Assembly: GCA_013178165.1 (NCBI GenBank)
Contig: JABLXG010000024.1
Span: forward strand, 1 to 57,418
Reading direction: 5' to 3'
DNA from: Anaerolineae bacterium
GTDB lineage: Bacteria; Chloroflexota; Anaerolineae; Aggregatilineales; Ch27
Length of the DNA: 57,418 nt
Every line of letters begins with the position of its first letter. Within the stretch, counting starts at the first letter, position 1. Of the stretch, positions 1 to 57,418 are shown in pieces. A program made the position numbers and the translations under genes. The notes under the pieces were generated by a model. The model did no database searches. It was given only the letters and a program-made list of their open reading frames with translations, and had not been told where the DNA came from.

Positions 1-105
1 AACCTGCTCAAACAGGATAAATCCGTCAAAGTGGGTATCGCGGCCAAACGCAAGATGGCCGGCTGGGACAATGACTATCTATTCCGCGTGCTATGCCCAG
101 ATTAG
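1..105 (+). CDS. ISAs1-family transposase, C-terminal fragment (5' end outside window)
   Basis: Frame 1 is open from the first base to TAG at 103-105 and encodes 34 residues containing KVGIAAKRKMAGWDNDYL. Tails of this kind, with a GI-AKR--AGWD-DYL-KVL pattern, are typical of ISAs1-type (H-repeat) DDE transposases, which cut and paste their own element. The call is supported by a perfect 13-base inverted match between 114-126, just after the stop, and 57294-57306, just before a transposase start at the other end of the window. Only the extreme C-terminus is visible, so catalytic residues cannot be checked. Family assignment is from recall of the family, not a search. Confidence 0.72.
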   Translation, partial: NLLKQDKSVKVGIAAKRKMAGWDNDYLFRVLCPD

Positions 106-113
106 AGAAGCAC

Positions 114-126
114 ATGCGATTGCCCT
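114..126 (+). repeat. Right terminal inverted repeat of the left ISAs1-type element
   Basis: The bases ATGCGATTGCCCT are the exact reverse complement of AGGGCAATCGCAT at 57294-57306. The repeat begins 8 bases after the transposase stop codon, the expected place for the right end of this kind of element. The next bases (accgcaaatc) do not match the 10 bases before the right-hand copy, so the two ends do not share an obvious target duplication. Confidence 0.72.
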
Positions 127-233
127 ACCGCAAATCGGCTTTGATTGACAGGGGAGCTATCGCCGTGCTATGCTTGCCCCGATGAAGTGTGCCCTGAGCC
201 TGGGCCGAATGTTGCGCCGGGACGGTTGAAATC

Positions 234-779
234 ATGTTCCTGCTGCGTGAGCGGCGTCTGCTGCACACGGTCCTGCTTGTGATAATTCTGGCTACGCTCC
301 CGTGTTACTGCGCGGGAGCGATGTTGCTTGGCCTAGCGCCTGATCGCAGCCGGACGCGCCTGACGCCAACGCAACCGCTGGCCACTGCGCCCGCCGTACT
401 GACCGTGATCGGGCCGACAGCGACCGCCAGCCTCTTCCCGACGATCACCCCGCTGCCGCCTATCTGGGCCACCCCGACGCCGCTGATTGGGGGAACTCTG
501 GCCACGCCCGGCCAGTATGTACCTCCCCGGCCAACCTTCACTCCATGGCCGACGGCCACGCCGTGGCCGACCTGGACGCTGCCGCCGACTGCGACGATCA
601 GCATTCCAACAAGCACACCGGCGCCCACGGTGACCTTCACCTTCACGTGGACGCCGCCGCCTTCACCAACCGACACCCCTGTGGTGGTACCGCCGAGTGA
701 GACGCCGGTTCTTCCACCAACGAATACAGAACCGCCGCCGCCTACTCCCACGCCGGAAGTCCTGGACAGCACCGGCTGA
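234..779 (+). CDS. Pro/Thr-rich protein with N-terminal membrane anchor
   Basis: A 181-residue protein. Residues about 12-34 form one hydrophobic segment after a basic start (RERR), so it is probably a signal anchor or signal peptide. Everything after about residue 40 is low-complexity, dominated by Pro, Thr, Ser and Ala (for example [19 protein letters not shown]). No folded domain is recognisable. Such sequence usually forms an extended, surface-exposed, possibly O-glycosylated stalk, and here it would be the whole protein. The related linkers at 40553-40730 and in the 43598 lipoprotein suggest a house style of surface protein in this genome. The ribosome site is weak. It could be non-functional, but the frame is intact and a shorter frame on the other strand only mirrors the repeat. 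Confidence 0.55.
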   Translation: MFLLRERRLLHTVLLVIILATLPCYCAGAMLLGLAPDRSRTRLTPTQPLATAPAVLTVIGPTATASLFPTITPLPPIWATPTPLIGGTLATPGQYVPPRPTFTPWPTATPWPTWTLPPTATISIPTSTPAPTVTFTFTWTPPPSPTDTPVVVPPSETPVLPPTNTEPPPPTPTPEVLDSTG

Positions 780-796
780 CCTGCCAGCTGGCAGGT
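779..796. other. Perfect 18-bp palindrome overlapping the stop of the Pro/Thr-rich gene
   Basis: ACCTGCCAGCTGGCAGGT reads identically on both strands and starts at the last base of the TGA stop. It could fold as a hairpin or bind a dimeric protein. No T-run follows, so it is not a standard intrinsic terminator. Confidence 0.45.
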
Positions 797-871
797 TCGG
801 GTGGGCAAGCGTGGCGGCAGGGAGTGTCTGGTCTACCTGCAACCGGTAGTTTACATATGAGGAGGGGGCAT

Positions 872-1975
872 TTGGATCTGAAACAACACCTTACCCGTTT
901 GTGTCAGGCGCATGGCCCTTCAGGGTATGAAGGGCCGGTGCGCGAGATCGTCAGGTCGGAATGGGCCGGCCTGGTGGACGATCTGACAATCGATGCGCTC
1001 GGTAACCTGATCGGGGCGAAGTGGGGACGCTCCCATATGGAGCCGCGCCGCAAAATCATGCTGGCCGCCCATATGGACGAGATCGGGATGCTGGTGCGGC
1101 AGATCGATGGGCCTTTTGTACGTGTGCACGATGTGGGCGGGATGGATAGCCGGGTGATGCTGGCCCAGCCCGTGCTGGTGCATGGCAAGGAACCACTGCC
1201 GGGGGTAGTGGCTGCTGCGCCGCCGCATATGTTGCCGCCCAATAAACGCAGTCAGTACCCGGCGATGGACGAACTGATCATCGACCTGGGCCTCAGCGCG
1301 GAGGAAGTGGCCGCACTGGTGCGCGTTGGCGATCCGGTCACACTGGATGTGCCGGTTGTGGAACTGATGTCGGAGCGGCTGGCCGGGAAGGCGATGGATG
1401 ATCGGGCCTGTGTGGCAGCGTTGACGGTGTGCCTGGATGAATTACGGCAGCGCACCCATAGCTGGGATGTGTATGCCGTTGCCACGGTGCAGGAGGAGGT
1501 CGGGCTGCGCGGGGCCAGAGTAGCTGCCCATCACCTGAATCCGGATGTGGCCATCGCTCTCGATGTGACCTTTGCCCAGCAGCACGGCGTAAGCGAAAAC
1601 GATGGCCCGTACAAACTGGGCGGTGGGCCGGTGCTCAGTGTAGGGCCGAACTTCCATCCCAAGCTCTATGACCGGTTGCAGGAAGCGGCCAAGCGGCTGG
1701 AGATGACGGTCAATGTGGACGCAATTCCGGGCCGCAGCGGCACCGATGCCTGGGCGATCCAGGTGGCCCGTAGTGGCGTCCCGACAGCGTTGATCAGCGT
1801 GCCGTTGCGCAACATGCACTCGCCGGTCGAGATGGTCGATCTGAACGACATCAGACGCGCCGGGCGTCTGCTGGCGGAATTCATCGCCGGTTTGCAGGAA
1901 GACTTTCTGACCACGATCGCCTGGGATGATCCCCTGGCGAAGGATCGGGAACAGCAGGGGGATGCACAGGCATGA
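872..1975 (+). CDS. M42 family (TET-type) aminopeptidase, copy 1
   Basis: A 367-residue co-catalytic metallopeptidase of family M42, whose members trim peptides from the N-terminus in the cytoplasm, usually as tetrahedral 12-subunit complexes. All expected metal and catalytic residues are present: His67 in AAHMDE, Asp176 in AMDDR, Glu208-Glu209 in VQEEVG, Asp231 in ALDVT and His316 in MHSP. I chose TTG at 872: AGGAGGGGG lies just upstream and the protein then begins MDLKQHLTRLCQAHGPSGYE, as family members do. ATG at 857 or a start at 824 would add 5 or 16 residues lying over that ribosome site. The stop overlaps the next gene by 4 bases, so the two are probably co-translated. Confidence 0.9.
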   Translation: MDLKQHLTRLCQAHGPSGYEGPVREIVRSEWAGLVDDLTIDALGNLIGAKWGRSHMEPRRKIMLAAHMDEIGMLVRQIDGPFVRVHDVGGMDSRVMLAQPVLVHGKEPLPGVVAAAPPHMLPPNKRSQYPAMDELIIDLGLSAEEVAALVRVGDPVTLDVPVVELMSERLAGKAMDDRACVAALTVCLDELRQRTHSWDVYAVATVQEEVGLRGARVAAHHLNPDVAIALDVTFAQQHGVSENDGPYKLGGGPVLSVGPNFHPKLYDRLQEAAKRLEMTVNVDAIPGRSGTDAWAIQVARSGVPTALISVPLRNMHSPVEMVDLNDIRRAGRLLAEFIAGLQEDFLTTIAWDDPLAKDREQQGDAQA

Positions 1976-3030
1976 TGATCAAAGAGCTTTCCGAGGCGAT
2001 CGGTGTGTCGGGCCAGGAGGATGCGGTGCGGGAAGTGATCCTGAAAGCGATTAAGGATCACGTGAAGGACATCCGCATCGATCCGCTGGGTAATGTCCTG
2101 GCGGTCAAGCCGGGCGATGGTACCCGGCCAGAAGCCCCCCGCGTGATGGTAGCGGCGCATATGGATGAAGTGGGCTTTATGGTGCTGGGCATCGACGCGA
2201 ACGGGGCCATCCGGGTCGGGGCGGTCGGCGGCTTTGACCCACGCATCCTGCCCGGCCTGCGGGTGGTGATTGGACAGGACAGGGTGCCTGCCGTGTTCAA
2301 CTGGAAGCCGATCCACATGGGCTATGACCGCACTACGGTGACGCTGGATAACCTGCGGTTAGACATCGGCGCGACATCCAAGGAGCAGGCCAACGGCAAG
2401 GTCAATGTCGGCGACCGGGCAGCGTTTGTCACCGCCTATCGCGAGCACGGACGGATCGCCGTGGGCAAGGCGTTTGACGACCGGGTCGGTTGTGCTGTGC
2501 TGATCGAATTGATCCAGGGGGAACCGCTGCCGTTTGACGTGCATGTCGCGTTTACGGTACAGGAGGAAGTCGGCCTGCGCGGGGCGCAGGTAGCAGCGCA
2601 GGCCATCAAGCCGGATGTCGCCTTTGTTCTGGAAGGCACGACGGCGCATGACCTGCCGCCAGTGGAGGAGGACCCGGAGGCGCCGCGCACCAGTCCGGTC
2701 ACCGAACTGGGTAAAGGGCCAGCGCTGACGCTGGCCGATAATTCGGTCATCGTGGATCGTCGTTTGCTTAACCACCTGCGGGAGACCGCTGAAGTAGAGG
2801 GCATCCCGTATCAGTACAAGCAGGCCGCCATCGGCGGCACGGATGCGGGCGCGATCATGGTCGCTAATGCCGGGGTGCCCAGCGCCGTGATCTCCGTTCC
2901 CTGCCGCTACATTCACAGCCCGGCGGCGATATGCAACCTGGACGACGTAGCAAACGCGGCTCGCCTGCTGCGGGCTGCCCTGGCGCGGTTCACGCCTGCG
3001 GTGTTGGCGCGGGCGGGTGAAATGGAGTGA
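1972..3030 (+). CDS. M42 family (TET-type) aminopeptidase, copy 2
   Basis: A 352-residue M42 peptidase. The first ligand is His63 (AAHMDEVG), followed by Asp169 (AFDDR), the catalytic pair Glu198-Glu199 (VQEEVG), Glu221 (VLEGT) and His315 (YIHSP). The Glu at 221, where copies 1 and 3 have Asp, is the variant common in FrvX/YsdC-like members, so this copy belongs to a different subgroup and may prefer other substrates. It has the long insert after the metal Glu (about residues 227-245) seen in that subgroup. The start ATG is 4 bases inside copy 1's end. No signal peptide, so cytoplasmic. Confidence 0.92.
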   Translation: MMIKELSEAIGVSGQEDAVREVILKAIKDHVKDIRIDPLGNVLAVKPGDGTRPEAPRVMVAAHMDEVGFMVLGIDANGAIRVGAVGGFDPRILPGLRVVIGQDRVPAVFNWKPIHMGYDRTTVTLDNLRLDIGATSKEQANGKVNVGDRAAFVTAYREHGRIAVGKAFDDRVGCAVLIELIQGEPLPFDVHVAFTVQEEVGLRGAQVAAQAIKPDVAFVLEGTTAHDLPPVEEDPEAPRTSPVTELGKGPALTLADNSVIVDRRLLNHLRETAEVEGIPYQYKQAAIGGTDAGAIMVANAGVPSAVISVPCRYIHSPAAICNLDDVANAARLLRAALARFTPAVLARAGEME

Positions 3031-3038
3031 GGGACGCG

Positions 3039-4037
3039 ATGAAAGAGACGATCAAGAAACTGGTCGAAGCCTGGGGGCCAAGCGGATTTGAGCATCAGGT
3101 GCGCGCCCTGATTCAGGCGGAAGTCGCTGATCTGGCTGATGAGATTCGTACCGATTCCCTGGGCAATCTGATCTGCCGGATGGGCAGCGGCGGGGCGCGG
3201 GTGATGGTGGCCGCTCATATGGATGAGATCGGGCTGATCCTGACTTATCGCGATGACAAAGGCTTTTTCCGCTTCAGCCCGCTGGGCGGCCTTATCCCGG
3301 ATAGCCTGACCGGTCACCGCGTCCGCTTTGAGAACGGTGCAATTGGCGTGATCCACCGCGAAGGGGCTTTCCGCCGTTCGGAGACGCCCACGCTGGATGA
3401 GTTCTTCATCGATCTGGACGATGGAAACGGCGGTTCAGCAGGGGTGCAGGTTGGCGATCCGGGGGCGCTCTTCCGCCCCTACGAGGAACGAGGCAGCCGG
3501 ATCATGGCCAAGAGCATGGATGATCGCATTGGCTGCGCGGTAGCCATTGAGGCGATGCGCCGCCTGAAGGCAGGCGGGGACATCCCCAACGAGGTGTACT
3601 TCGTTTTCACCGTGCAGGAAGAAGTGGGTGTGCGCGGGGCGCGTCCGGCGGCCTTCGGCCTGGAGCCTACGCTGGGCATCGCGCTGGATGTGACGGCTAC
3701 CGCTGACACCCCCCGTTCGCCGAACCGGATGGTGGTCGGGCTGGGCAAGGGCGCAGCGATCAAGGTGCATGATCTTGGTCTGGTTGTGCCGCCAGCGGTC
3801 AAGGAGATGATGATCCGGGCGGCAGAGTCGGCGGGTATTCCCTACCAGCTTGAACTGCTGGCCCTGGGGTCGACTGATGCTTCCGGGATCAGCCTGTCAG
3901 GTTCTGGCGTGCCCAGCGGCTGCATCAGCATCCCCTGCCGTTACGTGCATACGACGAGCGAGACCGTAGATCTGAAGGATGTGGAAGCCTGTGTCGGGCT
4001 TCTGACCACGATTCTACAGAAGCCGATTGAGCTGTAA
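3039..4037 (+). CDS. M42 family (TET-type) aminopeptidase, copy 3
   Basis: A 332-residue M42 peptidase with His60 (AAHMDEIG), Asp161 (SMDDR), Glu194-Glu195 (VQEEVGVRG), Asp217 (ALDVT) and His304 (YVHTT). All active-site positions are intact. ATG 3039 is preferred because GGAGTGAGGGA lies 6-16 bases upstream; a GTG at 3027 overlapping copy 2's stop would add four residues. It is the last gene of the peptidase cluster: an intrinsic terminator starts 21 bases after its stop. Copies 1 and 3 share the Asp ligand and are closer in layout to each other than to copy 2. With three paralogues in one transcript, mixed oligomers are possible, as known for archaeal TET1-TET2, but that is inference. Confidence 0.92.
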   Translation: MKETIKKLVEAWGPSGFEHQVRALIQAEVADLADEIRTDSLGNLICRMGSGGARVMVAAHMDEIGLILTYRDDKGFFRFSPLGGLIPDSLTGHRVRFENGAIGVIHREGAFRRSETPTLDEFFIDLDDGNGGSAGVQVGDPGALFRPYEERGSRIMAKSMDDRIGCAVAIEAMRRLKAGGDIPNEVYFVFTVQEEVGVRGARPAAFGLEPTLGIALDVTATADTPRSPNRMVVGLGKGAAIKVHDLGLVVPPAVKEMMIRAAESAGIPYQLELLALGSTDASGISLSGSGVPSGCISIPCRYVHTTSETVDLKDVEACVGLLTTILQKPIEL

Positions 4038-4057
4038 ACCCGGCGGTATCCCTGTAG

Positions 4058-4088
4058 CAGCCCTGGCGCACCCGGCCAGGGCTGTTTT
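4058..4088 (+). terminator. Intrinsic terminator after the M42 cluster
   Basis: A perfect 10-bp GC-rich stem, CAGCCCTGGC at 4058-4067 with GCCAGGGCTG at 4075-4084, has a 7-base loop and is followed at once by TTTT (4085-4088). This is the textbook layout for Rho-independent termination. Confidence 0.82.
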
Positions 4089-4192
4089 CATGCCCGGCTG
4101 GGCGGCATGTTCCTGCGTTTTCCGCAGCTCGACCCTCATTATGTCTGCCCCCGGCCGGGAAATCCCACAGTGCCGTCTGCCTGGCAGGGGTG

Positions 4193-4201
4193 TGGTATCA
4201 T
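4193..4201 (+). promoter_or_regulatory. Extended -10 promoter element (TGGTATCAT)
   Basis: TGG-TATCAT fits the extended -10 form TGnTATnnT and lies 78 bases before the 4280 gene, in the 190-base gap after the upstream terminator. No good -35 is seen 16-18 bases upstream, as is usual for extended -10 promoters. The same form recurs at 10162, 22539, 33656, 51041 (minus) and 57178 (minus). Confidence 0.45.
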
Positions 4202-4279
4202 TAGAAGTGGCTGGCGCTGCTCATGGCGGAGTGCGGCCAACGCTGCAAGCAGGCCTGAGGCCAGGGTGGGAGGGATGTC

Positions 4280-5137
4280 ATGGCGGAAGTAAACGATCTG
4301 ATCCGGGAAGGGGTAGCCGCTTTAAAGGCTGGTCGCCGGGCTGAGGCGCGGGAGCTGCTGACGCGTGCCACCGAGCTTGACCAAATGAACGAACAAGCCT
4401 GGCTATTTCTCAGCGGGGTGGTGGACTCAGAAGAAGACCAGGAGATCTGCCTGGAGAATGTGCTGGTGATCAACCCGAACAACGCGCGGGCACAGGAAGG
4501 GCTGCGGATACTCCATAGCCGCCGAAAGGAAAAGGCGGTTCCCCCTGCTGCGCCACTGCCGACAGCCGATGATCCTTTTGTGGTACCCGATGCTGATCTG
4601 GCTCCAGGGGTCGCTACTGAATCGGGTATCAACCAGCCGGTCGACCTGCCTTCCGCCGGGAGCTATGGCCCCGCACTGGACGAGACCGCAGCTCTTGAGC
4701 CGGACATGGCGACTGAGGTTGATCTGATCGAAGAGCCATTCGGGACCTGGGATGACGGGGAAACCGAAACTGGCCCACGGCCTCCCCAGATTGATCCGTA
4801 TGCTATTCCGCAGAGCAATGTCTTTGACCTGGATGACGGCGTCACTGACGAGACTCTGGAGGAAGAACCAGTCGGGGACTATGAGGCCTACGCTGAGTTT
4901 CCCCTCTACGAAGAAGATGCTGCGCAGTATGGAGCGGCTCTGGCGGCGGACGCTGCCAGCCTCAGGGCTAACAACCGCTTGCTGGGCCATCTTGAGTTCT
5001 TGCCGCCGGAGATCAAGCCGAGTCATTTGCCGGGAAAGGGGCCGCTTTATCCGCCAGTTCTGCTGGCCGGTCTGGCCCTGACTGGCGTGGGGATTGTGGC
5101 GGCGCTGGTCGTGATGATCATCCTGCTGATCGGTTAG
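4280..5137 (+). CDS. Tail-anchored TPR protein
   Basis: A 285-residue protein in three parts. Residues 1-75 are tetratricopeptide-like (EGVAALKAGRRAEARELL, then a second helical pair ending INPNNARAQEGL). Residues about 90-235 are acidic and Pro-rich, probably disordered. The last 27 residues form a single hydrophobic helix ending ILLIG, so the protein is held in the membrane by its tail with the TPR part in the cytoplasm. GGAGGG sits 6 bases before the ATG. The function is unknown; TPR units bind protein partners. It is followed after 27 bases by two membrane-protein genes on the same strand and may share their transcript. Confidence 0.82.
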   Translation: MAEVNDLIREGVAALKAGRRAEARELLTRATELDQMNEQAWLFLSGVVDSEEDQEICLENVLVINPNNARAQEGLRILHSRRKEKAVPPAAPLPTADDPFVVPDADLAPGVATESGINQPVDLPSAGSYGPALDETAALEPDMATEVDLIEEPFGTWDDGETETGPRPPQIDPYAIPQSNVFDLDDGVTDETLEEEPVGDYEAYAEFPLYEEDAAQYGAALAADAASLRANNRLLGHLEFLPPEIKPSHLPGKGPLYPPVLLAGLALTGVGIVAALVVMIILLIG

Positions 5138-5164
5138 TCAGCGTTCCGGTGGAGGTCTGCATTC

Positions 5165-5812
5165 GTGCAAACGGCTCGTACATCCCCGCTGCGCCTGTTG
5201 CTCGATTCGCGCTGGATCGGGCCAAGCGTAGCGGGCTTCCTGTTGCTAACGGCGGTGATCGCCGTGACCGCGCCGGCTGAACGGACGCTTGGCGGTTCCA
5301 ATGCCCGCCTGGTGTACTTTCATGGTGCACTGGTGTGGGCTTCGATTCTGACCTGGTTTCTGGCTGCTGCTTTTGGGGCGCTGGGGCTGGTGTTGCGCCT
5401 TGACGCATTGCACCGGGTCAGTCGCTCTCTGGGCAGGGTAGCGCTGTTGTGGTGGGCGCTGTACATCCCGGTGAGTATCCTGGCGGCCAACGCTACCTGG
5501 GCGAACAATTCCTGGAACCTGACCTTTCTGCTGGAACCGCGCTTTCAGATGGCCTTTCAGGCGGCTGCAATCATGCTGCTGGCTCAGGCTGTGACTTTCT
5601 TCACCGATCGATTACCGGTTGCCAGCGCCGTGAATGTCATGGTGGTTGCCGTGCTGGTGTTCCTGATGGGCGTTACAGAACGGATTCTGCATCCCCCTGC
5701 GCCGATCCGGGATACTGAGAGCCTGCGTATTCAACTGGCGTTTGCCGCGATGACCGGTCTGTTGCTGGTGACCGGCTTCCAGTTAGCCCGCCTCCGCTGG
5801 CGGCGCAGGTGA
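5165..5812 (+). CDS. Six-helix membrane protein, weakly CcmC/cytochrome c assembly-like
   Basis: A 215-residue integral membrane protein with about six hydrophobic helices (near 17-36, 47-75, 85-107, 127-146, 152-171, 187-209). The second helix, starting ARLVYFHGALVWASIL, resembles the FYFHVP-AW-SF segment of CcmC, which passes haem during cytochrome c maturation. The tryptophan-rich WWD haem-binding motif of that family is not visible, so real haem handling is doubtful. It starts with GTG 27 bases after the TPR gene and ends 3 bases before the next gene, so it is very likely co-transcribed with the glycosyltransferase. It may simply be a Chloroflexota-specific membrane protein. Confidence 0.65.
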   Translation: MQTARTSPLRLLLDSRWIGPSVAGFLLLTAVIAVTAPAERTLGGSNARLVYFHGALVWASILTWFLAAAFGALGLVLRLDALHRVSRSLGRVALLWWALYIPVSILAANATWANNSWNLTFLLEPRFQMAFQAAAIMLLAQAVTFFTDRLPVASAVNVMVVAVLVFLMGVTERILHPPAPIRDTESLRIQLAFAAMTGLLLVTGFQLARLRWRRR

Positions 5813-5815
5813 ACT

Positions 5816-8269
5816 GTGGCTGGCGAGCAGCTTTCCCCGGCGGAAACCTTTCTGACCCGGCGGAACCTTCTGCTGGCGCTTTGCTTGGTGGTTCTGCTGA
5901 CCGGCGTCTACTGGTTTACGTATAGCGGTCGCTTCCTGAGCAATGATGAGACCGCGATGTTTGACGCCGCTGAGAGCCTGGCGCGGCGGGGGAACACCCG
6001 GCAGACGTACACGTTCAACCTGCGAGTCATCCGCGACTACACGATTGCGGAGCAACCCAACACGCCGCTGGCTGATTCGGAGCCATTGCAGCTTATTCTG
6101 GCGGGGACGCTCTTTGCCCTGGCGGAACGGCTACCGGGGATCGGGATGGTGCATACCGTCTGGCTGCTCAATATCCTGGTCTGTGCGGCTGCTGGCGGGG
6201 TGTTGTTCCTCTATGCCAGGCTGCTGGGGTACAGCGAGCGGACAGCGGCGGCAGGTGCGCTGTTATTTGGACTGGGCACCGTTGCCTGGCCCTACAGCAA
6301 GGTGTTCTTCCGGGAGCCGCTGATGCTATTGCTCCTGCTCAGCGCGGCACTGTGCCTGACGGTGTGGCGCAGTTGCTGGCACACCCGGCGCGGCGGGCTG
6401 TGGCTGGCCGGTTTTGCGTGCTTCTTCCTGCTGGCGTTGCTGACTAAAGAGGCTGCCCTGTTGAGCGTCCCGATCTATCTGGTCATCGCTCTGCCGCGGG
6501 TATCGCTGCGGCGTGGCTGGGGACGGCTGGCAGCGCTGGCGGCTCTGACAGCCATCCTGGTGTTGGTGGTCGCGGCGGCCCTGAACGCTGTGCTGGGGGT
6601 GATCGAGGTGCCGCGCAGCTATGATCCTCTGGCCCGGCTGCAGGCAGTCGCTGGCAAAGAAGAATTCATCGCTTACGCCCTGCTGAGTTACCTGTTTAGC
6701 CCTGGTAGAGGGCTGTTCACTTTTTCGCCAGTATTGCTACTGGGTATTCCTGGCATAGTTATCCTGATCAGGGAACGCCGCTGGCGGGAAGCGCTGGTGC
6801 CTCTGACAACGTTGCTGGTGTTTGTGGTGGGCTATGCCGTGCTACGCCACGAACACTGGTACGGCGGGCTGGCCTGGGGGCCGCGCTACCTGGTACCGGC
6901 GACGCCGCTGCTGATGCTGGCGGTCCTGCCGGCGCTGGAGAAGGCGAAGGTAGCGCAGCTGGGCCGCATCGTGGTTGCTATCCTGGCGCTACTCAGCGTC
7001 TGGGTGCAGCTTAACGGCGTGCTGATCAGCCAGGCGGCTTATTATGAGGCCCTGAAACAATATGCCGGGGCAGTCGCCTGGCGGGAAGGGACCTGGCAAC
7101 TGGCGCTGACGCCGCTGGGCGTGATTCCGGGACTGCTGTGGACGCAGCCGCTGGATTTTGCCTGGCTTCGTGTGGCGCCGGAGGGGTATGTTCTGGCGGC
7201 GCTGGCGACATTGCTGGCCGTCGGCAGTGGCGCTGCCCTGCGGTACTGGCTGCGCCGGGAGGCAGTACCGCGCCGCGGCGGATGGCTTACGGTTGTAGCT
7301 CTGCTGCTGGGGATGGCAGCCGCGCTATATGGGGGACTGCGCAGCATCTACCGCGACCCGGCTTATATGGGCGATTTCCAGCCGCTCAATGACCTGGCAG
7401 AGCAACTGCCGGATTACGTCCGGGAGGAAGACATCCTCGTGCTGGCCAGCCCGGAATACCAGTATTACATCATGAACTACTACCGGGGCAGGGCACTGGT
7501 CTACACCCTGCCCATGGCTCCTGGCGAGCGCCCCAGTCCTGAACAGCCGCCCGTAATCACCAGCAACAATCCGGATGTGTTACTGGAGCCGCGCTATACG
7601 ATCTTCCTGGATACGTTGCCGGAATACACGGGGCGTGTCTGGTTGCTGGCCAACAACGGGCCGTTCACCACCTTTGCCGTGCGGCCGGTGGAATGGTATA
7701 TGACCCGCCACTACTTCCCGCTGCAGACGGTACAGACCGCCGATCTGGCGCGGCTGGTAGCCTTTGATGTCAATGCCGATGCGCCGCCAGACCAGGCCAT
7801 GCGCTGGCCCGATCACGCTGTCGAAGCACGTTTTGGCGGTGTGATCGCGCTGGTGGGTTATGATCTGCCCGCCCCGCGCCAGCGCATCGGGCCGTATGCC
7901 GGACCCGATCCAGAGCAGATGGGTTACCGACCCGGTGAGGTGATTCCGCTGTCGTTGTTATGGCGGGCGGCGCAGACGCCGGAGCGCGATTTCAACATTG
8001 GCGTGTTTGTCATTGGCCCGGCGGGAACGGTTGTCGAACAGCACGGGACACCGCAGGGCACCTTCCGCCCGATGACGACATGGCGTCCTGGTGAATACAT
8101 CCGGGATAACCACGGCCTCGTATTGCCGGGTGACCTGCCGCCGGGACAGTACGATATCTGGGTCAAGGTCTATGACTGGCAAACAGGCATACCCCTGCCG
8201 GTCACAGGCAGCAACAGTACTCAGGACGGGCAGGCGGCGTACCTGACTACTATCGTTGTTGAGGGATAG
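5816..8269 (+). CDS. GT-C type membrane glycosyltransferase (PMT/ArnT-like)
   Basis: An 817-residue protein. The first roughly 500 residues contain 11 or more membrane helices; the rest is a soluble domain. After the first helix, the outer loop reads FLSNDETAMFDAAESLARRG, with the acidic pair typical of GT-C enzymes that move sugars from polyprenyl-phosphate donors to proteins or lipids outside the membrane. The C-terminal domain (about 520-817) has a beta-rich stretch with PGEVIPLSLLWRA and PGQYDIWVKVYDW, as in Chloroflexota proteins of this type. It starts at GTG 3 bases after the upstream stop. Donor and acceptor are unknown; Pro/Thr-rich exported proteins in this window are plausible acceptors by inference only. 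Confidence 0.75.
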   Translation: MAGEQLSPAETFLTRRNLLLALCLVVLLTGVYWFTYSGRFLSNDETAMFDAAESLARRGNTRQTYTFNLRVIRDYTIAEQPNTPLADSEPLQLILAGTLFALAERLPGIGMVHTVWLLNILVCAAAGGVLFLYARLLGYSERTAAAGALLFGLGTVAWPYSKVFFREPLMLLLLLSAALCLTVWRSCWHTRRGGLWLAGFACFFLLALLTKEAALLSVPIYLVIALPRVSLRRGWGRLAALAALTAILVLVVAAALNAVLGVIEVPRSYDPLARLQAVAGKEEFIAYALLSYLFSPGRGLFTFSPVLLLGIPGIVILIRERRWREALVPLTTLLVFVVGYAVLRHEHWYGGLAWGPRYLVPATPLLMLAVLPALEKAKVAQLGRIVVAILALLSVWVQLNGVLISQAAYYEALKQYAGAVAWREGTWQLALTPLGVIPGLLWTQPLDFAWLRVAPEGYVLAALATLLAVGSGAALRYWLRREAVPRRGGWLTVVALLLGMAAALYGGLRSIYRDPAYMGDFQPLNDLAEQLPDYVREEDILVLASPEYQYYIMNYYRGRALVYTLPMAPGERPSPEQPPVITSNNPDVLLEPRYTIFLDTLPEYTGRVWLLANNGPFTTFAVRPVEWYMTRHYFPLQTVQTADLARLVAFDVNADAPPDQAMRWPDHAVEARFGGVIALVGYDLPAPRQRIGPYAGPDPEQMGYRPGEVIPLSLLWRAAQTPERDFNIGVFVIGPAGTVVEQHGTPQGTFRPMTTWRPGEYIRDNHGLVLPGDLPPGQYDIWVKVYDWQTGIPLPVTGSNSTQDGQAAYLTTIVVEG

Positions 8270-8283
8270 GCATTGCGGGAGCG

Positions 8284-9411
8284 CTATTCTGCCCGCAGCG
8301 ACAGATTCGCGGGTGGCTCCGGGCTTTCCTGACGGGGGGCGGTCGGCAACTCATCAGGGCTGGCCGGCACCGAAGGCGGCGGCTGATCAGCGGCGCGGCC
8401 CATCATTGCCCGGATGGCCTGCAGCTCTTCCGGGGTGATGGCAACACGGTTGGGGCCAAAGGCCTGGTCAAAGGCCATCTGGTGAAACAGGGTCAGGCCG
8501 GCCATGGTGGGCAGCGGTGTCGCTCCCGCTGACACGCCCTGCGGGTTTTCCTCGCGGCGCATCAGCAGGATACTGCCAGCCAGGAAGGCTACGCCGATCC
8601 ACTGGGTGGCGGTCAGACGTTCCCCCAGCAGGGTAAACGCCAGCAGGAGCGCTACGCCAATTTCCATGATAGCCAGCATGGCCGTCTGCAAACTGCCGAG
8701 AGTCTTGACGCCATGGAACATGGTCAGACGCCCCAGGGCGGTGGTCAGCCCCAGCAGAACGATCGCCTCCAGAGCTTCCGGCGGTACGGACCAGCGCGTG
8801 TCATAGAAGCCATAGGCCAGGCGAGCCATGGTCACGATCACGGCCATGGTCGTCAGTGTGTACAGGGTGACTGTCCGGGCGGGCATTTCGTAAAGCACGC
8901 GCTGGCTGAGCAGCATGGTGCCGGCGAACATGATCGCGTTGCCCAGCATGAGGCCGATACCCAACCAGTTGATCTCCCTGGCCGAAAGGCTGGTGAGCAG
9001 CAACAGGGCGATCAGAGCCAGGCCAACACGCAGGCCGGTGCGGTAAGTGATCCGCTGGCCGCCCAGCCGGGCCAGCAGCACCACGAAGACGATATACATG
9101 CCGTTCAGCAACTGGCTCAGGCTGGCATCCAGCAGATCAAGGCCGGTGTAAAACATCAGCGAACCAATGCCGTTGACCGTCCCGACAACCACGCAACCCA
9201 GTAAGCCCGCTGGATAGATATAAAGATAACGCCTCCAGAAAACCGCGTAGACAGCCCATAGAATAGCCGCGGCGATGATCGTACGGACGGCAGCAACTGT
9301 GAACGGATCGGAGCCAGCCTGGTAAGCCAGCTTGCCAAACAGGGGCGCCATCCCCAGGAAGATAGGCGACGAAATCGAGATGAGGAGCGCGGTGGCTCTT
9401 GGCGGTTTCAT
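8284..9411 (-). CDS. EamA (DMT superfamily) transporter with a C-terminal extension
   Basis: A 375-residue membrane protein with about ten helices in two EamA repeats (about 5-145 and 160-300). These permeases export or import small metabolites; the substrate cannot be read from sequence. The second half contains the usual pattern ending TATQWIGVAFLAGSILLM. A cytoplasmic tail of about 70 residues (FHQMAFDQAFG onward, then Pro-rich) is not part of the family core. ATG 9411 has a run of G about nine bases upstream; ATG 9420 would add three residues but abuts that G-run. It lies 47 bases downstream of the Fur-family gene on the same strand, so the two are probably co-transcribed. Confidence 0.82.
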   Translation of the reverse strand: MKPPRATALLISISSPIFLGMAPLFGKLAYQAGSDPFTVAAVRTIIAAAILWAVYAVFWRRYLYIYPAGLLGCVVVGTVNGIGSLMFYTGLDLLDASLSQLLNGMYIVFVVLLARLGGQRITYRTGLRVGLALIALLLLTSLSAREINWLGIGLMLGNAIMFAGTMLLSQRVLYEMPARTVTLYTLTTMAVIVTMARLAYGFYDTRWSVPPEALEAIVLLGLTTALGRLTMFHGVKTLGSLQTAMLAIMEIGVALLLAFTLLGERLTATQWIGVAFLAGSILLMRREENPQGVSAGATPLPTMAGLTLFHQMAFDQAFGPNRVAITPEELQAIRAMMGRAADQPPPSVPASPDELPTAPRQESPEPPANLSLRAE

Positions 9412-9458
9412 ACCGGCCATCCCCCCTGCGTCTTGTTGCTGGTCCGATCTCTGCAAGC

Positions 9459-9941
9459 TCAGGCCGAGCGGTTGGAACGGTTCTTCTCGCGCTGCCGGGT
9501 GCACGCCGGGCAGTAGCCGGTGTAGCAGGCATGGGCCGTTAGCAGGGTGATCCCGTGTTCCCTGGCCCAACTCAAAGCCACTTCCTGAATGATTTCCGGA
9601 TCGACCGGCACCATTTTGCCACAGCCACGGCAGGTGAGGTAATGGTACTCGAGGCCGCCGGTGATGCGGTAATACTCCCGTTTGTGCTCAGGGTCCAGGT
9701 AGCGCGCCTCGACCAGCCCCAGTTCCACAAATAGTTGCAGGCTGCGGTACACCGTAGCCAGGCTGGTGTCGCCTTCGTGTTTGAGGGCCAGTTCATAAAT
9801 CTGTTCGGCGTCCAGGAAGGTTTTGTGCGTGCGCAGCAGATCGAGCAACAGCAGTCGCTGAGGAGTCAGGCGATGGCCGGCATTGCGCAGCAACGCTTCC
9901 GCCTCTTCAGGCGTAGGAACTCTGGGGATACGATCGCTCAT
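9459..9941 (-). CDS. Fur family metal- or peroxide-responsive repressor
   Basis: A 160-residue regulator. Residues 10-85 are the winged helix (HRLTPQRLLLLDLL, then TSLATVYRSLQLF, the DNA-reading helix). The dimerisation part has two CxxC pairs that hold structural zinc (Cys104/Cys107 in CRGCG, Cys144/Cys147 in CPAC) and His100 in HYLTC. Members include Fur, Zur and PerR; sequence alone does not tell which metal or signal this one reads. ATG 9941 is chosen because GAGGT lies just upstream and the protein then starts at the usual distance from the helix. The downstream EamA gene may be its target. No clear Fur box was seen in 9942-10160. Confidence 0.9.
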   Translation of the reverse strand: MSDRIPRVPTPEEAEALLRNAGHRLTPQRLLLLDLLRTHKTFLDAEQIYELALKHEGDTSLATVYRSLQLFVELGLVEARYLDPEHKREYYRITGGLEYHYLTCRGCGKMVPVDPEIIQEVALSWAREHGITLLTAHACYTGYCPACTRQREKNRSNRSA

Positions 9942-10161
9942 GGTTACCTCGCAGCATGCTTGTGGGGCTTCTGGAAACAGAAATCGGTATCCGCTTTTCC
10001 GGCTGTTGCTCCGGATTTGCCTGGCCATTCACTCTGCTCCTGCCTGAATTATTGACCGGGCCTGGCCGGGCAGCAATGGTTCTGATGGAGCATAGTGTAC
10101 CGGGCAACTCCGCAAATGCCACGCCGCTGCGGCCATCCCCCTGAGCAAGCGGTGTCAGGTG

Positions 10162-10170
10162 TGGTATGCT
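10162..10170 (+). promoter_or_regulatory. Extended -10 promoter element (TGGTATGCT) for alaX
   Basis: TGG-TATGCT lies 40 bases before the alaX start in the divergent gap with the Fur-family gene (9942-10209). No strong -35 is present. It matches the form repeated in this window. Confidence 0.4.
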
Positions 10171-10209
10171 TGCTGGCAGCTTGCGGCGCTGGCTGGAGAG
10201 CGAATCGCT

Positions 10210-10932
10210 ATGACGGAACTGCTGTATCAGACTGATAGCTACCTGAAGACATTCGAAGCGGTGGTCACGGCTGTTGACAGCCAGGAAAATGGGGTAGTGC
10301 TCAACCGCACCGCTTTCTATCCGGGTGGCGGGGGGCAGCCCGCTGACGTGGGGACGCTGATCGTTGCTGGCGTGGGCTATCCGGTTGTCCGGGTCAGAAA
10401 AGCTGGGGACGATGTAGTTCATGTTGTGGAAGGGCCGCTGCCGCCGATCGGGACCACGGTCACCGGCCAGCTGGACTGGGAACGTCGTTACCAGTTGATG
10501 CGTACCCATACAGCTATGCACATTCTGTGCGGGGTGGTGTGGCGGGATTACGGGGCGAGCGTCACCGGCGGCAACATGGAGCCGCTCAAGGGGCGGATGG
10601 ACTTTGAGTTTGAGCGCCTGCAGAAGGAACTGGTGCAGGAGATCGAACGGAAGATCAACGCTGAGGTGGCGGCTGCCCGACCGGTCAGGACGGCTATTTT
10701 GCCGCGTGAGGAAGCCTTTCAGATTCCCGATCTGATTCGCACCCGGATCAATCTGCTCCCGGAAGGGATCACGCGGGTGCGGGTGGTGGAGATTGTAGGC
10801 CTCGATTTGCAGGCGGATGGCGGTACGCACGTCGCCTCGACCGCCGAAGTCGGCCCGATCCGGATCACCGATTACACCAGTAAGGGCGGGATCAACAAGC
10901 GACTGTACGTGGCCTTGGAGCCGGAGGGCTGA
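10210..10932 (+). CDS. alaX: Alanyl-tRNA editing protein, AlaX type
   Basis: A 240-residue free-standing editing domain related to the C-terminal part of AlaRS. It hydrolyses Ser or Gly wrongly attached to tRNA-Ala. Visible marks: FYPGGGGQPAD (about 37-47), the metal pair His100/His104 in THTAMH, and the second site DGGTHV (203-208). In AlaRS the last motif is CGGTH with Cys as ligand; here Asp203 takes that place, a variant I recall in some free-standing AlaX proteins. ATG 10210 is used because an in-frame start at 10159 would include the promoter and an atypical leader. It is followed after 22 bases by the next gene in the same direction. Confidence 0.88.
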   Translation: MTELLYQTDSYLKTFEAVVTAVDSQENGVVLNRTAFYPGGGGQPADVGTLIVAGVGYPVVRVRKAGDDVVHVVEGPLPPIGTTVTGQLDWERRYQLMRTHTAMHILCGVVWRDYGASVTGGNMEPLKGRMDFEFERLQKELVQEIERKINAEVAAARPVRTAILPREEAFQIPDLIRTRINLLPEGITRVRVVEIVGLDLQADGGTHVASTAEVGPIRITDYTSKGGINKRLYVALEPEG

Positions 10933-10954
10933 GCCGCTGCACTGGAGGGCCGCT

Positions 10955-11629
10955 ATGTTGCCGCCTGTGGAGTCGGACGAACGTCTGGCCGCGCGGGGTC
11001 TTTACCAGCAAATCCGGCGGGGAGAGCCGACTAGGTTGCAAGAAGTGTGGAGCATACATCGGCTGCCGGATGAAGCCACGATCTGGCGCACCCAGCTGCT
11101 CTATGACCAGGCGATTCCCATGTCGGCCTGTTACCTGCTGCGGGACCCGGACTTTCGGCCGGTACAGATGGTATTCTACTGGCGCTGGCAGGATGGGCGC
11201 GAGGACCTGATCGAGTATCGCTTTATGCCGGGGTACGCGACCATCTTGTACCACGATCAGGCGCAGGATATGATCTTACCCGCCGATTGCGACGTTTTTG
11301 GCTGGCATACGATCATGAGTCATCTGCTGTGGCGACGCTACGACTACCGCAAACAGGGCCGCCAAGCGCTGACGCTGGTCGGGCCGGGCCTGACTGGCGG
11401 TACATTGTGGCCCGCCTTGCTGGAGATGGAAGCGGTCCTTGATCGGCGCGAGATCATCCCTGGCCCGGCAGGGCCGCACAAGGGAAGCGCGTTTACCCTT
11501 CGGATGGTGGAGCTTGGGCCGCAGACGCTGGTGCTGGATTCCTTCGGCGTGCCATTACGCTGGGTGTTGCCGGCGGTGCAGTTGACCTTCGAACTGACAG
11601 AGTATGAGCGCATCGGGTCGCGGGCATGA
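10955..11629 (+). CDS. Uncharacterised soluble protein
   Basis: A 224-residue protein with no signal peptide and no membrane helix. It is rich in aromatic residues (VFYWRWQDGREDLIEYRF, LLWRRYDYRK) and predicted beta strands, and ends EYERIGSRA. I do not recognise a family or catalytic motif. It may be lineage-specific. GGAGGG stands 6 bases before ATG 10955. It is 22 bases after alaX and its stop overlaps the next gene's start by 4 bases (ATGA), so it is translationally coupled to the TPR gene that follows. A role with the TPR proteins is possible but not shown. Confidence 0.75.
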   Translation: MLPPVESDERLAARGLYQQIRRGEPTRLQEVWSIHRLPDEATIWRTQLLYDQAIPMSACYLLRDPDFRPVQMVFYWRWQDGREDLIEYRFMPGYATILYHDQAQDMILPADCDVFGWHTIMSHLLWRRYDYRKQGRQALTLVGPGLTGGTLWPALLEMEAVLDRREIIPGPAGPHKGSAFTLRMVELGPQTLVLDSFGVPLRWVLPAVQLTFELTEYERIGSRA

Positions 11630-12651
11630 AACGATTTATTGACTGGCTGGGACGGGAACGGGCCTTTGCCCTGCTGGTGATCATTGGCGGGACGGGCACG
11701 TTGAGCCTGATGCTGCAGGCGGTTGGGACGGATGTGTCCTGGGTTATCCCGGCCCAGAATGCGCTGTTGCTGATCGCGCTCATCGGTACTGTGATCGTCA
11801 TGCTCAGCCGTCTGGATCCGCTGGATCGCCGTCCGATGATCGTGGCGCTCCTGCCATTGATACTGGCGGTGGGGCTGGGGCTATTCCTGCCGGCGTTCTC
11901 ACTCTGGTTTCTGGGGGCGGGGATCGGCTGGCTGATCGTCTCTCTGATCATCTTGCGGCGCAACGTGCGCCGGGAATATCAGCAGGCCATCCGCTACCTG
12001 CGCAATGGTGAGTATGATGCAGCCATCCAGATCATCGACCGTCTGATTAAGGCGGAACCACAGGATACCCGTCATTTTCGTTTTCGGGCCGATCTGTACC
12101 GCCTGAAGGGCGATCCCCGGCGCGCCCTGAAGGATTACCGCCGCATCGTTGAACTGGAACCCCAGTCCAGTGTGGGTTATAACGGTCTCGCTGAAATCTG
12201 CCTGCAACAGGGGCAATATGAAGAGGCATTGCGCCACGCCCGCGAGGCGTATGAGCGCGATCCGCGCCAGTGGGCGATGCCCTACAACCTGGGCATGATC
12301 GAGGATCGACTGGGTATGGCCGCAGAGACAATCACGCATCTCCAGGAGGCGCTGAGCTGTGGTATGCCGGATAGCCGGCACCGCCTGCTGGCGCATCTGT
12401 GGCTGGGCCGGGCCTATGCGCGTCTGGGTCGTATGGCGGAGACTGCAACTGAACTGAAGGCCATACGCCGGGAAAAACGTGGTCTGGACGAATGGCGGGT
12501 TATTTTCGCCAGTGAGCAATCCCGCGCCCTGCAGGACGTGCTGGCGGGCGATCTTGCCCTGGCACAGGCCATATTTAATGGGGCTGGTGGGGAAGTGTTC
12601 GCTGCCGGAGCGGCGGGACTGGCTGCTTCTGCGGCGGCCAAGGAGGCGTAA
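11626..12651 (+). CDS. TPR membrane protein, first of three
   Basis: A 341-residue protein. The N-terminal 105 residues contain three to four hydrophobic helices (about 13-33, 37-60, 66-102). The rest is a series of tetratricopeptide units, for example AIRYLRNGEYDAAIQIIDRL, RALKDYRRIVELEPQSSVGY, and EALRHAREAYERDPRQWAM. Such a protein sits in the membrane with a helical scaffold that binds other proteins. Start and stop overlap both neighbours (ATGA at 11626, TAATG at 12650), so three or four genes form one tight translational unit. No enzymatic motif is present. Confidence 0.85.
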   Translation: MKRFIDWLGRERAFALLVIIGGTGTLSLMLQAVGTDVSWVIPAQNALLLIALIGTVIVMLSRLDPLDRRPMIVALLPLILAVGLGLFLPAFSLWFLGAGIGWLIVSLIILRRNVRREYQQAIRYLRNGEYDAAIQIIDRLIKAEPQDTRHFRFRADLYRLKGDPRRALKDYRRIVELEPQSSVGYNGLAEICLQQGQYEEALRHAREAYERDPRQWAMPYNLGMIEDRLGMAAETITHLQEALSCGMPDSRHRLLAHLWLGRAYARLGRMAETATELKAIRREKRGLDEWRVIFASEQSRALQDVLAGDLALAQAIFNGAGGEVFAAGAAGLAASAAAKEA

Positions 12652-13529
12652 TGAGACGCCGTTTGATCATTGCCCTGGCGCAAATCCCGCTGGTGCTGGC
12701 CATTCTGGGCCTGTTGACGTTCATCGGCGGGATTGTGGGCGAGTATGTTGTCAACCGGCAGGACCCCTTTGGGGAAAGCGTGCCTTCCAATCTAACCTGG
12801 CTGGCGCTGATCGGGCTGGCGGTGGCGACCGCCATGTTCCTTGTCTGGTTTGTCAGCGTGGCGCTGTTGCTGGGCGTGCAGGCGCGGCGGCAGGGGCCGG
12901 GCTATGGCGAAGCCTACCGCCTGATCGAAGCCTTCAAGTTCGAAGACGCCATCCCACTGCTGGAGCAGTCGATTGAGGAGGGCAAGGAGACCGTTGATGT
13001 GCTGATGTTGCTGGCCAGCGCCTATGCCTATGCCGGACGGCTGGCTGAAGCCCAGAAGGTCGCCGACCGGGCGGTGGCGCTTTACCCGGAGACTTCGGCG
13101 GCTTATGTCACGCTCAGCAACGTCTACCGGATGCAGGCCATGTATGACGCGGCGGCAGAGGTGCTGCGCCACGCTACCCTGCTGGAGCCAGAATCAGCCA
13201 GTAACTGGGCTGAGCTGGGCTTTATGGAGCTGTATGCCGGGAAGGAGTCAGCGTCTCTGGCGGCCTTCGAGCGGGCTGCCCAGCAGCGGATGCCGGCGAT
13301 GTATGCCGTCCGCGTGTACTACCACCTGGCCGAAGCCTATACCCGCAGCGGCGACGCCCGGCGGGCGGCGGCTGCCGCGGCCAAAATGGTCAGTTCGCGC
13401 GACGGCCTGGCCAGCTGGAAATCCGGTCTGGAGGCGCTGCGGGGCACGTCATATGGCCAGCGACTGGCCCGCGAGATCGAGGCGATCGAGCAGGCCCTGG
13501 GCGACGCTGATGCTTCCCATCTGGATTAA
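12651..13529 (+). CDS. TPR membrane protein, second of three
   Basis: A 292-residue protein built like its upstream neighbour: two hydrophobic helices (about 5-34 and 48-77), then TPR units from about residue 85 (AYRLIEAFKFEDAIPLLEQS, AEAQKVADRAVALYPETSAA, YDAAAEVLRHATLLEPESAS). The last repeats have degenerate spacing and the tail is alanine-rich. It begins on the A of the preceding TAA stop. It is a likely paralogue of 11626 and 13543 by shared layout. The function is unknown; an assembly or scaffolding role in the membrane is inference. Confidence 0.85.
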   Translation: MRRRLIIALAQIPLVLAILGLLTFIGGIVGEYVVNRQDPFGESVPSNLTWLALIGLAVATAMFLVWFVSVALLLGVQARRQGPGYGEAYRLIEAFKFEDAIPLLEQSIEEGKETVDVLMLLASAYAYAGRLAEAQKVADRAVALYPETSAAYVTLSNVYRMQAMYDAAAEVLRHATLLEPESASNWAELGFMELYAGKESASLAAFERAAQQRMPAMYAVRVYYHLAEAYTRSGDARRAAAAAAKMVSSRDGLASWKSGLEALRGTSYGQRLAREIEAIEQALGDADASHLD

Positions 13530-13542
13530 GGCCAGCGGAACG

Positions 13543-14352
13543 ATGACCTGGCGGACTTACCTGGTTGAGGGATGGCGGCGGTTGCCCGGCGATCTGCGGC
13601 GGGTGATCCTGGTCGCCGGCGTTGTGGGCGTGGTGTTGACTGTTCTGGCGTTTGTGCTGCCGCCGGGGCAACAGGTCTGGGCAGTGCTGGCGCTCGTTGG
13701 GATGTTCGTCCTTGTCCAGGCGGCGGTGCTCTGGCATTTCTGGCGCTTGCGTCCGACGCTACGCCGGGCACGGCGGCTGTTCATGGACGGCCAGTTCGAG
13801 GAAGTTGTGACCCTGCTGGAGGCGGAGCGCGCCGCCGGGCAGGGGGATGCGGCAGGCTTTGCGCTGCTTGGCAATGCCTATCGCCAGCTAGGTCAGCTTG
13901 AGCGCAGCGAGGCGGTATTGCGCGAAGCATATACCACCGAGCCAGAGGCGCCGCATGTCGCCTATGGCCTGGGACGCACGTTGTTGGCCCTTGGCCACTA
14001 TGACGAAGCGGCGGATCTGATCGCTCTGGCGCTGGAACATGGCGGTCAGCCAGTCATTGAGGCCGATCTGGGACATGCCCTGTATCGCGCCGGACAGCTG
14101 GAGGCCGCGGCCAGGTTACTGATACATGCGGGCAAACTGGCGCTGGAGCCGCACCGCGCCCTGATGACCCGCTATCTGCTATGGCGAATCCGTGGCGCGG
14201 GGGAAGACGCATTGCGGGCAGAGCTAGCTCCACTGGTGGAAGGGTTAGCGCTGTGGCGGGCAGAAGCCTCCCGCTGTGCGATGACGCCGTATGGGGCTGC
14301 CCTGGCGGAGGATGTAGAGCAGATGGAGCGCCTGCTGGCTGTGGAGTCGTAG
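13543..14352 (+). CDS. TPR membrane protein, third of three
   Basis: A 269-residue protein: two hydrophobic helices (about 16-36 and 41-64) followed by TPR units (ARRLFMDGQFEEVVTLLEAE, LGNAYRQLGQLERSEAVLRE, LGRTLLALGHYDEAADLIAL). ATG 13543 lies 13 bases after the second TPR gene's stop. An in-frame ATG at 13510 would add 11 residues and overlap that gene by 20 bases; I cannot decide firmly because both ribosome sites are weak. It is the last gene of the cluster. The ileS promoter begins 37 bases beyond its stop. Confidence 0.82.
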   Translation: MTWRTYLVEGWRRLPGDLRRVILVAGVVGVVLTVLAFVLPPGQQVWAVLALVGMFVLVQAAVLWHFWRLRPTLRRARRLFMDGQFEEVVTLLEAERAAGQGDAAGFALLGNAYRQLGQLERSEAVLREAYTTEPEAPHVAYGLGRTLLALGHYDEAADLIALALEHGGQPVIEADLGHALYRAGQLEAAARLLIHAGKLALEPHRALMTRYLLWRIRGAGEDALRAELAPLVEGLALWRAEASRCAMTPYGAALAEDVEQMERLLAVES

Positions 14353-14389
14353 AGGAGGGCTTACCGGCGGGTTCAAGCTGACGATACAG

Positions 14390-14419
14390 TGGAAATTGCG
14401 CCCTTTTCCCCGATATAAT
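14390..14419 (+). promoter_or_regulatory. Promoter of ileS
   Basis: A perfect -10, TATAAT at 14414-14419, has TGGAAA (4 of 6 matches to TTGACA) at 14390-14395 with an 18-base spacer. Transcription would begin near 14426, directly at the foot of the AACCGCTG hairpin, giving an untranslated leader of about 217 bases. Confidence 0.6.
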
Positions 14420-14425
14420 AGGGCA

Positions 14426-14642
14426 TGTAACCGCTGGCATCCTCTGCACAGCGGTTCGTCATTGTGGTAGGATGGTATGAGTCATCTGCTATTGCGGCGG
14501 TCCGTAGTCTTCATTATAAGGAGGTGCTTCCCCATGGCGACGTGGCACCTGCCCGCGCAGGGTCCGATTGGTGAACCGGCAGACGCCTGAGTCGTTCCTT
14601 GCTGCTTCACCCTGTCCGGGAAACACCAACGGAGTAACGAGC
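14426..14642 (+). promoter_or_regulatory. ileS leader, candidate T-box-like (short stem I) isoleucine regulator
   Basis: Seen: a perfect 8-bp stem AACCGCTG (14429-14436)/CAGCGGTT (14449-14456) whose 12-base loop contains AUC, an isoleucine codon; a second small hairpin GATG/CATC at 14471-14486; and TGGCACC at 14543-14549, matching the UGGNACC T-box core that pairs with the uncharged tRNA end. A CTGC/GCAG hairpin follows this core. TCGTT at 14592-14596 can pair with AACGA (14636-14640) next to the ileS ribosome site GGAG (14631-14634). Known: ultrashort stem I T-boxes with the codon in the terminal loop control ileS in Actinobacteria. The full AGGGUGGNACCGCG consensus is not matched, so this remains a candidate. 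Confidence 0.42.
14534..14590 (+). CDS. Possible 18-residue leader peptide upstream of ileS
   Basis: A short frame, MATWHLPAQGPIGEPADA, starts with ATG 9 bases after AAGGAGG (14518-14524), one of the strongest ribosome sites in the window, and ends with TGA at 14588-14590. It has one Ile codon (ATT). Its stop lies 52 bases before the ileS ATG. It overlaps the UGGNACC element, so both readings may not be functional. It could be a regulatory upstream frame whose translation alters folding near the ileS start. Against it: 18 codons is short enough to occur by chance, and conservation is not known. Confidence 0.35.
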   Translation: MATWHLPAQGPIGEPADA

Positions 14643-17600
14643 ATGTTCAAGCCTGTATCAGCAAAAGTCAATATCCCAGCGGTAGAGAACGAGCAGCTCG
14701 AATTCTGGCGCAAGCGGCGCATCTTTGAGCGCACTCAGATCGAGCGCAAGGGTGGGCCACGCTTTGTCTTTTACGAAGGCCCGCCTACCGCTAACGGCAA
14801 GCCGGGGACACATCATGTGCTGGCCCGCGCCTATAAGGATATGTTCCCCCGCTACAAAACCATGAACGGCTACTACGTTCTGCGCAAAGGCGGCTGGGAT
14901 ACGCATGGCCTGCCGGTTGAGATCGAAGTCGAAAAAGAGCTTGGCCTTCACGACAAACGCGAGATCGAGGCCTATGGCGTGGCCGCTTTCAACGAAAAGT
15001 GCCGTCAGAGCGTCTTCCGTTACATCAACGAATGGGAGAAGCTCACAGAACGGATGGCCTTCTGGGTCAGCCTGGATGATGCCTATGTCACCTTCACCAA
15101 CGACTACATCCAGTCGGTCTGGTGGATTCTGCGCCAGCTCTGGGACAAAGGCCTGCTCTACCGGGGCAAGAAAGTTGTCCCCTATTGCGCGCGTTGTGGC
15201 ACGCCGCTGAGCAGCCATGAGGTGGCTCAGGGCTACGAGGATGTGTCTGACCCCAGCATCTTCGTGCGTTTCCCACTGCGTGATGAGCCGGGGACGTACT
15301 TTCTGGTCTGGACGACAACGCCCTGGACGCTGCCCGGCAACGTGGCGCTGGCCGTTGGCGCAGATGTCGATTATGTGCGGGTGGAAGGCCCGGCGGATGA
15401 TGGCGGAACAGAGCGCCTGATCCTGGCAGAATCGCTGCTGAACGCCGCGCTCAAAGAGCCGGGCGCTTACCGTGTTCTTGATCGGTTCAAAGGGCGCGAT
15501 CTGGCCGGGAAGCATTATCAACCACTGTATACCTTCCTGCCGGTGGAGCAGGATTATGCCTACGTCGTGACCGGCGATTTTGTCAGCACGGAAGAGGGCA
15601 CCGGGATTGTCCACATTGCCCCGGCGTTCGGCCAGGATGACATGGAAGCCGGCCAGGCGTATGGCCTGCCGGTGCTGGTGACGGTACGACCCGACGGCAC
15701 GTTCATCGACGCGGTAACGCCCTGGCGCGGGATGTGGGTCAAAGACGCTGATGAGCACATCATCCGGGAACTGAAGAGCCGCGGCTTGATGTACCGCGTT
15801 CAGAAGTACCTGCACAGCTACCCGTTCTGCTGGCGCTGCAAGTCACCGCTGCTTTACTACGCCCGTGATACCTGGTTCATCAAGACGACCGCCTACCGGG
15901 ACAAGATGATCGCGCTCAACAACACGATCAACTGGGTGCCGGATCACATCAAGAGCGGGCGCTTTGGCAACTGGCTGGAAGACCTCAAGGACTGGGCGCT
16001 GGGTCGTGAGCGCTACTGGGGCACGCCGCTGCCTGTCTGGCAGTGCGACAACCCTGATTGCGGACACATGGTCTGCGTCGGTGGGGTGGATGAACTGAGC
16101 AAACTCAGCGGGGTGGATCAGAGTAATCTGGACCTGCATCGCCCGTACGTTGACGAAGTCCACTGGGCCTGCCGCCAGTGCAATGGACGGGGCACCATGT
16201 ACCGCGTGCCGGAACTGATCGACGTGTGGTTTGATTCTGGTTCGATGCCCGTGGCGCAGTGGGGATATCCCTACTACAACCAGGAGATGTTCCGCGAGCA
16301 GTACCCGGCGGACTACATCTGCGAGGCGGTTGATCAGACGCGGGGCTGGTTCTACAGCCTCCATGCGATTGCCAGCATGCTCTTTGAGCAGGTGGCCTTC
16401 AAGAATGTGATCTGCCTGGGGCATATCCTGGATGCGACCGGCCAAAAGATGTCCAAGAGCCGCCCGGAGACGTTTGTCGAGCCGTGGCAGGTCTTTGACA
16501 AATATGGGGCGGACGCCTTTCGCTGGTACATGTACACATCCAGCCCGCCCGGCGAACCGCGCCGCTTCAGCATGGACCTGGTCGGCGAAGTGGTGACCAA
16601 GTTCCTGCTGACGCTGTGGAACACCTACAGCTTCTTTGTCACCTACGCGAACCTGGATGGCTGGTCGCCGGATCAGGCTGCGCCGCCGGTAGCCGAACGC
16701 GATCCGCTGGATCGCTGGGTACTGGCGGAGTTGCACGCGCTGGTGCAGCGGGTGACCGAAGCGTACGAGAACTATGACGTGCCGGGCGCTACCAGGCCGA
16801 TCCAGACATTTGTGGAGGAACTGAGCAACTGGTATGTGCGCCTATCGCGCCGGCGCTTCTGGAAGAGTGAAGACGACACTGATAAGCTCAGTGCCTACGC
16901 CACACTGTATGAGTGTCTGACGACCCTGGCTTACCTGCTTGCTCCGGCCATGCCGTTCATGGCGGAGACTATCTACCGTAACTTGGTGGCCTCGGTGCAG
17001 CCGGATGCGCCGGAAAGCGTGCATCTGGCCCGCTGGCCGGTCGCCAACGAGCAACTGATCGACCGCGATCTGATGGGGGCGATGGCGCTGGCGCAGCGAT
17101 TGGTCAGCCTGGGGCGCGCTGCACGCGAGAGCGCTAACCTGCGCGTGCGCCAGCCGCTGCAGGAAGCGGCCTTTGCGGTGCGCTTCCCGGCGGAGCGTGA
17201 GATCGTTCAGACGCTGAGCGACCTGATCGCCAGCGAGTTGAACGTCAAGCAGGTGAATGTGCTGGACAGCGCCGATGAGGTAGTCACCTATACGCTTAAC
17301 CCGTTGCCGGCCAAGCTCGGTCGTAAGTTTGGCAAGGATTTCCCCAGGGTGCAAAAGGCCCTGCGCGAAGGCGATCCGGCTGAGGTGGCGGCCTGGGCCA
17401 GGGCGCTGCTGAGCGGTCAGGCGATCCAGGTGACGCTAGACGGCCAGACGTATGAAGTTGCGCCGGACGAATGTGAGGTGCGCCAAGGTGCCGCTGAAGG
17501 ATATGCTGTTGCCGAGGAAGCCGGATACCTGGCCGCCCTGCGCACGGCGCTGACGGAAGACCTGATCCTGGAAGGGCTGGCCCGCGAGATCGTGCGGCGG

Positions 17601-17828
17601 GTGCAGATGATGCGCCGCGATGCCGACTTTGAGATCAGCGATCGTATCGCGGTGACCTTCAGCGGCTCGGAGCGGGTCGCCAGGGCGCTGGCTGCGCACC
17701 ATGATTACGTGGCTGGCGAAACGCTGGCCGAGTCTGTACTGGCAGCCGAGCCTCCGGCAGGCGCGTTCAGCCAGGCGTTCACGATCGATGACGAAGATCT
17801 GGTGTTGAGCGTACGGCGGGTCGGCTAG
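14643..17828 (+). CDS. ileS: Isoleucyl-tRNA synthetase, type 2-like
   Basis: A 1061-residue class I synthetase that charges tRNA-Ile in the cytoplasm. The HIGH-region reads PPTANGKPGTHHVLARAYKD, so the signature is GTHH, close to the GIHH form I associate with type 2 (eukaryote-like) enzymes. KMSKS is intact in ATGQKMSKSRPETF. The editing domain shows TEEGTGIVHIAPAFGQDD. Cys pairs CWRC, CDNPDC and CRQC suggest zinc sites. ATG 14643 with GGAG at 14631-14634 gives the normal N-terminus; an in-frame GTG at 14568 would run through the leader. Type 2 enzymes are generally less sensitive to mupirocin; whether this one is cannot be said. Terminator-like hairpins follow. Confidence 0.96.
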   Translation: MFKPVSAKVNIPAVENEQLEFWRKRRIFERTQIERKGGPRFVFYEGPPTANGKPGTHHVLARAYKDMFPRYKTMNGYYVLRKGGWDTHGLPVEIEVEKELGLHDKREIEAYGVAAFNEKCRQSVFRYINEWEKLTERMAFWVSLDDAYVTFTNDYIQSVWWILRQLWDKGLLYRGKKVVPYCARCGTPLSSHEVAQGYEDVSDPSIFVRFPLRDEPGTYFLVWTTTPWTLPGNVALAVGADVDYVRVEGPADDGGTERLILAESLLNAALKEPGAYRVLDRFKGRDLAGKHYQPLYTFLPVEQDYAYVVTGDFVSTEEGTGIVHIAPAFGQDDMEAGQAYGLPVLVTVRPDGTFIDAVTPWRGMWVKDADEHIIRELKSRGLMYRVQKYLHSYPFCWRCKSPLLYYARDTWFIKTTAYRDKMIALNNTINWVPDHIKSGRFGNWLEDLKDWALGRERYWGTPLPVWQCDNPDCGHMVCVGGVDELSKLSGVDQSNLDLHRPYVDEVHWACRQCNGRGTMYRVPELIDVWFDSGSMPVAQWGYPYYNQEMFREQYPADYICEAVDQTRGWFYSLHAIASMLFEQVAFKNVICLGHILDATGQKMSKSRPETFVEPWQVFDKYGADAFRWYMYTSSPPGEPRRFSMDLVGEVVTKFLLTLWNTYSFFVTYANLDGWSPDQAAPPVAERDPLDRWVLAELHALVQRVTEAYENYDVPGATRPIQTFVEELSNWYVRLSRRRFWKSEDDTDKLSAYATLYECLTTLAYLLAPAMPFMAETIYRNLVASVQPDAPESVHLARWPVANEQLIDRDLMGAMALAQRLVSLGRAARESANLRVRQPLQEAAFAVRFPAEREIVQTLSDLIASELNVKQVNVLDSADEVVTYTLNPLPAKLGRKFGKDFPRVQKALREGDPAEVAAWARALLSGQAIQVTLDGQTYEVAPDECEVRQGAAEGYAVAEEAGYLAALRTALTEDLILEGLAREIVRRVQMMRRDADFEISDRIAVTFSGSERVARALAAHHDYVAGETLAESVLAAEPPAGAFSQAFTIDDEDLVLSVRRVG

Positions 17829-17860
17829 GCGGCTGGCTGCAAACGAATCGTGAGATGTTC

Positions 17861-17888
17861 AGCGGCCCTGTCCCTGGATGGGGCCGCT
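17861..17888 (+). terminator. Hairpin just after ileS
   Basis: AGCGGCCC (17861-17868) pairs perfectly with GGGCCGCT (17881-17888) around a 12-base loop, 33 bases after the ileS stop. No T-run follows, so termination strength is uncertain; it may protect the transcript end. Confidence 0.4.
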
Positions 17889-17924
17889 GCTGCTGTGGCG
17901 GGAGTCTGTCGTAAGACTCACAGC

Positions 17925-17954
17925 AGGGGCGTCATCCGCGCGGGTGACGCCCCT
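17925..17954. terminator. Two-way terminator-like hairpin between ileS and ftsH
   Basis: AGGGGCGTCA (17925-17934) pairs perfectly with TGACGCCCCT (17945-17954). It lies between the ends of the converging ileS and ftsH genes (ftsH stop at 17980), the usual site of a shared terminator. No long T-run is present on either side. Confidence 0.5.
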
Positions 17955-17979
17955 GATTCAGCGGTGATAATGTGAGAGG

Positions 17980-19911
17980 TTAACGAGCCGGGCTGGGAGC
18001 CGTCCCCAGTTTGGGGGCGGAGGGGCTTTCGTCGCCGTCGCTGGCCGCTTTGCGCCGGGCGGCGTCCTTCACCGCCAGCGGGTCAACCTCCGGGACGACC
18101 TTCTCGCCCATCAGAGCCAGGAATTCTTCCTGGTTGATGGTTTCGACTTCCAGCAGATGCTGGACGAGCAGATCAAGCTTATCGCGGTTTTCGATTAGCA
18201 GCTTCTTGACGCGCTCGTATTCCTCGCTGATGATTTTGCTGACTTCGTGATCGATTTCTTCGGCGACATGCTCGCTATAGTCCCGCTGCTCACCGATCTC
18301 GCGGCCCAGGAAGACCAGCTCTTCCTTCTGGCCGAAGATGATCGGCCCCAGCTTGTCGCTCATGCCATAACGCTTGACCATCGAGCGGGCGATCTTGGTG
18401 ACCTGATCCAGGTCGCTCATCGCGCCGGTGGTCACCTCACCAAAGACGATCTCCTCGGCGGCGCGGCCACCCAACGCACCGGCGATCTGGGCGCGTAGAC
18501 GGCTGGCGGTGACGTAGTTGATGTCTTCTTCCGGCATACTCCAGGTGACTCCGCCGGCCATGCCGCGCGGCACAATGGTGACTTTGCGCACGGGATCGCT
18601 GTAGGGCAGCATGTGGAAGGCCACCGCATGCCCGGCTTCGTGGTAGGCCACCAGCTGGCGCTCGCGTTCGGTAATGATCCGGCTCTTGCGCTCCGGGCCA
18701 AGCAGGACGCGCTCGATTGCCTCTTCAAAATCGCGCTGGGAAATGCTCTTCTTGTTCTTGCGGGCGGCGACGATGGCTGCCTCGTTAACAAGATTCTCGA
18801 TGTCCGCGCCGACAAAGCCCGGTGTCGCTTTGGCCAGGGCATGGAGGTCGACATCACTGGCCAGTGGCTTGCCCTTGACGTGCACCTTAAGGATTTCCTC
18901 GCGCCCGCGCAGATCGGGCCGGTCAAGTACGACGCGGCGGTCAAAGCGACCCGGACGCATCAGAGCCGGGTCGAGGATATCCGGGCGGTTGGTGGCGGCG
19001 ATGACGATCACGTTGGTATCGGTGTCGAAACCATCCATTTCCACCAAGATCTGGTTCAGGGTCTGCTCGCGTTCATCATGGCTGCCACCCAGCCCTGCGC
19101 CACGATGCCGCCCGACGGCGTCGATCTCATCGACGAACACGATGCATGGACTGTGGCGTTTGGCCTGGTCGAACAGGTCACGCACGCGGCTGGCGCCCAC
19201 GCCAACGAACATCTCGACGAACTCCGAACCGGAGATGCTGAAGAAGGGCACACCGGCTTCCCCGGCGACAGCTTTGGCCAGGAGTGTCTTGCCAGTGCCG
19301 GGGCTGCCCACCAGCAGCACGCCTTTGGGGATGCGTGCGCCCAGCTGGATGAACTTCTCTGGTTCTTTGAGGAATTCGACGACTTCGCGCAATTCCTCTT
19401 TGGCCTCGTCAACCCCGGCGACATCGTTAAAGGTCACCGTCGGTTGATCGCTGGTGAACATCCGGGCGCGGCTCTTGCCGAAGGAGAGGGCTTGATTATT
19501 GGAACCCTGGGCCTGCCGAAGCATCAGGTAGATGAACCCACCAAGCAACAGCAGGGGCAGGATGCTGCTCAGGATGCCCAGCCAGGCGCCGATGTTGCTG
19601 GGTGCGGCGTTCTGTAGGTCGATGGCCTGGAGCTTCTGGGGGTCCACCCCCAGCGCAAGCAGTTGCTCCGGCGCGGGCAGGCTGGGGTCCTTGCGGCTGA
19701 CCGCCGTGCTGCCGTCCAGGTAACGCGCCGTGATCTCGTTGTCAGCGACGACAAGACGCTGAATGCGCCCGGCGTTGATATCCTGGGCAAGCTCGCTCAG
19801 GGAGATTTCAGGGACGCTGGTGTTATTGCCCCAGAAGCTCATGGTGATGACCAGAATGGCAATACCTACCAGGACGTACACCAGAAAGTTACGATACCGA
19901 GAATTGTTCAC
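17980..19911 (-). CDS. ftsH: ATP-dependent zinc metalloprotease FtsH
   Basis: A 643-residue membrane AAA+ protease that degrades misfolded membrane proteins and short-lived regulators. Two membrane helices (about 10-27 and 109-131) flank an extracytoplasmic domain. The AAA module has Walker A GSPGTGKT (202-209), Walker B IVFVDEID (257-264) and the second region of homology [20 protein letters not shown]. The zinc site is HEAGH (424-428), followed by the third ligand region. Length and layout are normal. The tail is charged and low-complexity ([13 protein letters not shown]). A leftward promoter-like TATAAT lies at 20020-20025. The Ser/Thr kinase gene upstream runs the same way but is 213 bases away. 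Confidence 0.97.
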
Positions 19912-20019
19912 TACCAGGTTCCTCCACCTTAAGCCAGCGGGTAACTGACATTTCCAGCGGCAGGGACGGAAAAATCGATCGGCGCTGAAGGCCGCCGGTT
20001 AGTAGACCCTCTATGTAAA

Positions 20020-20025
20020 ATTATA
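20020..20025 (-). promoter_or_regulatory. -10 element upstream of ftsH
   Basis: On the minus strand TATAAT lies 109 bases before the ftsH start, in the 213-base gap to the kinase gene, which is noticeably AT-rich between 20010 and 20090. The -35 region (TGGAGT at 20043-20048, spacer 17) is a poor match. Confidence 0.4.
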
Positions 20026-20124
20026 CCGTTAGGCCGGGCAAAACTCCACATCGGCATTGTATTCTTAATGCACCTATAACGAGATATGGAAATTGTCCGG
20101 GCGTTCTGGCCCCTGGGCGCCGTA

Positions 20125-21291
20125 TCACCGATACGCCGCCAGGATGGTCAGGCCAAGCGGGATCAGGCCCAGGACCGCCATCATCGCCAGCAGGATCAGG
20201 ATGACGGTCACCACATTATTGACCTGTTCGGTGGTTTCGATTTCCCGGAGCGTATGACGTGCCGGCCCTCTGGCGGGAACCGGAGGTTGCACCGGGGGCG
20301 TATAGGGAGGTGGCGTCCAGGAGCCAGCCGGTGAAGTTTGCGGCTGGTAGGGCGGCTGGGCTGTCTGAGTGGGCAGGCTACCACTCACCGGTGTGGCGGC
20401 GACAGTAGGCGCAGCAGGGCGGACAGTGAGCGGTGCAACGAACTGGTTGGTGGCCTGGTGGCCCTGCCGGAGGTAGGTGATCAGAATCCGGCCAAGCTGG
20501 TCAGCGGTGCGGTAGCGGGACGCCGGCTCCTTGGACATCACCTTTTGGACAATCTGATCCAGTTCCGGGGGGATGGCTGGGTTGAAGTCGCTGACATGCG
20601 GCGGCTCCTGCTGGATGTGGGCCAGCGCCAGTTCTTGCTGGTCGGCACCGATGAAGGGCAGGCGACCGGTCAACATCTCAAAGAGTACAACACCGATCGA
20701 ATACACATCGGAGGCGGGGGTAGGGCGCTCCCCCTGAGCCTGTTCCGGCGAGAAGTAGTGCGGGCTGCCCCATACAACACGCTGCTTTTCCCCGATGGAG
20801 GCATCGGAGAGCGCCTGAGCGATGCCGAAATCGGTGACTTTGACGATATCGCCCTCGGCGACCAGCACGTTCTGCGGCTTAACATCCGCATGCACCAGGC
20901 CGGAACGGTGGGCATAGCCGACGCCGGCACAGATCTTGATGGCGATATCCAGCGCCCGTTCCACCCGGAAAGGCGCCTCAGTGCGGATGAGCTTCTTCAA
21001 GTCCTGCCCGTCGACGAACTCCATGACAATGTAGTGCGTCTTGCCGGACTGGCCGACATCATGCACGGTGACGATGTTAGGGTGGCTCAGACGGGCGACG
21101 CTGCGCGCCTCGTTGCGGAAGCGCTCCAGAAAAGAAGGATCGGAGATGAGGCTGGGCCGCAGAATCTTGATGGCGACCATGCGGCCAAGCTCCTGGTCGT
21201 AAGCTTTGTAGATCACCGCCATACCGCCTGATCCCTGCTGGGCGATCAGGCGGTAGCGATTGTTGAGAAACGTTTCCTGGTTGCTCATCAT
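20125..21291 (-). CDS. Eukaryotic-type Ser/Thr protein kinase with C-terminal membrane helix
   Basis: A 388-residue kinase. The catalytic domain (about 13-275) has the Gly-rich loop QGSGGMAVIYKA, Lys42 in VAIKIL, HADVKPQN (134-141) and DFG (154-156). The HRD arginine is replaced by Ala (HAD), so it lacks the Arg that usually couples activity to activation-loop phosphorylation. A Pro/Gln/Thr-rich linker (about 275-345) leads to one hydrophobic helix near the C-terminus (about 355-384); little lies outside the membrane, so there is no PASTA sensor. ATG 21291 is chosen; an upstream TTG would add four residues. FHA domains, which bind phosphothreonine, occur at 33720 in this window and could be partners (inference). 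Confidence 0.9.
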   Translation of the reverse strand: MMSNQETFLNNRYRLIAQQGSGGMAVIYKAYDQELGRMVAIKILRPSLISDPSFLERFRNEARSVARLSHPNIVTVHDVGQSGKTHYIVMEFVDGQDLKKLIRTEAPFRVERALDIAIKICAGVGYAHRSGLVHADVKPQNVLVAEGDIVKVTDFGIAQALSDASIGEKQRVVWGSPHYFSPEQAQGERPTPASDVYSIGVVLFEMLTGRLPFIGADQQELALAHIQQEPPHVSDFNPAIPPELDQIVQKVMSKEPASRYRTADQLGRILITYLRQGHQATNQFVAPLTVRPAAPTVAATPVSGSLPTQTAQPPYQPQTSPAGSWTPPPYTPPVQPPVPARGPARHTLREIETTEQVNNVVTVILILLAMMAVLGLIPLGLTILAAYR

Positions 21292-21350
21292 CCGGTAATC
21301 CAATTCACCTGACTAGCATCCTGATTGTACCTGCAAACGGGCCAAGATGC

Positions 21351-21379
21351 TTGCATTTGGCCGGGGCCTGTGCTACGCT
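21351..21379 (+). promoter_or_regulatory. Promoter of the btuD riboswitch transcript
   Basis: TTGCAT (21351-21356), a 17-base spacer, then TACGCT at 21374-21379 preceded by TGC, so an extended -10 (TGCTACGCT). It is placed just before the cobalamin riboswitch. Individual hexamers match only in part. Confidence 0.45.
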
Positions 21380-21384
21380 TCCTG

Positions 21385-21575
21385 CATACCGTCACAACTG
21401 CTCTGGTCAGGGGCAGGCCTGAAGTGCAGGCCTGTACGGCGAAGCCGGTGCGAATCCGGCGCTGCCCCGCAACGGTGATCGGGTCCACCCGTCAGTCCGG
21501 ACGACCACCCTGGCCGGGTTCCTGTCTTTCGCGGAGGGGAGACAGGCGCCAGCACAGGCTGAGCAGGTGACCACC
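21385..21575 (+). promoter_or_regulatory. Cobalamin riboswitch upstream of btuD
   Basis: The conserved core is plain: GAAGCCGGTGCGAATCCGGC followed by GCTGCCCCGCAACGGTGA (about 21439-21479), and a B12-box-like stretch GTCAGTCCGGACGACCACC (about 21491-21509). These match the cobalamin riboswitch consensus, an RNA that binds adenosylcobalamin and shuts down uptake or synthesis genes. Edges are approximate. A terminator hairpin with a seven-T run lies between it and the btuD start, so control is most likely by premature termination when B12 is plentiful. Confidence 0.93.
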
Positions 21576-21578
21576 ATG

Positions 21579-21610
21579 AACGGATCGGCCCTCCGCCGAG
21601 CCGTTTTTTT
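21579..21610 (+). terminator. Riboswitch-controlled terminator before btuD
   Basis: AACGG (21579-21583) pairs with CCGTT (21601-21605), with an inner TCGGC/GCCGA stem separated by one mismatch, and the run of seven T (21604-21610) follows. GGCCCTCCGCCG can alternatively pair with the downstream CGGCGGAAGGCC, giving a competing fold over the T-run. Confidence 0.72.
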
Positions 21611-21636
21611 GTCCGGCGGAAGGCCGGAAGGGTGCT

Positions 21637-22461
21637 ATGGACAAACCGCAACGCCAACAACACGCCGGTGGGGATCGGTTACTCCAGGCAGAAGGGGTCT
21701 CATGCCAGCTGGGAGATGTTGAGATTCTGCGGCAGGTGACCTTTCAACTGGCAGCGGGGGAACTGGTCGGGCTGGTAGGGCCAAACGGCGCTGGCAAATC
21801 GACGTTGCTCAGGGTGCTGGGTGGTCTGCTGACCACAGGAGTACAGGGCCGTATCGCATTGCTGGGCCGTCCGCTGAGTACCTATAGCCCGCGCGAGGTT
21901 GCCCGGCTGATCGCCCATGTGCCACAGGCCACCGCCCTGGACTTTCCGTTCACTGTACGGGATATCGTGCTGATGGGACGCAGCCCTTACCTGGGACGTT
22001 TTCAGCTGGAAGGGCCGCGCGACCGGACGATCGCAGAGTGGGCGATGCGCACCGCCGATGTGCTTCCGTTCGGTGGGCGGCTGGTCAGCACGTTGAGCGG
22101 CGGCGAACGCCAGCGTGTCCTGATTGCGCGGGCGCTGGCCCAGGAACCGGCTATCCTGTTGCTGGATGAGCCGACCAGCAACCTGGACATCAAACACCAG
22201 CTGGCCCTGCTGGAGATGGTGCGCTCCCTGGCTCATCGTGATGGCCTGGGTGTAGTGGCTGCGATTCACGATCTGCCGCTGGCGGCGCGTTTTTGCGACC
22301 GGATCGTGTTGCTCACCCAGGGGCGTGTTGTGGCAGCAGGGCGGCCGGATCAGGTGTTTACACCGGCGCGGCTGGCCCAGGTCTTTGGTGTTGAGGTGAG
22401 CGTGGAACGGGAGCCAACGACGGGGTATCTCCGGTTGTATCCACTGCGGCCGGCTTCCTGA
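21637..22461 (+). CDS. btuD: ABC transporter ATP-binding protein, BtuD/FecE type (vitamin B12 uptake)
   Basis: A 274-residue ATPase subunit of a class II-type importer. Walker A GPNGAGKST (48-56), signature LSGGERQR (153-160), Walker B ILLLDEPTSNLD (about 173-184) and the switch His in AAIHDLPLA are all present. The family serves cobalamin, haem or siderophores; the cobalamin riboswitch directly upstream decides for B12 or a related corrinoid. It stands alone: the matching permease and binding protein (btuC, btuF) are about 6 kb away on the other strand behind a second cobalamin riboswitch. GAAGGG lies 5 bases before the ATG. A short tail (TTGYLRLYPL) ends the protein. Confidence 0.9.
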   Translation: MDKPQRQQHAGGDRLLQAEGVSCQLGDVEILRQVTFQLAAGELVGLVGPNGAGKSTLLRVLGGLLTTGVQGRIALLGRPLSTYSPREVARLIAHVPQATALDFPFTVRDIVLMGRSPYLGRFQLEGPRDRTIAEWAMRTADVLPFGGRLVSTLSGGERQRVLIARALAQEPAILLLDEPTSNLDIKHQLALLEMVRSLAHRDGLGVVAAIHDLPLAARFCDRIVLLTQGRVVAAGRPDQVFTPARLAQVFGVEVSVEREPTTGYLRLYPLRPAS

Positions 22462-22538
22462 GCGGGCGATCATCTGATCTTTGTCTTCCAGATTTGAGCA
22501 AATTGCCACAATCGAGCGGCAGTATTTTGCGTGCAGCG

Positions 22539-22547
22539 TGGTATAAT
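22539..22547 (+). promoter_or_regulatory. Extended -10 promoter (TGGTATAAT) for ppdK
   Basis: A perfect TATAAT at 22542-22547 preceded by TGG. No convincing -35. The resulting ppdK leader would be about 150 bases; I see no known regulatory RNA in it. Confidence 0.5.
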
Positions 22548-22705
22548 CCACTAGGTTTTTTGCTGTGTCCACGCCGGTCTGCAGAATCGGCGCATCCCTA
22601 TAGCGAACCTGGCATTTGCCATTAGCGTGAATGTCGCCGTCGCTCTTTACTGCACTGCTGGGCGGAAACGTATCGGGTGTGACCGCCACATGGAAAGGAA
22701 CCACC

Positions 22706-25372
22706 ATGACGAAGAAATGGGTATATCTCTTTGAAGAAGGTAATGCCAAGATGCGGGACCTCCTGGGAGGCAAGGGGGCCGGCCTGGCTGAGATGACCAA
22801 CCTGGGCCTGCCCGTGCCGCCTGGGTTTACCTGCACCACCGAGGCCTGCCTAGAGTACCTGAACAACAATAACACCCTGCCGGAAGGTCTGTGGGAGCAG
22901 GTACTGGAAGGCATGGAGAAGCTGGGCAAGAAGATGGGGCGCAAGTTCGGCGACCCCAACAATCCGCTGCTGGTGTCCGTCCGTTCTGGCGCCAAGTTCT
23001 CCATGCCTGGCATGATGGACACGATCCTCAACCTGGGCCTCAACGATGAATCGGTGCATGCGCTGGCCGCCAAAGCCGATGAGCGTTTTGCCTGGGATGC
23101 CTACCGTCGCCTGGTGCAGATGTTCAGCAAAGTCGTGCTGGATGTCGAAGGCCACCTGTTTGAGGAGATCATCTCCCGGATCAAGCAGGAAGAGGGCGTC
23201 AAGACCGATCCGGAAATCTCCGCCGCGGGCTGGCAGAAGGCTGTCGCCGAATTCAAGGCGGTGACCAAGCGCGAGACCGGCATTGACTTCCCCCAGGACC
23301 CCTGGAAGCAACTCCAGCTGGCGATTGAAGCCGTGTTCAAGTCCTGGAATGGCAAGCGCGCTGTGGACTACCGTAATGCCACCGGCATCTCCCACAAGCT
23401 CGGTACGGCGGTGAATGTCCAGGCGATGGTCTTTGGCAACGTGGGCAATGACTCCGGCTCCGGCGTTGCCTTTACCCGCAACCCCTCCACTGGTGAGAAG
23501 GACTTCTTCGGCGAGTACCTGTTCAACGCGCAGGGCGAGGATGTGGTCTCCGGCGCCCGTACGCCAACCGAAGTCCACAAACTGAAGGAAGAAGCGCCTG
23601 CCGCCTGGGAAGCGCTGATGAATGTTGCCCGGATTCTGGAGCAGCACTACCGCGAAATGCAGGACATGGAGTTCACCATCGAGAATGGCAAGCTGTACAT
23701 GCTCCAGACCCGCAATGGCAAGCGTACAGCGGCTGCCGCGGTGAAGATCGCGGTGGACATGGTGAACGAGGGCCTGATCACCAAGGAAGAGGCGGTCTCC
23801 CGTATCGAGCACTTCCAGATCGATCAGCTGCTGCATCCGCGTTTTGACCCCGAGGCGCTCAAGAAGGCTGTCAAGCTGACCAAGGGTCTGAATGCTTCGC
23901 CCGGAGCAGCCGTGGGTGAGGTCTACTTCGACGCCGATACCGCTGAGAAGAAGGCCAAGGAAGAAGGCAAGGCGGTTGTTCTGGTTCGTCCGGAAACCAC
24001 GCCCGATGACGTGCATGGCATGCTGGCGGCCAAGGGTATCCTGACCCAGCATGGCGGCGCGACCAGCCATGCGGCTGTGGTGGCCCGTCAGCTGGGCAAG
24101 CCCTGCGTGGCCGGCGCTGAGGAGATCAAGATCGATCTCAAGGCGCGCCAGTTCACGGTGAAGGGCGTGACGATCAAAGAGGGTGATGTGATCTCGGTCG
24201 ATGGCGCGACTGGCGAAGTGTACCAGGGCGCTATCCCGACGGTCGCCCCGAACTTCGACGAGCAGACCGATCTCAAGACCATCCTGGAATGGGCCGATCA
24301 GATCCGCAAGCTCCAGGTGTGGGCCAACGCGGACGATCCGCAGCAGGCTGCCCGCGCCCGCAGCTATGGCGCTCAGGGCATCGGCCTGTGCCGTACCGAG
24401 CACATGTTCCTCGGTGAGCGTACCGAGAAGTTCCAGGAAGCCATCCTGGCCGAGACGCCGGAGGAGTTCGACCGCGTCCTCAACGAGGTGCTCCTGCCGC
24501 TCCAGCGCGAGGACTTCTACGGTATCTTCAAGGTGATGGATGGTCTACCGGTGATCATCCGTTTGCTTGACCCGCCGCTGCACGAGTTCCTGCCTTCGCA
24601 GATCGAGCTGACCGAAGAGGTCGCCCGCATGGAAGGCGCTGGCCAGACCAATACGCCGGAGTATGCCAAGAAGAAGAAGCTGCTGGCGGCTGTCAACAAT
24701 ATGCATGAGTTCAACCCCATGCTGGGCCTGCGTGGCTGCCGCCTGGGCATCGTCATGCCCGGCCTGAACAAGATGCAGGTGCGCGCCATCTTTGAGGCGG
24801 CCTGCGACGCGGCCAAGGAAGGTGTGGTGGTCAAGCCAGAGGTCATGATCCCGCTGACCGCTCATGTGAACGAACTGAAGCATATCCAGCCGCTGCTGGA
24901 AGAAGTGGCCGAGCAGGTCATGGCCGAGAAGGGCATCCGTGTCGAGTACAAGTTCGGCACGATGATCGAGGTCCCGCGGGCGGCCCTGACTGCCGGCGAG
25001 ATCGCGACAGTGGCCCAGTTCTTCAGCTTTGGCACCAACGACCTGACGCAGATGACGTTCGGGATCAGCCGCGACGACGCTGAGCGCAAGTTCCTGCTGC
25101 GCTATGCGGATGAAGGTGACCTGAACATCCTGCCCAAGAACCCCTTCCAGACACTGGATGAGGAAGGCGTCGGGAAGCTGATCTTCATGGCTGTGGAGGA
25201 GGGCCGTAAGACCCGTCCTGAGCTGGAAGTCGGCATCTGCGGCGAGCACGGCGGCGATCCGGCGTCGATCGACCTATGCCATCGTGCCGGCCTCAACTAT
25301 GTGAGCTGCTCGCCGTTCCGCGTTCCGATCGCACGCCTGTCGGCGGCTCACGCCGCGATCAAGAATCGCTAA
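22706..25372 (+). CDS. ppdK: Pyruvate, phosphate dikinase
   Basis: An 888-residue enzyme that interconverts pyruvate + ATP + phosphate with PEP + AMP + pyrophosphate. The N-terminal nucleotide-binding part begins KWVYLFEEGNAKMRDLLGGKG. The swinging His is His455 in GGATSHAAVVARQLGKP, the same residue number as in the well-studied Clostridium symbiosum enzyme. The C-terminal barrel has GLRGCRLGIVMP, FGTNDLTQMTFG and the catalytic Cys845 in CGEHGGDP. ATG 22706 has AAAGGA upstream; a longer in-frame start at 22631 runs into leader sequence. It is followed by a strong terminator and then pckA, so both enzymes of the PEP node are neighbours but probably separate transcripts. Confidence 0.97.
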   Translation: MTKKWVYLFEEGNAKMRDLLGGKGAGLAEMTNLGLPVPPGFTCTTEACLEYLNNNNTLPEGLWEQVLEGMEKLGKKMGRKFGDPNNPLLVSVRSGAKFSMPGMMDTILNLGLNDESVHALAAKADERFAWDAYRRLVQMFSKVVLDVEGHLFEEIISRIKQEEGVKTDPEISAAGWQKAVAEFKAVTKRETGIDFPQDPWKQLQLAIEAVFKSWNGKRAVDYRNATGISHKLGTAVNVQAMVFGNVGNDSGSGVAFTRNPSTGEKDFFGEYLFNAQGEDVVSGARTPTEVHKLKEEAPAAWEALMNVARILEQHYREMQDMEFTIENGKLYMLQTRNGKRTAAAAVKIAVDMVNEGLITKEEAVSRIEHFQIDQLLHPRFDPEALKKAVKLTKGLNASPGAAVGEVYFDADTAEKKAKEEGKAVVLVRPETTPDDVHGMLAAKGILTQHGGATSHAAVVARQLGKPCVAGAEEIKIDLKARQFTVKGVTIKEGDVISVDGATGEVYQGAIPTVAPNFDEQTDLKTILEWADQIRKLQVWANADDPQQAARARSYGAQGIGLCRTEHMFLGERTEKFQEAILAETPEEFDRVLNEVLLPLQREDFYGIFKVMDGLPVIIRLLDPPLHEFLPSQIELTEEVARMEGAGQTNTPEYAKKKKLLAAVNNMHEFNPMLGLRGCRLGIVMPGLNKMQVRAIFEAACDAAKEGVVVKPEVMIPLTAHVNELKHIQPLLEEVAEQVMAEKGIRVEYKFGTMIEVPRAALTAGEIATVAQFFSFGTNDLTQMTFGISRDDAERKFLLRYADEGDLNILPKNPFQTLDEEGVGKLIFMAVEEGRKTRPELEVGICGEHGGDPASIDLCHRAGLNYVSCSPFRVPIARLSAAHAAIKNR

Positions 25373-25396
25373 GCTGGCCACATAGCAGCAGAGTAG

Positions 25397-25432
25397 ACGG
25401 GCGGGAAATTCAGCAGCGGGTTTCCCGCCCGT
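25397..25432 (+). terminator. Terminator-like hairpin after ppdK
   Basis: A perfect 12-bp stem, ACGGGCGGGAAA (25397-25408) with TTTCCCGCCCGT (25421-25432), 12-base loop, then TATGTTTGTTG, T-rich but interrupted. It is located 24 bases after the ppdK stop. Confidence 0.68.
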
Positions 25433-25475
25433 TATGTTTGTTGTCACCGAAAAGAGTTTGTCAGGGAGGACGCTG

Positions 25476-27083
25476 ATGCCCAACAGAAGCACTTACGGGC
25501 TGGGGAATCACGGATTTACCAATCTGGAGCGCGAATACTGGAATCTGACGACCCCCGCGCTCTACGAGCAGATTGTGCGCTTCCGCGAGGGTGTGCTGGC
25601 CCATCATGGGCCGATCGTCGTCCGCACCGGCCAGCACACCGGCCGCTCGCCCCGGGACAAGTTCATCGTTGATGAGCCGTCTACATCCCAGGATATCTGG
25701 TGGGGGGATGTCAACCGACCGATCGATGCGGCGCACTTTGCCGGGCTGAAGCAGCGCCTGCTAGCCTACTTTCAGAACCGGGCAGCCTTTGTGCAGGATA
25801 TGTATGTCGGGCGCGACCCGGCGTACCGGCTGCCCGTGCGCATCATCACCGAAACAGCCTGGCATAGCTTATTTGCCCGCAATATGTTCAGCCTGCCGGC
25901 GCCCGATGCACTGATCACCCACGTGCCAGAATATACGGTTATCAACGCGCCGTCATTCCATGCGCTTCCCCAACTGGATAACGTCAACTCGTCGGCTTTC
26001 ATCCTGATCAGCTTCGCGGAACGGTTGATCTTGATCGGCGGGACGAGCTACGCCGGAGAGATCAAGAAGTCCCTCTTCAGTGTGATGAACTACCTGATGC
26101 CCCTGCGCGGCGTATTGCCCATGCATTGCTCCGCCAACTATGGCGAGAACGAGGACGATGTGGCGATCTTCTTCGGCCTCTCCGGCACGGGCAAGACCAC
26201 ACTATCCGCCGATTCCACCCGCACGCTGATCGGCGATGACGAACATGGCTGGTCAGAGACGGGCATCTTCAATTTCGAAGGGGGGTGTTACGCCAAAGTG
26301 ATCCGCCTCGACCCGGCTGGCGAGCCGGAGATCTACCAGGCCACCCGCCGCTTCGGCACCATCCTGGAAAATGTTGTCATCGACCAGGACAGCCGGCGGG
26401 TTGACCTGAATGATAGCACCCACACGGAAAATACCCGCGCCTCCTATCCCCTCAGCCATATCCCTAACGCTTCCAGCACAGGCATGGCCGGTCATCCCCG
26501 TTATGTCATCTTCCTGACCGCGGACGCTTTTGGCGTGCTGCCGCCGGTTAGCCGCCTGACGCCGGAACAAGCCCAGTATCACTTCCTTTCCGGCTATACG
26601 GCCAGAGTAGCCGGTACGGAGAAAGGCATGGGGGAAGAACCGCAGGCTACCTTCAGCGCTTGTTTTGGGGCGCCGTTCATGGTGCATCCCCCACAGCGCT
26701 ATGCCCAGATGCTGGCTGAGCGATTAGCCCGGCATAAATCGCAGGTCTGGCTGGTCAATACCGGCTGGACGGGCGGCCCGTATGGGGTAGGGCAACGCAT
26801 GGCACTGGGGTACACACGGGCGATGATCCGCGCCATTCTGAGCGGCGAACTGGAAGGCGTAGCGATGCGGCTAGACCCGATTTTCGGGTTGCAGGTGCCG
26901 CAGCACGTCCCCGGTGTTCCGGAAGATATCCTTGACCCGCGCCTGACCTGGGCGGACGGGGATGCTTACGATCGCCAGGCGGTGCATCTGGCGGGGCTGT
27001 TCCACAAGAACTTCGCTCGCTTTGCGGCGGATGTACCGGCGGAGGTCAGGGCTGCCGGGCCAGTGATAGCCTCCGGGGAGTAA
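25476..27083 (+). CDS. pckA: Phosphoenolpyruvate carboxykinase (ATP)
   Basis: A 535-residue enzyme that makes PEP from oxaloacetate with ATP, the entry step of gluconeogenesis. Visible marks: RTGQHTGRSPRDKFIV near the N-terminus, GGTSYAGEIKKSLFSVMNY (metal and substrate loop), P-loop GLSGTGKTTL near residue 233, and the ATP-class motif DDEHGW soon after. AGGGAGG lies 6 bases before ATG 25476, which also gives the standard N-terminus; an earlier ATG at 25434 falls in the terminator region. With ppdK next door it can supply or draw on the PEP pool. A two-way hairpin separates it from the converging rbsK. Confidence 0.96.
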   Translation: MPNRSTYGLGNHGFTNLEREYWNLTTPALYEQIVRFREGVLAHHGPIVVRTGQHTGRSPRDKFIVDEPSTSQDIWWGDVNRPIDAAHFAGLKQRLLAYFQNRAAFVQDMYVGRDPAYRLPVRIITETAWHSLFARNMFSLPAPDALITHVPEYTVINAPSFHALPQLDNVNSSAFILISFAERLILIGGTSYAGEIKKSLFSVMNYLMPLRGVLPMHCSANYGENEDDVAIFFGLSGTGKTTLSADSTRTLIGDDEHGWSETGIFNFEGGCYAKVIRLDPAGEPEIYQATRRFGTILENVVIDQDSRRVDLNDSTHTENTRASYPLSHIPNASSTGMAGHPRYVIFLTADAFGVLPPVSRLTPEQAQYHFLSGYTARVAGTEKGMGEEPQATFSACFGAPFMVHPPQRYAQMLAERLARHKSQVWLVNTGWTGGPYGVGQRMALGYTRAMIRAILSGELEGVAMRLDPIFGLQVPQHVPGVPEDILDPRLTWADGDAYDRQAVHLAGLFHKNFARFAADVPAEVRAAGPVIASGE

Positions 27084-27096
27084 GGGGATATTATCA

Positions 27097-27142
27097 GGCG
27101 AGGCTGTCCGCCCGGCGACTGTGCGGGCCGGGCAGCCTCGCC
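27097..27142. terminator. Two-way terminator-like hairpin between pckA and rbsK
   Basis: GGCGAGGCTG (27097-27106) pairs perfectly with CAGCCTCGCC (27133-27142); an inner CCCGGC/GCCGGG stem extends it. It fills the 72-base gap between two converging genes. No T-run. Confidence 0.55.
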
Positions 27143-27155
27143 CTGCAGCAGGCAA

Positions 27156-28070
27156 TTAGCGCCGCAGGAAGGCTTCCACTTCGGCGCGGGTGGGCATGGA
27201 TTCGGTGGCTCCTGGCCGGGTGACGCTGATCGCGCCGGTGGCACTGGCAAAGCGGATCGCCTCCGCCAGCGGTCTCCCCTCCGCCAGCGCGACGGCCAGC
27301 CCGCCATTGAAGGCGTCCCCGGCCCCGGTGGTATCCACAACCTTATCTACCCTGAATGCCGGGAAGTGCTGTGGCCCGCTGTCGTTGTAGAGCAACACGC
27401 CTTCGCTGCCAAGCGTCATGACCACGGTGTTGGCCCCATGGGCGCGGAGCGCGGCGCAAGCTTCCGTGGCGTTGACGCTGGAAACACCGGTGATGATGGC
27501 TGCCTCGGTCTGATTGGGGGTGATGATGTCTACCAGGGCCAGCAGGTCAGGCGTGAGCGGTTGGCCCGGGGCGGGGTTCAGGATAGTGGTGACCCCGTGC
27601 TGGCGGGCGATCTGCAGGCCGCGGCGGACGGCATCCGGCGGCGTCTCCAGCTGGGTCAAGAAGACCCGCGAGGCGGCGATGGCCGATTCAGCACGCTCGA
27701 CATCGGCGGGGGAGACGCGCCAGTTGGCTCCTGAGGCTACGACAATGATGTTCTCGCCATGATCATCAACAATGATCGTGGCGACGCCGGTGGGGGCCTC
27801 GCCGTCCTGGATCACGTAGTCGGTTGCGATCCCGGCTTCCTGCCAGACTTTGAGCGCCATCTCACCAAACATATCACGCCCGATGCGCCCGACAAAAGTC
27901 ACCGCTGCGCCGACCCGTGCCGCGGCCACAGCCTGGTTGGACCCTTTGCCGCCGGGGCCGGTTTTGAATCCGCTGCCCAGGATGGTTTCGCCAGGCTGGG
28001 GGATGCGCGGGCTGAAAGTCACCAGATCAGTGTTGTAGCTGCCCAGGACAACGATACGCGGTTTGTCCAT
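27156..28070 (-). CDS. rbsK: Ribokinase-family (PfkB) sugar kinase
   Basis: A 304-residue carbohydrate kinase that phosphorylates ribose or a similar sugar. The two PfkB signatures are present: GGKGSNQAVAAARVG near the N-terminus and DTTGAGDAFNGGLAVAL near the C-terminus, whose Asp (in GAGD) is the catalytic base. SYNTDLV and PGETILGSGF near the start favour ribokinase over fructokinase. AAGGAG lies 7 bases upstream of ATG 28070, which rules out the longer reading from 28133. No ribose transporter or ribose regulator is adjacent, so ribose is the best guess, not proven. Confidence 0.88.
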   Translation of the reverse strand: MDKPRIVVLGSYNTDLVTFSPRIPQPGETILGSGFKTGPGGKGSNQAVAAARVGAAVTFVGRIGRDMFGEMALKVWQEAGIATDYVIQDGEAPTGVATIIVDDHGENIIVVASGANWRVSPADVERAESAIAASRVFLTQLETPPDAVRRGLQIARQHGVTTILNPAPGQPLTPDLLALVDIITPNQTEAAIITGVSSVNATEACAALRAHGANTVVMTLGSEGVLLYNDSGPQHFPAFRVDKVVDTTGAGDAFNGGLAVALAEGRPLAEAIRFASATGAISVTRPGATESMPTRAEVEAFLRR

Positions 28071-28131
28071 GGAAGTCTCCTTCACAGAAGCGGGTAGGCT
28101 GACCTGCGTGCGAATGTACCCACCCCAACCC

Positions 28132-28166
28132 AAAAACGCAACGAGGGCGGCGCCATCAGCCGCCCT
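28132..28166 (-). terminator. Terminator after the btuC-btuF operon
   Basis: On the minus strand AGGGCGGC (28166-28159) pairs with GCCGCCCT (28151-28144), followed within 8 bases by TTTTT (28136-28132). It lies 27 bases after the btuF stop. Confidence 0.6.
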
Positions 28167-28192
28167 TGCCTGTATTCGGGTGTTTGGGGTGC

Positions 28193-29959
28193 TTATGACC
28201 CGGCGAGTTCGGGGTACAGGATGGCAAACAGGTCTTCCACCCCATCCACAATGTAGTGGCTGACGGCGCTGAGGTGCGCATCATTGCCGACGCTGACCCG
28301 CCCCTCGCGGACGGCGGTCAACCCCTGCACAGCAGGATCGGCCTGCCATGCCGTGATGTCCACCCAACTGGACAGGACGATAACCTCCGGGTCGAGCGTG
28401 AGCAGGGTTTCTGCGTCCACCTGTTTCCAGCCGTCAAGCCCGGCGGCGCAGGCGGCATTGACACCCCCGGCACGGCTGATCATGTCATCCAGCGTTGTCT
28501 GGCAACCGGCAATCCAGTTGTCCGTGGCGAGGTAGATCAGGCTTTTGCGCTGTTCCAGGATAGCGGTTTGTCCAGCGATAGCCTCCAGGCGATCGGTGAG
28601 ATCGCCGACTAGGCGCTGGGCAGTGGCCCGAACGCCCAGAACCTGTCCCAGCCAGGTGATGTTGTCCAGCATGGCCGGGACGCTGGTGAAATCGCCGACG
28701 GCGATCACCGGGATGCCCGCAGCGGTAAGCTGCTGGCGCACCGCTTCATCAGTGAACGTAGCGGCCAGGACGAGGTCGGGTTCCAGGGCGATGATCTGTT
28801 CCGGATCGGCCTCCACGCGGGTCGGGGTGAAAGCGGTGAGCAGCGCTGTCGCGGCCAGGTTGCTGATGCCAGAGGCATCTGCCAGATGGCTCAGGGCGGC
28901 TACGCGCCCCGGTTCATCAGCGAGCAGGGCGGCCAGCAGTTCATCAGTGCCAAGGGTGAGGCTGACGATGGCCTCCGGGCGGGCGGGCAGCGTGACCTGC
29001 TGCCCCAGAGCGTCGGTGACGGTCAGCGGATAGGCCGGGTAGCGATCAGGGTAGAGGAAGGCCGCGACATCGGCGACGCCTTCAGCGATGAAGTGGCTGG
29101 TGGTGGAGAGGTGAGCGTCATTGACTACATAGACCCGGTTGGTGCGGACGGCCTGTAAATCTGCGTAGGCAGGGTTCTGACGGAAAGTCTCGGCGAATCC
29201 AGGGTCCCAGGGTGTCCAGCCGGTCAGGAGAATGACGTCAGGGTCCTGTTCCAGGATGAATTCATCGCCGAGCGGGTCGTACTGGGAGGCGCCGGCCTCT
29301 GCCGCAATGTCGATTCCGCCGGCTGCGGCAATAACTTCGGCGATGGTAGAAGGCGTCCCGCTGGTGTAGTTGCCCGGCGTCAGGAAGAGCACTTGCACCG
29401 GTTCGACTCCGGCGACTGCTTCGCTGACAGCGGCGATTTGCGCCTGCATCGCCGTGACCAGCGCCTCAGCTTCCGCCTCTTCGCCGACCAGTTCACCCAA
29501 CATTCGCACGGCCTCCGCAATCGGTTCCAGGCCAACAGGAGCGGGCATCAGAAAAACGGTCAGCCCGGCATCGCGCAACTGCTGCACAACGGCGGGGTCT
29601 GTCCAGCTGGCGACAATGATGAGGTCTGGCTCCAGGCTGATCAGCAACTCAGGATCGGCGGTGAGCCGGTGCGGTACCAGCGCAGCTCTGGAGGCTACGT
29701 TGCTGATCCCAGGATCGTCGGCCAGGGTTGTGACGCCGATCAGGCGCTCCGGTTCCAGTAGCGAGAGCAGGATTTCATCGGAAGCGATAGTGACGCTGGC
29801 GATCCGGGTTGGCGGGGCGTCCAGCGTGACCGGCTGGCCTGCCGCGTCGATGATCGTGCGCGGCCACTGGCCGCTCTGGGCCTGGGCTGGCTGCGGCAGG
29901 CTGATTGCCGCGATCAGAGTAACGAAGGACAGCAGAATGACGATGCGTAAGGCTTTCAT
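28193..29959 (-). CDS. btuF: Cobalamin-type binding protein with two tandem substrate-binding domains
   Basis: A 588-residue exported protein. After a signal sequence (about 1-28, ending AQAQS) come two full helical-backbone binding domains of the BtuF/FecB type: residues about 34-305 (starting IIDAAGQPVTLDAPPTRIAS) and about 308-588 (starting TVTDALGQQVTLPARPEAIV). Each has its own LEPDL(I/V)(I/L) motif and its own GLTVFLM/GIPVIAV hinge region, so the gene arose by internal duplication. Single-domain BtuF is about half this length. No lipobox Cys is present, which is odd in a presumed one-membrane cell; the signal helix may stay as an anchor. ATG 29959 has GGGAG upstream. It is downstream of btuC in one riboswitch-controlled operon. 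Confidence 0.88.
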   Translation of the reverse strand: MKALRIVILLSFVTLIAAISLPQPAQAQSGQWPRTIIDAAGQPVTLDAPPTRIASVTIASDEILLSLLEPERLIGVTTLADDPGISNVASRAALVPHRLTADPELLISLEPDLIIVASWTDPAVVQQLRDAGLTVFLMPAPVGLEPIAEAVRMLGELVGEEAEAEALVTAMQAQIAAVSEAVAGVEPVQVLFLTPGNYTSGTPSTIAEVIAAAGGIDIAAEAGASQYDPLGDEFILEQDPDVILLTGWTPWDPGFAETFRQNPAYADLQAVRTNRVYVVNDAHLSTTSHFIAEGVADVAAFLYPDRYPAYPLTVTDALGQQVTLPARPEAIVSLTLGTDELLAALLADEPGRVAALSHLADASGISNLAATALLTAFTPTRVEADPEQIIALEPDLVLAATFTDEAVRQQLTAAGIPVIAVGDFTSVPAMLDNITWLGQVLGVRATAQRLVGDLTDRLEAIAGQTAILEQRKSLIYLATDNWIAGCQTTLDDMISRAGGVNAACAAGLDGWKQVDAETLLTLDPEVIVLSSWVDITAWQADPAVQGLTAVREGRVSVGNDAHLSAVSHYIVDGVEDLFAILYPELAGS

Positions 29960-30001
29960 GGCTTTCTCCCTCAACCAGTAGCTAGGACGATGGACGCTGG
30001 C

Positions 30002-31099
30002 CTACAGCGAAACGAACTGGCGGCGGTTGCGCCAGAGCAAAAACAGGAAGAAAGGTGCGCCCAGCAGGGCGGTGATCAGGCCGACCTGCAGTTCGGCGGG
30101 TTGCAGGGCCAGGCGAGCGATTGTGTCACAGACAACCAGCAACGTTGCGCCGCCAAGCGCGCTGGCTGGCAACAGCACACGGTGGTCAGGACCGATGATC
30201 AGGCGCAGGGCATGAGGCACGATCAGGCCCACAAAACCGACCCCGCCTGCCACGCTGACCGCGGCACCTGTCAACAATGAGGCCAGGGCCAGCAGGATTA
30301 CCCGTGTGCGGGCGACGTTGACTCCCAGGCCCTGCGCTGTTTCCTCCCCCAGCAACAGCAGGTTCAGGTCACGGCTGAAGGCCGTCAGCAACAAGATGCC
30401 GGTCAGGACTGGCAAGATCAGTACATTGAGGTGCTCGCTGCCGCGCCCGCGCAGGCCACCCACCAGCCAGGTGAGGATGGCCTGTACCTCTCCGAATTCA
30501 GCGCCAAGCAGCAGGATGGCAGAGGTGACGGCCCCCATAAACGAGTTAACGGCCACCCCAGCCAGCAACAGGGTGGGAATCTGGGTGCGGCCATTGACCA
30601 GCGAAAGGGTGTAGACGATAGTGACGGCAACCATGCCACCGATGAAAGCGGCCAGAGGCAGCGCCCACAGGCTACCCGCTGCCAGACCGCTGGTCAGGGC
30701 GATCACCGCGCCCAGCCCACCGCCGGCGCTGACGCCAATGATGCCGGGATCGGCCAGCGGGTTGCGGAAGATACCCTGCATGGTTGCCCCGGCAATGGCC
30801 AGCGCAGCGCCGACAAAGATACCCACCAGGGCGCGGGGCAGCCGGACCATGACCACGATACGCACCTGAGCTTCGGGAAATTCGCCCAGACCGGGGATGC
30901 CGAGTCGGGCCAGCAGGATGCGGGCAACATCGCCGGCAGGGATGGCTGATGAGCCACTGCTGACGGAGAAGATCACTGCCAGCACCAGCAGGATCAACAG
31001 CGCTCCACTGACGATGATCAGTCGCTGCCTGACGGGACGGTCAGCCAGCCAGAAGGCGGGAGAGGTTTCTGCATGATGAGAAAACAATGCCCGCTCCAT
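30002..31099 (-). CDS. btuC: FecCD/BtuC-type ABC permease (vitamin B12 uptake)
   Basis: A 365-residue permease with about ten membrane helices. Family marks include RLPRALVGIFVGAALAIAGA, MQGIFRNPLADPGIIGVSAG and, near the C-terminus, GGVGFVGLIVPHALRLIIG, the coupling region that contacts the ATPase. It imports cobalamin or a related corrinoid with BtuF and BtuD. The cobalamin riboswitch upstream supports this substrate over iron. The start region can be locked in a hairpin (31090-31118). The gene is first in the leftward operon; btuF follows after 42 bases. The ATPase gene is missing from this operon and is most simply supplied by the gene at 21637. Confidence 0.93.
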   Translation of the reverse strand: MERALFSHHAETSPAFWLADRPVRQRLIIVSGALLILLVLAVIFSVSSGSSAIPAGDVARILLARLGIPGLGEFPEAQVRIVVMVRLPRALVGIFVGAALAIAGATMQGIFRNPLADPGIIGVSAGGGLGAVIALTSGLAAGSLWALPLAAFIGGMVAVTIVYTLSLVNGRTQIPTLLLAGVAVNSFMGAVTSAILLLGAEFGEVQAILTWLVGGLRGRGSEHLNVLILPVLTGILLLTAFSRDLNLLLLGEETAQGLGVNVARTRVILLALASLLTGAAVSVAGGVGFVGLIVPHALRLIIGPDHRVLLPASALGGATLLVVCDTIARLALQPAELQVGLITALLGAPFFLFLLWRNRRQFVSL

Positions 31100-31118
31100 T
31101 TCTTACACCGGGAGCGGG
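31090..31118 (-). promoter_or_regulatory. Hairpin covering the btuC start codon (riboswitch output)
   Basis: On the minus strand CCCGCTCC (31118-31111) pairs perfectly with GGAGCGGG (31097-31090). The last base of the btuC ATG (31099-31097) is part of the stem and the spacer before the ATG forms the loop. There is no T-run here, so output is probably at translation. Confidence 0.5.
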
Positions 31119-31134
31119 GCATCATGTACGCCAC

Positions 31135-31382
31135 AGTCGTACACGGGGGTCTCGTTGCCGATCGCCGGGCAACGGTCCCCAGCGATACAGCAGCAGTTCC
31201 CGGCCCCACTCCACGAAGGCCAGAACTCGGTTCAAGGCGGGCGTCCGGGCTTGCGTTTCCTGCTGCTGAGGAACCGCTTACCGTTGCGGGGCAGCGTCGG
31301 ACTTGCACCGACTTCGCCATTGTGTCCTGCCATCCGGGGCGAGCGGACACCTTGACCGGAGCAACTGTCAGCTTGTGAACTG
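31135..31382 (-). promoter_or_regulatory. Cobalamin riboswitch upstream of btuC-btuF
   Basis: On the minus strand the core reads GGCGAAGTCGGTGCAAGTCC then GACGCTGCCCCGCAACGG (31318-31281), the cobalamin riboswitch signature, and a B12-box-like AAGCCCGGACGCCCGCC lies at about 31252-31236. Edges are approximate. It starts right after a near-perfect promoter and ends before the btuC start. A GTTGCC/GGCAAC hairpin (about 31156-31175) may belong to the switching region. Confidence 0.92.
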
Positions 31383-31388
31383 GAAATT

Positions 31389-31417
31389 ACTGTAGCATCA
31401 GGCTAGGGGGCTGTCAA
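31389..31417 (-). promoter_or_regulatory. Strong promoter of the btuC-btuF operon
   Basis: On the minus strand a perfect -35 TTGACA (31417-31412), a spacer of exactly 17 bases, and -10 TACAGT (31394-31389) preceded by TGC, making an extended -10. Transcription would start near 31382, at the riboswitch edge. It is one of the two best promoters in the window. Confidence 0.78.
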
Positions 31418-31556
31418 GAAACGCCTGGCATGCGGCATGGTGCAGAGACCAGGAGACTGGGAGGCTGGAGGTCCGGAGTGGCTCTGTAGCCGGCAGCGTG
31501 CACCTATTAGTCCTTGTTAACCTGGACAGGCGCCCTTGCTGGTTGCCGGTGGTTGG

Positions 31557-31585
31557 TTGCAGGCCCGGATTCGCTTCTGTACAAT
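31557..31585 (+). promoter_or_regulatory. Candidate promoter of the amylosucrase gene
   Basis: TTGCAG (31557-31562), 17-base spacer, TACAAT (31580-31585), about 100 bases before the gene. The stretch 31418-31556, between the two divergent promoters, shows nothing else that I recognise. Confidence 0.4.
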
Positions 31586-31687
31586 ACCGCTCTGTGCCCG
31601 GTGATCAAGCCGGGCGCTGCGCAGGCTGTGGAACTCCAGCCGAGATTCGGGTTTTGCCGCTTTTTTGCTTGCACAACAGGGTGGGGT

Positions 31688-33643
31688 ATGGGTGATGATG
31701 CCTGGGTGATCCGTGAGGCGCAGGTCAGTCTGGAACGTCTGCTGCCACGCCTGCAGCCGGAAGTTCCAGATCGTGCTGACTGGCAGGCCTTTGAGCGGCG
31801 GCTGCGCCTGCAGTTCCCGCGACTGTTCCGGTTGTTGCTGCATCTTTACGGGTGGCGGTACGACTTCTTCTACCATCTGGAGCAAATCCTGCTGGGCGCG
31901 GCGCGGATGTATCGTGAACGCCCGGCAGAACTGAAAGCCCTGGATATTCAGCGAGAAGCTGATCCGCTGTGGTTCCAGCGCGAATCGATGATGGGCGGCG
32001 TATGCTATGTGGATCGGTTCGCCGGTACGTTACAGGGCGTCCGTGAACGTATCCCTTACTTTCAGGAACTCGGATTGACGTATCTGCACCTGATGCCTCT
32101 CTTCCTGGCTCCGGCGGAAAACAACGATGGCGGCTATGCGGTCAGCAGTTATCGGGAAGTCAACCCATCGCTGGGCAGCATGCACGATCTGCGCGCGCTG
32201 GCGACCGACCTTCGCCGTCATTGGATCAGCCTGGTGCTCGATTTTGTCTTCAACCATACCTCTAATGAGCACGAATGGGCACAGCGGGCGCTGGCCGGGG
32301 AGGAACGCTACCAGGCCTACTACCTGATGTTCGATGACCGCACGTTGCCGGATCAGTATGAGCGCCATCTGCGTGAAATCTTCCCGGAGCAGGACCCCGG
32401 CAGTTTCACCTACCTGCCGCAGATCAACAAGTGGGTGTGGACGACCTTCCGGCACTTTCAGTGGGACCTGAATTACGCCAACCCAGAAGTCTTCGGGGCG
32501 ATGCTGCAGGAGATGTTGTTCCTGGCCAACCAGGGGGTGGAAGTCCTGAGGCTGGACGCTGTGGCCTTTGTGTGGAAGCAGATGGGCACCACCTGCGAGA
32601 ATCTGCCGGAAGCGCATATGATCATCCAGGCGTTCAACGCCCTGGCTCAGGTGGTTGCGCCGGCGATGGTTTTCAAGTCGGAAGCGATTGTGCATCCCGA
32701 CTTTGTGGCTCAGTATATTGGCTGGGAGGAGTGCCCACTTTCCTACAATCCTACGCTGATGAATCTGCTCTGGGAAGCGCTGGCCACCCGTGAGGTGCGC
32801 CTGCTGCGGCATTCGATGATCAAACGCCTGCCGATCCCGGCTGATTGCGCCTGGGTGAACTATGTGCGCTGCCATGATGATATTGGCTGGAGTTTTGCCG
32901 ATGAGGATGCCGCCGAACTGGACATCAACGGCTTCGACCACCGGCAGTTTCTCAACGATTTCTACACAGGCCGGTTTCCGGGCAGTTTCGCCAGCGGACT
33001 GCCGTTCAACTACAATCCGCGCACGCGGGACATGCGGATATCGGGCATGGCGGCATCGCTGGCTGGTCTGGAGCAGGCCCTGCAACGCGCTGATCCCCTG
33101 CTGATCGAGCACGCCGTGCGGCGTATCCTGCTGATTCACAGCATTATCCTCAGCATTGGCGGCATCCCCCTGCTTTACCTGGGGGATGAACTGGGCACGA
33201 TCAACGACTATCGCTACCGGCAGAATCCGGCCATTGCCGATGATAGCCGCTGGGTACACCGGCCAGTCTTTGACTGGCAGCGGGCCGCCGAACGCACCGA
33301 TCCGGCGACATTGACCGGACGCATCTTTCAGACACTCACACGCCTGATTGCGGTGCGCAAAGTATGCCCGGCCCTTGCTAATGGCCAGACCGAGTGCTTC
33401 GATACTGGTAATCCCCATGTTTTCGGGTATGTGCGGCAGGGCAGGGTGCTGGCGCTGGCGAACTTCTCTGAGCATTCCCAGCCAGTAGCGCCAACAGTGC
33501 TGGCGCAACACTGGTCGATTCCCCGGCGCGTGGTGAACCTGGTCACTGGTCAGCTTCAGCCCATCGGCGAGATTCTGGAGCTGGAGGCGTACCAGTTTCT
33601 GTGGCTGGCTGAGGCGGATGCAACGGGTCAGCAGGTGCCATAA
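31688..33643 (+). CDS. Amylosucrase (GH13)
   Basis: A 651-residue alpha-amylase-family enzyme that builds alpha-1,4-glucan from sucrose and releases fructose. It matches the amylosucrase subfamily closely: nucleophile Asp290 in RLDAVAFVWKQMG, acid/base Glu332 in FKSEAIVHPD and transition-state Asp397 in RCHDDIGWSF. Each is shifted by exactly four from the residues I recall for the Neisseria polysaccharea enzyme (286, 328, 393). The N-terminal helical domain (about 1-90) and the LYLGDELGTINDY segment also fit. ATG 31688 gives the normal length; a longer frame upstream covers the promoter. No signal peptide, so it acts on internal sucrose. Sucrose phosphorylase or sucrose hydrolase are less likely. 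Confidence 0.93.
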   Translation: MGDDAWVIREAQVSLERLLPRLQPEVPDRADWQAFERRLRLQFPRLFRLLLHLYGWRYDFFYHLEQILLGAARMYRERPAELKALDIQREADPLWFQRESMMGGVCYVDRFAGTLQGVRERIPYFQELGLTYLHLMPLFLAPAENNDGGYAVSSYREVNPSLGSMHDLRALATDLRRHWISLVLDFVFNHTSNEHEWAQRALAGEERYQAYYLMFDDRTLPDQYERHLREIFPEQDPGSFTYLPQINKWVWTTFRHFQWDLNYANPEVFGAMLQEMLFLANQGVEVLRLDAVAFVWKQMGTTCENLPEAHMIIQAFNALAQVVAPAMVFKSEAIVHPDFVAQYIGWEECPLSYNPTLMNLLWEALATREVRLLRHSMIKRLPIPADCAWVNYVRCHDDIGWSFADEDAAELDINGFDHRQFLNDFYTGRFPGSFASGLPFNYNPRTRDMRISGMAASLAGLEQALQRADPLLIEHAVRRILLIHSIILSIGGIPLLYLGDELGTINDYRYRQNPAIADDSRWVHRPVFDWQRAAERTDPATLTGRIFQTLTRLIAVRKVCPALANGQTECFDTGNPHVFGYVRQGRVLALANFSEHSQPVAPTVLAQHWSIPRRVVNLVTGQLQPIGEILELEAYQFLWLAEADATGQQVP

Positions 33644-33655
33644 ATCGCTGACTTA

Positions 33656-33664
33656 TGGTATCAT
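33656..33664 (+). promoter_or_regulatory. Extended -10 promoter element (TGGTATCAT)
   Basis: TGG-TATCAT, identical to the element at 4193, lies 55 bases before the FHA-receiver gene and 12 bases after the amylosucrase stop. No good -35. Confidence 0.45.
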
Positions 33665-33719
33665 GCCCTCAGAACGGAGCAGTGGCCTCTACAAGGGGCC
33701 TCTACGAGGATCGCAGGGC

Positions 33720-34952
33720 ATGTCCGAACAACCGGCCCTTCCATGGATGATTGAGTTTCGCATCCCTGGGGCATCAAGTGTTGCCAAGCTCAGGGTGGAG
33801 GGGGAAGCGGTTATTGGCCGGGTTGATCGCGATAACGGTGTGTTGCCCGATCTAGACCTGACTCCCTGGGGAGCGATGGAAAAAGGGGTGGCGCCCCGCC
33901 ATGTCAGGCTCGCCGTTGTTGACGAGCAACTCATGGTGGCCGATCTGGGTTCTGGCAAACCGACTTTGCTCAACGGTGCCCTCCTGACGGCTACGCCACA
34001 CGTGTTGAATCATGGCGATGACCTGCAGCTTGGTGTACTGCACCTGCAGGTTAATGTCATTGCTTCGCCTAACCGGGGCGGCATCGTCCAGCATCAGCAG
34101 AATGTCGAACTGGTCGACGATCCGGCGCCGGGGCGCGGGCAGTCAATCCTGATTGTGGAGGATGAAGCGGAGACGGCGGAGATCTTCCGGCTGATCATGG
34201 AACGGGCCGGGTTCAAGCCACATATCTGCCGGGAAGTGGTGAGCGCCATCCGGGTTCTCAACAGTGAAGCGCCAAGCGCCATCATCCTCGATCTCATGTT
34301 GCCGGACATTCACGGGCTGGAGCTGTGCCGGTATGTGCGGCGGGATGTGGAACGGCGGGAAATCCCGATTGTGGTGGTCAGCGCCGCAGCCAAGCAGGCG
34401 ACGATCAACCAGGTCATGGAAGTCGGGGCCGATGTATTCCTGGGCAAACCGTTCAGTATGCACGAGCTGGTGCGGGTGGTAGCTTCACTGGTCAAGTGGT
34501 ACGAGTCCAAGAAGCCACTTTCTCAAACCAAGCAACTGGTTGGCACGGCGCGGCTGAAAGGCATGCCTGCTGATGTCCGGCGGGATGCGGTAGTGCTGTT
34601 CGTTGCAGGTTATCAGGAACCCATTGCGGTGGTGGTCCCCTCCCGCATTACCATTGGGCGGCGCAGCGGCAGTACATCGCGGCGCCCCCACGTAGACCTG
34701 GAACGGTACGGCGCGTTTGACGCCGGCGTTTCCCGCATTCATGCTGCGATTCACCGCGAACCGGATGGGTTCTCCATCGAGGACCTGGGCAGCAGCAATG
34801 GCACGTTCGTCAATAACGTGCGGATTGCGCCCAATCAGCGTGTCCCCCTGAAAAACGCTACCGAGGTCATCCTAGGTAGCCTGCCGGTGCGCGTGTTCTT
34901 CTTCACCGAGGACGATCTCGAAATCATCCAGGGAGCAGCCCCATTGGGATAA
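33720..34952 (+). CDS. FHA - receiver - FHA signalling protein
   Basis: A 410-residue cytoplasmic protein in three modules. Residues about 10-120 are a divergent FHA domain (AVIGRVDRDN, APRHVRL, LGSGKPTLLNG). Residues about 140-258 are a response-regulator receiver with ILIVEDE, phospho-acceptor Asp191 in LDLMLPD and Lys in LGKPF. Residues about 300-395 are a canonical FHA domain (ITIGRRSG, VSRIHAAI, LGSSNGTFVNN). FHA domains bind phosphothreonine, so this protein could join His-Asp signalling to Ser/Thr kinase signalling. There is no DNA-binding or enzyme domain, so it works by protein contacts. No histidine kinase is adjacent. ATG 33720 is favoured as it begins just before the first domain. 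Confidence 0.88.
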   Translation: MSEQPALPWMIEFRIPGASSVAKLRVEGEAVIGRVDRDNGVLPDLDLTPWGAMEKGVAPRHVRLAVVDEQLMVADLGSGKPTLLNGALLTATPHVLNHGDDLQLGVLHLQVNVIASPNRGGIVQHQQNVELVDDPAPGRGQSILIVEDEAETAEIFRLIMERAGFKPHICREVVSAIRVLNSEAPSAIILDLMLPDIHGLELCRYVRRDVERREIPIVVVSAAAKQATINQVMEVGADVFLGKPFSMHELVRVVASLVKWYESKKPLSQTKQLVGTARLKGMPADVRRDAVVLFVAGYQEPIAVVVPSRITIGRRSGSTSRRPHVDLERYGAFDAGVSRIHAAIHREPDGFSIEDLGSSNGTFVNNVRIAPNQRVPLKNATEVILGSLPVRVFFFTEDDLEIIQGAAPLG

Positions 34953-34959
34953 AGAGGGT

Positions 34960-34995
34960 GTTCCCGGCGGTTCTCTTGGCTTGCCGCCGGGGAAC
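34960..34995 (+). terminator. Terminator-like hairpin after the FHA-receiver gene
   Basis: GTTCCCGGCGG (34960-34970) pairs with CCGCCGGGGAAC (34984-34995), with one bulged base; 13-base loop. No T-run. It lies 8 bases after the stop. Confidence 0.5.
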
Positions 34996-35051
34996 TGGTG
35001 AAAGCCGGAGCGGGATGAGTCCCGGTTGGGGCGTTTTGCGCCAGCGCGGGC

Positions 35052-35080
35052 TTGAATGTCGTTCCTGGCAAAGGTAGTAT
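35052..35080 (+). promoter_or_regulatory. Candidate promoter of folC
   Basis: TTGAAT (35052-35057; 4 of 6), 17-base spacer, TAGTAT (35075-35080; 4 of 6), 57 bases before the folC start. Confidence 0.4.
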
Positions 35081-35136
35081 CGTGTCTGTTTTGGTCGCGG
35101 GGTATGCCGTGCAGGCACCAGTGGAGTCGCCATCTT

Positions 35137-36528
35137 ATGTGGACGTACCAGGAAGCACTGGACTATCTCTATAGCTTCACCAACTACGAAGTGCGCCGGG
35201 AGGTGCGTTATGCGCCGGAAGTCATGAACCTGGATCGTCCCAACCAGCTTCTGGCCGCTGTGGGCAATCCACACCGCGCTTACCCCATCATTCATATCGC
35301 CGGAACCAAAGGGAAGGGTTCGGTAGGGGCGTATTGCCAGGCGGCGCTGCAGGCTGCCGGCTTGCGCGTTGGTTTGTACTCGTCGCCGCATCTGCAAGAG
35401 TTTCGCGAGCGTTTCCGGGTGAATGATGACATGATCGGCGAGCTGGAACTGGCGGCGTTACTGGCCGAACTCAAACCCGCCGCGAACACTATCCCGGGGC
35501 TGACCTGGTTCGAGGTGACAACCGTCCTGGGGTTTCTCTACTTTAAGCGGCAGGCCGTTGACGCGCTGGTGCTGGAAGTTGGGCTGGGGGGACGGCTGGA
35601 CGCCACCAATGTGGTGACGCCGCTGGTCTCCGTGATCACCAGCCTGAGCTATGACCATATGCATCTGCTGGGTAATACGCTGGCAGAGATCGCCAGGGAA
35701 AAAGCCGGCATCATCAAGCCTGGCGTGCCGGTGGTTAGCGCGCCGCAGGAGGCCGAGGCTGCTGCTGTGCTGGAAGAGGTTGCTGCTGAGCGTGGAGCGC
35801 CGCTACTGGTGATCGGTCGGGATTGGCAGGTGGTGCCGGGTCACAGTACACGCCAGGGACAACGCTTCCTGGCAGGGCCGGCGAGGCAACTGCGCGAATA
35901 CTGGACGCCGCTGGCGGGGCATCACCAGGCCATCAATGGCGCGGTAGCGCTGGCCGCGCTGACGCTGGTTCGCCAGCAAGGGGTGGCGTTGCCGCCCGAA
36001 CTGGTAAGTGGAGGCAAGTTACAGGCGAACTGGCCGGGCCGCTTTGAAATTGTTGACATGGAGCCAGTCATTGTCCTGGACGCGGCGCACAATGCGGCCT
36101 CGGCGCAGTGCCTGCGGGACACGGTGTTGGAAGTCTTTCCGGAAAAAGTCACCCGGGTGCTGGTATTTGGTGCTTCAGCGGATAAAGATGTGGCTGGGAT
36201 GTTCCGGGCGCTGTTGCCGGAGATAGATCATCTGGTCCTGACCCATGCGGATCATCCGCGGGCGTTGGATGTTGACACCCTGGCAGCGGAGGCGTTGGCG
36301 GCAGGTTTCAGCGGCCAGATGGTTCAGGCGCCGACGGTGGCGCAGGCGCTGGAAGAAGCCCGTTCCCTGGCTGGCCCGGCGGGGATAGTGGTGCTGACAG
36401 GATCGCTGTTTGTGGTGGGCGAAGCGCGCAATGCGCTTGGTCTGGCGGTGGGGCGGGCGACGTATCTGGATGCTATGGCTGGTCAGGCCGCGCAGGCGGC
36501 CGCCAGTGATGAGCCGTTGGGGATGTAA
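35137..36528 (+). CDS. folC: Folylpolyglutamate synthase / dihydrofolate synthase
   Basis: A 463-residue Mur-ligase-type enzyme that adds glutamate to folates and, in many bacteria, also makes dihydrofolate. It shows the ATP-binding loop IAGTKGKGSVGAYC, the following SSPHLQEFRERF signature, VLEVGLGGRLDATNV and, in the C-terminal domain, VLDAAHN and FGASADKD. ATG 35137 (MWTYQEALDYLYSF) gives the usual N-terminus; an in-frame start at 35056 adds an unlikely cysteine-rich leader over the promoter. Lon follows 21 bases later on the same strand, so the two may be co-transcribed. Length is normal. Confidence 0.95.
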   Translation: MWTYQEALDYLYSFTNYEVRREVRYAPEVMNLDRPNQLLAAVGNPHRAYPIIHIAGTKGKGSVGAYCQAALQAAGLRVGLYSSPHLQEFRERFRVNDDMIGELELAALLAELKPAANTIPGLTWFEVTTVLGFLYFKRQAVDALVLEVGLGGRLDATNVVTPLVSVITSLSYDHMHLLGNTLAEIAREKAGIIKPGVPVVSAPQEAEAAAVLEEVAAERGAPLLVIGRDWQVVPGHSTRQGQRFLAGPARQLREYWTPLAGHHQAINGAVALAALTLVRQQGVALPPELVSGGKLQANWPGRFEIVDMEPVIVLDAAHNAASAQCLRDTVLEVFPEKVTRVLVFGASADKDVAGMFRALLPEIDHLVLTHADHPRALDVDTLAAEALAAGFSGQMVQAPTVAQALEEARSLAGPAGIVVLTGSLFVVGEARNALGLAVGRATYLDAMAGQAAQAAASDEPLGM

Positions 36529-36549
36529 TCAGCGGGAATTCGGGCTGCT

Positions 36550-38994
36550 ATGTTCATCATGGGTTATGGGGAAAACGACTTCTATGATATACGCAACGCG
36601 GAACTGGACGCCGATGGGCTGATTGAGGCGCCGCTTATCCCGCTGCGCGATCTGGTCGTTTATCCCAACATGGTTACCCCGCTCTTTGTTGGGCGGGAGT
36701 CTTCTCTGCTGGCGATTCAGGCCGCCCAGGCTGAGGGGCGCACCGTGATCGGGGTGGCCCAGCGGGATGTGAATGTGCCGAATCCGATGCCCGACGACCT
36801 GTATCGAATGGGTACGGAGATGGCCATGGGGCGGGTGATGCGCATGCCGGACGGCACGGTGAGCGTGCTGGGGCAGGGTCGCCGCCGGGTGGAGATCGTC
36901 GAATTCCTGACGACTCAACCCTATATCCGGGTCCGGGCGCGGCCAATCGTGGAGGAGCGATCCGCTCCAATCCCCCGGCAGACCCAGGCCCATATGCGCG
37001 CTGTGCTGGCTCTGTTTGAGCGCTGTGTCAACCTCAACCACAACATCCCGGAAGAGGCGTACATTTATGCGCTCAACATTGAAGACCCCGGCTGGCTGGC
37101 CGACGCCATCGCTTCGACGCTCAATCTGTCGCTGGCGGAGCGACAGACGATCCTGGAGTTGCTTGATCCTGCCGAACGGCTGCGCAAGGTAGGGATGTAC
37201 CTGGGGCGGGAACTGGACGTGTTGCAACTAGAGGACGAAATCCAGTCCCAGGTGCAGCAGGAGATGGATCGCGGGCAACGCGAGGTCTTCCTGCGGGAGC
37301 AGATGCGCGTCATCCAGAGCGAACTGGGCGAGATGGATGTGTTCCAGCAGGAACTGAACGAATTGCAGGAACAGATCGCCGCCGCCCAGATGCCGGATGA
37401 GATTGCGGACAAAGCGTACAAGGAACTTAGCCGGCTGAGCATGCTATCGCCCATGGCGCCGGAAGTTGGTGTGATCCGGACGTACCTGGACTGGCTGATC
37501 AGCCTGCCCTGGCAAGCGACCAGCGAAGATAATCTCGATCTGGCCCATGCTGCGCGGGTACTGGATAGCGCGCACTACGGCCTGCCCAAGGCTAAAGAGC
37601 GTGTGCTGGAGCACATCGCGGTACGCAAGATTGCACCGTCGACGGTGAAAAGCCCGATCCTGTGCTTTGTCGGGCCGCCCGGCACGGGCAAGACTTCCCT
37701 GGGGCAGAGCATCGCTGAGGCGCTGGGGCGCGAATTTGTGCGGGTTAGTCTGGGTGGTGTGCGCGACGAGGCGGAAATCCGCGGCCATCGCCGTACTTAC
37801 ATCGGGGCGATGCCCGGACGGATCATCCAGACCATGCGCCGGGTACGGACGATCAACCCGGTGTTCATGCTCGATGAGATCGACAAGCTAGGACAGGACT
37901 TCCGTGGCGACCCCGCTGCAGCCCTGCTGGAAGTACTCGACCCGGAGCAGAACAACGCTTACAGCGACCACTATCTGGAAGTGCCGTACGATCTATCGCG
38001 GGTGATGTTTATCACCACGGCCAACTATCTGGACCCGCTGCCTCCGGCATTGCTCGACCGGCTGGAGGTCATCGAGTTCTCCGGCTACACCGAGGAAGAC
38101 AAGCTGGCGATTGCCCGCCAGTTCCTGATTCCCAAGCAACTGGAGGCGCACGGCTTGCGGGACCTCGGTATTCAGATCGACGACGCTACGCTCAGGGCGA
38201 TCATCCGCGACTACACATTTGAAGCGGGGGTACGCAACCTGAACCGCGAGATCGCCAACATCTGCCGCAAGATTGCCCGGCGGGTGGCGGAGGGTAAACG
38301 TTACCCGCGTCGGGTGCGTCCGTCCATGCTACAGCGCTACCTGGGGCCGGTACGTTTTATGCACATCCTGGCTGAAGAGCAGGATGAGATCGGGGTGGCT
38401 ACCGGTGTCGCCTGGACGGAGGCTGGCGGCGATATCATGGTCGTCGAGGCGGCCCTGATGCCCGGCAAGGGTGACCTGCAGCTCACCGGCCAGCTCGGCG
38501 AGGTGATGCGCGAGTCTGCCCAGGCTGCGTTGACCTACGCCCGATCGCGGGCAGCGTCACTGGGAATTGACGTCGAACGTTTCGAAGAGACCGATATTCA
38601 CATCCATGTCCCGGAGGGAGCTATACCCAAAGATGGGCCATCCGCCGGTGTGACCATGACTGTTGCCCTGATCTCGGCGCTAACACGGCGGCCAGTGCGC
38701 CGGGAAGTGGCCATGACCGGCGAGATTACCCTGCGTGGCAGGGTGCTGCCGGTGGGTGGGATCAAGGAGAAGCTCCTGGCCGCTCACCGGGTGGGCATCA
38801 AGCAATTCTTCCTCCCAGCCAAGAACAAGCCTGATCTGGAAGAATTGCCAAAGCGTGTATTGAAAGACATGCAGGTCGTGCCGGTTGATCACATTGACAC
38901 CATACTTGAGCAGGTGTTGCTCCCTGCGGTAGACTCGGGAGAGCAGACCAGGGGCGAGGCCGAGGACGAAGAGACTGAGGCTACAGAGACGTAG
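36550..38994 (+). CDS. lon: ATP-dependent protease Lon
   Basis: An 814-residue soluble AAA+ protease that removes damaged and regulatory proteins. The N-terminal substrate-binding domain starts at [20 protein letters not shown]. The ATPase has Walker [10 protein letters not shown] near residue 375 and Walker [11 protein letters not shown]. The protease part has catalytic Ser698 in DGPSAGVTM and Lys741 in [12 protein letters not shown], the 43-residue separation seen in other bacterial Lon proteins. ATG 36550 is used; ATG 36559 would remove three residues. The acidic tail ([13 protein letters not shown]) is short. Next gene starts 6 bases after the stop. Confidence 0.97.
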
Positions 38995-39000
38995 CGGCTT

Positions 39001-40410
39001 ATGGATACGGGGGAGCTACAGAGCCTGATCGATGGCGGTCGCCGGGCAGAGGTCGACTGGCTGCCAGGGGATGCGCCGGTGCAGGATATCGCGCCGATTC
39101 TGGCAGCGCTGGCCAATAGCCAGGGCGGCACGTTGCTGCTGGGCCTTGATCCGGCTACCGGTGCGCTGACAGGCGTTGCTGATGCCGAAGCGACGATCGA
39201 ACGCGTGTTGCAGGCGACGCTCGACATCACGCCGCCCCTGATCATCCCCTTGGCGGAAAAGGTAATTGCTGGCGAGCGTACCCTGGTCGCGGTGAACGTT
39301 CCGCGTGGCCTGCCCCATGTTTATGCATATGATGGCCGTTTTCTGGCCCGCCGGGAGGCCCGCAATGTCCCGCTGGATGCACGCGCCCTGCGGCAGATGC
39401 TCATTGAACGCGGCGATGTCAGCTTCGAGGAGATGGTGCCGCCGGGCGTGACGCAGGACGATCTGGACTGGGAGCAGGTGCGGGCGTATGTGGAAGGGCT
39501 GAAGAGCCTCAGCGGATTGTCTCCGGAGGAAGTTCTGCTCAAGCGGGGCTGTCTGGCCAGGGGTGAAGATGGCCGGTATCGCCCGACGAATGCCGGGATT
39601 CTGCTCTTTGGTCGGGCGCCTCAGGAGATCATCCGGGGATCGGAGATCACGGCGGCGCGTTTCGCCGGCGTTGAGATGAGCGATACTTTTATCCGGCAGG
39701 ATATTGGCGGCACGTTGCCGGCCCAGCTTCGCCGTGCCCAGACTTTCCTGGCGGATCATCTACGCAAGCAGGTGCAGATGGGCGCGACAATGGCCCGTGA
39801 CGAGCAGTATGAATACCCGCTGGAAGCGGCTCGTGAGGTGATTGTGAACGCGGTGGCCCACCGCGACTATAGCATCCGGGGGGATGGCGTGCGGCTGTAC
39901 CTCTTTGCTGACCGCATGGAAGTCACCAGCCCCGGTGGCTTGCCCGGCCCGGTGACGGTAGAGAACATCGCCGAAGAGCGATTCTCCCGCAATCCCGTGC
40001 TGGTACAGGTGCTGGCGGATATGGGGTTTATCGAGCGTCTGGGGTACGGCATTGACCGGGTCATTGCCCTGATGAAGGCCCAGAATCTGCCGGCGCCGCT
40101 GTTTGAGGAAACCGCGGGTGGGGTGCGGGTGACCCTGCGCAACAGGGCAGTTGAGAAAGCGCCACCTGCTGCGCCGCGCCCCGGCTTCGGCGGGCAGTTC
40201 CGCGGCGAAGAAATCAACCCGCGCCAGGAATACGCCCTTGATTTTCTGATCAATCAGGGCCATCCCCGTATCACCAACAAGGATCTGCAGGAACTCTGTC
40301 CGGATGTTCATGCTGAGACGCTGCGCCGCGATTTCGCCGATCTGGTGAGCAAAGGCATTCTGGTTAAGATGGGCGAAAAACGCGGCTCCTACTACGTTCT
40401 GAAGAAATGA
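39001..40410 (+). CDS. AlbA_2 / GHKL-ATPase type putative transcriptional regulator
   Basis: A 469-residue protein of the group often labelled 'ATP-dependent DNA helicase RecG-related', though it has no helicase motifs. Residues about 8-120 are an AlbA_2 (Schlafen-like) domain (AALANSQGGTLLLGLDPATG). Residues about 230-370 are a GHKL-like ATPase (AAREVIVNAVAHRDYSIRG, FADRMEVTSPGGLPGPVT, RNPVLVQVLADMGFIERLGYG). The C-terminal 80 residues look like a winged helix (NKDLQELCPDVHAETLRRDF). It probably binds DNA and ATP to regulate genes; targets are unknown. It begins 6 bases after lon and may be co-transcribed with it. Confidence 0.85.
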   Translation: MDTGELQSLIDGGRRAEVDWLPGDAPVQDIAPILAALANSQGGTLLLGLDPATGALTGVADAEATIERVLQATLDITPPLIIPLAEKVIAGERTLVAVNVPRGLPHVYAYDGRFLARREARNVPLDARALRQMLIERGDVSFEEMVPPGVTQDDLDWEQVRAYVEGLKSLSGLSPEEVLLKRGCLARGEDGRYRPTNAGILLFGRAPQEIIRGSEITAARFAGVEMSDTFIRQDIGGTLPAQLRRAQTFLADHLRKQVQMGATMARDEQYEYPLEAAREVIVNAVAHRDYSIRGDGVRLYLFADRMEVTSPGGLPGPVTVENIAEERFSRNPVLVQVLADMGFIERLGYGIDRVIALMKAQNLPAPLFEETAGGVRVTLRNRAVEKAPPAAPRPGFGGQFRGEEINPRQEYALDFLINQGHPRITNKDLQELCPDVHAETLRRDFADLVSKGILVKMGEKRGSYYVLKK

Positions 40411-40459
40411 ATACCTTTCGGTGATGTTTCACCCGATTCAAGCGAAAAGGTAAGGGCCA

Positions 40460-42028
40460 TTGGAGTCACGACGACATACCCTGTCTGCTGAGTTTTGCCT
40501 GCGCCTGGCGCTGATCAGCCTGGCGGCGCTGTTTCTGGCGGCGTGTGCAGCGCCGACGCCCACGCCCACCCCAACGCCAACCGTAACGCCGACGCCGACG
40601 GTCACACCAAGCAACACGCCCACGGCGACGCTCACTCCTACCCCAACGCTGACGCTCACTACCACGCGCACACCGACGATCACACCCACGCCGAGCGATA
40701 CACCATTGCCGACGGCCACGCCCTGGCCGACGCTGGCCTTCGCCGGGGATCACTGGACGATGAACGAAGTGCCGCAGCCGCTGGGCCAGGCGCTGACCGA
40801 ACCGTGGGTGGCGTTTGTGAACATCAACGATCGGGATGGCGTCGGCGATCCGCGTACCCCGCAGCCGGAGACGAATGTCCAGACGCTTTACCTGGTGAAT
40901 CCGCGCACTGGCCAGCGGGTGCCTGTCCTGAATCTGCCCTCCAGTACCGATGAGCGGGTCTACTGGGCGCCAACGGGCGAGCGAGTTGCCTATCTGCTGA
41001 GCACAACAGAAACCCCTGAACGCAATGGTCTGTACGTCTTCGATCTGACCATTGGCGTCAGTTCGCGGGTGTTGCAGTTAACTGACTTCAATCAGCGCGG
41101 GTTCTTTAATCCGCCGCGCTGGTCGCCGGATGGGACGCAGATCGCTCTGGCAGCCGCCAACGAATATGATGTGGACATCTACCTGATGAACGCCGATGGG
41201 ACTGATCTACAGGTTGTCGCTCCCAGCGGCGGGTACGATCTGTGGCCGGCGTGGTCTCCGGATGGGCGCTACCTGGCGTTTGTCTCCGACCGGGCAGAGT
41301 GCCCCAGCTGGCAGCCCGGCGACGGCTGTTTTGAAGAGCGGCCAGGCGGCCCCACCGGCGGTCATCTGTATGTCGTTGAACTGGCTTCCGGGCAGGTGCG
41401 CCAGCTGGGGAATCAACTGGTCAGCGAGCCGCCGTACTGGATCAACACCGGGACAATTGGCTTTGTCACCGGTAATCCCGTGCGAGGTGACGACTTTCGC
41501 CTGCTATGGCAGGCCGATCTGGTCAGCGGCGAAGTCCGACAGATCAGCCTGCCGGGACGGGAAGGCGCCGGTTACTACCTGGCGGAAAGCTGGCGGGCGG
41601 ATGGCGAGCGGGTGATCTTCCAGCGGGCGGCAGATGTGACCGACATCGCCGTCATGGATGCCAGCGGCCAGTTAATCGCCAGCACCGATCGGTACAACTT
41701 TGCTCGCTTTGCTCTGACTGCCAGCTGGTCGCCGAACGGTACACGGGTAGCCTTTGCTGGCCGGCGCGGCCAGTGCCCTTATGGCCTGGTTGTCATGACC
41801 GAGAACCTGGAGCCGATTTCCAGCACCAATCCCCCGCCGACCGTTTGTGATCCGGTCTTCTCGCCGGACGGCAACTGGATTGCTTACTCAGGCATCAACC
41901 CGCGTATTGACGGGCGGCTTGACCTGTATATCGCCAACGCTAACGGCTTCAGTTCGGTCAATCACTCCGCTGATCTGCGCGGGCAGATTCGTATTCTGGG
42001 CTGGGTTGGCGGGTCCGCAGCGCCCTAG
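40460..42028 (+). CDS. TolB-like beta-propeller lipoprotein with Pro/Thr linker
   Basis: A 522-residue lipoprotein. Lipobox LAAC (26-29) follows a hydrophobic h-region. Residues about 30-88 are a (TP)n linker. The rest contains several WD40-like/TolB blades with the motif WSPDG ([58 protein letters not shown]). Such propellers bind proteins or glycans; in a one-membrane cell it would stand outside the membrane on its stalk. It starts at TTG (40460) with AAGG about 10 bases upstream; no ATG or GTG gives the signal peptide. It is 49 bases after the AlbA_2 gene. The partner is unknown. Confidence 0.85.
40553..40730 (+). repeat. Low-complexity (Thr-Pro)n coding repeat
   Basis: Imperfect 6-base repeats of the ACGCCG/ACCCCA kind encode the Thr-Pro linker of the lipoprotein. 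On the other strand they give long, spurious Val/Gly-rich frames. The tract is a likely site of length change. Confidence 0.8.
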
Positions 42029-42110
42029 CAGCCGGGGCGCCCCCTGGCGATTTGCTGCTGGCGGCGCCTGTGCGTTACACTCCCGGCGTTTTGCTGAAGG
42101 AGTCTGTGCT

Positions 42111-43490
42111 ATGCGAATTCCGCGTCTGTTGACGGTGATTGTAGCCCTGGTGGCGCTGGCGATAACGCTCGTCCTGGGTGCGCTGGTGCTCAGGCCGCCG
42201 CTGCCCCTGATTGTTGCTGCAGGGTTTGATGACGTTCGCATCTCACCGAATGCTGATGGCGACAAAGACCTGACCACTTTTCGTTATACACTTGCCCGAC
42301 CGGCCACCATCACGCTCGATTTCACGGATACGGCGGGTAACTGTTTTGTCTTCCGGGAACGCCAGGCGCGTATTGCTGGCGAGTACAGCGTGCTGTTTGG
42401 CGGCCTTGTGGATGGCTATGTGCTGCCGGGGGAGATGGTTCGGAGTGAGATTGAGACCCGGCTGATGCCTGATGGGCAGTATACCTGGACGTTGACCGCG
42501 ACAGCGGAGAACGGCGAGGAGATGTCTGCCAGCGGAACCCTGACCATCGAGGGCGCTGATTCGCGCCTGCCGGATATTTCCGGGTTCTCGCTGTCGCCAG
42601 CGCGTTTTACCCCCAATCAGGATGGTCTGGACGACCGGGTGACGATCTACGTGTATGTGGAGAAAGACGCTACCCTGACCATGTATCTGGTGAATGCGGA
42701 AGGACAGCGCCAGTACATCACCGAGCGCAGCGAAGGACTGACTTTTGGCAAAGCCGGGATGCATGAATTCGACTATGATGGGGGCATCGACGCCGGGGAG
42801 GAACCGCCGCCGGATGGCGAGTATATCGTTGTTGTGGAGGCGGAGGACGCCGTCGGGCAACGTGTGCGGCGCACCGGCAGCCTGACGATCGCAGATAGCG
42901 GTACGCCGATCGGGGCAATCTACCCGCAACCAACCGGCACCACCGTATTCTATGACACGATGCCATACCGCGATGCTTATTACACCGATGCCGATGCGCC
43001 CGGCGAACTGATCCCGGTGCCGCAGGGCGTCGAATCGATCATCACGGAGAGCGAGGTGGTGCTGCAGGGGGATATGCTGGTGTTTCGTCTGACGGTAACC
43101 AATGATGGTTCGGTTGGTCTGCGGACCAGCGGACCGCCGCCAGGGACCGTCTACCAGCAGGATCAACGGGCCAGTGGTATTGGCTGGTATGACCAGTCTG
43201 GCGTCTGGCGGATCGGGTTGGAGTGCGACACAGTCAAGAGCAGCTACCCCTGGCGCTGGGCGATTGGTTCGCCAGAAGATCTGCAGGTGGTGGAAGAAGG
43301 CGGGGAGACCTACTACTACCTGCCGCCTGGCAAACAGGCTGTAGTCTGGGGCGGCGTGCGGCTGACCGAGATTCTGCCGCAGCGCAACCCACAGCCCTGC
43401 TGGATCGGGCTGATTCATGAGGATGTGGCGGTGGTTCAGTCGAATGTAGATCGTCGCTGGGTAGAGATTCAACCGGGGCCACAGCGTTAG
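42111..43490 (+). CDS. Membrane-anchored protein with two FlgD-like Ig repeats
   Basis: A 459-residue protein. Residues about 7-27 form a signal anchor. Two repeats follow that begin with the same pattern, VRISPNADGDKDLTTFRYTL (about 43-62) and SPARFTPNQDGLDDRVTIYV (about 161-180). The PN-DG--D motif opens FlgD-type Ig-like domains, which bind calcium or act as building blocks in surface proteins. The C-terminal third (about 290-459) is a further beta-rich part rich in Trp and Tyr (WYDQSGVWRIGLECD) that I do not recognise. AAGGAG stands 7 bases before ATG 42111. It lies 82 bases after the TolB-like gene and probably works at the cell surface. Confidence 0.8.
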   Translation: MRIPRLLTVIVALVALAITLVLGALVLRPPLPLIVAAGFDDVRISPNADGDKDLTTFRYTLARPATITLDFTDTAGNCFVFRERQARIAGEYSVLFGGLVDGYVLPGEMVRSEIETRLMPDGQYTWTLTATAENGEEMSASGTLTIEGADSRLPDISGFSLSPARFTPNQDGLDDRVTIYVYVEKDATLTMYLVNAEGQRQYITERSEGLTFGKAGMHEFDYDGGIDAGEEPPPDGEYIVVVEAEDAVGQRVRRTGSLTIADSGTPIGAIYPQPTGTTVFYDTMPYRDAYYTDADAPGELIPVPQGVESIITESEVVLQGDMLVFRLTVTNDGSVGLRTSGPPPGTVYQQDQRASGIGWYDQSGVWRIGLECDTVKSSYPWRWAIGSPEDLQVVEEGGETYYYLPPGKQAVVWGGVRLTEILPQRNPQPCWIGLIHEDVAVVQSNVDRRWVEIQPGPQR

Positions 43491-43597
43491 GCCAGGCAGC
43501 CGGGTGGCTCTTCGGAGCGCCACGCCGGTTTGCCGGGTGCGGGGTTTGGCTGTACCATAACCTCCAGCGTATCGGTACTCACTGAAGGATCGAGTCC

Positions 43598-44602
43598 ATG
43601 AAACGCCGCGCACCATCTTTGTGGGCAGGAATGCTGGTCGTTGCAGTGGTGGGTCTGTTGAGCGCCGCCTGTGGGGGTGGCACACCTACGCCTACGCCCC
43701 TCCCAACAGCGACAGCAACGCCGCGATCCACGCCGCTGCCAGAAGTGCCTACAGCGGTGCCGCTTGCTTCTGAGGAACGACCGCTTACTGTGCTGATGGT
43801 ACCGCAGGGAGCGCGTCGGGAGGCGGTTCCGGCGGCAGATTCCCTGGAAGCCCTGATTGCGGAACTGACCGGTCTGCGGGTGGAAATTCAGCTTGCAGAT
43901 AGTTACGGCCAGATTGTAGCTCAGCTCTGCAGCGCGACACCTGTTGCTGGCTGGCTGGACGGCTTTGCGCTGGTGGCGGCGGAAGCGGCGGGATGCGCGG
44001 ACCCGGCGCTGCAGGTGGTGCGCAGCCGGCGTGCCGGTTTTCAGGTGGAAATGTTGCTGTCGGCTGAATTCGCTGGGGATGAGGTCAGCGCTGACGATCT
44101 GGCGCGTCTGGCCGGGAGACGGGTTTGCCGGGCCACAGACGAAGATGCCGCCTGGCTGGCAGCGGAGATGATTCTCCGTGCTGCGGGTATCAATCCGGTG
44201 AGCGACCTGGAAGCCATTGTCGATGTCGAGAACTATGACACTGTCGTGACCAGTCTCTACAATGGTGACTGCCAGGGCGGGGTGGTGCCTTCCGGTTACC
44301 TGCGCAGCGGGGCAGGCGAAGCTGTACGGGCGCTAGAAGGCCTGGCGGATCGCGTGGTGTCGGTGAGCGAGTCTCCGCTCATCCCGTACAATGTTCTGGT
44401 TTATCCGCCCACTGTGCCGTTGCACATCCGTATCCCGCTAAGCGACGTCTTTCTGCAAATCGCGGCGGATGCCAGCCGGGCGGATGCCCTGGCCGGTATC
44501 CTGCAGCAGGATAGTCTGGAGCGCGTGACGGCGGAAAGTTTCGCCGCCTTCCGGCGATTTACCCAGGCGTCAGGTCTGGATTTTGTGGCCCTGGGAGAGT
44601 GA
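43598..44602 (+). CDS. PhnD-like substrate-binding lipoprotein
   Basis: A 334-residue lipoprotein: lipobox SAAC (22-25), a short Pro/Thr linker (about 29-52), then a two-lobed binding domain (about 58-330) of the phosphate/phosphonate type. Supporting marks are PLTVLMVPQGARREA at the start, LAGRRVCRATDEDAAWLAAE in the middle (family members have L-GK-V----P-S-SG at this place) and VVTSLYNGDCQGGVVPSGY. Four Cys residues after the lipobox may form disulphides. No permease or ATPase gene is nearby, so it may sense or scavenge rather than transport. The stop overlaps the next gene's GTG by 4 bases. Confidence 0.75.
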   Translation: MKRRAPSLWAGMLVVAVVGLLSAACGGGTPTPTPLPTATATPRSTPLPEVPTAVPLASEERPLTVLMVPQGARREAVPAADSLEALIAELTGLRVEIQLADSYGQIVAQLCSATPVAGWLDGFALVAAEAAGCADPALQVVRSRRAGFQVEMLLSAEFAGDEVSADDLARLAGRRVCRATDEDAAWLAAEMILRAAGINPVSDLEAIVDVENYDTVVTSLYNGDCQGGVVPSGYLRSGAGEAVRALEGLADRVVSVSESPLIPYNVLVYPPTVPLHIRIPLSDVFLQIAADASRADALAGILQQDSLERVTAESFAAFRRFTQASGLDFVALGE

Positions 44603-45543
44603 GCGTGACGGTCGCTATCATCATTGTGACCTGGAACGTGCGCGATCTGGCTTTGGAAGCAGTGCGCACAGCCAGGGAAGACCTGGCGCGGAACGGCCCG
44701 GAAGGGCAGATCTGGGTGGTAGACAACGCCTCCACGGATGGCACCGTGGAGGCGATTCGTGCACGCTTCCCGGATGTGCAGGTGATTGCCAGCACAGAAA
44801 ACCTGGGTTTTGCCGCCGGGAATAATCTGGCGCTGCGGATGCTGGGCTTCGGACAGACGGCTACTGCGGATCTGCCGGAGGCGGTATTCCTGTTGAATCC
44901 GGACACGCTGGTGCAAGATCGCGCCATTCGCACGCTCTATGAGGCGTTGTTTGCCGCGCCAACTCACGGTCTGGTTGGCGCGCGCCTGACTTATGGCGAT
45001 GGCAGCTTCCAGCACAGTGCTTTCGCCTTCCCCGGCGTGCTGCAGACAGCCTTTGACCTGCTGCCATTGCCGCCGCGGTTATATAACACCCGGCTAAACG
45101 GTCGCTATCCGCGCCAACTGTACGAACGAGGGGAGCCGTTCCGGGTGGATTTTGTTCTGGGCGCGACGATGATGTTACGCTGTGAGGTGATTCAGCAGGT
45201 GGGGATGTTTGACGAGCAGTTCTTTATGTACTGTGAGGAAATCGACTGGGCCATGCGCATCCAGCGGGCGGGCTGGCAGGTGCTCTGTGTACCCGGGGCG
45301 CAGGTCATTCATCTGGAGGGGCGCAGCACCTCTCAGGTGCGACCGCAAAGCTACCTGAATCTGTGGCGCAGCCGCTTTCAACTGTACCGCAAGCACTATT
45401 CCCCCCTGAAGGTTGCGGCGATCCGGGCTGTGGTGCGGCTGGGGATGAGCCGCAGGCTACGCCAGCTGGCGCAGGACCGGGCGCTGGATGCAGCACAGCG
45501 TGTAGCGTTGGCTGAAGCGTACCGGGCAATAGCAGCACTATGA
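44599..45543 (+). CDS. Family 2 glycosyltransferase (rhamnosyltransferase-like)
   Basis: A 314-residue GT-A fold enzyme. VAIIIVTWNVRDL opens the nucleotide-sugar domain; VVDNASTDGTVEAI, NLGFAAGNNLAL and LLNPDTLVQDRAI follow, and the acceptor region shows VLGATMMLRCEVIQQVGMFDEQFFMYCEEIDWA split over the usual two motifs. This is the wcaA/rfbF-like group that adds rhamnose or related sugars to surface polysaccharide. It starts at GTG 44599 overlapping the upstream gene. The last 80 residues are basic and may touch the membrane. Its stop overlaps the start of the next glycosyltransferase by 4 bases, so the two act together. Confidence 0.92.
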   Translation: MSVTVAIIIVTWNVRDLALEAVRTAREDLARNGPEGQIWVVDNASTDGTVEAIRARFPDVQVIASTENLGFAAGNNLALRMLGFGQTATADLPEAVFLLNPDTLVQDRAIRTLYEALFAAPTHGLVGARLTYGDGSFQHSAFAFPGVLQTAFDLLPLPPRLYNTRLNGRYPRQLYERGEPFRVDFVLGATMMLRCEVIQQVGMFDEQFFMYCEEIDWAMRIQRAGWQVLCVPGAQVIHLEGRSTSQVRPQSYLNLWRSRFQLYRKHYSPLKVAAIRAVVRLGMSRRLRQLAQDRALDAAQRVALAEAYRAIAAL

Positions 45544-46301
45544 CCACCCTGGCGGCGATCATCCTCTGCCACAATGAGCTGGATCATCTCCAGCCGTGCA
45601 TCGAAACGGTGCGCTTTGCCGATGACGTGCTGGTGTTCGTGGACGCCAACAGTCCCGTCGCTGACGAGGTTGTTCGGGTGGCTGAGAACGCCGGGGCGCG
45701 GGCGATCCGCCGCCCGTTTGACGACTATGCCCGTCACCGCAATGCAGCGCTGGAGGCAGTGGAGAGCAACTGGGTACTCTTTGTTGATGTTGATGAGCGT
45801 GTTCCCCCGGAACTGGCCGCCGAGATCAGGGCGACTATTGAGACTGGCCAGGCCGATGGTTATGGCATCCCACGATTCAACTATATCTTTGGACGCCTGA
45901 CCCGGCATACAGGCTGGTATCCGGATTACCAGACGCGCCTGTTGCGCCGCGGTCGAGCACGCTACGACCCGGCCCGACCGGTGCATGAGGTTGTCCTGCT
46001 GGATGGCCCGCGCGGCACGTTACAGCAGCCGCTGATTCATTACAATTACCGCGATCTGGCGCATTTCATCGCCAAACAGCGCCGCTACGCGGAGATAGAC
46101 GCCGGCATCCTGTTTGAGGAAGGCCTGCGGCCTCGCCCACATAACTTCATCCTGCAGCCTCTGCGGCAGTTTCGCTGGCGCTTCTTTACGCTCCAGGGCT
46201 ATCGCGATGGCCTGCATGGCCTGTGGTTGAGCCTGTTGATGGCCTGGTATGAGTGGTTGAAGTACCGCAAACTGGCCGCCCGCTGGCGCCAGATACGCTG
46301 A
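45540..46301 (+). CDS. Family 2 glycosyltransferase (WaaE/KdtX-like)
   Basis: A 253-residue enzyme. LAAIILCHNELDHLQPCIET, DDVLVFVDANSPVADEVV and VLFVDVDERVPPELAAEI are the usual order for the lipopolysaccharide-core-type WaaE group; RLLRRGRARYDPARPVHE and the late LIHYNYRDLAHFIAKQRRYA also fit. Helices after residue 200 are amphipathic and basic, suggesting loose membrane contact. In a presumed one-membrane bacterium the product is more likely a cell-wall glycan, glycolipid or glycoprotein than lipopolysaccharide. It is translationally coupled to the preceding glycosyltransferase. Sugar and acceptor are unknown. Confidence 0.9.
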   Translation: MTTLAAIILCHNELDHLQPCIETVRFADDVLVFVDANSPVADEVVRVAENAGARAIRRPFDDYARHRNAALEAVESNWVLFVDVDERVPPELAAEIRATIETGQADGYGIPRFNYIFGRLTRHTGWYPDYQTRLLRRGRARYDPARPVHEVVLLDGPRGTLQQPLIHYNYRDLAHFIAKQRRYAEIDAGILFEEGLRPRPHNFILQPLRQFRWRFFTLQGYRDGLHGLWLSLLMAWYEWLKYRKLAARWRQIR

Positions 46302-46312
46302 ATGCGCTTGTT

Positions 46313-47443
46313 TTATCCTGCTCGCTCGATGATCTCCGCCAGGGCGTACAGGCTGCCGGCGACCACGCCATGACCTCCCAGCAGGACAGGGATGGGTGCT
46401 TCCCTGGCGGCGGCGGTAAAATCGCGCAACCAGCCATCTTTGATGCTATCGACCAGGAACAGATCGGAGGCAAAGCGGTCTGCGTCATCCGGCCAGTGGC
46501 TACAGGCCGCCATCAGGGGACGGCTGTCGATGATCGCTGCCTGGGTCATGCTGGCCAGCGTCTTGAAAAAGGTCTGCGGGCCTTGCAGGCGGATCAGTTC
46601 ACCGATCAAGGAGCGGACTTCTCCACGAGCCAGTCTCCCGCTGGCAACCATGCCCCGTTCTTCCGCAAACACGCGGACCCAGCACTGGGTGGCCCGGTTG
46701 AGCGCCTGCCAGGCCTGCGGTGAAACACGCCCGATCAGGGTCAGGTGGCTCTCCGGCGTGGCGGCGATCCGGGCGATCTGCTGCACCGGCAGGGAGTCCA
46801 GCAGGGGGTGGCGCACCGCGGCTGCCAGATGGGGCTGGATGCCTGGATGCCGGGCGATGATAGCCAGATCGGCAGGCGTGTCCAGGTCCATCCCGGCAGC
46901 CGGTCGTTTCCTGGCGAGAACATGCACATCGTAAGTGCCGCTGTGGTTGAGCAGCCAGGCCAGGCTGTTGTCGCGCTCGGCCCGGCGGATGATTGGCAGC
47001 GCATCTTGAGCGCCGGTGAGCGCCAGCCAATCGCTGGAATGCAGGTTGTTGGTCAGGACGATTCGATCTGGCGTGTTCGCTGTGGCGGCGGGCGGGCGAT
47101 CCAGCATCGCTATGATCTGACTCAGCACAGGCCCATCGAGCAGCGGGGTGCTCCCACCCCCGAAGTAGAGTACCCGGGACAGGGCGTGGCGCTGGATAAC
47201 CTCGGCCAGGCGGCGCCCAAAGACGAAACCGCCGGGTGGATCGCGATCGACCGTGATAGTCAGCCCGGCGGGCAACCAGTCTGCGCATGGCGTGGCCAGG
47301 ATGATGCGGTCGATGCCCTGACGCTGCAAAGCGCCGATCAGGTCGAGGGTGCAGGCGCGCTGGGCAGCAGCGACAAGCATCTCCTGGGGGGTGTGGCCGC
47401 CCCTTCCGATCATGATGACAGCGCCAATGATTTCCCCGGCCAT
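46313..47443 (-). CDS. Uncharacterised protein, nucleotidyltransferase-like N-terminus
   Basis: A 376-residue protein without signal peptide. The first about 190 residues resemble the GT-A-type fold of MobA/CofC-like nucleotidyltransferases: GAVIMIGRGG at the start, LIGALQRQGIDRIILATP, SRVLYFGGGSTPLLDGPVLS and an acidic GMDLDTPADLAII, the last reminiscent of the D-DTP-DL motif of such enzymes. The rest (about 195-376) is mostly helical and ends PIPVLLGGHGVVAGSLYALA; I do not recognise it. AGAGGAGA lies before ATG 47443. It follows hpf after a strong hairpin, so it is probably transcribed separately. Function unknown; a role in nucleotide-linked small-molecule synthesis is a guess. Confidence 0.7.
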   Translation of the reverse strand: MAGEIIGAVIMIGRGGHTPQEMLVAAAQRACTLDLIGALQRQGIDRIILATPCADWLPAGLTITVDRDPPGGFVFGRRLAEVIQRHALSRVLYFGGGSTPLLDGPVLSQIIAMLDRPPAATANTPDRIVLTNNLHSSDWLALTGAQDALPIIRRAERDNSLAWLLNHSGTYDVHVLARKRPAAGMDLDTPADLAIIARHPGIQPHLAAAVRHPLLDSLPVQQIARIAATPESHLTLIGRVSPQAWQALNRATQCWVRVFAEERGMVASGRLARGEVRSLIGELIRLQGPQTFFKTLASMTQAAIIDSRPLMAACSHWPDDADRFASDLFLVDSIKDGWLRDFTAAAREAPIPVLLGGHGVVAGSLYALAEIIERAG

Positions 47444-47467
47444 AGTTCGTCTCCTCTGTGGCGCAGT

Positions 47468-47500
47468 AAACCGGGGACTGCCGCCGGCAATCCCCGGTTT
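47468..47500 (-). terminator. Terminator-like hairpin after hpf
   Basis: AAACCGGGGA (47468-47477) and TCCCCGGTTT (47491-47500) form a perfect 10-bp stem, extended by TGCC/GGCA around a 3-base loop. It lies 70 bases after the hpf stop and just before the 47443 start. Only a TTT run is available. Confidence 0.62.
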
Positions 47501-47569
47501 GTTCAGGTCAAGGTTTTACTGCCGGGCAGGCATGAAGCTGCCGGTACGTTTTTTTCTCACGCCGGATAT

Positions 47570-48151
47570 TCAGGGGATCCGGGGTTGCAGGATGCCATAG
47601 TTACCGTCTTCCCGCAGGTAGGCGACATTGATCTCATCTGTCTCCTGGTTGAGGAAGACAAAGAAATCGTGGCCCAGCAACTCCATCTGTTCGACCGCTT
47701 CCTCCTCCGTCATCGGGGTGACGTTGATCACCTTGTGGCGGACGATCACAGCTTTTTCGTCCTCGTCATAGTCGGCGCTGGTTTCGCCTGGCACTGGCTC
47801 GGCGGCGGCCAGTTCGGGTTCAAGCTCTGCGAAGCGTTCCCCGCTCCGGCGGCGGCGCTTGCCCTTGTATGTGCGGATGCGCCGGTACATCTTGTCAAGC
47901 GCCACGTCAACAGCCGCGAACAGGTCGGCCTGACTCTTGTCTTCTACGCGCAGGATAGTGCCACGCCGGTCGCGCACGGTAAGCTGGGCAACGGCCCGTT
48001 CCCCTCCTTTTTTCTGGCGTTCGGCAGTCAGATCAACCCGCGCATCAATGATGTTGGGCAAATAGCGATCCAACTTGCTGACTTTTTTCTCGACGTGCTC
48101 GCGCAGACGTGGGCTGATCTCCACATTCCTCGCTGTGATCTGGACCTCCAT
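47570..48151 (-). CDS. hpf: Ribosome hibernation promoting factor, long form
   Basis: A 193-residue protein that pairs idle 70S ribosomes into 100S dimers in slow growth. The N-terminal S30AE/HPF domain (1-100) starts MEVQITARNVEISPRLREHV and includes FAAVDVALDKMYRRIRTYKGK. An acidic linker (about 108-130) leads to the C-terminal dimerisation domain (about 133-193) with VIVRHKVINVTPMTEEEAVEQ split across it and DFFVFLNQETDEINVAYLR. AAGGAG lies 6 bases before ATG 48151. It is 55 bases after comF, the usual neighbour in many bacteria, here continuing the pilus gene array. Confidence 0.96.
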   Translation of the reverse strand: MEVQITARNVEISPRLREHVEKKVSKLDRYLPNIIDARVDLTAERQKKGGERAVAQLTVRDRRGTILRVEDKSQADLFAAVDVALDKMYRRIRTYKGKRRRRSGERFAELEPELAAAEPVPGETSADYDEDEKAVIVRHKVINVTPMTEEEAVEQMELLGHDFFVFLNQETDEINVAYLREDGNYGILQPRIP

Positions 48152-48206
48152 GGTTTGCTCCTTTCGCGGAAACGTCGAAGAACCTCACTGAACATCTGGC
48201 GCGATT

Positions 48207-48866
48207 TCAGCCGCCGGCAAAGCCGGCTCGCCCAACAACGACGGCGCGAACAGCACTTGCCCCCTGTTCGGCCAGGCATACTGCGCATTCATGCAGGGTA
48301 GCGCCGGTAGTATACACATCATCTACCAGCAGGAAGCTGGCTCCCTGAACCCGATCGGGATGTTCCACTGAAAAAGCGTCCCGGACATTGACCTGCCGGT
48401 CATGGTAGCCAAGGCCCACCTGGCTGGCCGTCTGCCGCACGCGGCGGAGCAGGTGTTCGTCGTAAGGCCAGTTCAGTTCACAGGCGATGGCCCGGCCCAA
48501 CAGCGCCGCCTGGTTAAAGCCGCGCTGTTGCAGTCGGCTGGGGTGAAGCGGGACAGGCACGATGATGGCCTGCGGCCAGCCGTCCCAGCGAATAAGCTCC
48601 GCCAGTAGCTCGCCCAGAAGATCTGCCAGAGCCGTGATATGGTCGTACTTCAGCGCGTGGACCGCCGCCTGAACGACTCCATCAAAAGCGCCCAGCGCGC
48701 CTACCGCCAGTAAAGGGGGCAGCGGGTCCTGCTGGATAATCGGCTCGCGGGTCAGGGTTGCCTGGCATTCGGGGCACATCTGGGTTCCCACCCGACCGCA
48801 ACCCACACACGCTGGCGGGAAGACCAGGTCGAGCGCCGGAAGGAGGATATGCTGTTTGAGGAGCAT
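48207..48866 (-). CDS. comF: ComF family phosphoribosyltransferase-like competence protein
   Basis: A 220-residue protein. The zinc-finger part is CVGCG...CPEC near the N-terminus; the PRTase part has PVPLHPSRLQQRGFNQA and the PRPP loop LLVDDVYTTGAT. ComF is needed for natural DNA uptake in several bacteria, acting at the cytoplasmic side. I chose ATG 48866, which gives the family's usual short lead-in LLLPALDLVFPPACVGCG-like region; a GTG at 48926 would add 20 residues and cannot be ruled out. It is immediately downstream of tadC. With a pilus motor upstream, this may be a DNA-uptake neighbourhood, though no ComEA or ComEC gene is in the window. Confidence 0.9.
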   Translation of the reverse strand: MLLKQHILLPALDLVFPPACVGCGRVGTQMCPECQATLTREPIIQQDPLPPLLAVGALGAFDGVVQAAVHALKYDHITALADLLGELLAELIRWDGWPQAIIVPVPLHPSRLQQRGFNQAALLGRAIACELNWPYDEHLLRRVRQTASQVGLGYHDRQVNVRDAFSVEHPDRVQGASFLLVDDVYTTGATLHECAVCLAEQGASAVRAVVVGRAGFAGG

Positions 48867-48949
48867 CCACCCGTTGGTGAAGGCGGATACTCCCTGGTGG
48901 GTCTGTGCTGCACCAGGCTGTTGCACAGCGCAGTCCAGTCTATGGAGAG

Positions 48950-49882
48950 CTAGAACGGGATATTGGTTTCCAGCAGGATAATCAGCGATGGCCCAAGCAG
49001 GACGATCCAGATCGAAGGGAAGATCAACAGAACCAGCGGGAACATCATCTTCACCGGCGCCTGCTGCGCCTTTTCCTGAGCGCGCTGGCGGCGCTTGACA
49101 CGCATCTGGTCGGATTGCACACGCAGAATGCGGGCCATGCTCACACCCAGTTGCTCAGCCTGGACAATGGCGGCTACAAAACTGGTCACGTCGGGGACAT
49201 CCATACTGTTAGCCATGTCGCGCAGGGCTTCGCGCCGGAGCTTACCCAGGCCAATTTCCTGCAGCACGCGCCCGAAGGCTCTTGCCAGCGGGTCATCCCA
49301 CTTTTCGTAAACCTTCGCCATTGCCGAGTCAAAGCCCAGGCCGGCTTCCACACAGATGGTCAGGAGGTCCAGGGCGTCCGGGAGTTTTCTGGTGATCATC
49401 TCCTGGCGGCGGCTGATCTGGCCTTTGAGCCAGAGCGCAGGCAGGAAGTACCCAACCAGTGCGCCACCGATCACATACAGCAGCTGGTTAGGCTGTGGCG
49501 CGGCAATGACAAAGACCACGACCGCAAGTGCCGTAAAGAGAATGGTCGCTACCAGGCGCAGGCCCAGGTAGGAAGCGGCATCCAGATTGTTGGGGTAACC
49601 GGCAAGCTCTAGCTGGCGCCGCGCGTCGTTGATCTGGCGGTCTGGCGTGAACCGTACGATGAGGTCTGCAAGTTTCCGGAATACGGGCCGCAGGATGCGA
49701 TCCTGAAAAGGCAGCGAAAGCTCAATTTCCTCCAGGGATTGTGGCAACGTGCGATCGCCGATTTCAGCCAGCCGATCCTGCAACGGATCGGAATCATCTT
49801 CGCGCATGCCGTAGTAGATCAGACCGCCGACGATGAACAGGCCCAGCAGGATCAGCGCCCCGATGCCAATTAGCTGCTCCAT
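48950..49882 (-). CDS. tadC: Tad pilus platform protein TadC-like (type II secretion F domain)
   Basis: A 310-residue inner-membrane protein. A first helix (about 4-25) is followed by a cytoplasmic stretch, two helices near 110-155, the F domain (about 165-290: RRQEMITRKLPDALDLLTIC, EAGLGFDSAMAKVYEKW, QAEQLGVSMARILRVQSDQM) and a last helix pair near the end. It forms the platform on which the TadA motor acts to extrude the pilus. GGGGAG and AAGG lie just before ATG 49882; the longer frame from 50083 overlaps a hairpin and is less likely. It follows tadB after 113 bases. Confidence 0.92.
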   Translation of the reverse strand: MEQLIGIGALILLGLFIVGGLIYYGMREDDSDPLQDRLAEIGDRTLPQSLEEIELSLPFQDRILRPVFRKLADLIVRFTPDRQINDARRQLELAGYPNNLDAASYLGLRLVATILFTALAVVVFVIAAPQPNQLLYVIGGALVGYFLPALWLKGQISRRQEMITRKLPDALDLLTICVEAGLGFDSAMAKVYEKWDDPLARAFGRVLQEIGLGKLRREALRDMANSMDVPDVTSFVAAIVQAEQLGVSMARILRVQSDQMRVKRRQRAQEKAQQAPVKMMFPLVLLIFPSIWIVLLGPSLIILLETNIPF

Positions 49883-49952
49883 AAGCCTTGCTCCCCTGTC
49901 TGTGTCCCGCTGTTGCTCACAGGTTTTCCACGAAACCGCTACGGAATGGCGG

Positions 49953-49980
49953 GGCAAGGAGCCTGGAGGGGCCCCTTGCC
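49953..49980 (-). other. Hairpin between tadB and tadC
   Basis: GGCAAGG (49953-49959) pairs with CCTTGCC (49974-49980), and inner G/C runs can extend it. It lies 16 bases beyond the tadB stop, inside the operon. It might limit read-through into tadC or shield the tadB message. No T-run. Confidence 0.35.
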
Positions 49981-49995
49981 TGTGTGCAAGCATAC

Positions 49996-50970
49996 TCAGT
50001 ACTGAATGTCCACAATGCGCTGGATGGCGGCGGTGCCCATCCCGATCAGGCCGAGACCAATGCCGATCAGCGGCCAACCGCACATCCGGTTCTCAAAGAG
50101 ACCACCCATGTAATTCGGATTGATCACCATCAGGAAGAGCGACAGTACGATCGGCAGGCCGCTGATGAACCAGCCCGTATAGCGCCCCTGGGACGTCAGG
50201 ACGCGAATCTCGCCTTTGAGCTTGATGCGCTCGCGGATGGTGTGACCGATGACATCCAGGATTTCCGCCAGGTTGCCACCTACTTCACGCTGAATATTGA
50301 CCGCCGTGACAATCAGGTCAAGGTCTTCGCTGTCCAACCGCTTGAGCATGTGATCCAGCGCATCCTCCATCGAGATGCCCAGCTGGACTTCCTGTACCAC
50401 ACGCCGGAATTCGGTCGCGGTTGGCTCTGGCGATTCCTTGGCAATGGCTTCCATGGCCTGGAGGACGCTGTAGCCGGAACGCAGACCGTTTACCCACAGG
50501 CCGATGGTATCTGGCAGTTGTTCCTCAAAGCGGATCAGGCGTGAGCGTTGCTTGCGGGCAACGTAAATGCGCGGAGCGAAGAAGCCAACCACACCGCCGA
50601 CAATCCCAAGCACCAGCCCCCACAACAGGGTCGCTACAGCAAAGAAGGCGATGGTGGAGATAATGTGGATGGCCAGGTACTCGGCGACCGTGATCTTGAG
50701 ATCCGCCTTGGAAAGGGCGATTCGCCAGTTCTTGCCAAACTCACGCTGAGTCAGCAGGCGGTCGATGGCGCGGGTGAGCTGGCTGGGTTCTTCAACGGCC
50801 GGTTTAGCTTCCGCAGCAGCCGCAGTTTCTTCCAGACCTTCGGTGAAGCGCTTCATGCGCGCGTCAAGCTCAGCCTGGCGCTGGGCGCGGATGCTGAAAA
50901 CCGCTGCGATCAGGATGACGATTGCCAGTCCACCGGCAATGGCCGCAATGAGCAAAGGATTGTCAAACAT
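49996..50970 (-). CDS. tadB: Tad pilus platform protein TadB-like (type II secretion F domain)
   Basis: A 324-residue membrane protein. Helix 1 is about 5-27; an Ala/Glu-rich cytoplasmic stretch follows; helices about 95-130; the F domain (about 145-265) shows RFEEQLPDTIGLWVNGLRSG, YSVLQAMEAIAKESPEPTA, QEVQLGISMEDALDHMLKR; and a last pair of helices lies near 270-320. TadB and TadC pair to form the platform of the Tad/Flp apparatus. It has its own extended -10 (51041-51049), 71 bases upstream, so it can be made apart from tadA. Confidence 0.92.
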   Translation of the reverse strand: MFDNPLLIAAIAGGLAIVILIAAVFSIRAQRQAELDARMKRFTEGLEETAAAAEAKPAVEEPSQLTRAIDRLLTQREFGKNWRIALSKADLKITVAEYLAIHIISTIAFFAVATLLWGLVLGIVGGVVGFFAPRIYVARKQRSRLIRFEEQLPDTIGLWVNGLRSGYSVLQAMEAIAKESPEPTATEFRRVVQEVQLGISMEDALDHMLKRLDSEDLDLIVTAVNIQREVGGNLAEILDVIGHTIRERIKLKGEIRVLTSQGRYTGWFISGLPIVLSLFLMVINPNYMGGLFENRMCGWPLIGIGLGLIGMGTAAIQRIVDIQY

Positions 50971-51040
50971 GGCTTTGCTTTCCTAGTCACCTGTTTGCTG
51001 GCAGGCCACTACCCAACAGGCCACGATGTCAGTTTGACTC

Positions 51041-51049
51041 ATTATAGCA
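51041..51049 (-). promoter_or_regulatory. Extended -10 promoter (TGCTATAAT) before tadB
   Basis: On the minus strand a perfect TATAAT (51046-51041) preceded by TGC. It lies in the 126-base gap after tadA, suggesting an internal promoter of the pilus operon. The -35 region is poor. Confidence 0.5.
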
Positions 51050-51096
51050 CAGGCCTGGGCAGGTTCTGGAGTGCCCTGGCGAGACAGGCCTGGCTC

Positions 51097-52521
51097 CTAG
51101 TAACGCTGGCCGACGCCAAACACCGAAGGCGGCAGGTGAATCCCGACGGCTTCGATGCGGTCGATGAACTTCGGGCGCAGACCGGTCGGGCGAATACGAC
51201 CGATGATCTTGCCAGCTTCGATGCCGGTCTGCTCAAACTCAAAGATGTCCGACATCACGATCACGTCGCCTTCCATCCCCTGGATTTCGGTGATCTTGAC
51301 GATCTTGCGGCTACCGTCGCGCACGCGTTCCTCATGGCAGATCAGGTTGACCGCAGAGGCGATCTGCTCGCGGATAGCGCGCACCGGCAAATCCATGCCA
51401 GCCATCAGGCACATCACCTCCAGACGGGCCAGCGTATCACGCGGGCTATTGGAGTGCAGGGTAGTCAGCGAACCGTCATGGCCGGTGTTCATGGCCTGCA
51501 GCATGTCCAGGGCTTCGCCAGAACGGCACTCCCCGACGATGATCCGGTCAGGCCGCATACGCAGGCTATTCACCACCAGGTCCCGGATGGTGATCTCGCC
51601 CTTGCCTTCGATATTGGGCGGGCGGCTTTCCAGCGTGACGACGTGGTCCTGGCGCAACTGTAGTTCAGCGGCATTCTCTATCGTGATGATCCGTTCGTCG
51701 TTGGGAATGAAGCCGGAGAGCACATTGAGCAGGGTGGTCTTGCCGGAGCCAGTACCCCCGCTGACGATGATGTTCAGACGAGCGATGACACAGGCACGCA
51801 GGAAGTCGATAATCTGCTGGGTGACCGTCCCAAAGCGGATCAGGTCATCAACCGTCAGCGGCTGCTTGGCAAACTTTCGGATGGTGATGGTCGGGCCGAT
51901 GAGCGAGATGGGACGGATCACGGCGTTGACGCGGGAGCCATCCATCAGACGGGCGTCAACGTACGGCTGGCTTTCATCAATACGACGGCCAAGCGGCGCG
52001 ACAATCCGTTCCAGGATGCGCAGGACATGCTCTTCGCTCTCAAAGGTCGCGTTGGTGTGGTAGATCTTGCCTTCGCGTTCGATGTAGATGTTCTTGGGGC
52101 CGTTGACCATGATCTCGGTGATGGTCTCGTCTGCCAGCAATGGCTCCAGTGGCCCAAGCCCCAGGATTTCGGCTTTGATCTGGTCAAAGAGCCGCTGGCG
52201 TTCAGCCCGGCTGAGAACGATATTTTCCTCCGCCAGGATGGTCTGGAACAATTCCTCCATGGTGGCGTGGATTTCCCCCTGGCGAGTCATGTCCATGGAC
52301 GGGTCGAGTTCCGCGAGCAGCTTGTTTTGGACCCTGGTCTTGATGTCCATGTAACTCTCGCGGACCGCCGCAGCACCGGTTGGGGCCGGGCGCTGGCGGA
52401 CGCGGAGTTGAGCAGCCAGCCGCGACTGTTCGTCTGTGGTTCCTCCGCCCTCACTTCCGGCGCCTTTGCCGCCGGTTCCGCCACTCTGACTACTCTTTTC
52501 AATTCGACGTAACAGAGACAC
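51097..52521 (-). CDS. tadA: Tad/Flp pilus motor ATPase TadA (CpaF)
   Basis: A 474-residue secretion ATPase of the VirB11/PilT group that powers pilus assembly from the cytoplasm. The N-terminal 55 residues are a Gly/Ser-rich linker. Then follow LAELDPSMDMTRQGEI, the N-domain (about 110-225: GLGPLEPLLADETITEIMVN) and the motor: Walker A GGTGSGKTT (255-263), an Asp-box-like region, Walker B RIIVGECRSGEALDML, and His-box TGHDGSLTTLHSNSPRD. All motor residues are intact. It follows cpaE by 53 bases and precedes tadB by 126. In Tad systems one TadA may drive both extension and retraction. Confidence 0.95.
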   Translation of the reverse strand: MSLLRRIEKSSQSGGTGGKGAGSEGGGTTDEQSRLAAQLRVRQRPAPTGAAAVRESYMDIKTRVQNKLLAELDPSMDMTRQGEIHATMEELFQTILAEENIVLSRAERQRLFDQIKAEILGLGPLEPLLADETITEIMVNGPKNIYIEREGKIYHTNATFESEEHVLRILERIVAPLGRRIDESQPYVDARLMDGSRVNAVIRPISLIGPTITIRKFAKQPLTVDDLIRFGTVTQQIIDFLRACVIARLNIIVSGGTGSGKTTLLNVLSGFIPNDERIITIENAAELQLRQDHVVTLESRPPNIEGKGEITIRDLVVNSLRMRPDRIIVGECRSGEALDMLQAMNTGHDGSLTTLHSNSPRDTLARLEVMCLMAGMDLPVRAIREQIASAVNLICHEERVRDGSRKIVKITEIQGMEGDVIVMSDIFEFEQTGIEAGKIIGRIRPTGLRPKFIDRIEAVGIHLPPSVFGVGQRY

Positions 52522-52574
52522 CTTGCCCTCCCATTGTGCCTAACTACCCAAATTGTACCGGGTTGACTTTGGCG

Positions 52575-53891
52575 TTAATGACGGCGAAAGAGGCTGAAGC
52601 CGCTTGACTGCTTAGCTTGCACTGTATCCTGTTCGACTTCGTTCTTGCCAAGCAGATTCAGGCGCACCGCTTCGGCCAGTTCCAGCAACTCCTTGATTGG
52701 CGAGCGATCGCGCTCCTTGCTGATAGCAATCACCGGGACGCCGCGGTTGATGGCGTGCAAGACAATCCGTTCCTCCTGGGGGATTTCCGCCAGGGCTTTC
52801 ATCTTCAGGTTTTTCTCGATCAGTTCAGTGTCGATGGTAACGCGGCTGCTACGCCCACGATCCCGCTGCACCTGGTTGACTACCAGCAGCAGTTTTTCCG
52901 GCGGGAAGTTGAGTTCATCAAACAGGCGCAGGATAGCGCGTACGCTGCGAACACCGGTCAGGGTAGGGGGGCAGACGAGCAGGATGCGAGCCGCCAGGTC
53001 AAACAGTTCGGCATTGATCTCGTCGACTGCGGAACCGGTGTCGACAATGATAAAGTCGTAGGAATCAGCGATCTTGGCGATGACCTGCCTGACGGCTTCT
53101 CCCTGGGGGGGATGCGCCAGCGCACCCGGGTCAGGTTCCGGAGCAAGCAGTACGCGCAGACCGCTGTCATGGGTGACCAGCACATGCTCGACCAGTTCCA
53201 TATCCATATCCTCCACGCTGTCGCACAGATCAGCGATAGTCGTGGGGGATTTCAGATTCAGGAAGACGCCGACATCGCCAAAATGTGCTTTGGCGTCCAC
53301 GATCAGAACCTTGGTGTCTTCCCGCATCAACCCTGCCGCCAGATTGGTGGCGATCATCGTGCAACCGGCGCCGCCTTTGGGGCTGTAGACGACCACGATA
53401 TAGCCAAGACGCTTATCGCCAACCCGCAGGCCCTTGCCCGCCGTAGCGACGCGTTCACCCCCTACGGCGGGCATGACCGGCAGCGTGGCAATCATCGTCT
53501 TCTTGCGCTGGTAGACACTGCGCAGTGTGCTGTAAAGCTCATCTCCCGAAACGGGCTTGGTCAGGAAGTACTGGGCTCCGGCCAGCATGGCCTTACGAAG
53601 GTAGTCCGACTCGCTTTGGACGGAGAGCATCACCACAGCGGCGGTAGGCACCGCTGTGGCGATCTTCTCTGTGGCTGAGATACCGTCCATATCGGGCATG
53701 TTGATGTCCATCAGGATGATGTTGGGCTGAGTTTCCTGGGCCAGTTCCAGCGCCTCAAGCCCTGTGCCGGCGGTGCCAACCACCTCGATGTCCGGCTCGA
53801 ACATCAACAGCTTCTTGATTTGCTCGCGGGTCTCAGCGTTATCGTCCACGATGAGCACGCGGATTTTCGCTTCAGGGCCACTGCCAGTCAT
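52575..53891 (-). CDS. cpaE: CpaE/TadZ-like pilus-positioning ATPase with complete receiver domain
   Basis: A 438-residue cytoplasmic protein. Residues 10-125 are a receiver with all phosphorylation residues: Asp16-Asp17, acceptor Asp62 (ILMDINMPDMDG), Ser90 and Lys112 (LTKPVS). Residues about 163-420 are a MinD/ParA-type ATPase whose P-loop is PKGGAGCT (171-178): the first Lys of the deviant Walker A is present, but the usual GKT lysine is Cys. TadZ proteins mark the site of pilus assembly. Typical TadZ receivers are degenerate; this one looks able to be phosphorylated, and a two-component pair lies just upstream. ATG at 53891. It sits between cpaB and tadA. Confidence 0.92.
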   Translation of the reverse strand: MTGSGPEAKIRVLIVDDNAETREQIKKLLMFEPDIEVVGTAGTGLEALELAQETQPNIILMDINMPDMDGISATEKIATAVPTAAVVMLSVQSESDYLRKAMLAGAQYFLTKPVSGDELYSTLRSVYQRKKTMIATLPVMPAVGGERVATAGKGLRVGDKRLGYIVVVYSPKGGAGCTMIATNLAAGLMREDTKVLIVDAKAHFGDVGVFLNLKSPTTIADLCDSVEDMDMELVEHVLVTHDSGLRVLLAPEPDPGALAHPPQGEAVRQVIAKIADSYDFIIVDTGSAVDEINAELFDLAARILLVCPPTLTGVRSVRAILRLFDELNFPPEKLLLVVNQVQRDRGRSSRVTIDTELIEKNLKMKALAEIPQEERIVLHAINRGVPVIAISKERDRSPIKELLELAEAVRLNLLGKNEVEQDTVQAKQSSGFSLFRRH

Positions 53892-53943
53892 AGCTTATAT
53901 CCTGTACATCCCGTCCGGTTACGAACTGCTCAGGCCATGGTTG

Positions 53944-55104
53944 TTACTCGGTTGTCGATGTGGTTGTGGTGGTATCCTCCCGCAGACGGATTTCCTGGAA
54001 AGCGATCAGCTGGCGGATGCTGCGCAGGGCCGGCTCCAGGGCGTAGGGCAGGCGGTTAGGCGCGCTGATGTTGTAGTTGCTCATGATGTACTCCAGCGAA
54101 ACCGCCTGGGTGGGCACCTGGGAGATATCGGTTGCCGACCGGAGAGCCAGGGTGATCGGGATACGGGAATCGATCGCCCACACCAGCACAACGGCATCCT
54201 GTGGCGAAACGGCCAGGGTGATGATATCCGGCGGCGGCTTGGGGGTGGGGACTGAAGGCGGACGTTCAGCGGCCTGCGCTTCAGCGCCTTCCGCCGGCAC
54301 GGCGGTCGGGGTGGGCAGCGGGGTGGGGGTAGCGCCGATGTAGTTGCCTTCGATGGGGAAGTCCCCGACACGTAGCACCCAGGCGCTCTGGATCGTGCGC
54401 TGGGTGACCAGGCGCGGACGCTGCTGTTCGGACGGGCTGACAATAACCGGCGCACCGCCGATGCCGACATCAAGGCGGCCAGGCACGCCCTGCCCGATAG
54501 CGATATTGCCCGCTTCATCGAAGGTTACCAGGAAGTTGTTGTTGGGGAACAACGACTGGAACTCTTCGTCGACATCCACGAACAGCATTGACAGAATGAC
54601 GTCCACATAATCGCCTTCGCGGATGGCATAGGCCACGCCGGTCAGGCGGTCCATCGGGACGGAGACGGCGACCAGACCCGGCGGCATGATGGCGGCGGCG
54701 TCAGACCCCACCCGGCCACGCTCCGCCAGTTCGCGCAGGTTATCCACCAGCATGGTCGAGAGCACAGGCGATTCGCGTGGAATATCGGTGCGGGCGATCT
54801 TGCCGATCACGTCATCCAGACTCTGCAGGGCGTTGAACGGGGCGGCTTCCGCCGGCCAGCGCCGGAGTTCCACAGCGTTTTCTGCCGGGATACGGATACC
54901 GCGCGGGAGTTCCTGGACGGCAATGACAATTTCGACGAAGGGGATTGGCGTGGCTGTCGGGATAACTTCTACCTGGCGCTCAGCCTCGCCTGCGCTCGGC
55001 GTGGTAGGAACCCCGGAAAAGCGAGGGAGCAACAGCACGACGGCGACCACGCCCAGGAGGATGATCAGAACTAACAGAAGTAATAAGCGGCCACGTCCGC
55101 GCAT
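53944..55104 (-). CDS. cpaB: Flp pilus assembly protein CpaB/RcpC-like
   Basis: A 386-residue protein with one N-terminal membrane helix (about 6-27) and an outer SAF-type domain. Marks of the family: VEIVIAVQELPRGIRIPAENAVELR, where the helix-break starts the SAF fold, then VLSTMLVDNLRELAERG and VSVPMDRLTGVAYAIREGDYVDV, each seen in RcpC/CpaB proteins. A Pro/Ala linker (about 265-295) precedes a C-terminal domain. In two-membrane bacteria it works with the secretin CpaC; no secretin gene follows here, as expected for a one-membrane cell. ATG 55104 has GGAGGG 5-10 bases upstream, ruling out the 55134 start. It is the first gene of the pilus operon, behind a strong promoter. Confidence 0.88.
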   Translation of the reverse strand: MRGRGRLLLLLVLIILLGVVAVVLLLPRFSGVPTTPSAGEAERQVEVIPTATPIPFVEIVIAVQELPRGIRIPAENAVELRRWPAEAAPFNALQSLDDVIGKIARTDIPRESPVLSTMLVDNLRELAERGRVGSDAAAIMPPGLVAVSVPMDRLTGVAYAIREGDYVDVILSMLFVDVDEEFQSLFPNNNFLVTFDEAGNIAIGQGVPGRLDVGIGGAPVIVSPSEQQRPRLVTQRTIQSAWVLRVGDFPIEGNYIGATPTPLPTPTAVPAEGAEAQAAERPPSVPTPKPPPDIITLAVSPQDAVVLVWAIDSRIPITLALRSATDISQVPTQAVSLEYIMSNYNISAPNRLPYALEPALRSIRQLIAFQEIRLREDTTTTTSTTE

Positions 55105-55136
55105 AGGACCCTCCACTCCTGATAGGTACTGCACTT

Positions 55137-55164
55137 AGTGTATTCGTTCAGAAGTAAATGTCAA
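55137..55164 (-). promoter_or_regulatory. Promoter of the Tad/Flp pilus operon
   Basis: On the minus strand a perfect TTGACA (55164-55159), a 16-base spacer and TACACT (55142-55137). The start of transcription would be near 55130, about 26 bases before the cpaB ATG. Confidence 0.65.
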
Positions 55165-55181
55165 ACGGGCTGATAGTCCTA

Positions 55182-55208
55182 CTGATCCCCGGCAATGCCG
55201 GCAATCAG
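55182..55208 (-). terminator. Terminator-like hairpin after the sensor kinase
   Basis: CTGAT (55182-55186)/ATCAG (55204-55208) and CCGGCA (55189-55194)/TGCCGG (55196-55201) form a nested hairpin between the kinase stop and the pilus promoter. No T-run. Confidence 0.45.
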
Positions 55209-55263
55209 CCCTGTTTTCGAACACGTAATGGAGTGGATTCCCGGTGTGGCCAACCAACCCAGA

Positions 55264-56355
55264 TTATGAGGCCGGGAGCACCGGATTACCGGCGGGAATG
55301 CGGACGGTGATCTTGCTGCCGCGGCCTTCTTCGCTTTCAAGGCGCATGGCCCCCCCGATCAACTCTACCCGCTCCCGCAGGGTCTTCAGGCTGGCTGCCT
55401 TGCTTTCTGGCACAGTAGTGTCTTCGCCGCTCAGGACGGTATCCGGGTTGAAGCCCTGGCCGTTATCCTCGACGATGGCGGAAACAAAGTCCATGCCCAT
55501 ATCCAGCGTGATAGTCACCTGGGTGGCATGGGAATGCTCGCGGGCATTGGACAAAAGCTCCTGGATGGAGCGGAACAGGATGACTTCGCGGTGTTGCTCT
55601 AGGCGGCGTTCATCGCCCAGAATATGCAAGGTGGTGCGGATGCCGCTCTTTTCGTTGTAGTTGTCGACATAGCGGCGGAGGGTCGGGATCAGGCCCAGGT
55701 CATCCAGCATCATCGGGCGCAGATCGAAGATAAACTCGCGGACCTTCTGAAAGGTACTGCTGGCGACTGCCTTGAGGTTATTCAATTCTTCCGCCGCCCG
55801 GTCAGGATCGCGGTCAAAAAGGCGCTGGCAGATTTCGGCCTGCAGGATGAAATTGGTCAGGGATTGTGCCGGGCCATCGTGCATTTGTCGGGCCAGACGC
55901 TTGCGCTCGTTTTCCTGCGCCTCAATGATGCGGATGATGTTCACCGCAGCCGGTGACATTTCAACGGCGGCGGTGTTGCTCTGAAAGGCTGAAGGGGCCA
56001 GACCTTCGACTTCCGCCAGTACCCTGGAGACGATGTCCGCCATCTGGCGGTACTGGTTCTGGTCGCTCTGCAGCTTTTCCAGGTTGCCCCGCATGGTCAA
56101 CAGACGACTGCGTGTATCGATCGCTTCGGTGTAGGCGACGCGGATATCCGGGCGCGGCACGCTATCGAAATTGGCTTCGATCTGGTGCAGCCGGTTGGTG
56201 ACCATGGCATTCTTTTGCTGCAAACGCTCGACTTCGTTGTGTGTTTGCTGAATGAGCGCGTCCAGCTCTTTGAGCTGGTTGTTGATGCGGTTGAATTCAT
56301 CATGCAGCGTTGACAGCAGTTGTTCACGGGGAGATTCAGAAGTCAGTTCAGACAT
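55264..56355 (-). CDS. Cytoplasmic DegS/NarL-type sensor histidine kinase
   Basis: A 363-residue kinase without membrane helices. Residues about 15-105 are a long coiled coil. The HisKA_3 domain has His159 in RKRLARQMHDGPAQSLTNFI; the HATPase domain shows QELLSNAREHSHATQ, VEDNGQGFNP and LRERVELIGGAMRLESEEGR. This matches the DegS type, which senses internal signals and phosphorylates a LuxR-type regulator. That regulator is encoded directly upstream (56395-57126, 39 bases away), so the two form one unit. The pilus operon follows downstream. The last residues (GNPVLPAS) are short. The signal is unknown. Confidence 0.94.
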   Translation of the reverse strand: MSELTSESPREQLLSTLHDEFNRINNQLKELDALIQQTHNEVERLQQKNAMVTNRLHQIEANFDSVPRPDIRVAYTEAIDTRSRLLTMRGNLEKLQSDQNQYRQMADIVSRVLAEVEGLAPSAFQSNTAAVEMSPAAVNIIRIIEAQENERKRLARQMHDGPAQSLTNFILQAEICQRLFDRDPDRAAEELNNLKAVASSTFQKVREFIFDLRPMMLDDLGLIPTLRRYVDNYNEKSGIRTTLHILGDERRLEQHREVILFRSIQELLSNAREHSHATQVTITLDMGMDFVSAIVEDNGQGFNPDTVLSGEDTTVPESKAASLKTLRERVELIGGAMRLESEEGRGSKITVRIPAGNPVLPAS

Positions 56356-56394
56356 GGCCCTCTTCCGCCCACAGCGCCTGCAGAGCAGACTCGC

Positions 56395-57126
56395 TCAATC
56401 GTCAGTTTCGGACAAGGTGTCCTGCATACGCACCCAGCCGCGGCGCAGCGCATACACTGCTGCCTGAGTACGATCTTCAACGTCCAGCTTCTTGAGGATG
56501 GCGGTCATGTGGTTCTTGACCGTCTGATGGCTGATACCCAGCGCCAGCGCGATCTGCTTGTTGCTCATGCCCCGCGTGACAAACTGCAGAATCTCCATTT
56601 CGCGCGGGCTGAGCGGCACAAAATGCTCGCCGGGGTCAACTATGTACGGGCCGGTCGCGGCTTCAACGCCGGCGTCCAGCCAGGCGCGCAGGTTGGGTTC
56701 ATCGAAGAGCTGGTCGCCGATGACGTAGAATCCCTGGACGACCTGCCGGACAACTTCCACCAGGCGGGCAGGCTCCACATCTTTTGAGTAGTAAGCTGAC
56801 GCCCCGGCACGCATCGCGTGGAGCACCTGCTCCTGATCGTGGTACGCGGTCAGCATGATGACGGCGCAATTGATCCGCTCGGCCTTGAGCTGGCGGGTGA
56901 CCTGCAGACCATTCATAGAAGGGATGTTGATGTCAATGACCAGCACGTTAGGCTTCAGCTGGCGCACCAACTGGAGCGCCTTTTCGCCGTCTGCTTTTTC
57001 GCCAATAACCTCAATATCATCTTCCAGCGAAAATACTTTGGACAGCCCTTCACGGAAAAGGGGGTGGTCGTCAACAATCAGTACCGTGATTCTGTCCAGG
57101 TCGTCTTCCGGATTCTGCATCGCCAT
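56395..57126 (-). CDS. LuxR/NarL family response regulator
   Basis: A 243-residue regulator. Receiver (about 12-130): Asp19-Asp20 in VLIVDDHP, acceptor Asp65 in LVIDINIPS, Thr and Lys in the later strands (VIMLTAYHD, YYSKDVEPARL). A linker of about 40 residues leads to the LuxR-type helix-turn-helix (about 178-240) with LSPREMEILQFVTRGMSNKQ and ALGISHQTVKNHMTAILKKL. GAGGA is 7-11 bases before ATG 57126, so the longer frame from 57249 is rejected. It is paired with the kinase downstream. The neighbouring pilus operon is the natural candidate target, but no binding site can be named. Confidence 0.95.
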   Translation of the reverse strand: MAMQNPEDDLDRITVLIVDDHPLFREGLSKVFSLEDDIEVIGEKADGEKALQLVRQLKPNVLVIDINIPSMNGLQVTRQLKAERINCAVIMLTAYHDQEQVLHAMRAGASAYYSKDVEPARLVEVVRQVVQGFYVIGDQLFDEPNLRAWLDAGVEAATGPYIVDPGEHFVPLSPREMEILQFVTRGMSNKQIALALGISHQTVKNHMTAILKKLDVEDRTQAAVYALRRGWVRMQDTLSETDD

Positions 57127-57177
57127 CGGATCTTCCTCAAGGAGGCTGCGCGGGTGTCGGGCACCCTTACCTGGTGC

Positions 57178-57186
57178 AGTATACCA
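57178..57186 (-). promoter_or_regulatory. Extended -10 promoter (TGGTATACT) of the two-component pair
   Basis: On the minus strand TGG-TATACT lies 52 bases before the regulator's ATG. The -35 region is a poor match, as for other extended -10 elements here. Confidence 0.45.
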
Positions 57187-57293
57187 CAGACCGCCGTGGT
57201 GCCGGGCTTTATATCCTGTTGTGGTAGCAGGGACTGCCAGTTCAATCATACATCACCTTCGCAGCCCCTTACAAACATTTAGCGGGGGGTGTC

Positions 57294-57306
57294 AGGGCAA
57301 TCGCAT
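57294..57306 (+). repeat. Left terminal inverted repeat of the right ISAs1-type element
   Basis: AGGGCAATCGCAT is the exact reverse complement of 114-126. It marks the left edge of the right-hand insertion sequence, 48 bases before its transposase start. Confidence 0.72.
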
Positions 57307-57354
57307 CAAAAGTGCTGATAGGGAATAATAGGATGCCTCTAACCAGGAGGCACT

Positions 57355-57418
57355 ATGTCAGACGAAAACCCGATCAGCTTACTCATCAGTTTTCGGGACC
57401 TGCCCGATCCACGGGTGG
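57355..57418 (+). CDS. ISAs1-family transposase, N-terminal fragment (3' end outside window)
   Basis: ATG 57355 follows AGGAGG (57345-57350) and the frame stays open to the window end, encoding 21 residues that include ISLLISFRDLPDPRV. The F-DLPDPRV pattern is the usual beginning of the N-terminal domain of ISAs1-type transposases. Together with the left fragment it indicates two same-orientation copies flanking the window. The two fragments do not overlap in sequence, so identity between copies cannot be measured here. Confidence 0.75.
   Translation, partial: MSDENPISLLISFRDLPDPRV

Follow-up and report, generated by a model that had tools for sequence, protein, structure and literature searches.

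Seven minus-strand genes of the window (the whole stretch of 57,418 nucleotides analysed here, from an Anaerolineae bacterium) appear to constitute a sensory Tad-pilus module in which one kinase sets the state of two receivers, a reading to which we assign a probability of about 0.55. A soluble DegS-type kinase would determine whether two receivers of the same class, one in a LuxR regulator and the other at the N-terminus of CpaE, are phosphorylated. The LuxR regulator probably acts at a conserved promoter before cpaB, and the state of the CpaE receiver would switch how CpaE associates with itself or how it touches the motor protein CpaF. A single signal would thereby govern both the quantity of the pilus machinery and whether, or where, assembly occurs. 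The observations behind this reading are the gene content, gene order and their conservation, the occurrence of kinase and CpaE in the same genomes even where the two are unlinked, a receiver integrity that tracks the kinase, a shared receiver class, and a conserved promoter.

The cues that time and place Tad pilus assembly are poorly known, and a CpaE whose receiver looks functional and for which a partner kinase can be named would make pilus control directly testable. If the reading is true, two-component signalling would end on a machine, not on DNA, and a kinase would be drifting toward a phosphatase beside its target. The available portion of one report puts a Tad pilus lacking the secretin in about a third of Chloroflexota genomes (PMC12488501).

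The locus, its regulator and its promoter

The features are as follows.

56395–57126, minus strand: LuxR/NarL-type response regulator (Pfam PF00072, Response_reg, and PF00196, GerE; ATG at 57126)
55264–56355, minus strand: DegS-like soluble histidine kinase (PF07730, HisKA_3; PF02518, HATPase_c; PF05384, DegS)
55137–55181, minus strand: conserved pilus-gene promoter (TAGGAC at 55176–55181, −35 TTGACA at 55159–55164, −10 TACACT at 55137–55142)
53944–55104, minus strand: cpaB (RcpC/SAF; PF16976, PF08666; TIGR03177 above cut-off)
52575–53891, minus strand: cpaE/tadZ (NarL-class receiver and MinD/ParA-like ATPase with a deviant Walker A)
51097–52521, minus strand: cpaF/tadA motor ATPase (PF00437; TIGR03819 at 346 bits, slightly below the cut-off of 373)
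49996–50970, minus strand: tadB platform protein (PF00482 and operon position)
48950–49882, minus strand: tadC platform protein (PF00482 and operon position; ATG at 49882)

The order on the minus strand is LuxR regulator, DegS-like kinase, cpaB, cpaE, cpaF, tadB and tadC, with cpaE in the gene context expected of TadZ/CpaE (CpaF/TadA, TadB, TadC and CpaB/RcpC). The sequence-only reading had put the two-component pair just upstream of cpaE; the shared strand is correct, but cpaB intervenes, leaving the pair one gene away. For cpaB, the ATG at 55104, which lies 3′ of the −10 box, is favoured over an upstream GTG. The full order is found in 43 of 80 kinase loci. Lack of conservation of the pair next to the pilus operon had been named as grounds for abandoning the proposed coupling, and this is not what we observe, as 49 of the 61 kinase loci with more than 3 kb of downstream sequence are tad-linked.

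The regulator combines a receiver with complete active-site residues (DD/D/T/K) and a GerE helix-turn-helix DNA-binding domain, the composition of NarL/LuxR response regulators; among NCBIfam models, that of NarL matches it best, with a score under the cut-off. The promoter elements of the window were located by a consensus scan. Between the kinase and cpaB, 24 of the 29 intergenic regions at order level contain TACACT, together with conserved upstream positions; of all 40 regions examined, 24 contain it, where shuffling predicts 2.0. The conserved promoter and its upstream element are all that we found toward the predicted control of tad transcription by the pair. A palindrome upstream of cpaB (55182–55208) was dropped as an operator; applied to 13 relatives, the same scan gave no palindrome. 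As an operator candidate, the TAGGAC element shows better conservation.

The CpaE receiver and its association with the kinase

CpaE, with a predicted part in positioning the Tad pilus, fuses an N-terminal receiver fold (Response_reg, residues 12–123) to a MinD/ParA-like ATPase (residues 165–395, both by Pfam), as is characteristic of TadZ/CpaE. Structure comparison of the CpaE model yielded matches to 3ea0, to MinD and, over 393 columns, to 3fkq, which we take to be the TadZ of Eubacterium rectale. The receiver residues (Asp16, Asp17, Asp62, Ser90 and Lys112) and the P-loop (KGGAGCT, residues 172–178) read exactly as previously claimed, and Phe109 is also present. With the DD, D, S/T and K of a canonical active site, the receiver is predicted to accept phosphate. 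In the Walker A motif, the first lysine is present and the second is replaced; the second is also gone from the CpaE of most relatives, and among the 108 CpaEs with intact receivers it is found in only 31, with both lysines in 21.

The intact receiver had been seen as a special retention in this genome, a view that we abandon, since it is the rule of the phylum: among 120 Chloroflexota CpaE genes inspected, 106 read DDDSK and two more DDDTK. The receiver could instead serve structurally, for dimerisation, with the canonical residues kept for the fold or for metal binding and not for phosphorylation. This is improbable given the retention of all five active-site residues in 108 of the 120 genes, and given that degenerate receivers have often lost several of these residues together (e.g. 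SKDLY, TVDVR), mostly in genomes without the kinase. A receiver tree joins the receivers of CpaE and of the LuxR regulators in a single clade of 36 rows (SH-aLRT 99), apart from the 37 other receivers that the tree includes from this genome. The CpaE receivers are of the NarL/LuxR class, whose members usually pair with DegS-like kinases.

Kinase orthologs were called at E≤1e-44 in 301 Chloroflexota genomes. The kinase was found in 93 genomes and CpaE in 159; all 93 kinase genomes hold CpaE, a favourable outcome of the co-occurrence check proposed with the sequence-only reading. The association persists even where the kinase is far from the pilus genes; when cpaE does not have the pair as a neighbour, one full-length kinase ortholog is usually present at another site in the genome. 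This common evolutionary travel of CpaE and kinase points to a sensory signal that reaches not only the pilus genes but also the machine they encode.

The integrity of the CpaE receiver also follows the kinase. With contig-edge loci set aside, all 55 loci that have the pair upstream show an intact receiver, compared to 32 of 41 without it. Among 100 genomes, 74 have the kinase and an intact receiver, 17 have neither, six have the kinase with a degenerate receiver, and three have an intact receiver alone; the kinase is present in 74 of 77 intact-receiver genomes and absent in 17 of the 23 others. A full-length kinase was not found in G212, G153 or G306, whose receivers are intact. Within one Anaerolineae family (f12), the receivers are ruined in two genomes that lack the kinase (G200, G231), and two others (G136, G245) keep both kinase and receiver. 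A phylogeny-aware test of receiver integrity against the kinase points in the right direction and is underpowered, with about five supported independent pairs: 3.7 under a broad kinase call, or 4.8 under a strict one, lie in the expected direction and almost none in the opposite one (sign test median p of 0.125 and 0.0625, respectively). Kinase–receiver covariation (mutual information with average-product correction, 103 trios) gave no usable signal; it is uninformative because the positive control, the kinase with the LuxR regulator, missed the expected contact surface and the effective number is only 28.

The sampled genomes are of common ancestry and offer few independent changes, as would suit an old gene order that hitch-hiked through one phylum without functional meaning. 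We consider this very improbable, as kinase and CpaE co-occur even unlinked, and Chloroflexia-like families (f29, f39, f64 and f67, probably Chloroflexia) keep a kinase and a related regulator, each an orphan, along with an intact CpaE, all present but dispersed. The idea that CpaE is the sole partner of the orphan kinase in these families is weakened by their unpaired LuxR regulator (∼43–47% identity to that of the window). A weak "CpaE" match after the kinase in three Thermoflexales loci (L078, L083 and L093) is a different single-receiver protein and not CpaE.

Proposed activity and clients of the kinase

The window kinase has the H box of the DegS/HisKA_3 class (H159-D160-G-P-A-Q164) and the N and G1 boxes of its HATPase domain (N270, D297, G299, G301), a set that is incomplete in many relatives; the G2 glycine is replaced by Ser322. 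It is soluble by hydropathy, with no 19-residue stretch of mean above 1.15. Of 28 order-level kinase loci, 21 have eroded ATP-binding motifs and retain HDGPAQ/H. Therefore, phosphorylation of both receivers by the kinase, as earlier proposed, cannot be the general mechanism, and another phosphoryl source would be required in the eroded loci. Kinases with an eroded ATP lobe include those of L129 and L153. Since the best conserved part is H-D-x-x-x-Q/H and not the ATP site, control through dephosphorylation or phosphotransfer may predate phosphorylation and be more widespread, and the conserved activity of the pilus-linked kinase may be that of a phosphatase or phosphotransfer protein. The proximal kinase copy in two loci (L158, L212) is without even the histidine, with the D-x-x-x-Q residues retained; in a third (L209), the adjacent kinase lacks the phospho-histidine, yet CpaE is intact. 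The window kinase, judged by its motifs, looks capable of both phosphorylation and dephosphorylation or phosphotransfer. We infer phosphotransfer itself, its direction (phosphorylation or dephosphorylation) and its effect on the pilus. The original proposal of a kinase coupling expression, through the regulator, to assembly, through CpaE, is supported in its linkage, co-occurrence and shared receiver class, but loses special retention and general phosphorylation.

The kinase could also serve the LuxR regulator only, and so pilus expression, as with PprAB, with CpaE charged by another kinase or by acetyl phosphate. Such an ordinary pair would fit the LuxR regulator within 1.5 kb upstream of the kinase in 67 of 73 kinase loci, the conserved promoter before cpaB, the local tad-regulating pairs described in the accessible parts of PMC3510237 and PMC3767616, and 25 non-edge tad loci (cpaF nearby) in which the CpaE receiver is intact and no pair adjoins. 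However, in five loci the kinase lies beside cpaE without the LuxR regulator, and no other receiver gene was found in 16.7 kb; at E≤1e-38, no regulator ortholog was found in G053, G079, G258 or G271, and only one at 9e-39 in G223. As CpaE receiver integrity also tracks the kinase, we regard a pair serving the regulator only as rather unlikely. Within the preferred two-receiver module, we tentatively propose, as possible more than probable, that the conserved client of the kinase is CpaE and not the transcription factor. The output would then be limited to the pilus machine where the LuxR regulator is absent, and in many Anaerolineae the kinase would be an ATP-less phosphatase or phosphotransfer protein.

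Comparison with known systems

Two-component pairs at tad loci, PprA-PprB of Pseudomonas aeruginosa and ECA0785-ECA0786 of Pectobacterium, activate tad transcription according to the available parts of PMC3510237 and PMC3767616, which make no mention of a kinase acting on TadZ. The window resembles them in encoding a pair at the tad locus, a likeness of arrangement. PprB, like the regulator of the window, is of the NarL/LuxR type, whereas the regulator of Pectobacterium carries an OmpR domain. Searches of one collection of open-licence literature listed no title or abstract opening that describes a kinase acting on CpaE/TadZ.

CpaE resembles the TadZ/CpaE proteins of E. rectale and Caulobacter, with a receiver and a MinD/ParA-like ATPase with deviant Walker A, encoded beside the genes for the CpaF motor and platform proteins. 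In the portions available, the TadZ structure (Xu 2012) is cited in PMC13170226 and PMC11217815, the former describing the E. rectale receiver as atypical, and PMC10746521 concerns CpaE abundance only. In contrast to E. rectale TadZ, the Chloroflexota receiver is canonical and of the NarL class, and it is the P-loop lysines that many relatives have lost instead. The kinase shares HisKA_3 with HD-x-x-x-Q with DegS, LiaS, NarX and DesK, and the modelled CpaE receiver superposes onto DesR of the DesK-DesR complex (5iuk) with 1.3 Å over 122 columns. What sets the Chloroflexota kinase apart from these is its link to a pilus ATPase and, in many relatives, an eroded ATP lobe.

Gene cluster and its conservation

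The window, 57,418 bases long, is the complete contig C24 from a genome of 4.19 Mb. On its minus strand, the genes for a LuxR/NarL regulator and a DegS-like kinase are followed by cpaB, cpaE, cpaF, tadB and tadC, in that order. CpaE has D16, D17, D62, S90 and K112 in its receiver and KGGAGCT as its P-loop; the genes and residues named in the sequence-only reading are thereby confirmed. The kinase contains a DegS-type N-terminal domain, is without any membrane-like stretch, and has its nearest named relatives in Chloroflexi and Aggregatilineales MAGs; the host is accordingly regarded as a Chloroflexota bacterium close to these. Elsewhere in the genome, TadE-like genes lie on contig C1 and a single prepilin peptidase on C6. 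Two further genes of the window encode multidomain proteins:

33618-34952, plus strand: receiver flanked by FHA-type domains (a Yop-YscD-like match and two FHA stretches)
39001-40410, plus strand: Schlafen AlbA_2-type protein with a RecG-C-like HATPase_c_4 domain, adjoining a Lon protease gene

A search of GTDB genomes with the kinase returned 435 relatives, and the loci of the best 80 were analysed. All seven genes occur in order in 43 of these 80. The LuxR regulator lies within 1.5 kb upstream in 67 of the 73 kinase loci with upstream room, and tad linkage is seen in 49 of the 61 whose downstream sequence exceeds 3 kb; the pair is thus conserved beside the pilus operon, as had been proposed for checking. 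A record titled Pleurocapsa minor GSE-CHR-MK-17-07R, a cyanobacterium, holds the full Chloroflexota-type seven-gene cluster and is probably a mislabelled or mixed assembly.

Since the 80 loci were chosen by kinase similarity, a reverse search was also made, using the ATPase part of CpaE alone against a phylum sample of 301 genomes; CpaE is present in 159. We examined 120 CpaE regions, 40 from order relatives and 80 hand-picked from the ranked phylum list at roughly one per genus.

Receiver integrity and kinase occurrence

The CpaE receiver is intact in 108 of the 120 genes (106 DDDSK and 2 DDDTK), and D62 is retained in 116. Thus, an intact receiver is the rule in the phylum and not, as first supposed, a peculiarity of the window's genome. 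All 55 receivers are intact at loci that have, on the same strand and within 7 kb upstream of cpaE, both a LuxR regulator and a HisKA_3 kinase. Loci away from contig edges that lack both give 32 of 41 (Fisher p 2.7e-4, phylogeny ignored). With only the kinase upstream the count is 5/5, and with only the regulator 0/1; contig-edge loci, kept apart from this comparison, give 16/18.

Where a tad locus has no adjacent pair, the genome in many cases encodes a full-length kinase ortholog elsewhere, scoring well above the next match. Co-occurrence, the other check proposed, was borne out: the ortholog (E<=1e-44) is present in 93 of the 301 genomes, every one CpaE-positive (Fisher p 2e-34, phylogeny ignored). 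When 18 CpaE-negative genomes were searched with a profile, none of the matches listed started in the first 60 profile positions. Within the window's class, 27 genomes of the sample have both proteins, 12 neither, none the kinase alone and two CpaE only; in these two, G200 and G231, the receiver is destroyed.

To cover weak CpaE genes, 26 further genomes (one already seen) were added, mostly picked for a missing kinase. The resulting 100 genomes, a non-random choice that covers all but about 59 of the 159 in which CpaE had been found, comprise 74 with kinase and intact receiver, 17 with a degenerate receiver and no kinase, three with an intact receiver only and six with kinase and degenerate receiver, four of these being DDD[A/G]K from one family. 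A tree built from the ATPase part offers about five supported independent pairs, of which 3.7 to 4.8 run in the expected direction and almost none in the opposite one (median p 0.06-0.13). The association is consistent, and phylogenetically thin.

Other receiver-MinD proteins were also encountered. Genomes of family f8 carry, at L137-L142, a second CpaE-like gene with an intact receiver and no adjoining cpaF; its fully flanked copies have no adjacent kinase pair on the same strand, and its product is a stand-alone receiver-MinD protein. In family f22, L180, L184, L195 and L197 have intact-receiver cpaE genes with no cpaF detected within the fetched stretch, and L180, L184 and L197 carry additional cpaE copies on the opposite strand. 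The window's genome encodes a further receiver and MinD-like protein (C48, 22140-23204) with 29% identity to CpaE; matches of similar score (27-32%) recur throughout the order.

Receiver partner and kinase ATP site

HisKA_3 kinases usually serve NarL-class receivers. Three arrangements help to identify the partner of this kinase. First, at five loci (L170, L176, L178, L188 and L227) the kinase lies upstream of cpaE and 16.7 kb of sequence yielded no receiver other than that of CpaE; at E<=1e-38 a regulator is missing from four of these genomes, and the fifth has one at 9e-39. Second, families taken to be Chloroflexia have a dispersed trio of lone kinase, lone related regulator elsewhere and intact CpaE; of the 16 orphan kinase loci scanned, 12 have no receiver closer than 1.5 kb. 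Third, a 73-receiver tree places the receivers of CpaE (20), the operon regulators (12) and the other LuxR-type receivers of the window's genome (4) in a single clade (support 99), and 37 further receivers from that genome fall outside it; a portion of the 70 receiver matches is covered by the 40 regions that were fetched.

H159 is present in all 28 order-level proximal kinases, followed by D160-x-x-x-Q164 in 25 and D-x-x-x-H in three; in the HisKA_3 class, D-x-x-x-Q/H adjoining the histidine serves as the phosphatase motif, known from work on NarX. N270, D297, G299 and G301 of the ATP site are all retained in only seven of the 28, the N-box Asn being lost in 16 and the G1 Asp in 11. The window kinase has all four, with Ser322 replacing the G2 glycine. 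In the 14 phylum-level HK-RR-HK clusters, every distal kinase retains the four residues and eight of the proximal ones are eroded; unlinked kinases keep the residues in 26/26. These motif counts leave aside three short or truncated kinases (L146, L212 and L217). Eroded order-level kinases share 78% identity across the DHp part and 45% across the ATP lobe, versus 79% and 52% where the four residues are kept, so that lobe divergence is only moderately greater. The pattern suggests that selection may favor dephosphorylation of the receiver, or transfer, and that many relatives may be able to do without autophosphorylation. The histidine is gone, with D and Q retained, in the proximal copies of L158 and L212 (the latter a short kinase), and at L209, from genome G067, the kinase adjoining an intact CpaE has D for the phospho-histidine.

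Promoter, CpaE structure and known systems

TACACT occurs between kinase and cpaB in 24 of the 29 loci from the order (24 of 40 overall; 2.0 expected) and in none of the 11 from outside it. GTTTGAC- or GTTTGCG-like -35 sequences precede it, and most such loci also have a TAGGAC...GGCC element upstream. The window's elements are:

55181-55176, minus strand: TAGGAC
55164-55159, minus strand: TTGACA
55142-55137, minus strand: TACACT

Conservation of these elements predicts that the pilus genes have their own transcription start, which the LuxR regulator could control.

The proposal that one kinase might couple pilus expression and assembly through both receivers is partly supported and extended: pair linkage, kinase-CpaE co-occurrence and the shared receiver clade speak for it, its premise of a special receiver falls away, and ATP-site erosion in relatives speaks against phosphorylation of both receivers as the general mechanism. 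Both P-loop lysines are present in only 21 of the 108 intact-receiver CpaE genes and both absent in 23, so conservation is stronger in the receiver than in the signature of the ATPase.

The CpaE model (52 sequences; mean pLDDT 89.6) consists of the receiver, a low-confidence linker (residues 139-159) and a MinD-like domain with a long terminal helix. Its best solved relatives are 3ea0 and 3fkq, the latter presumably TadZ, and its receiver superposes on DesR from the DesK-DesR complex. In Caulobacter, CpaE dimers ring the motor, with contact thought to be via the receivers (PMC13170226). A phospho-switch at such receiver contacts would be a natural route to acting on assembly.
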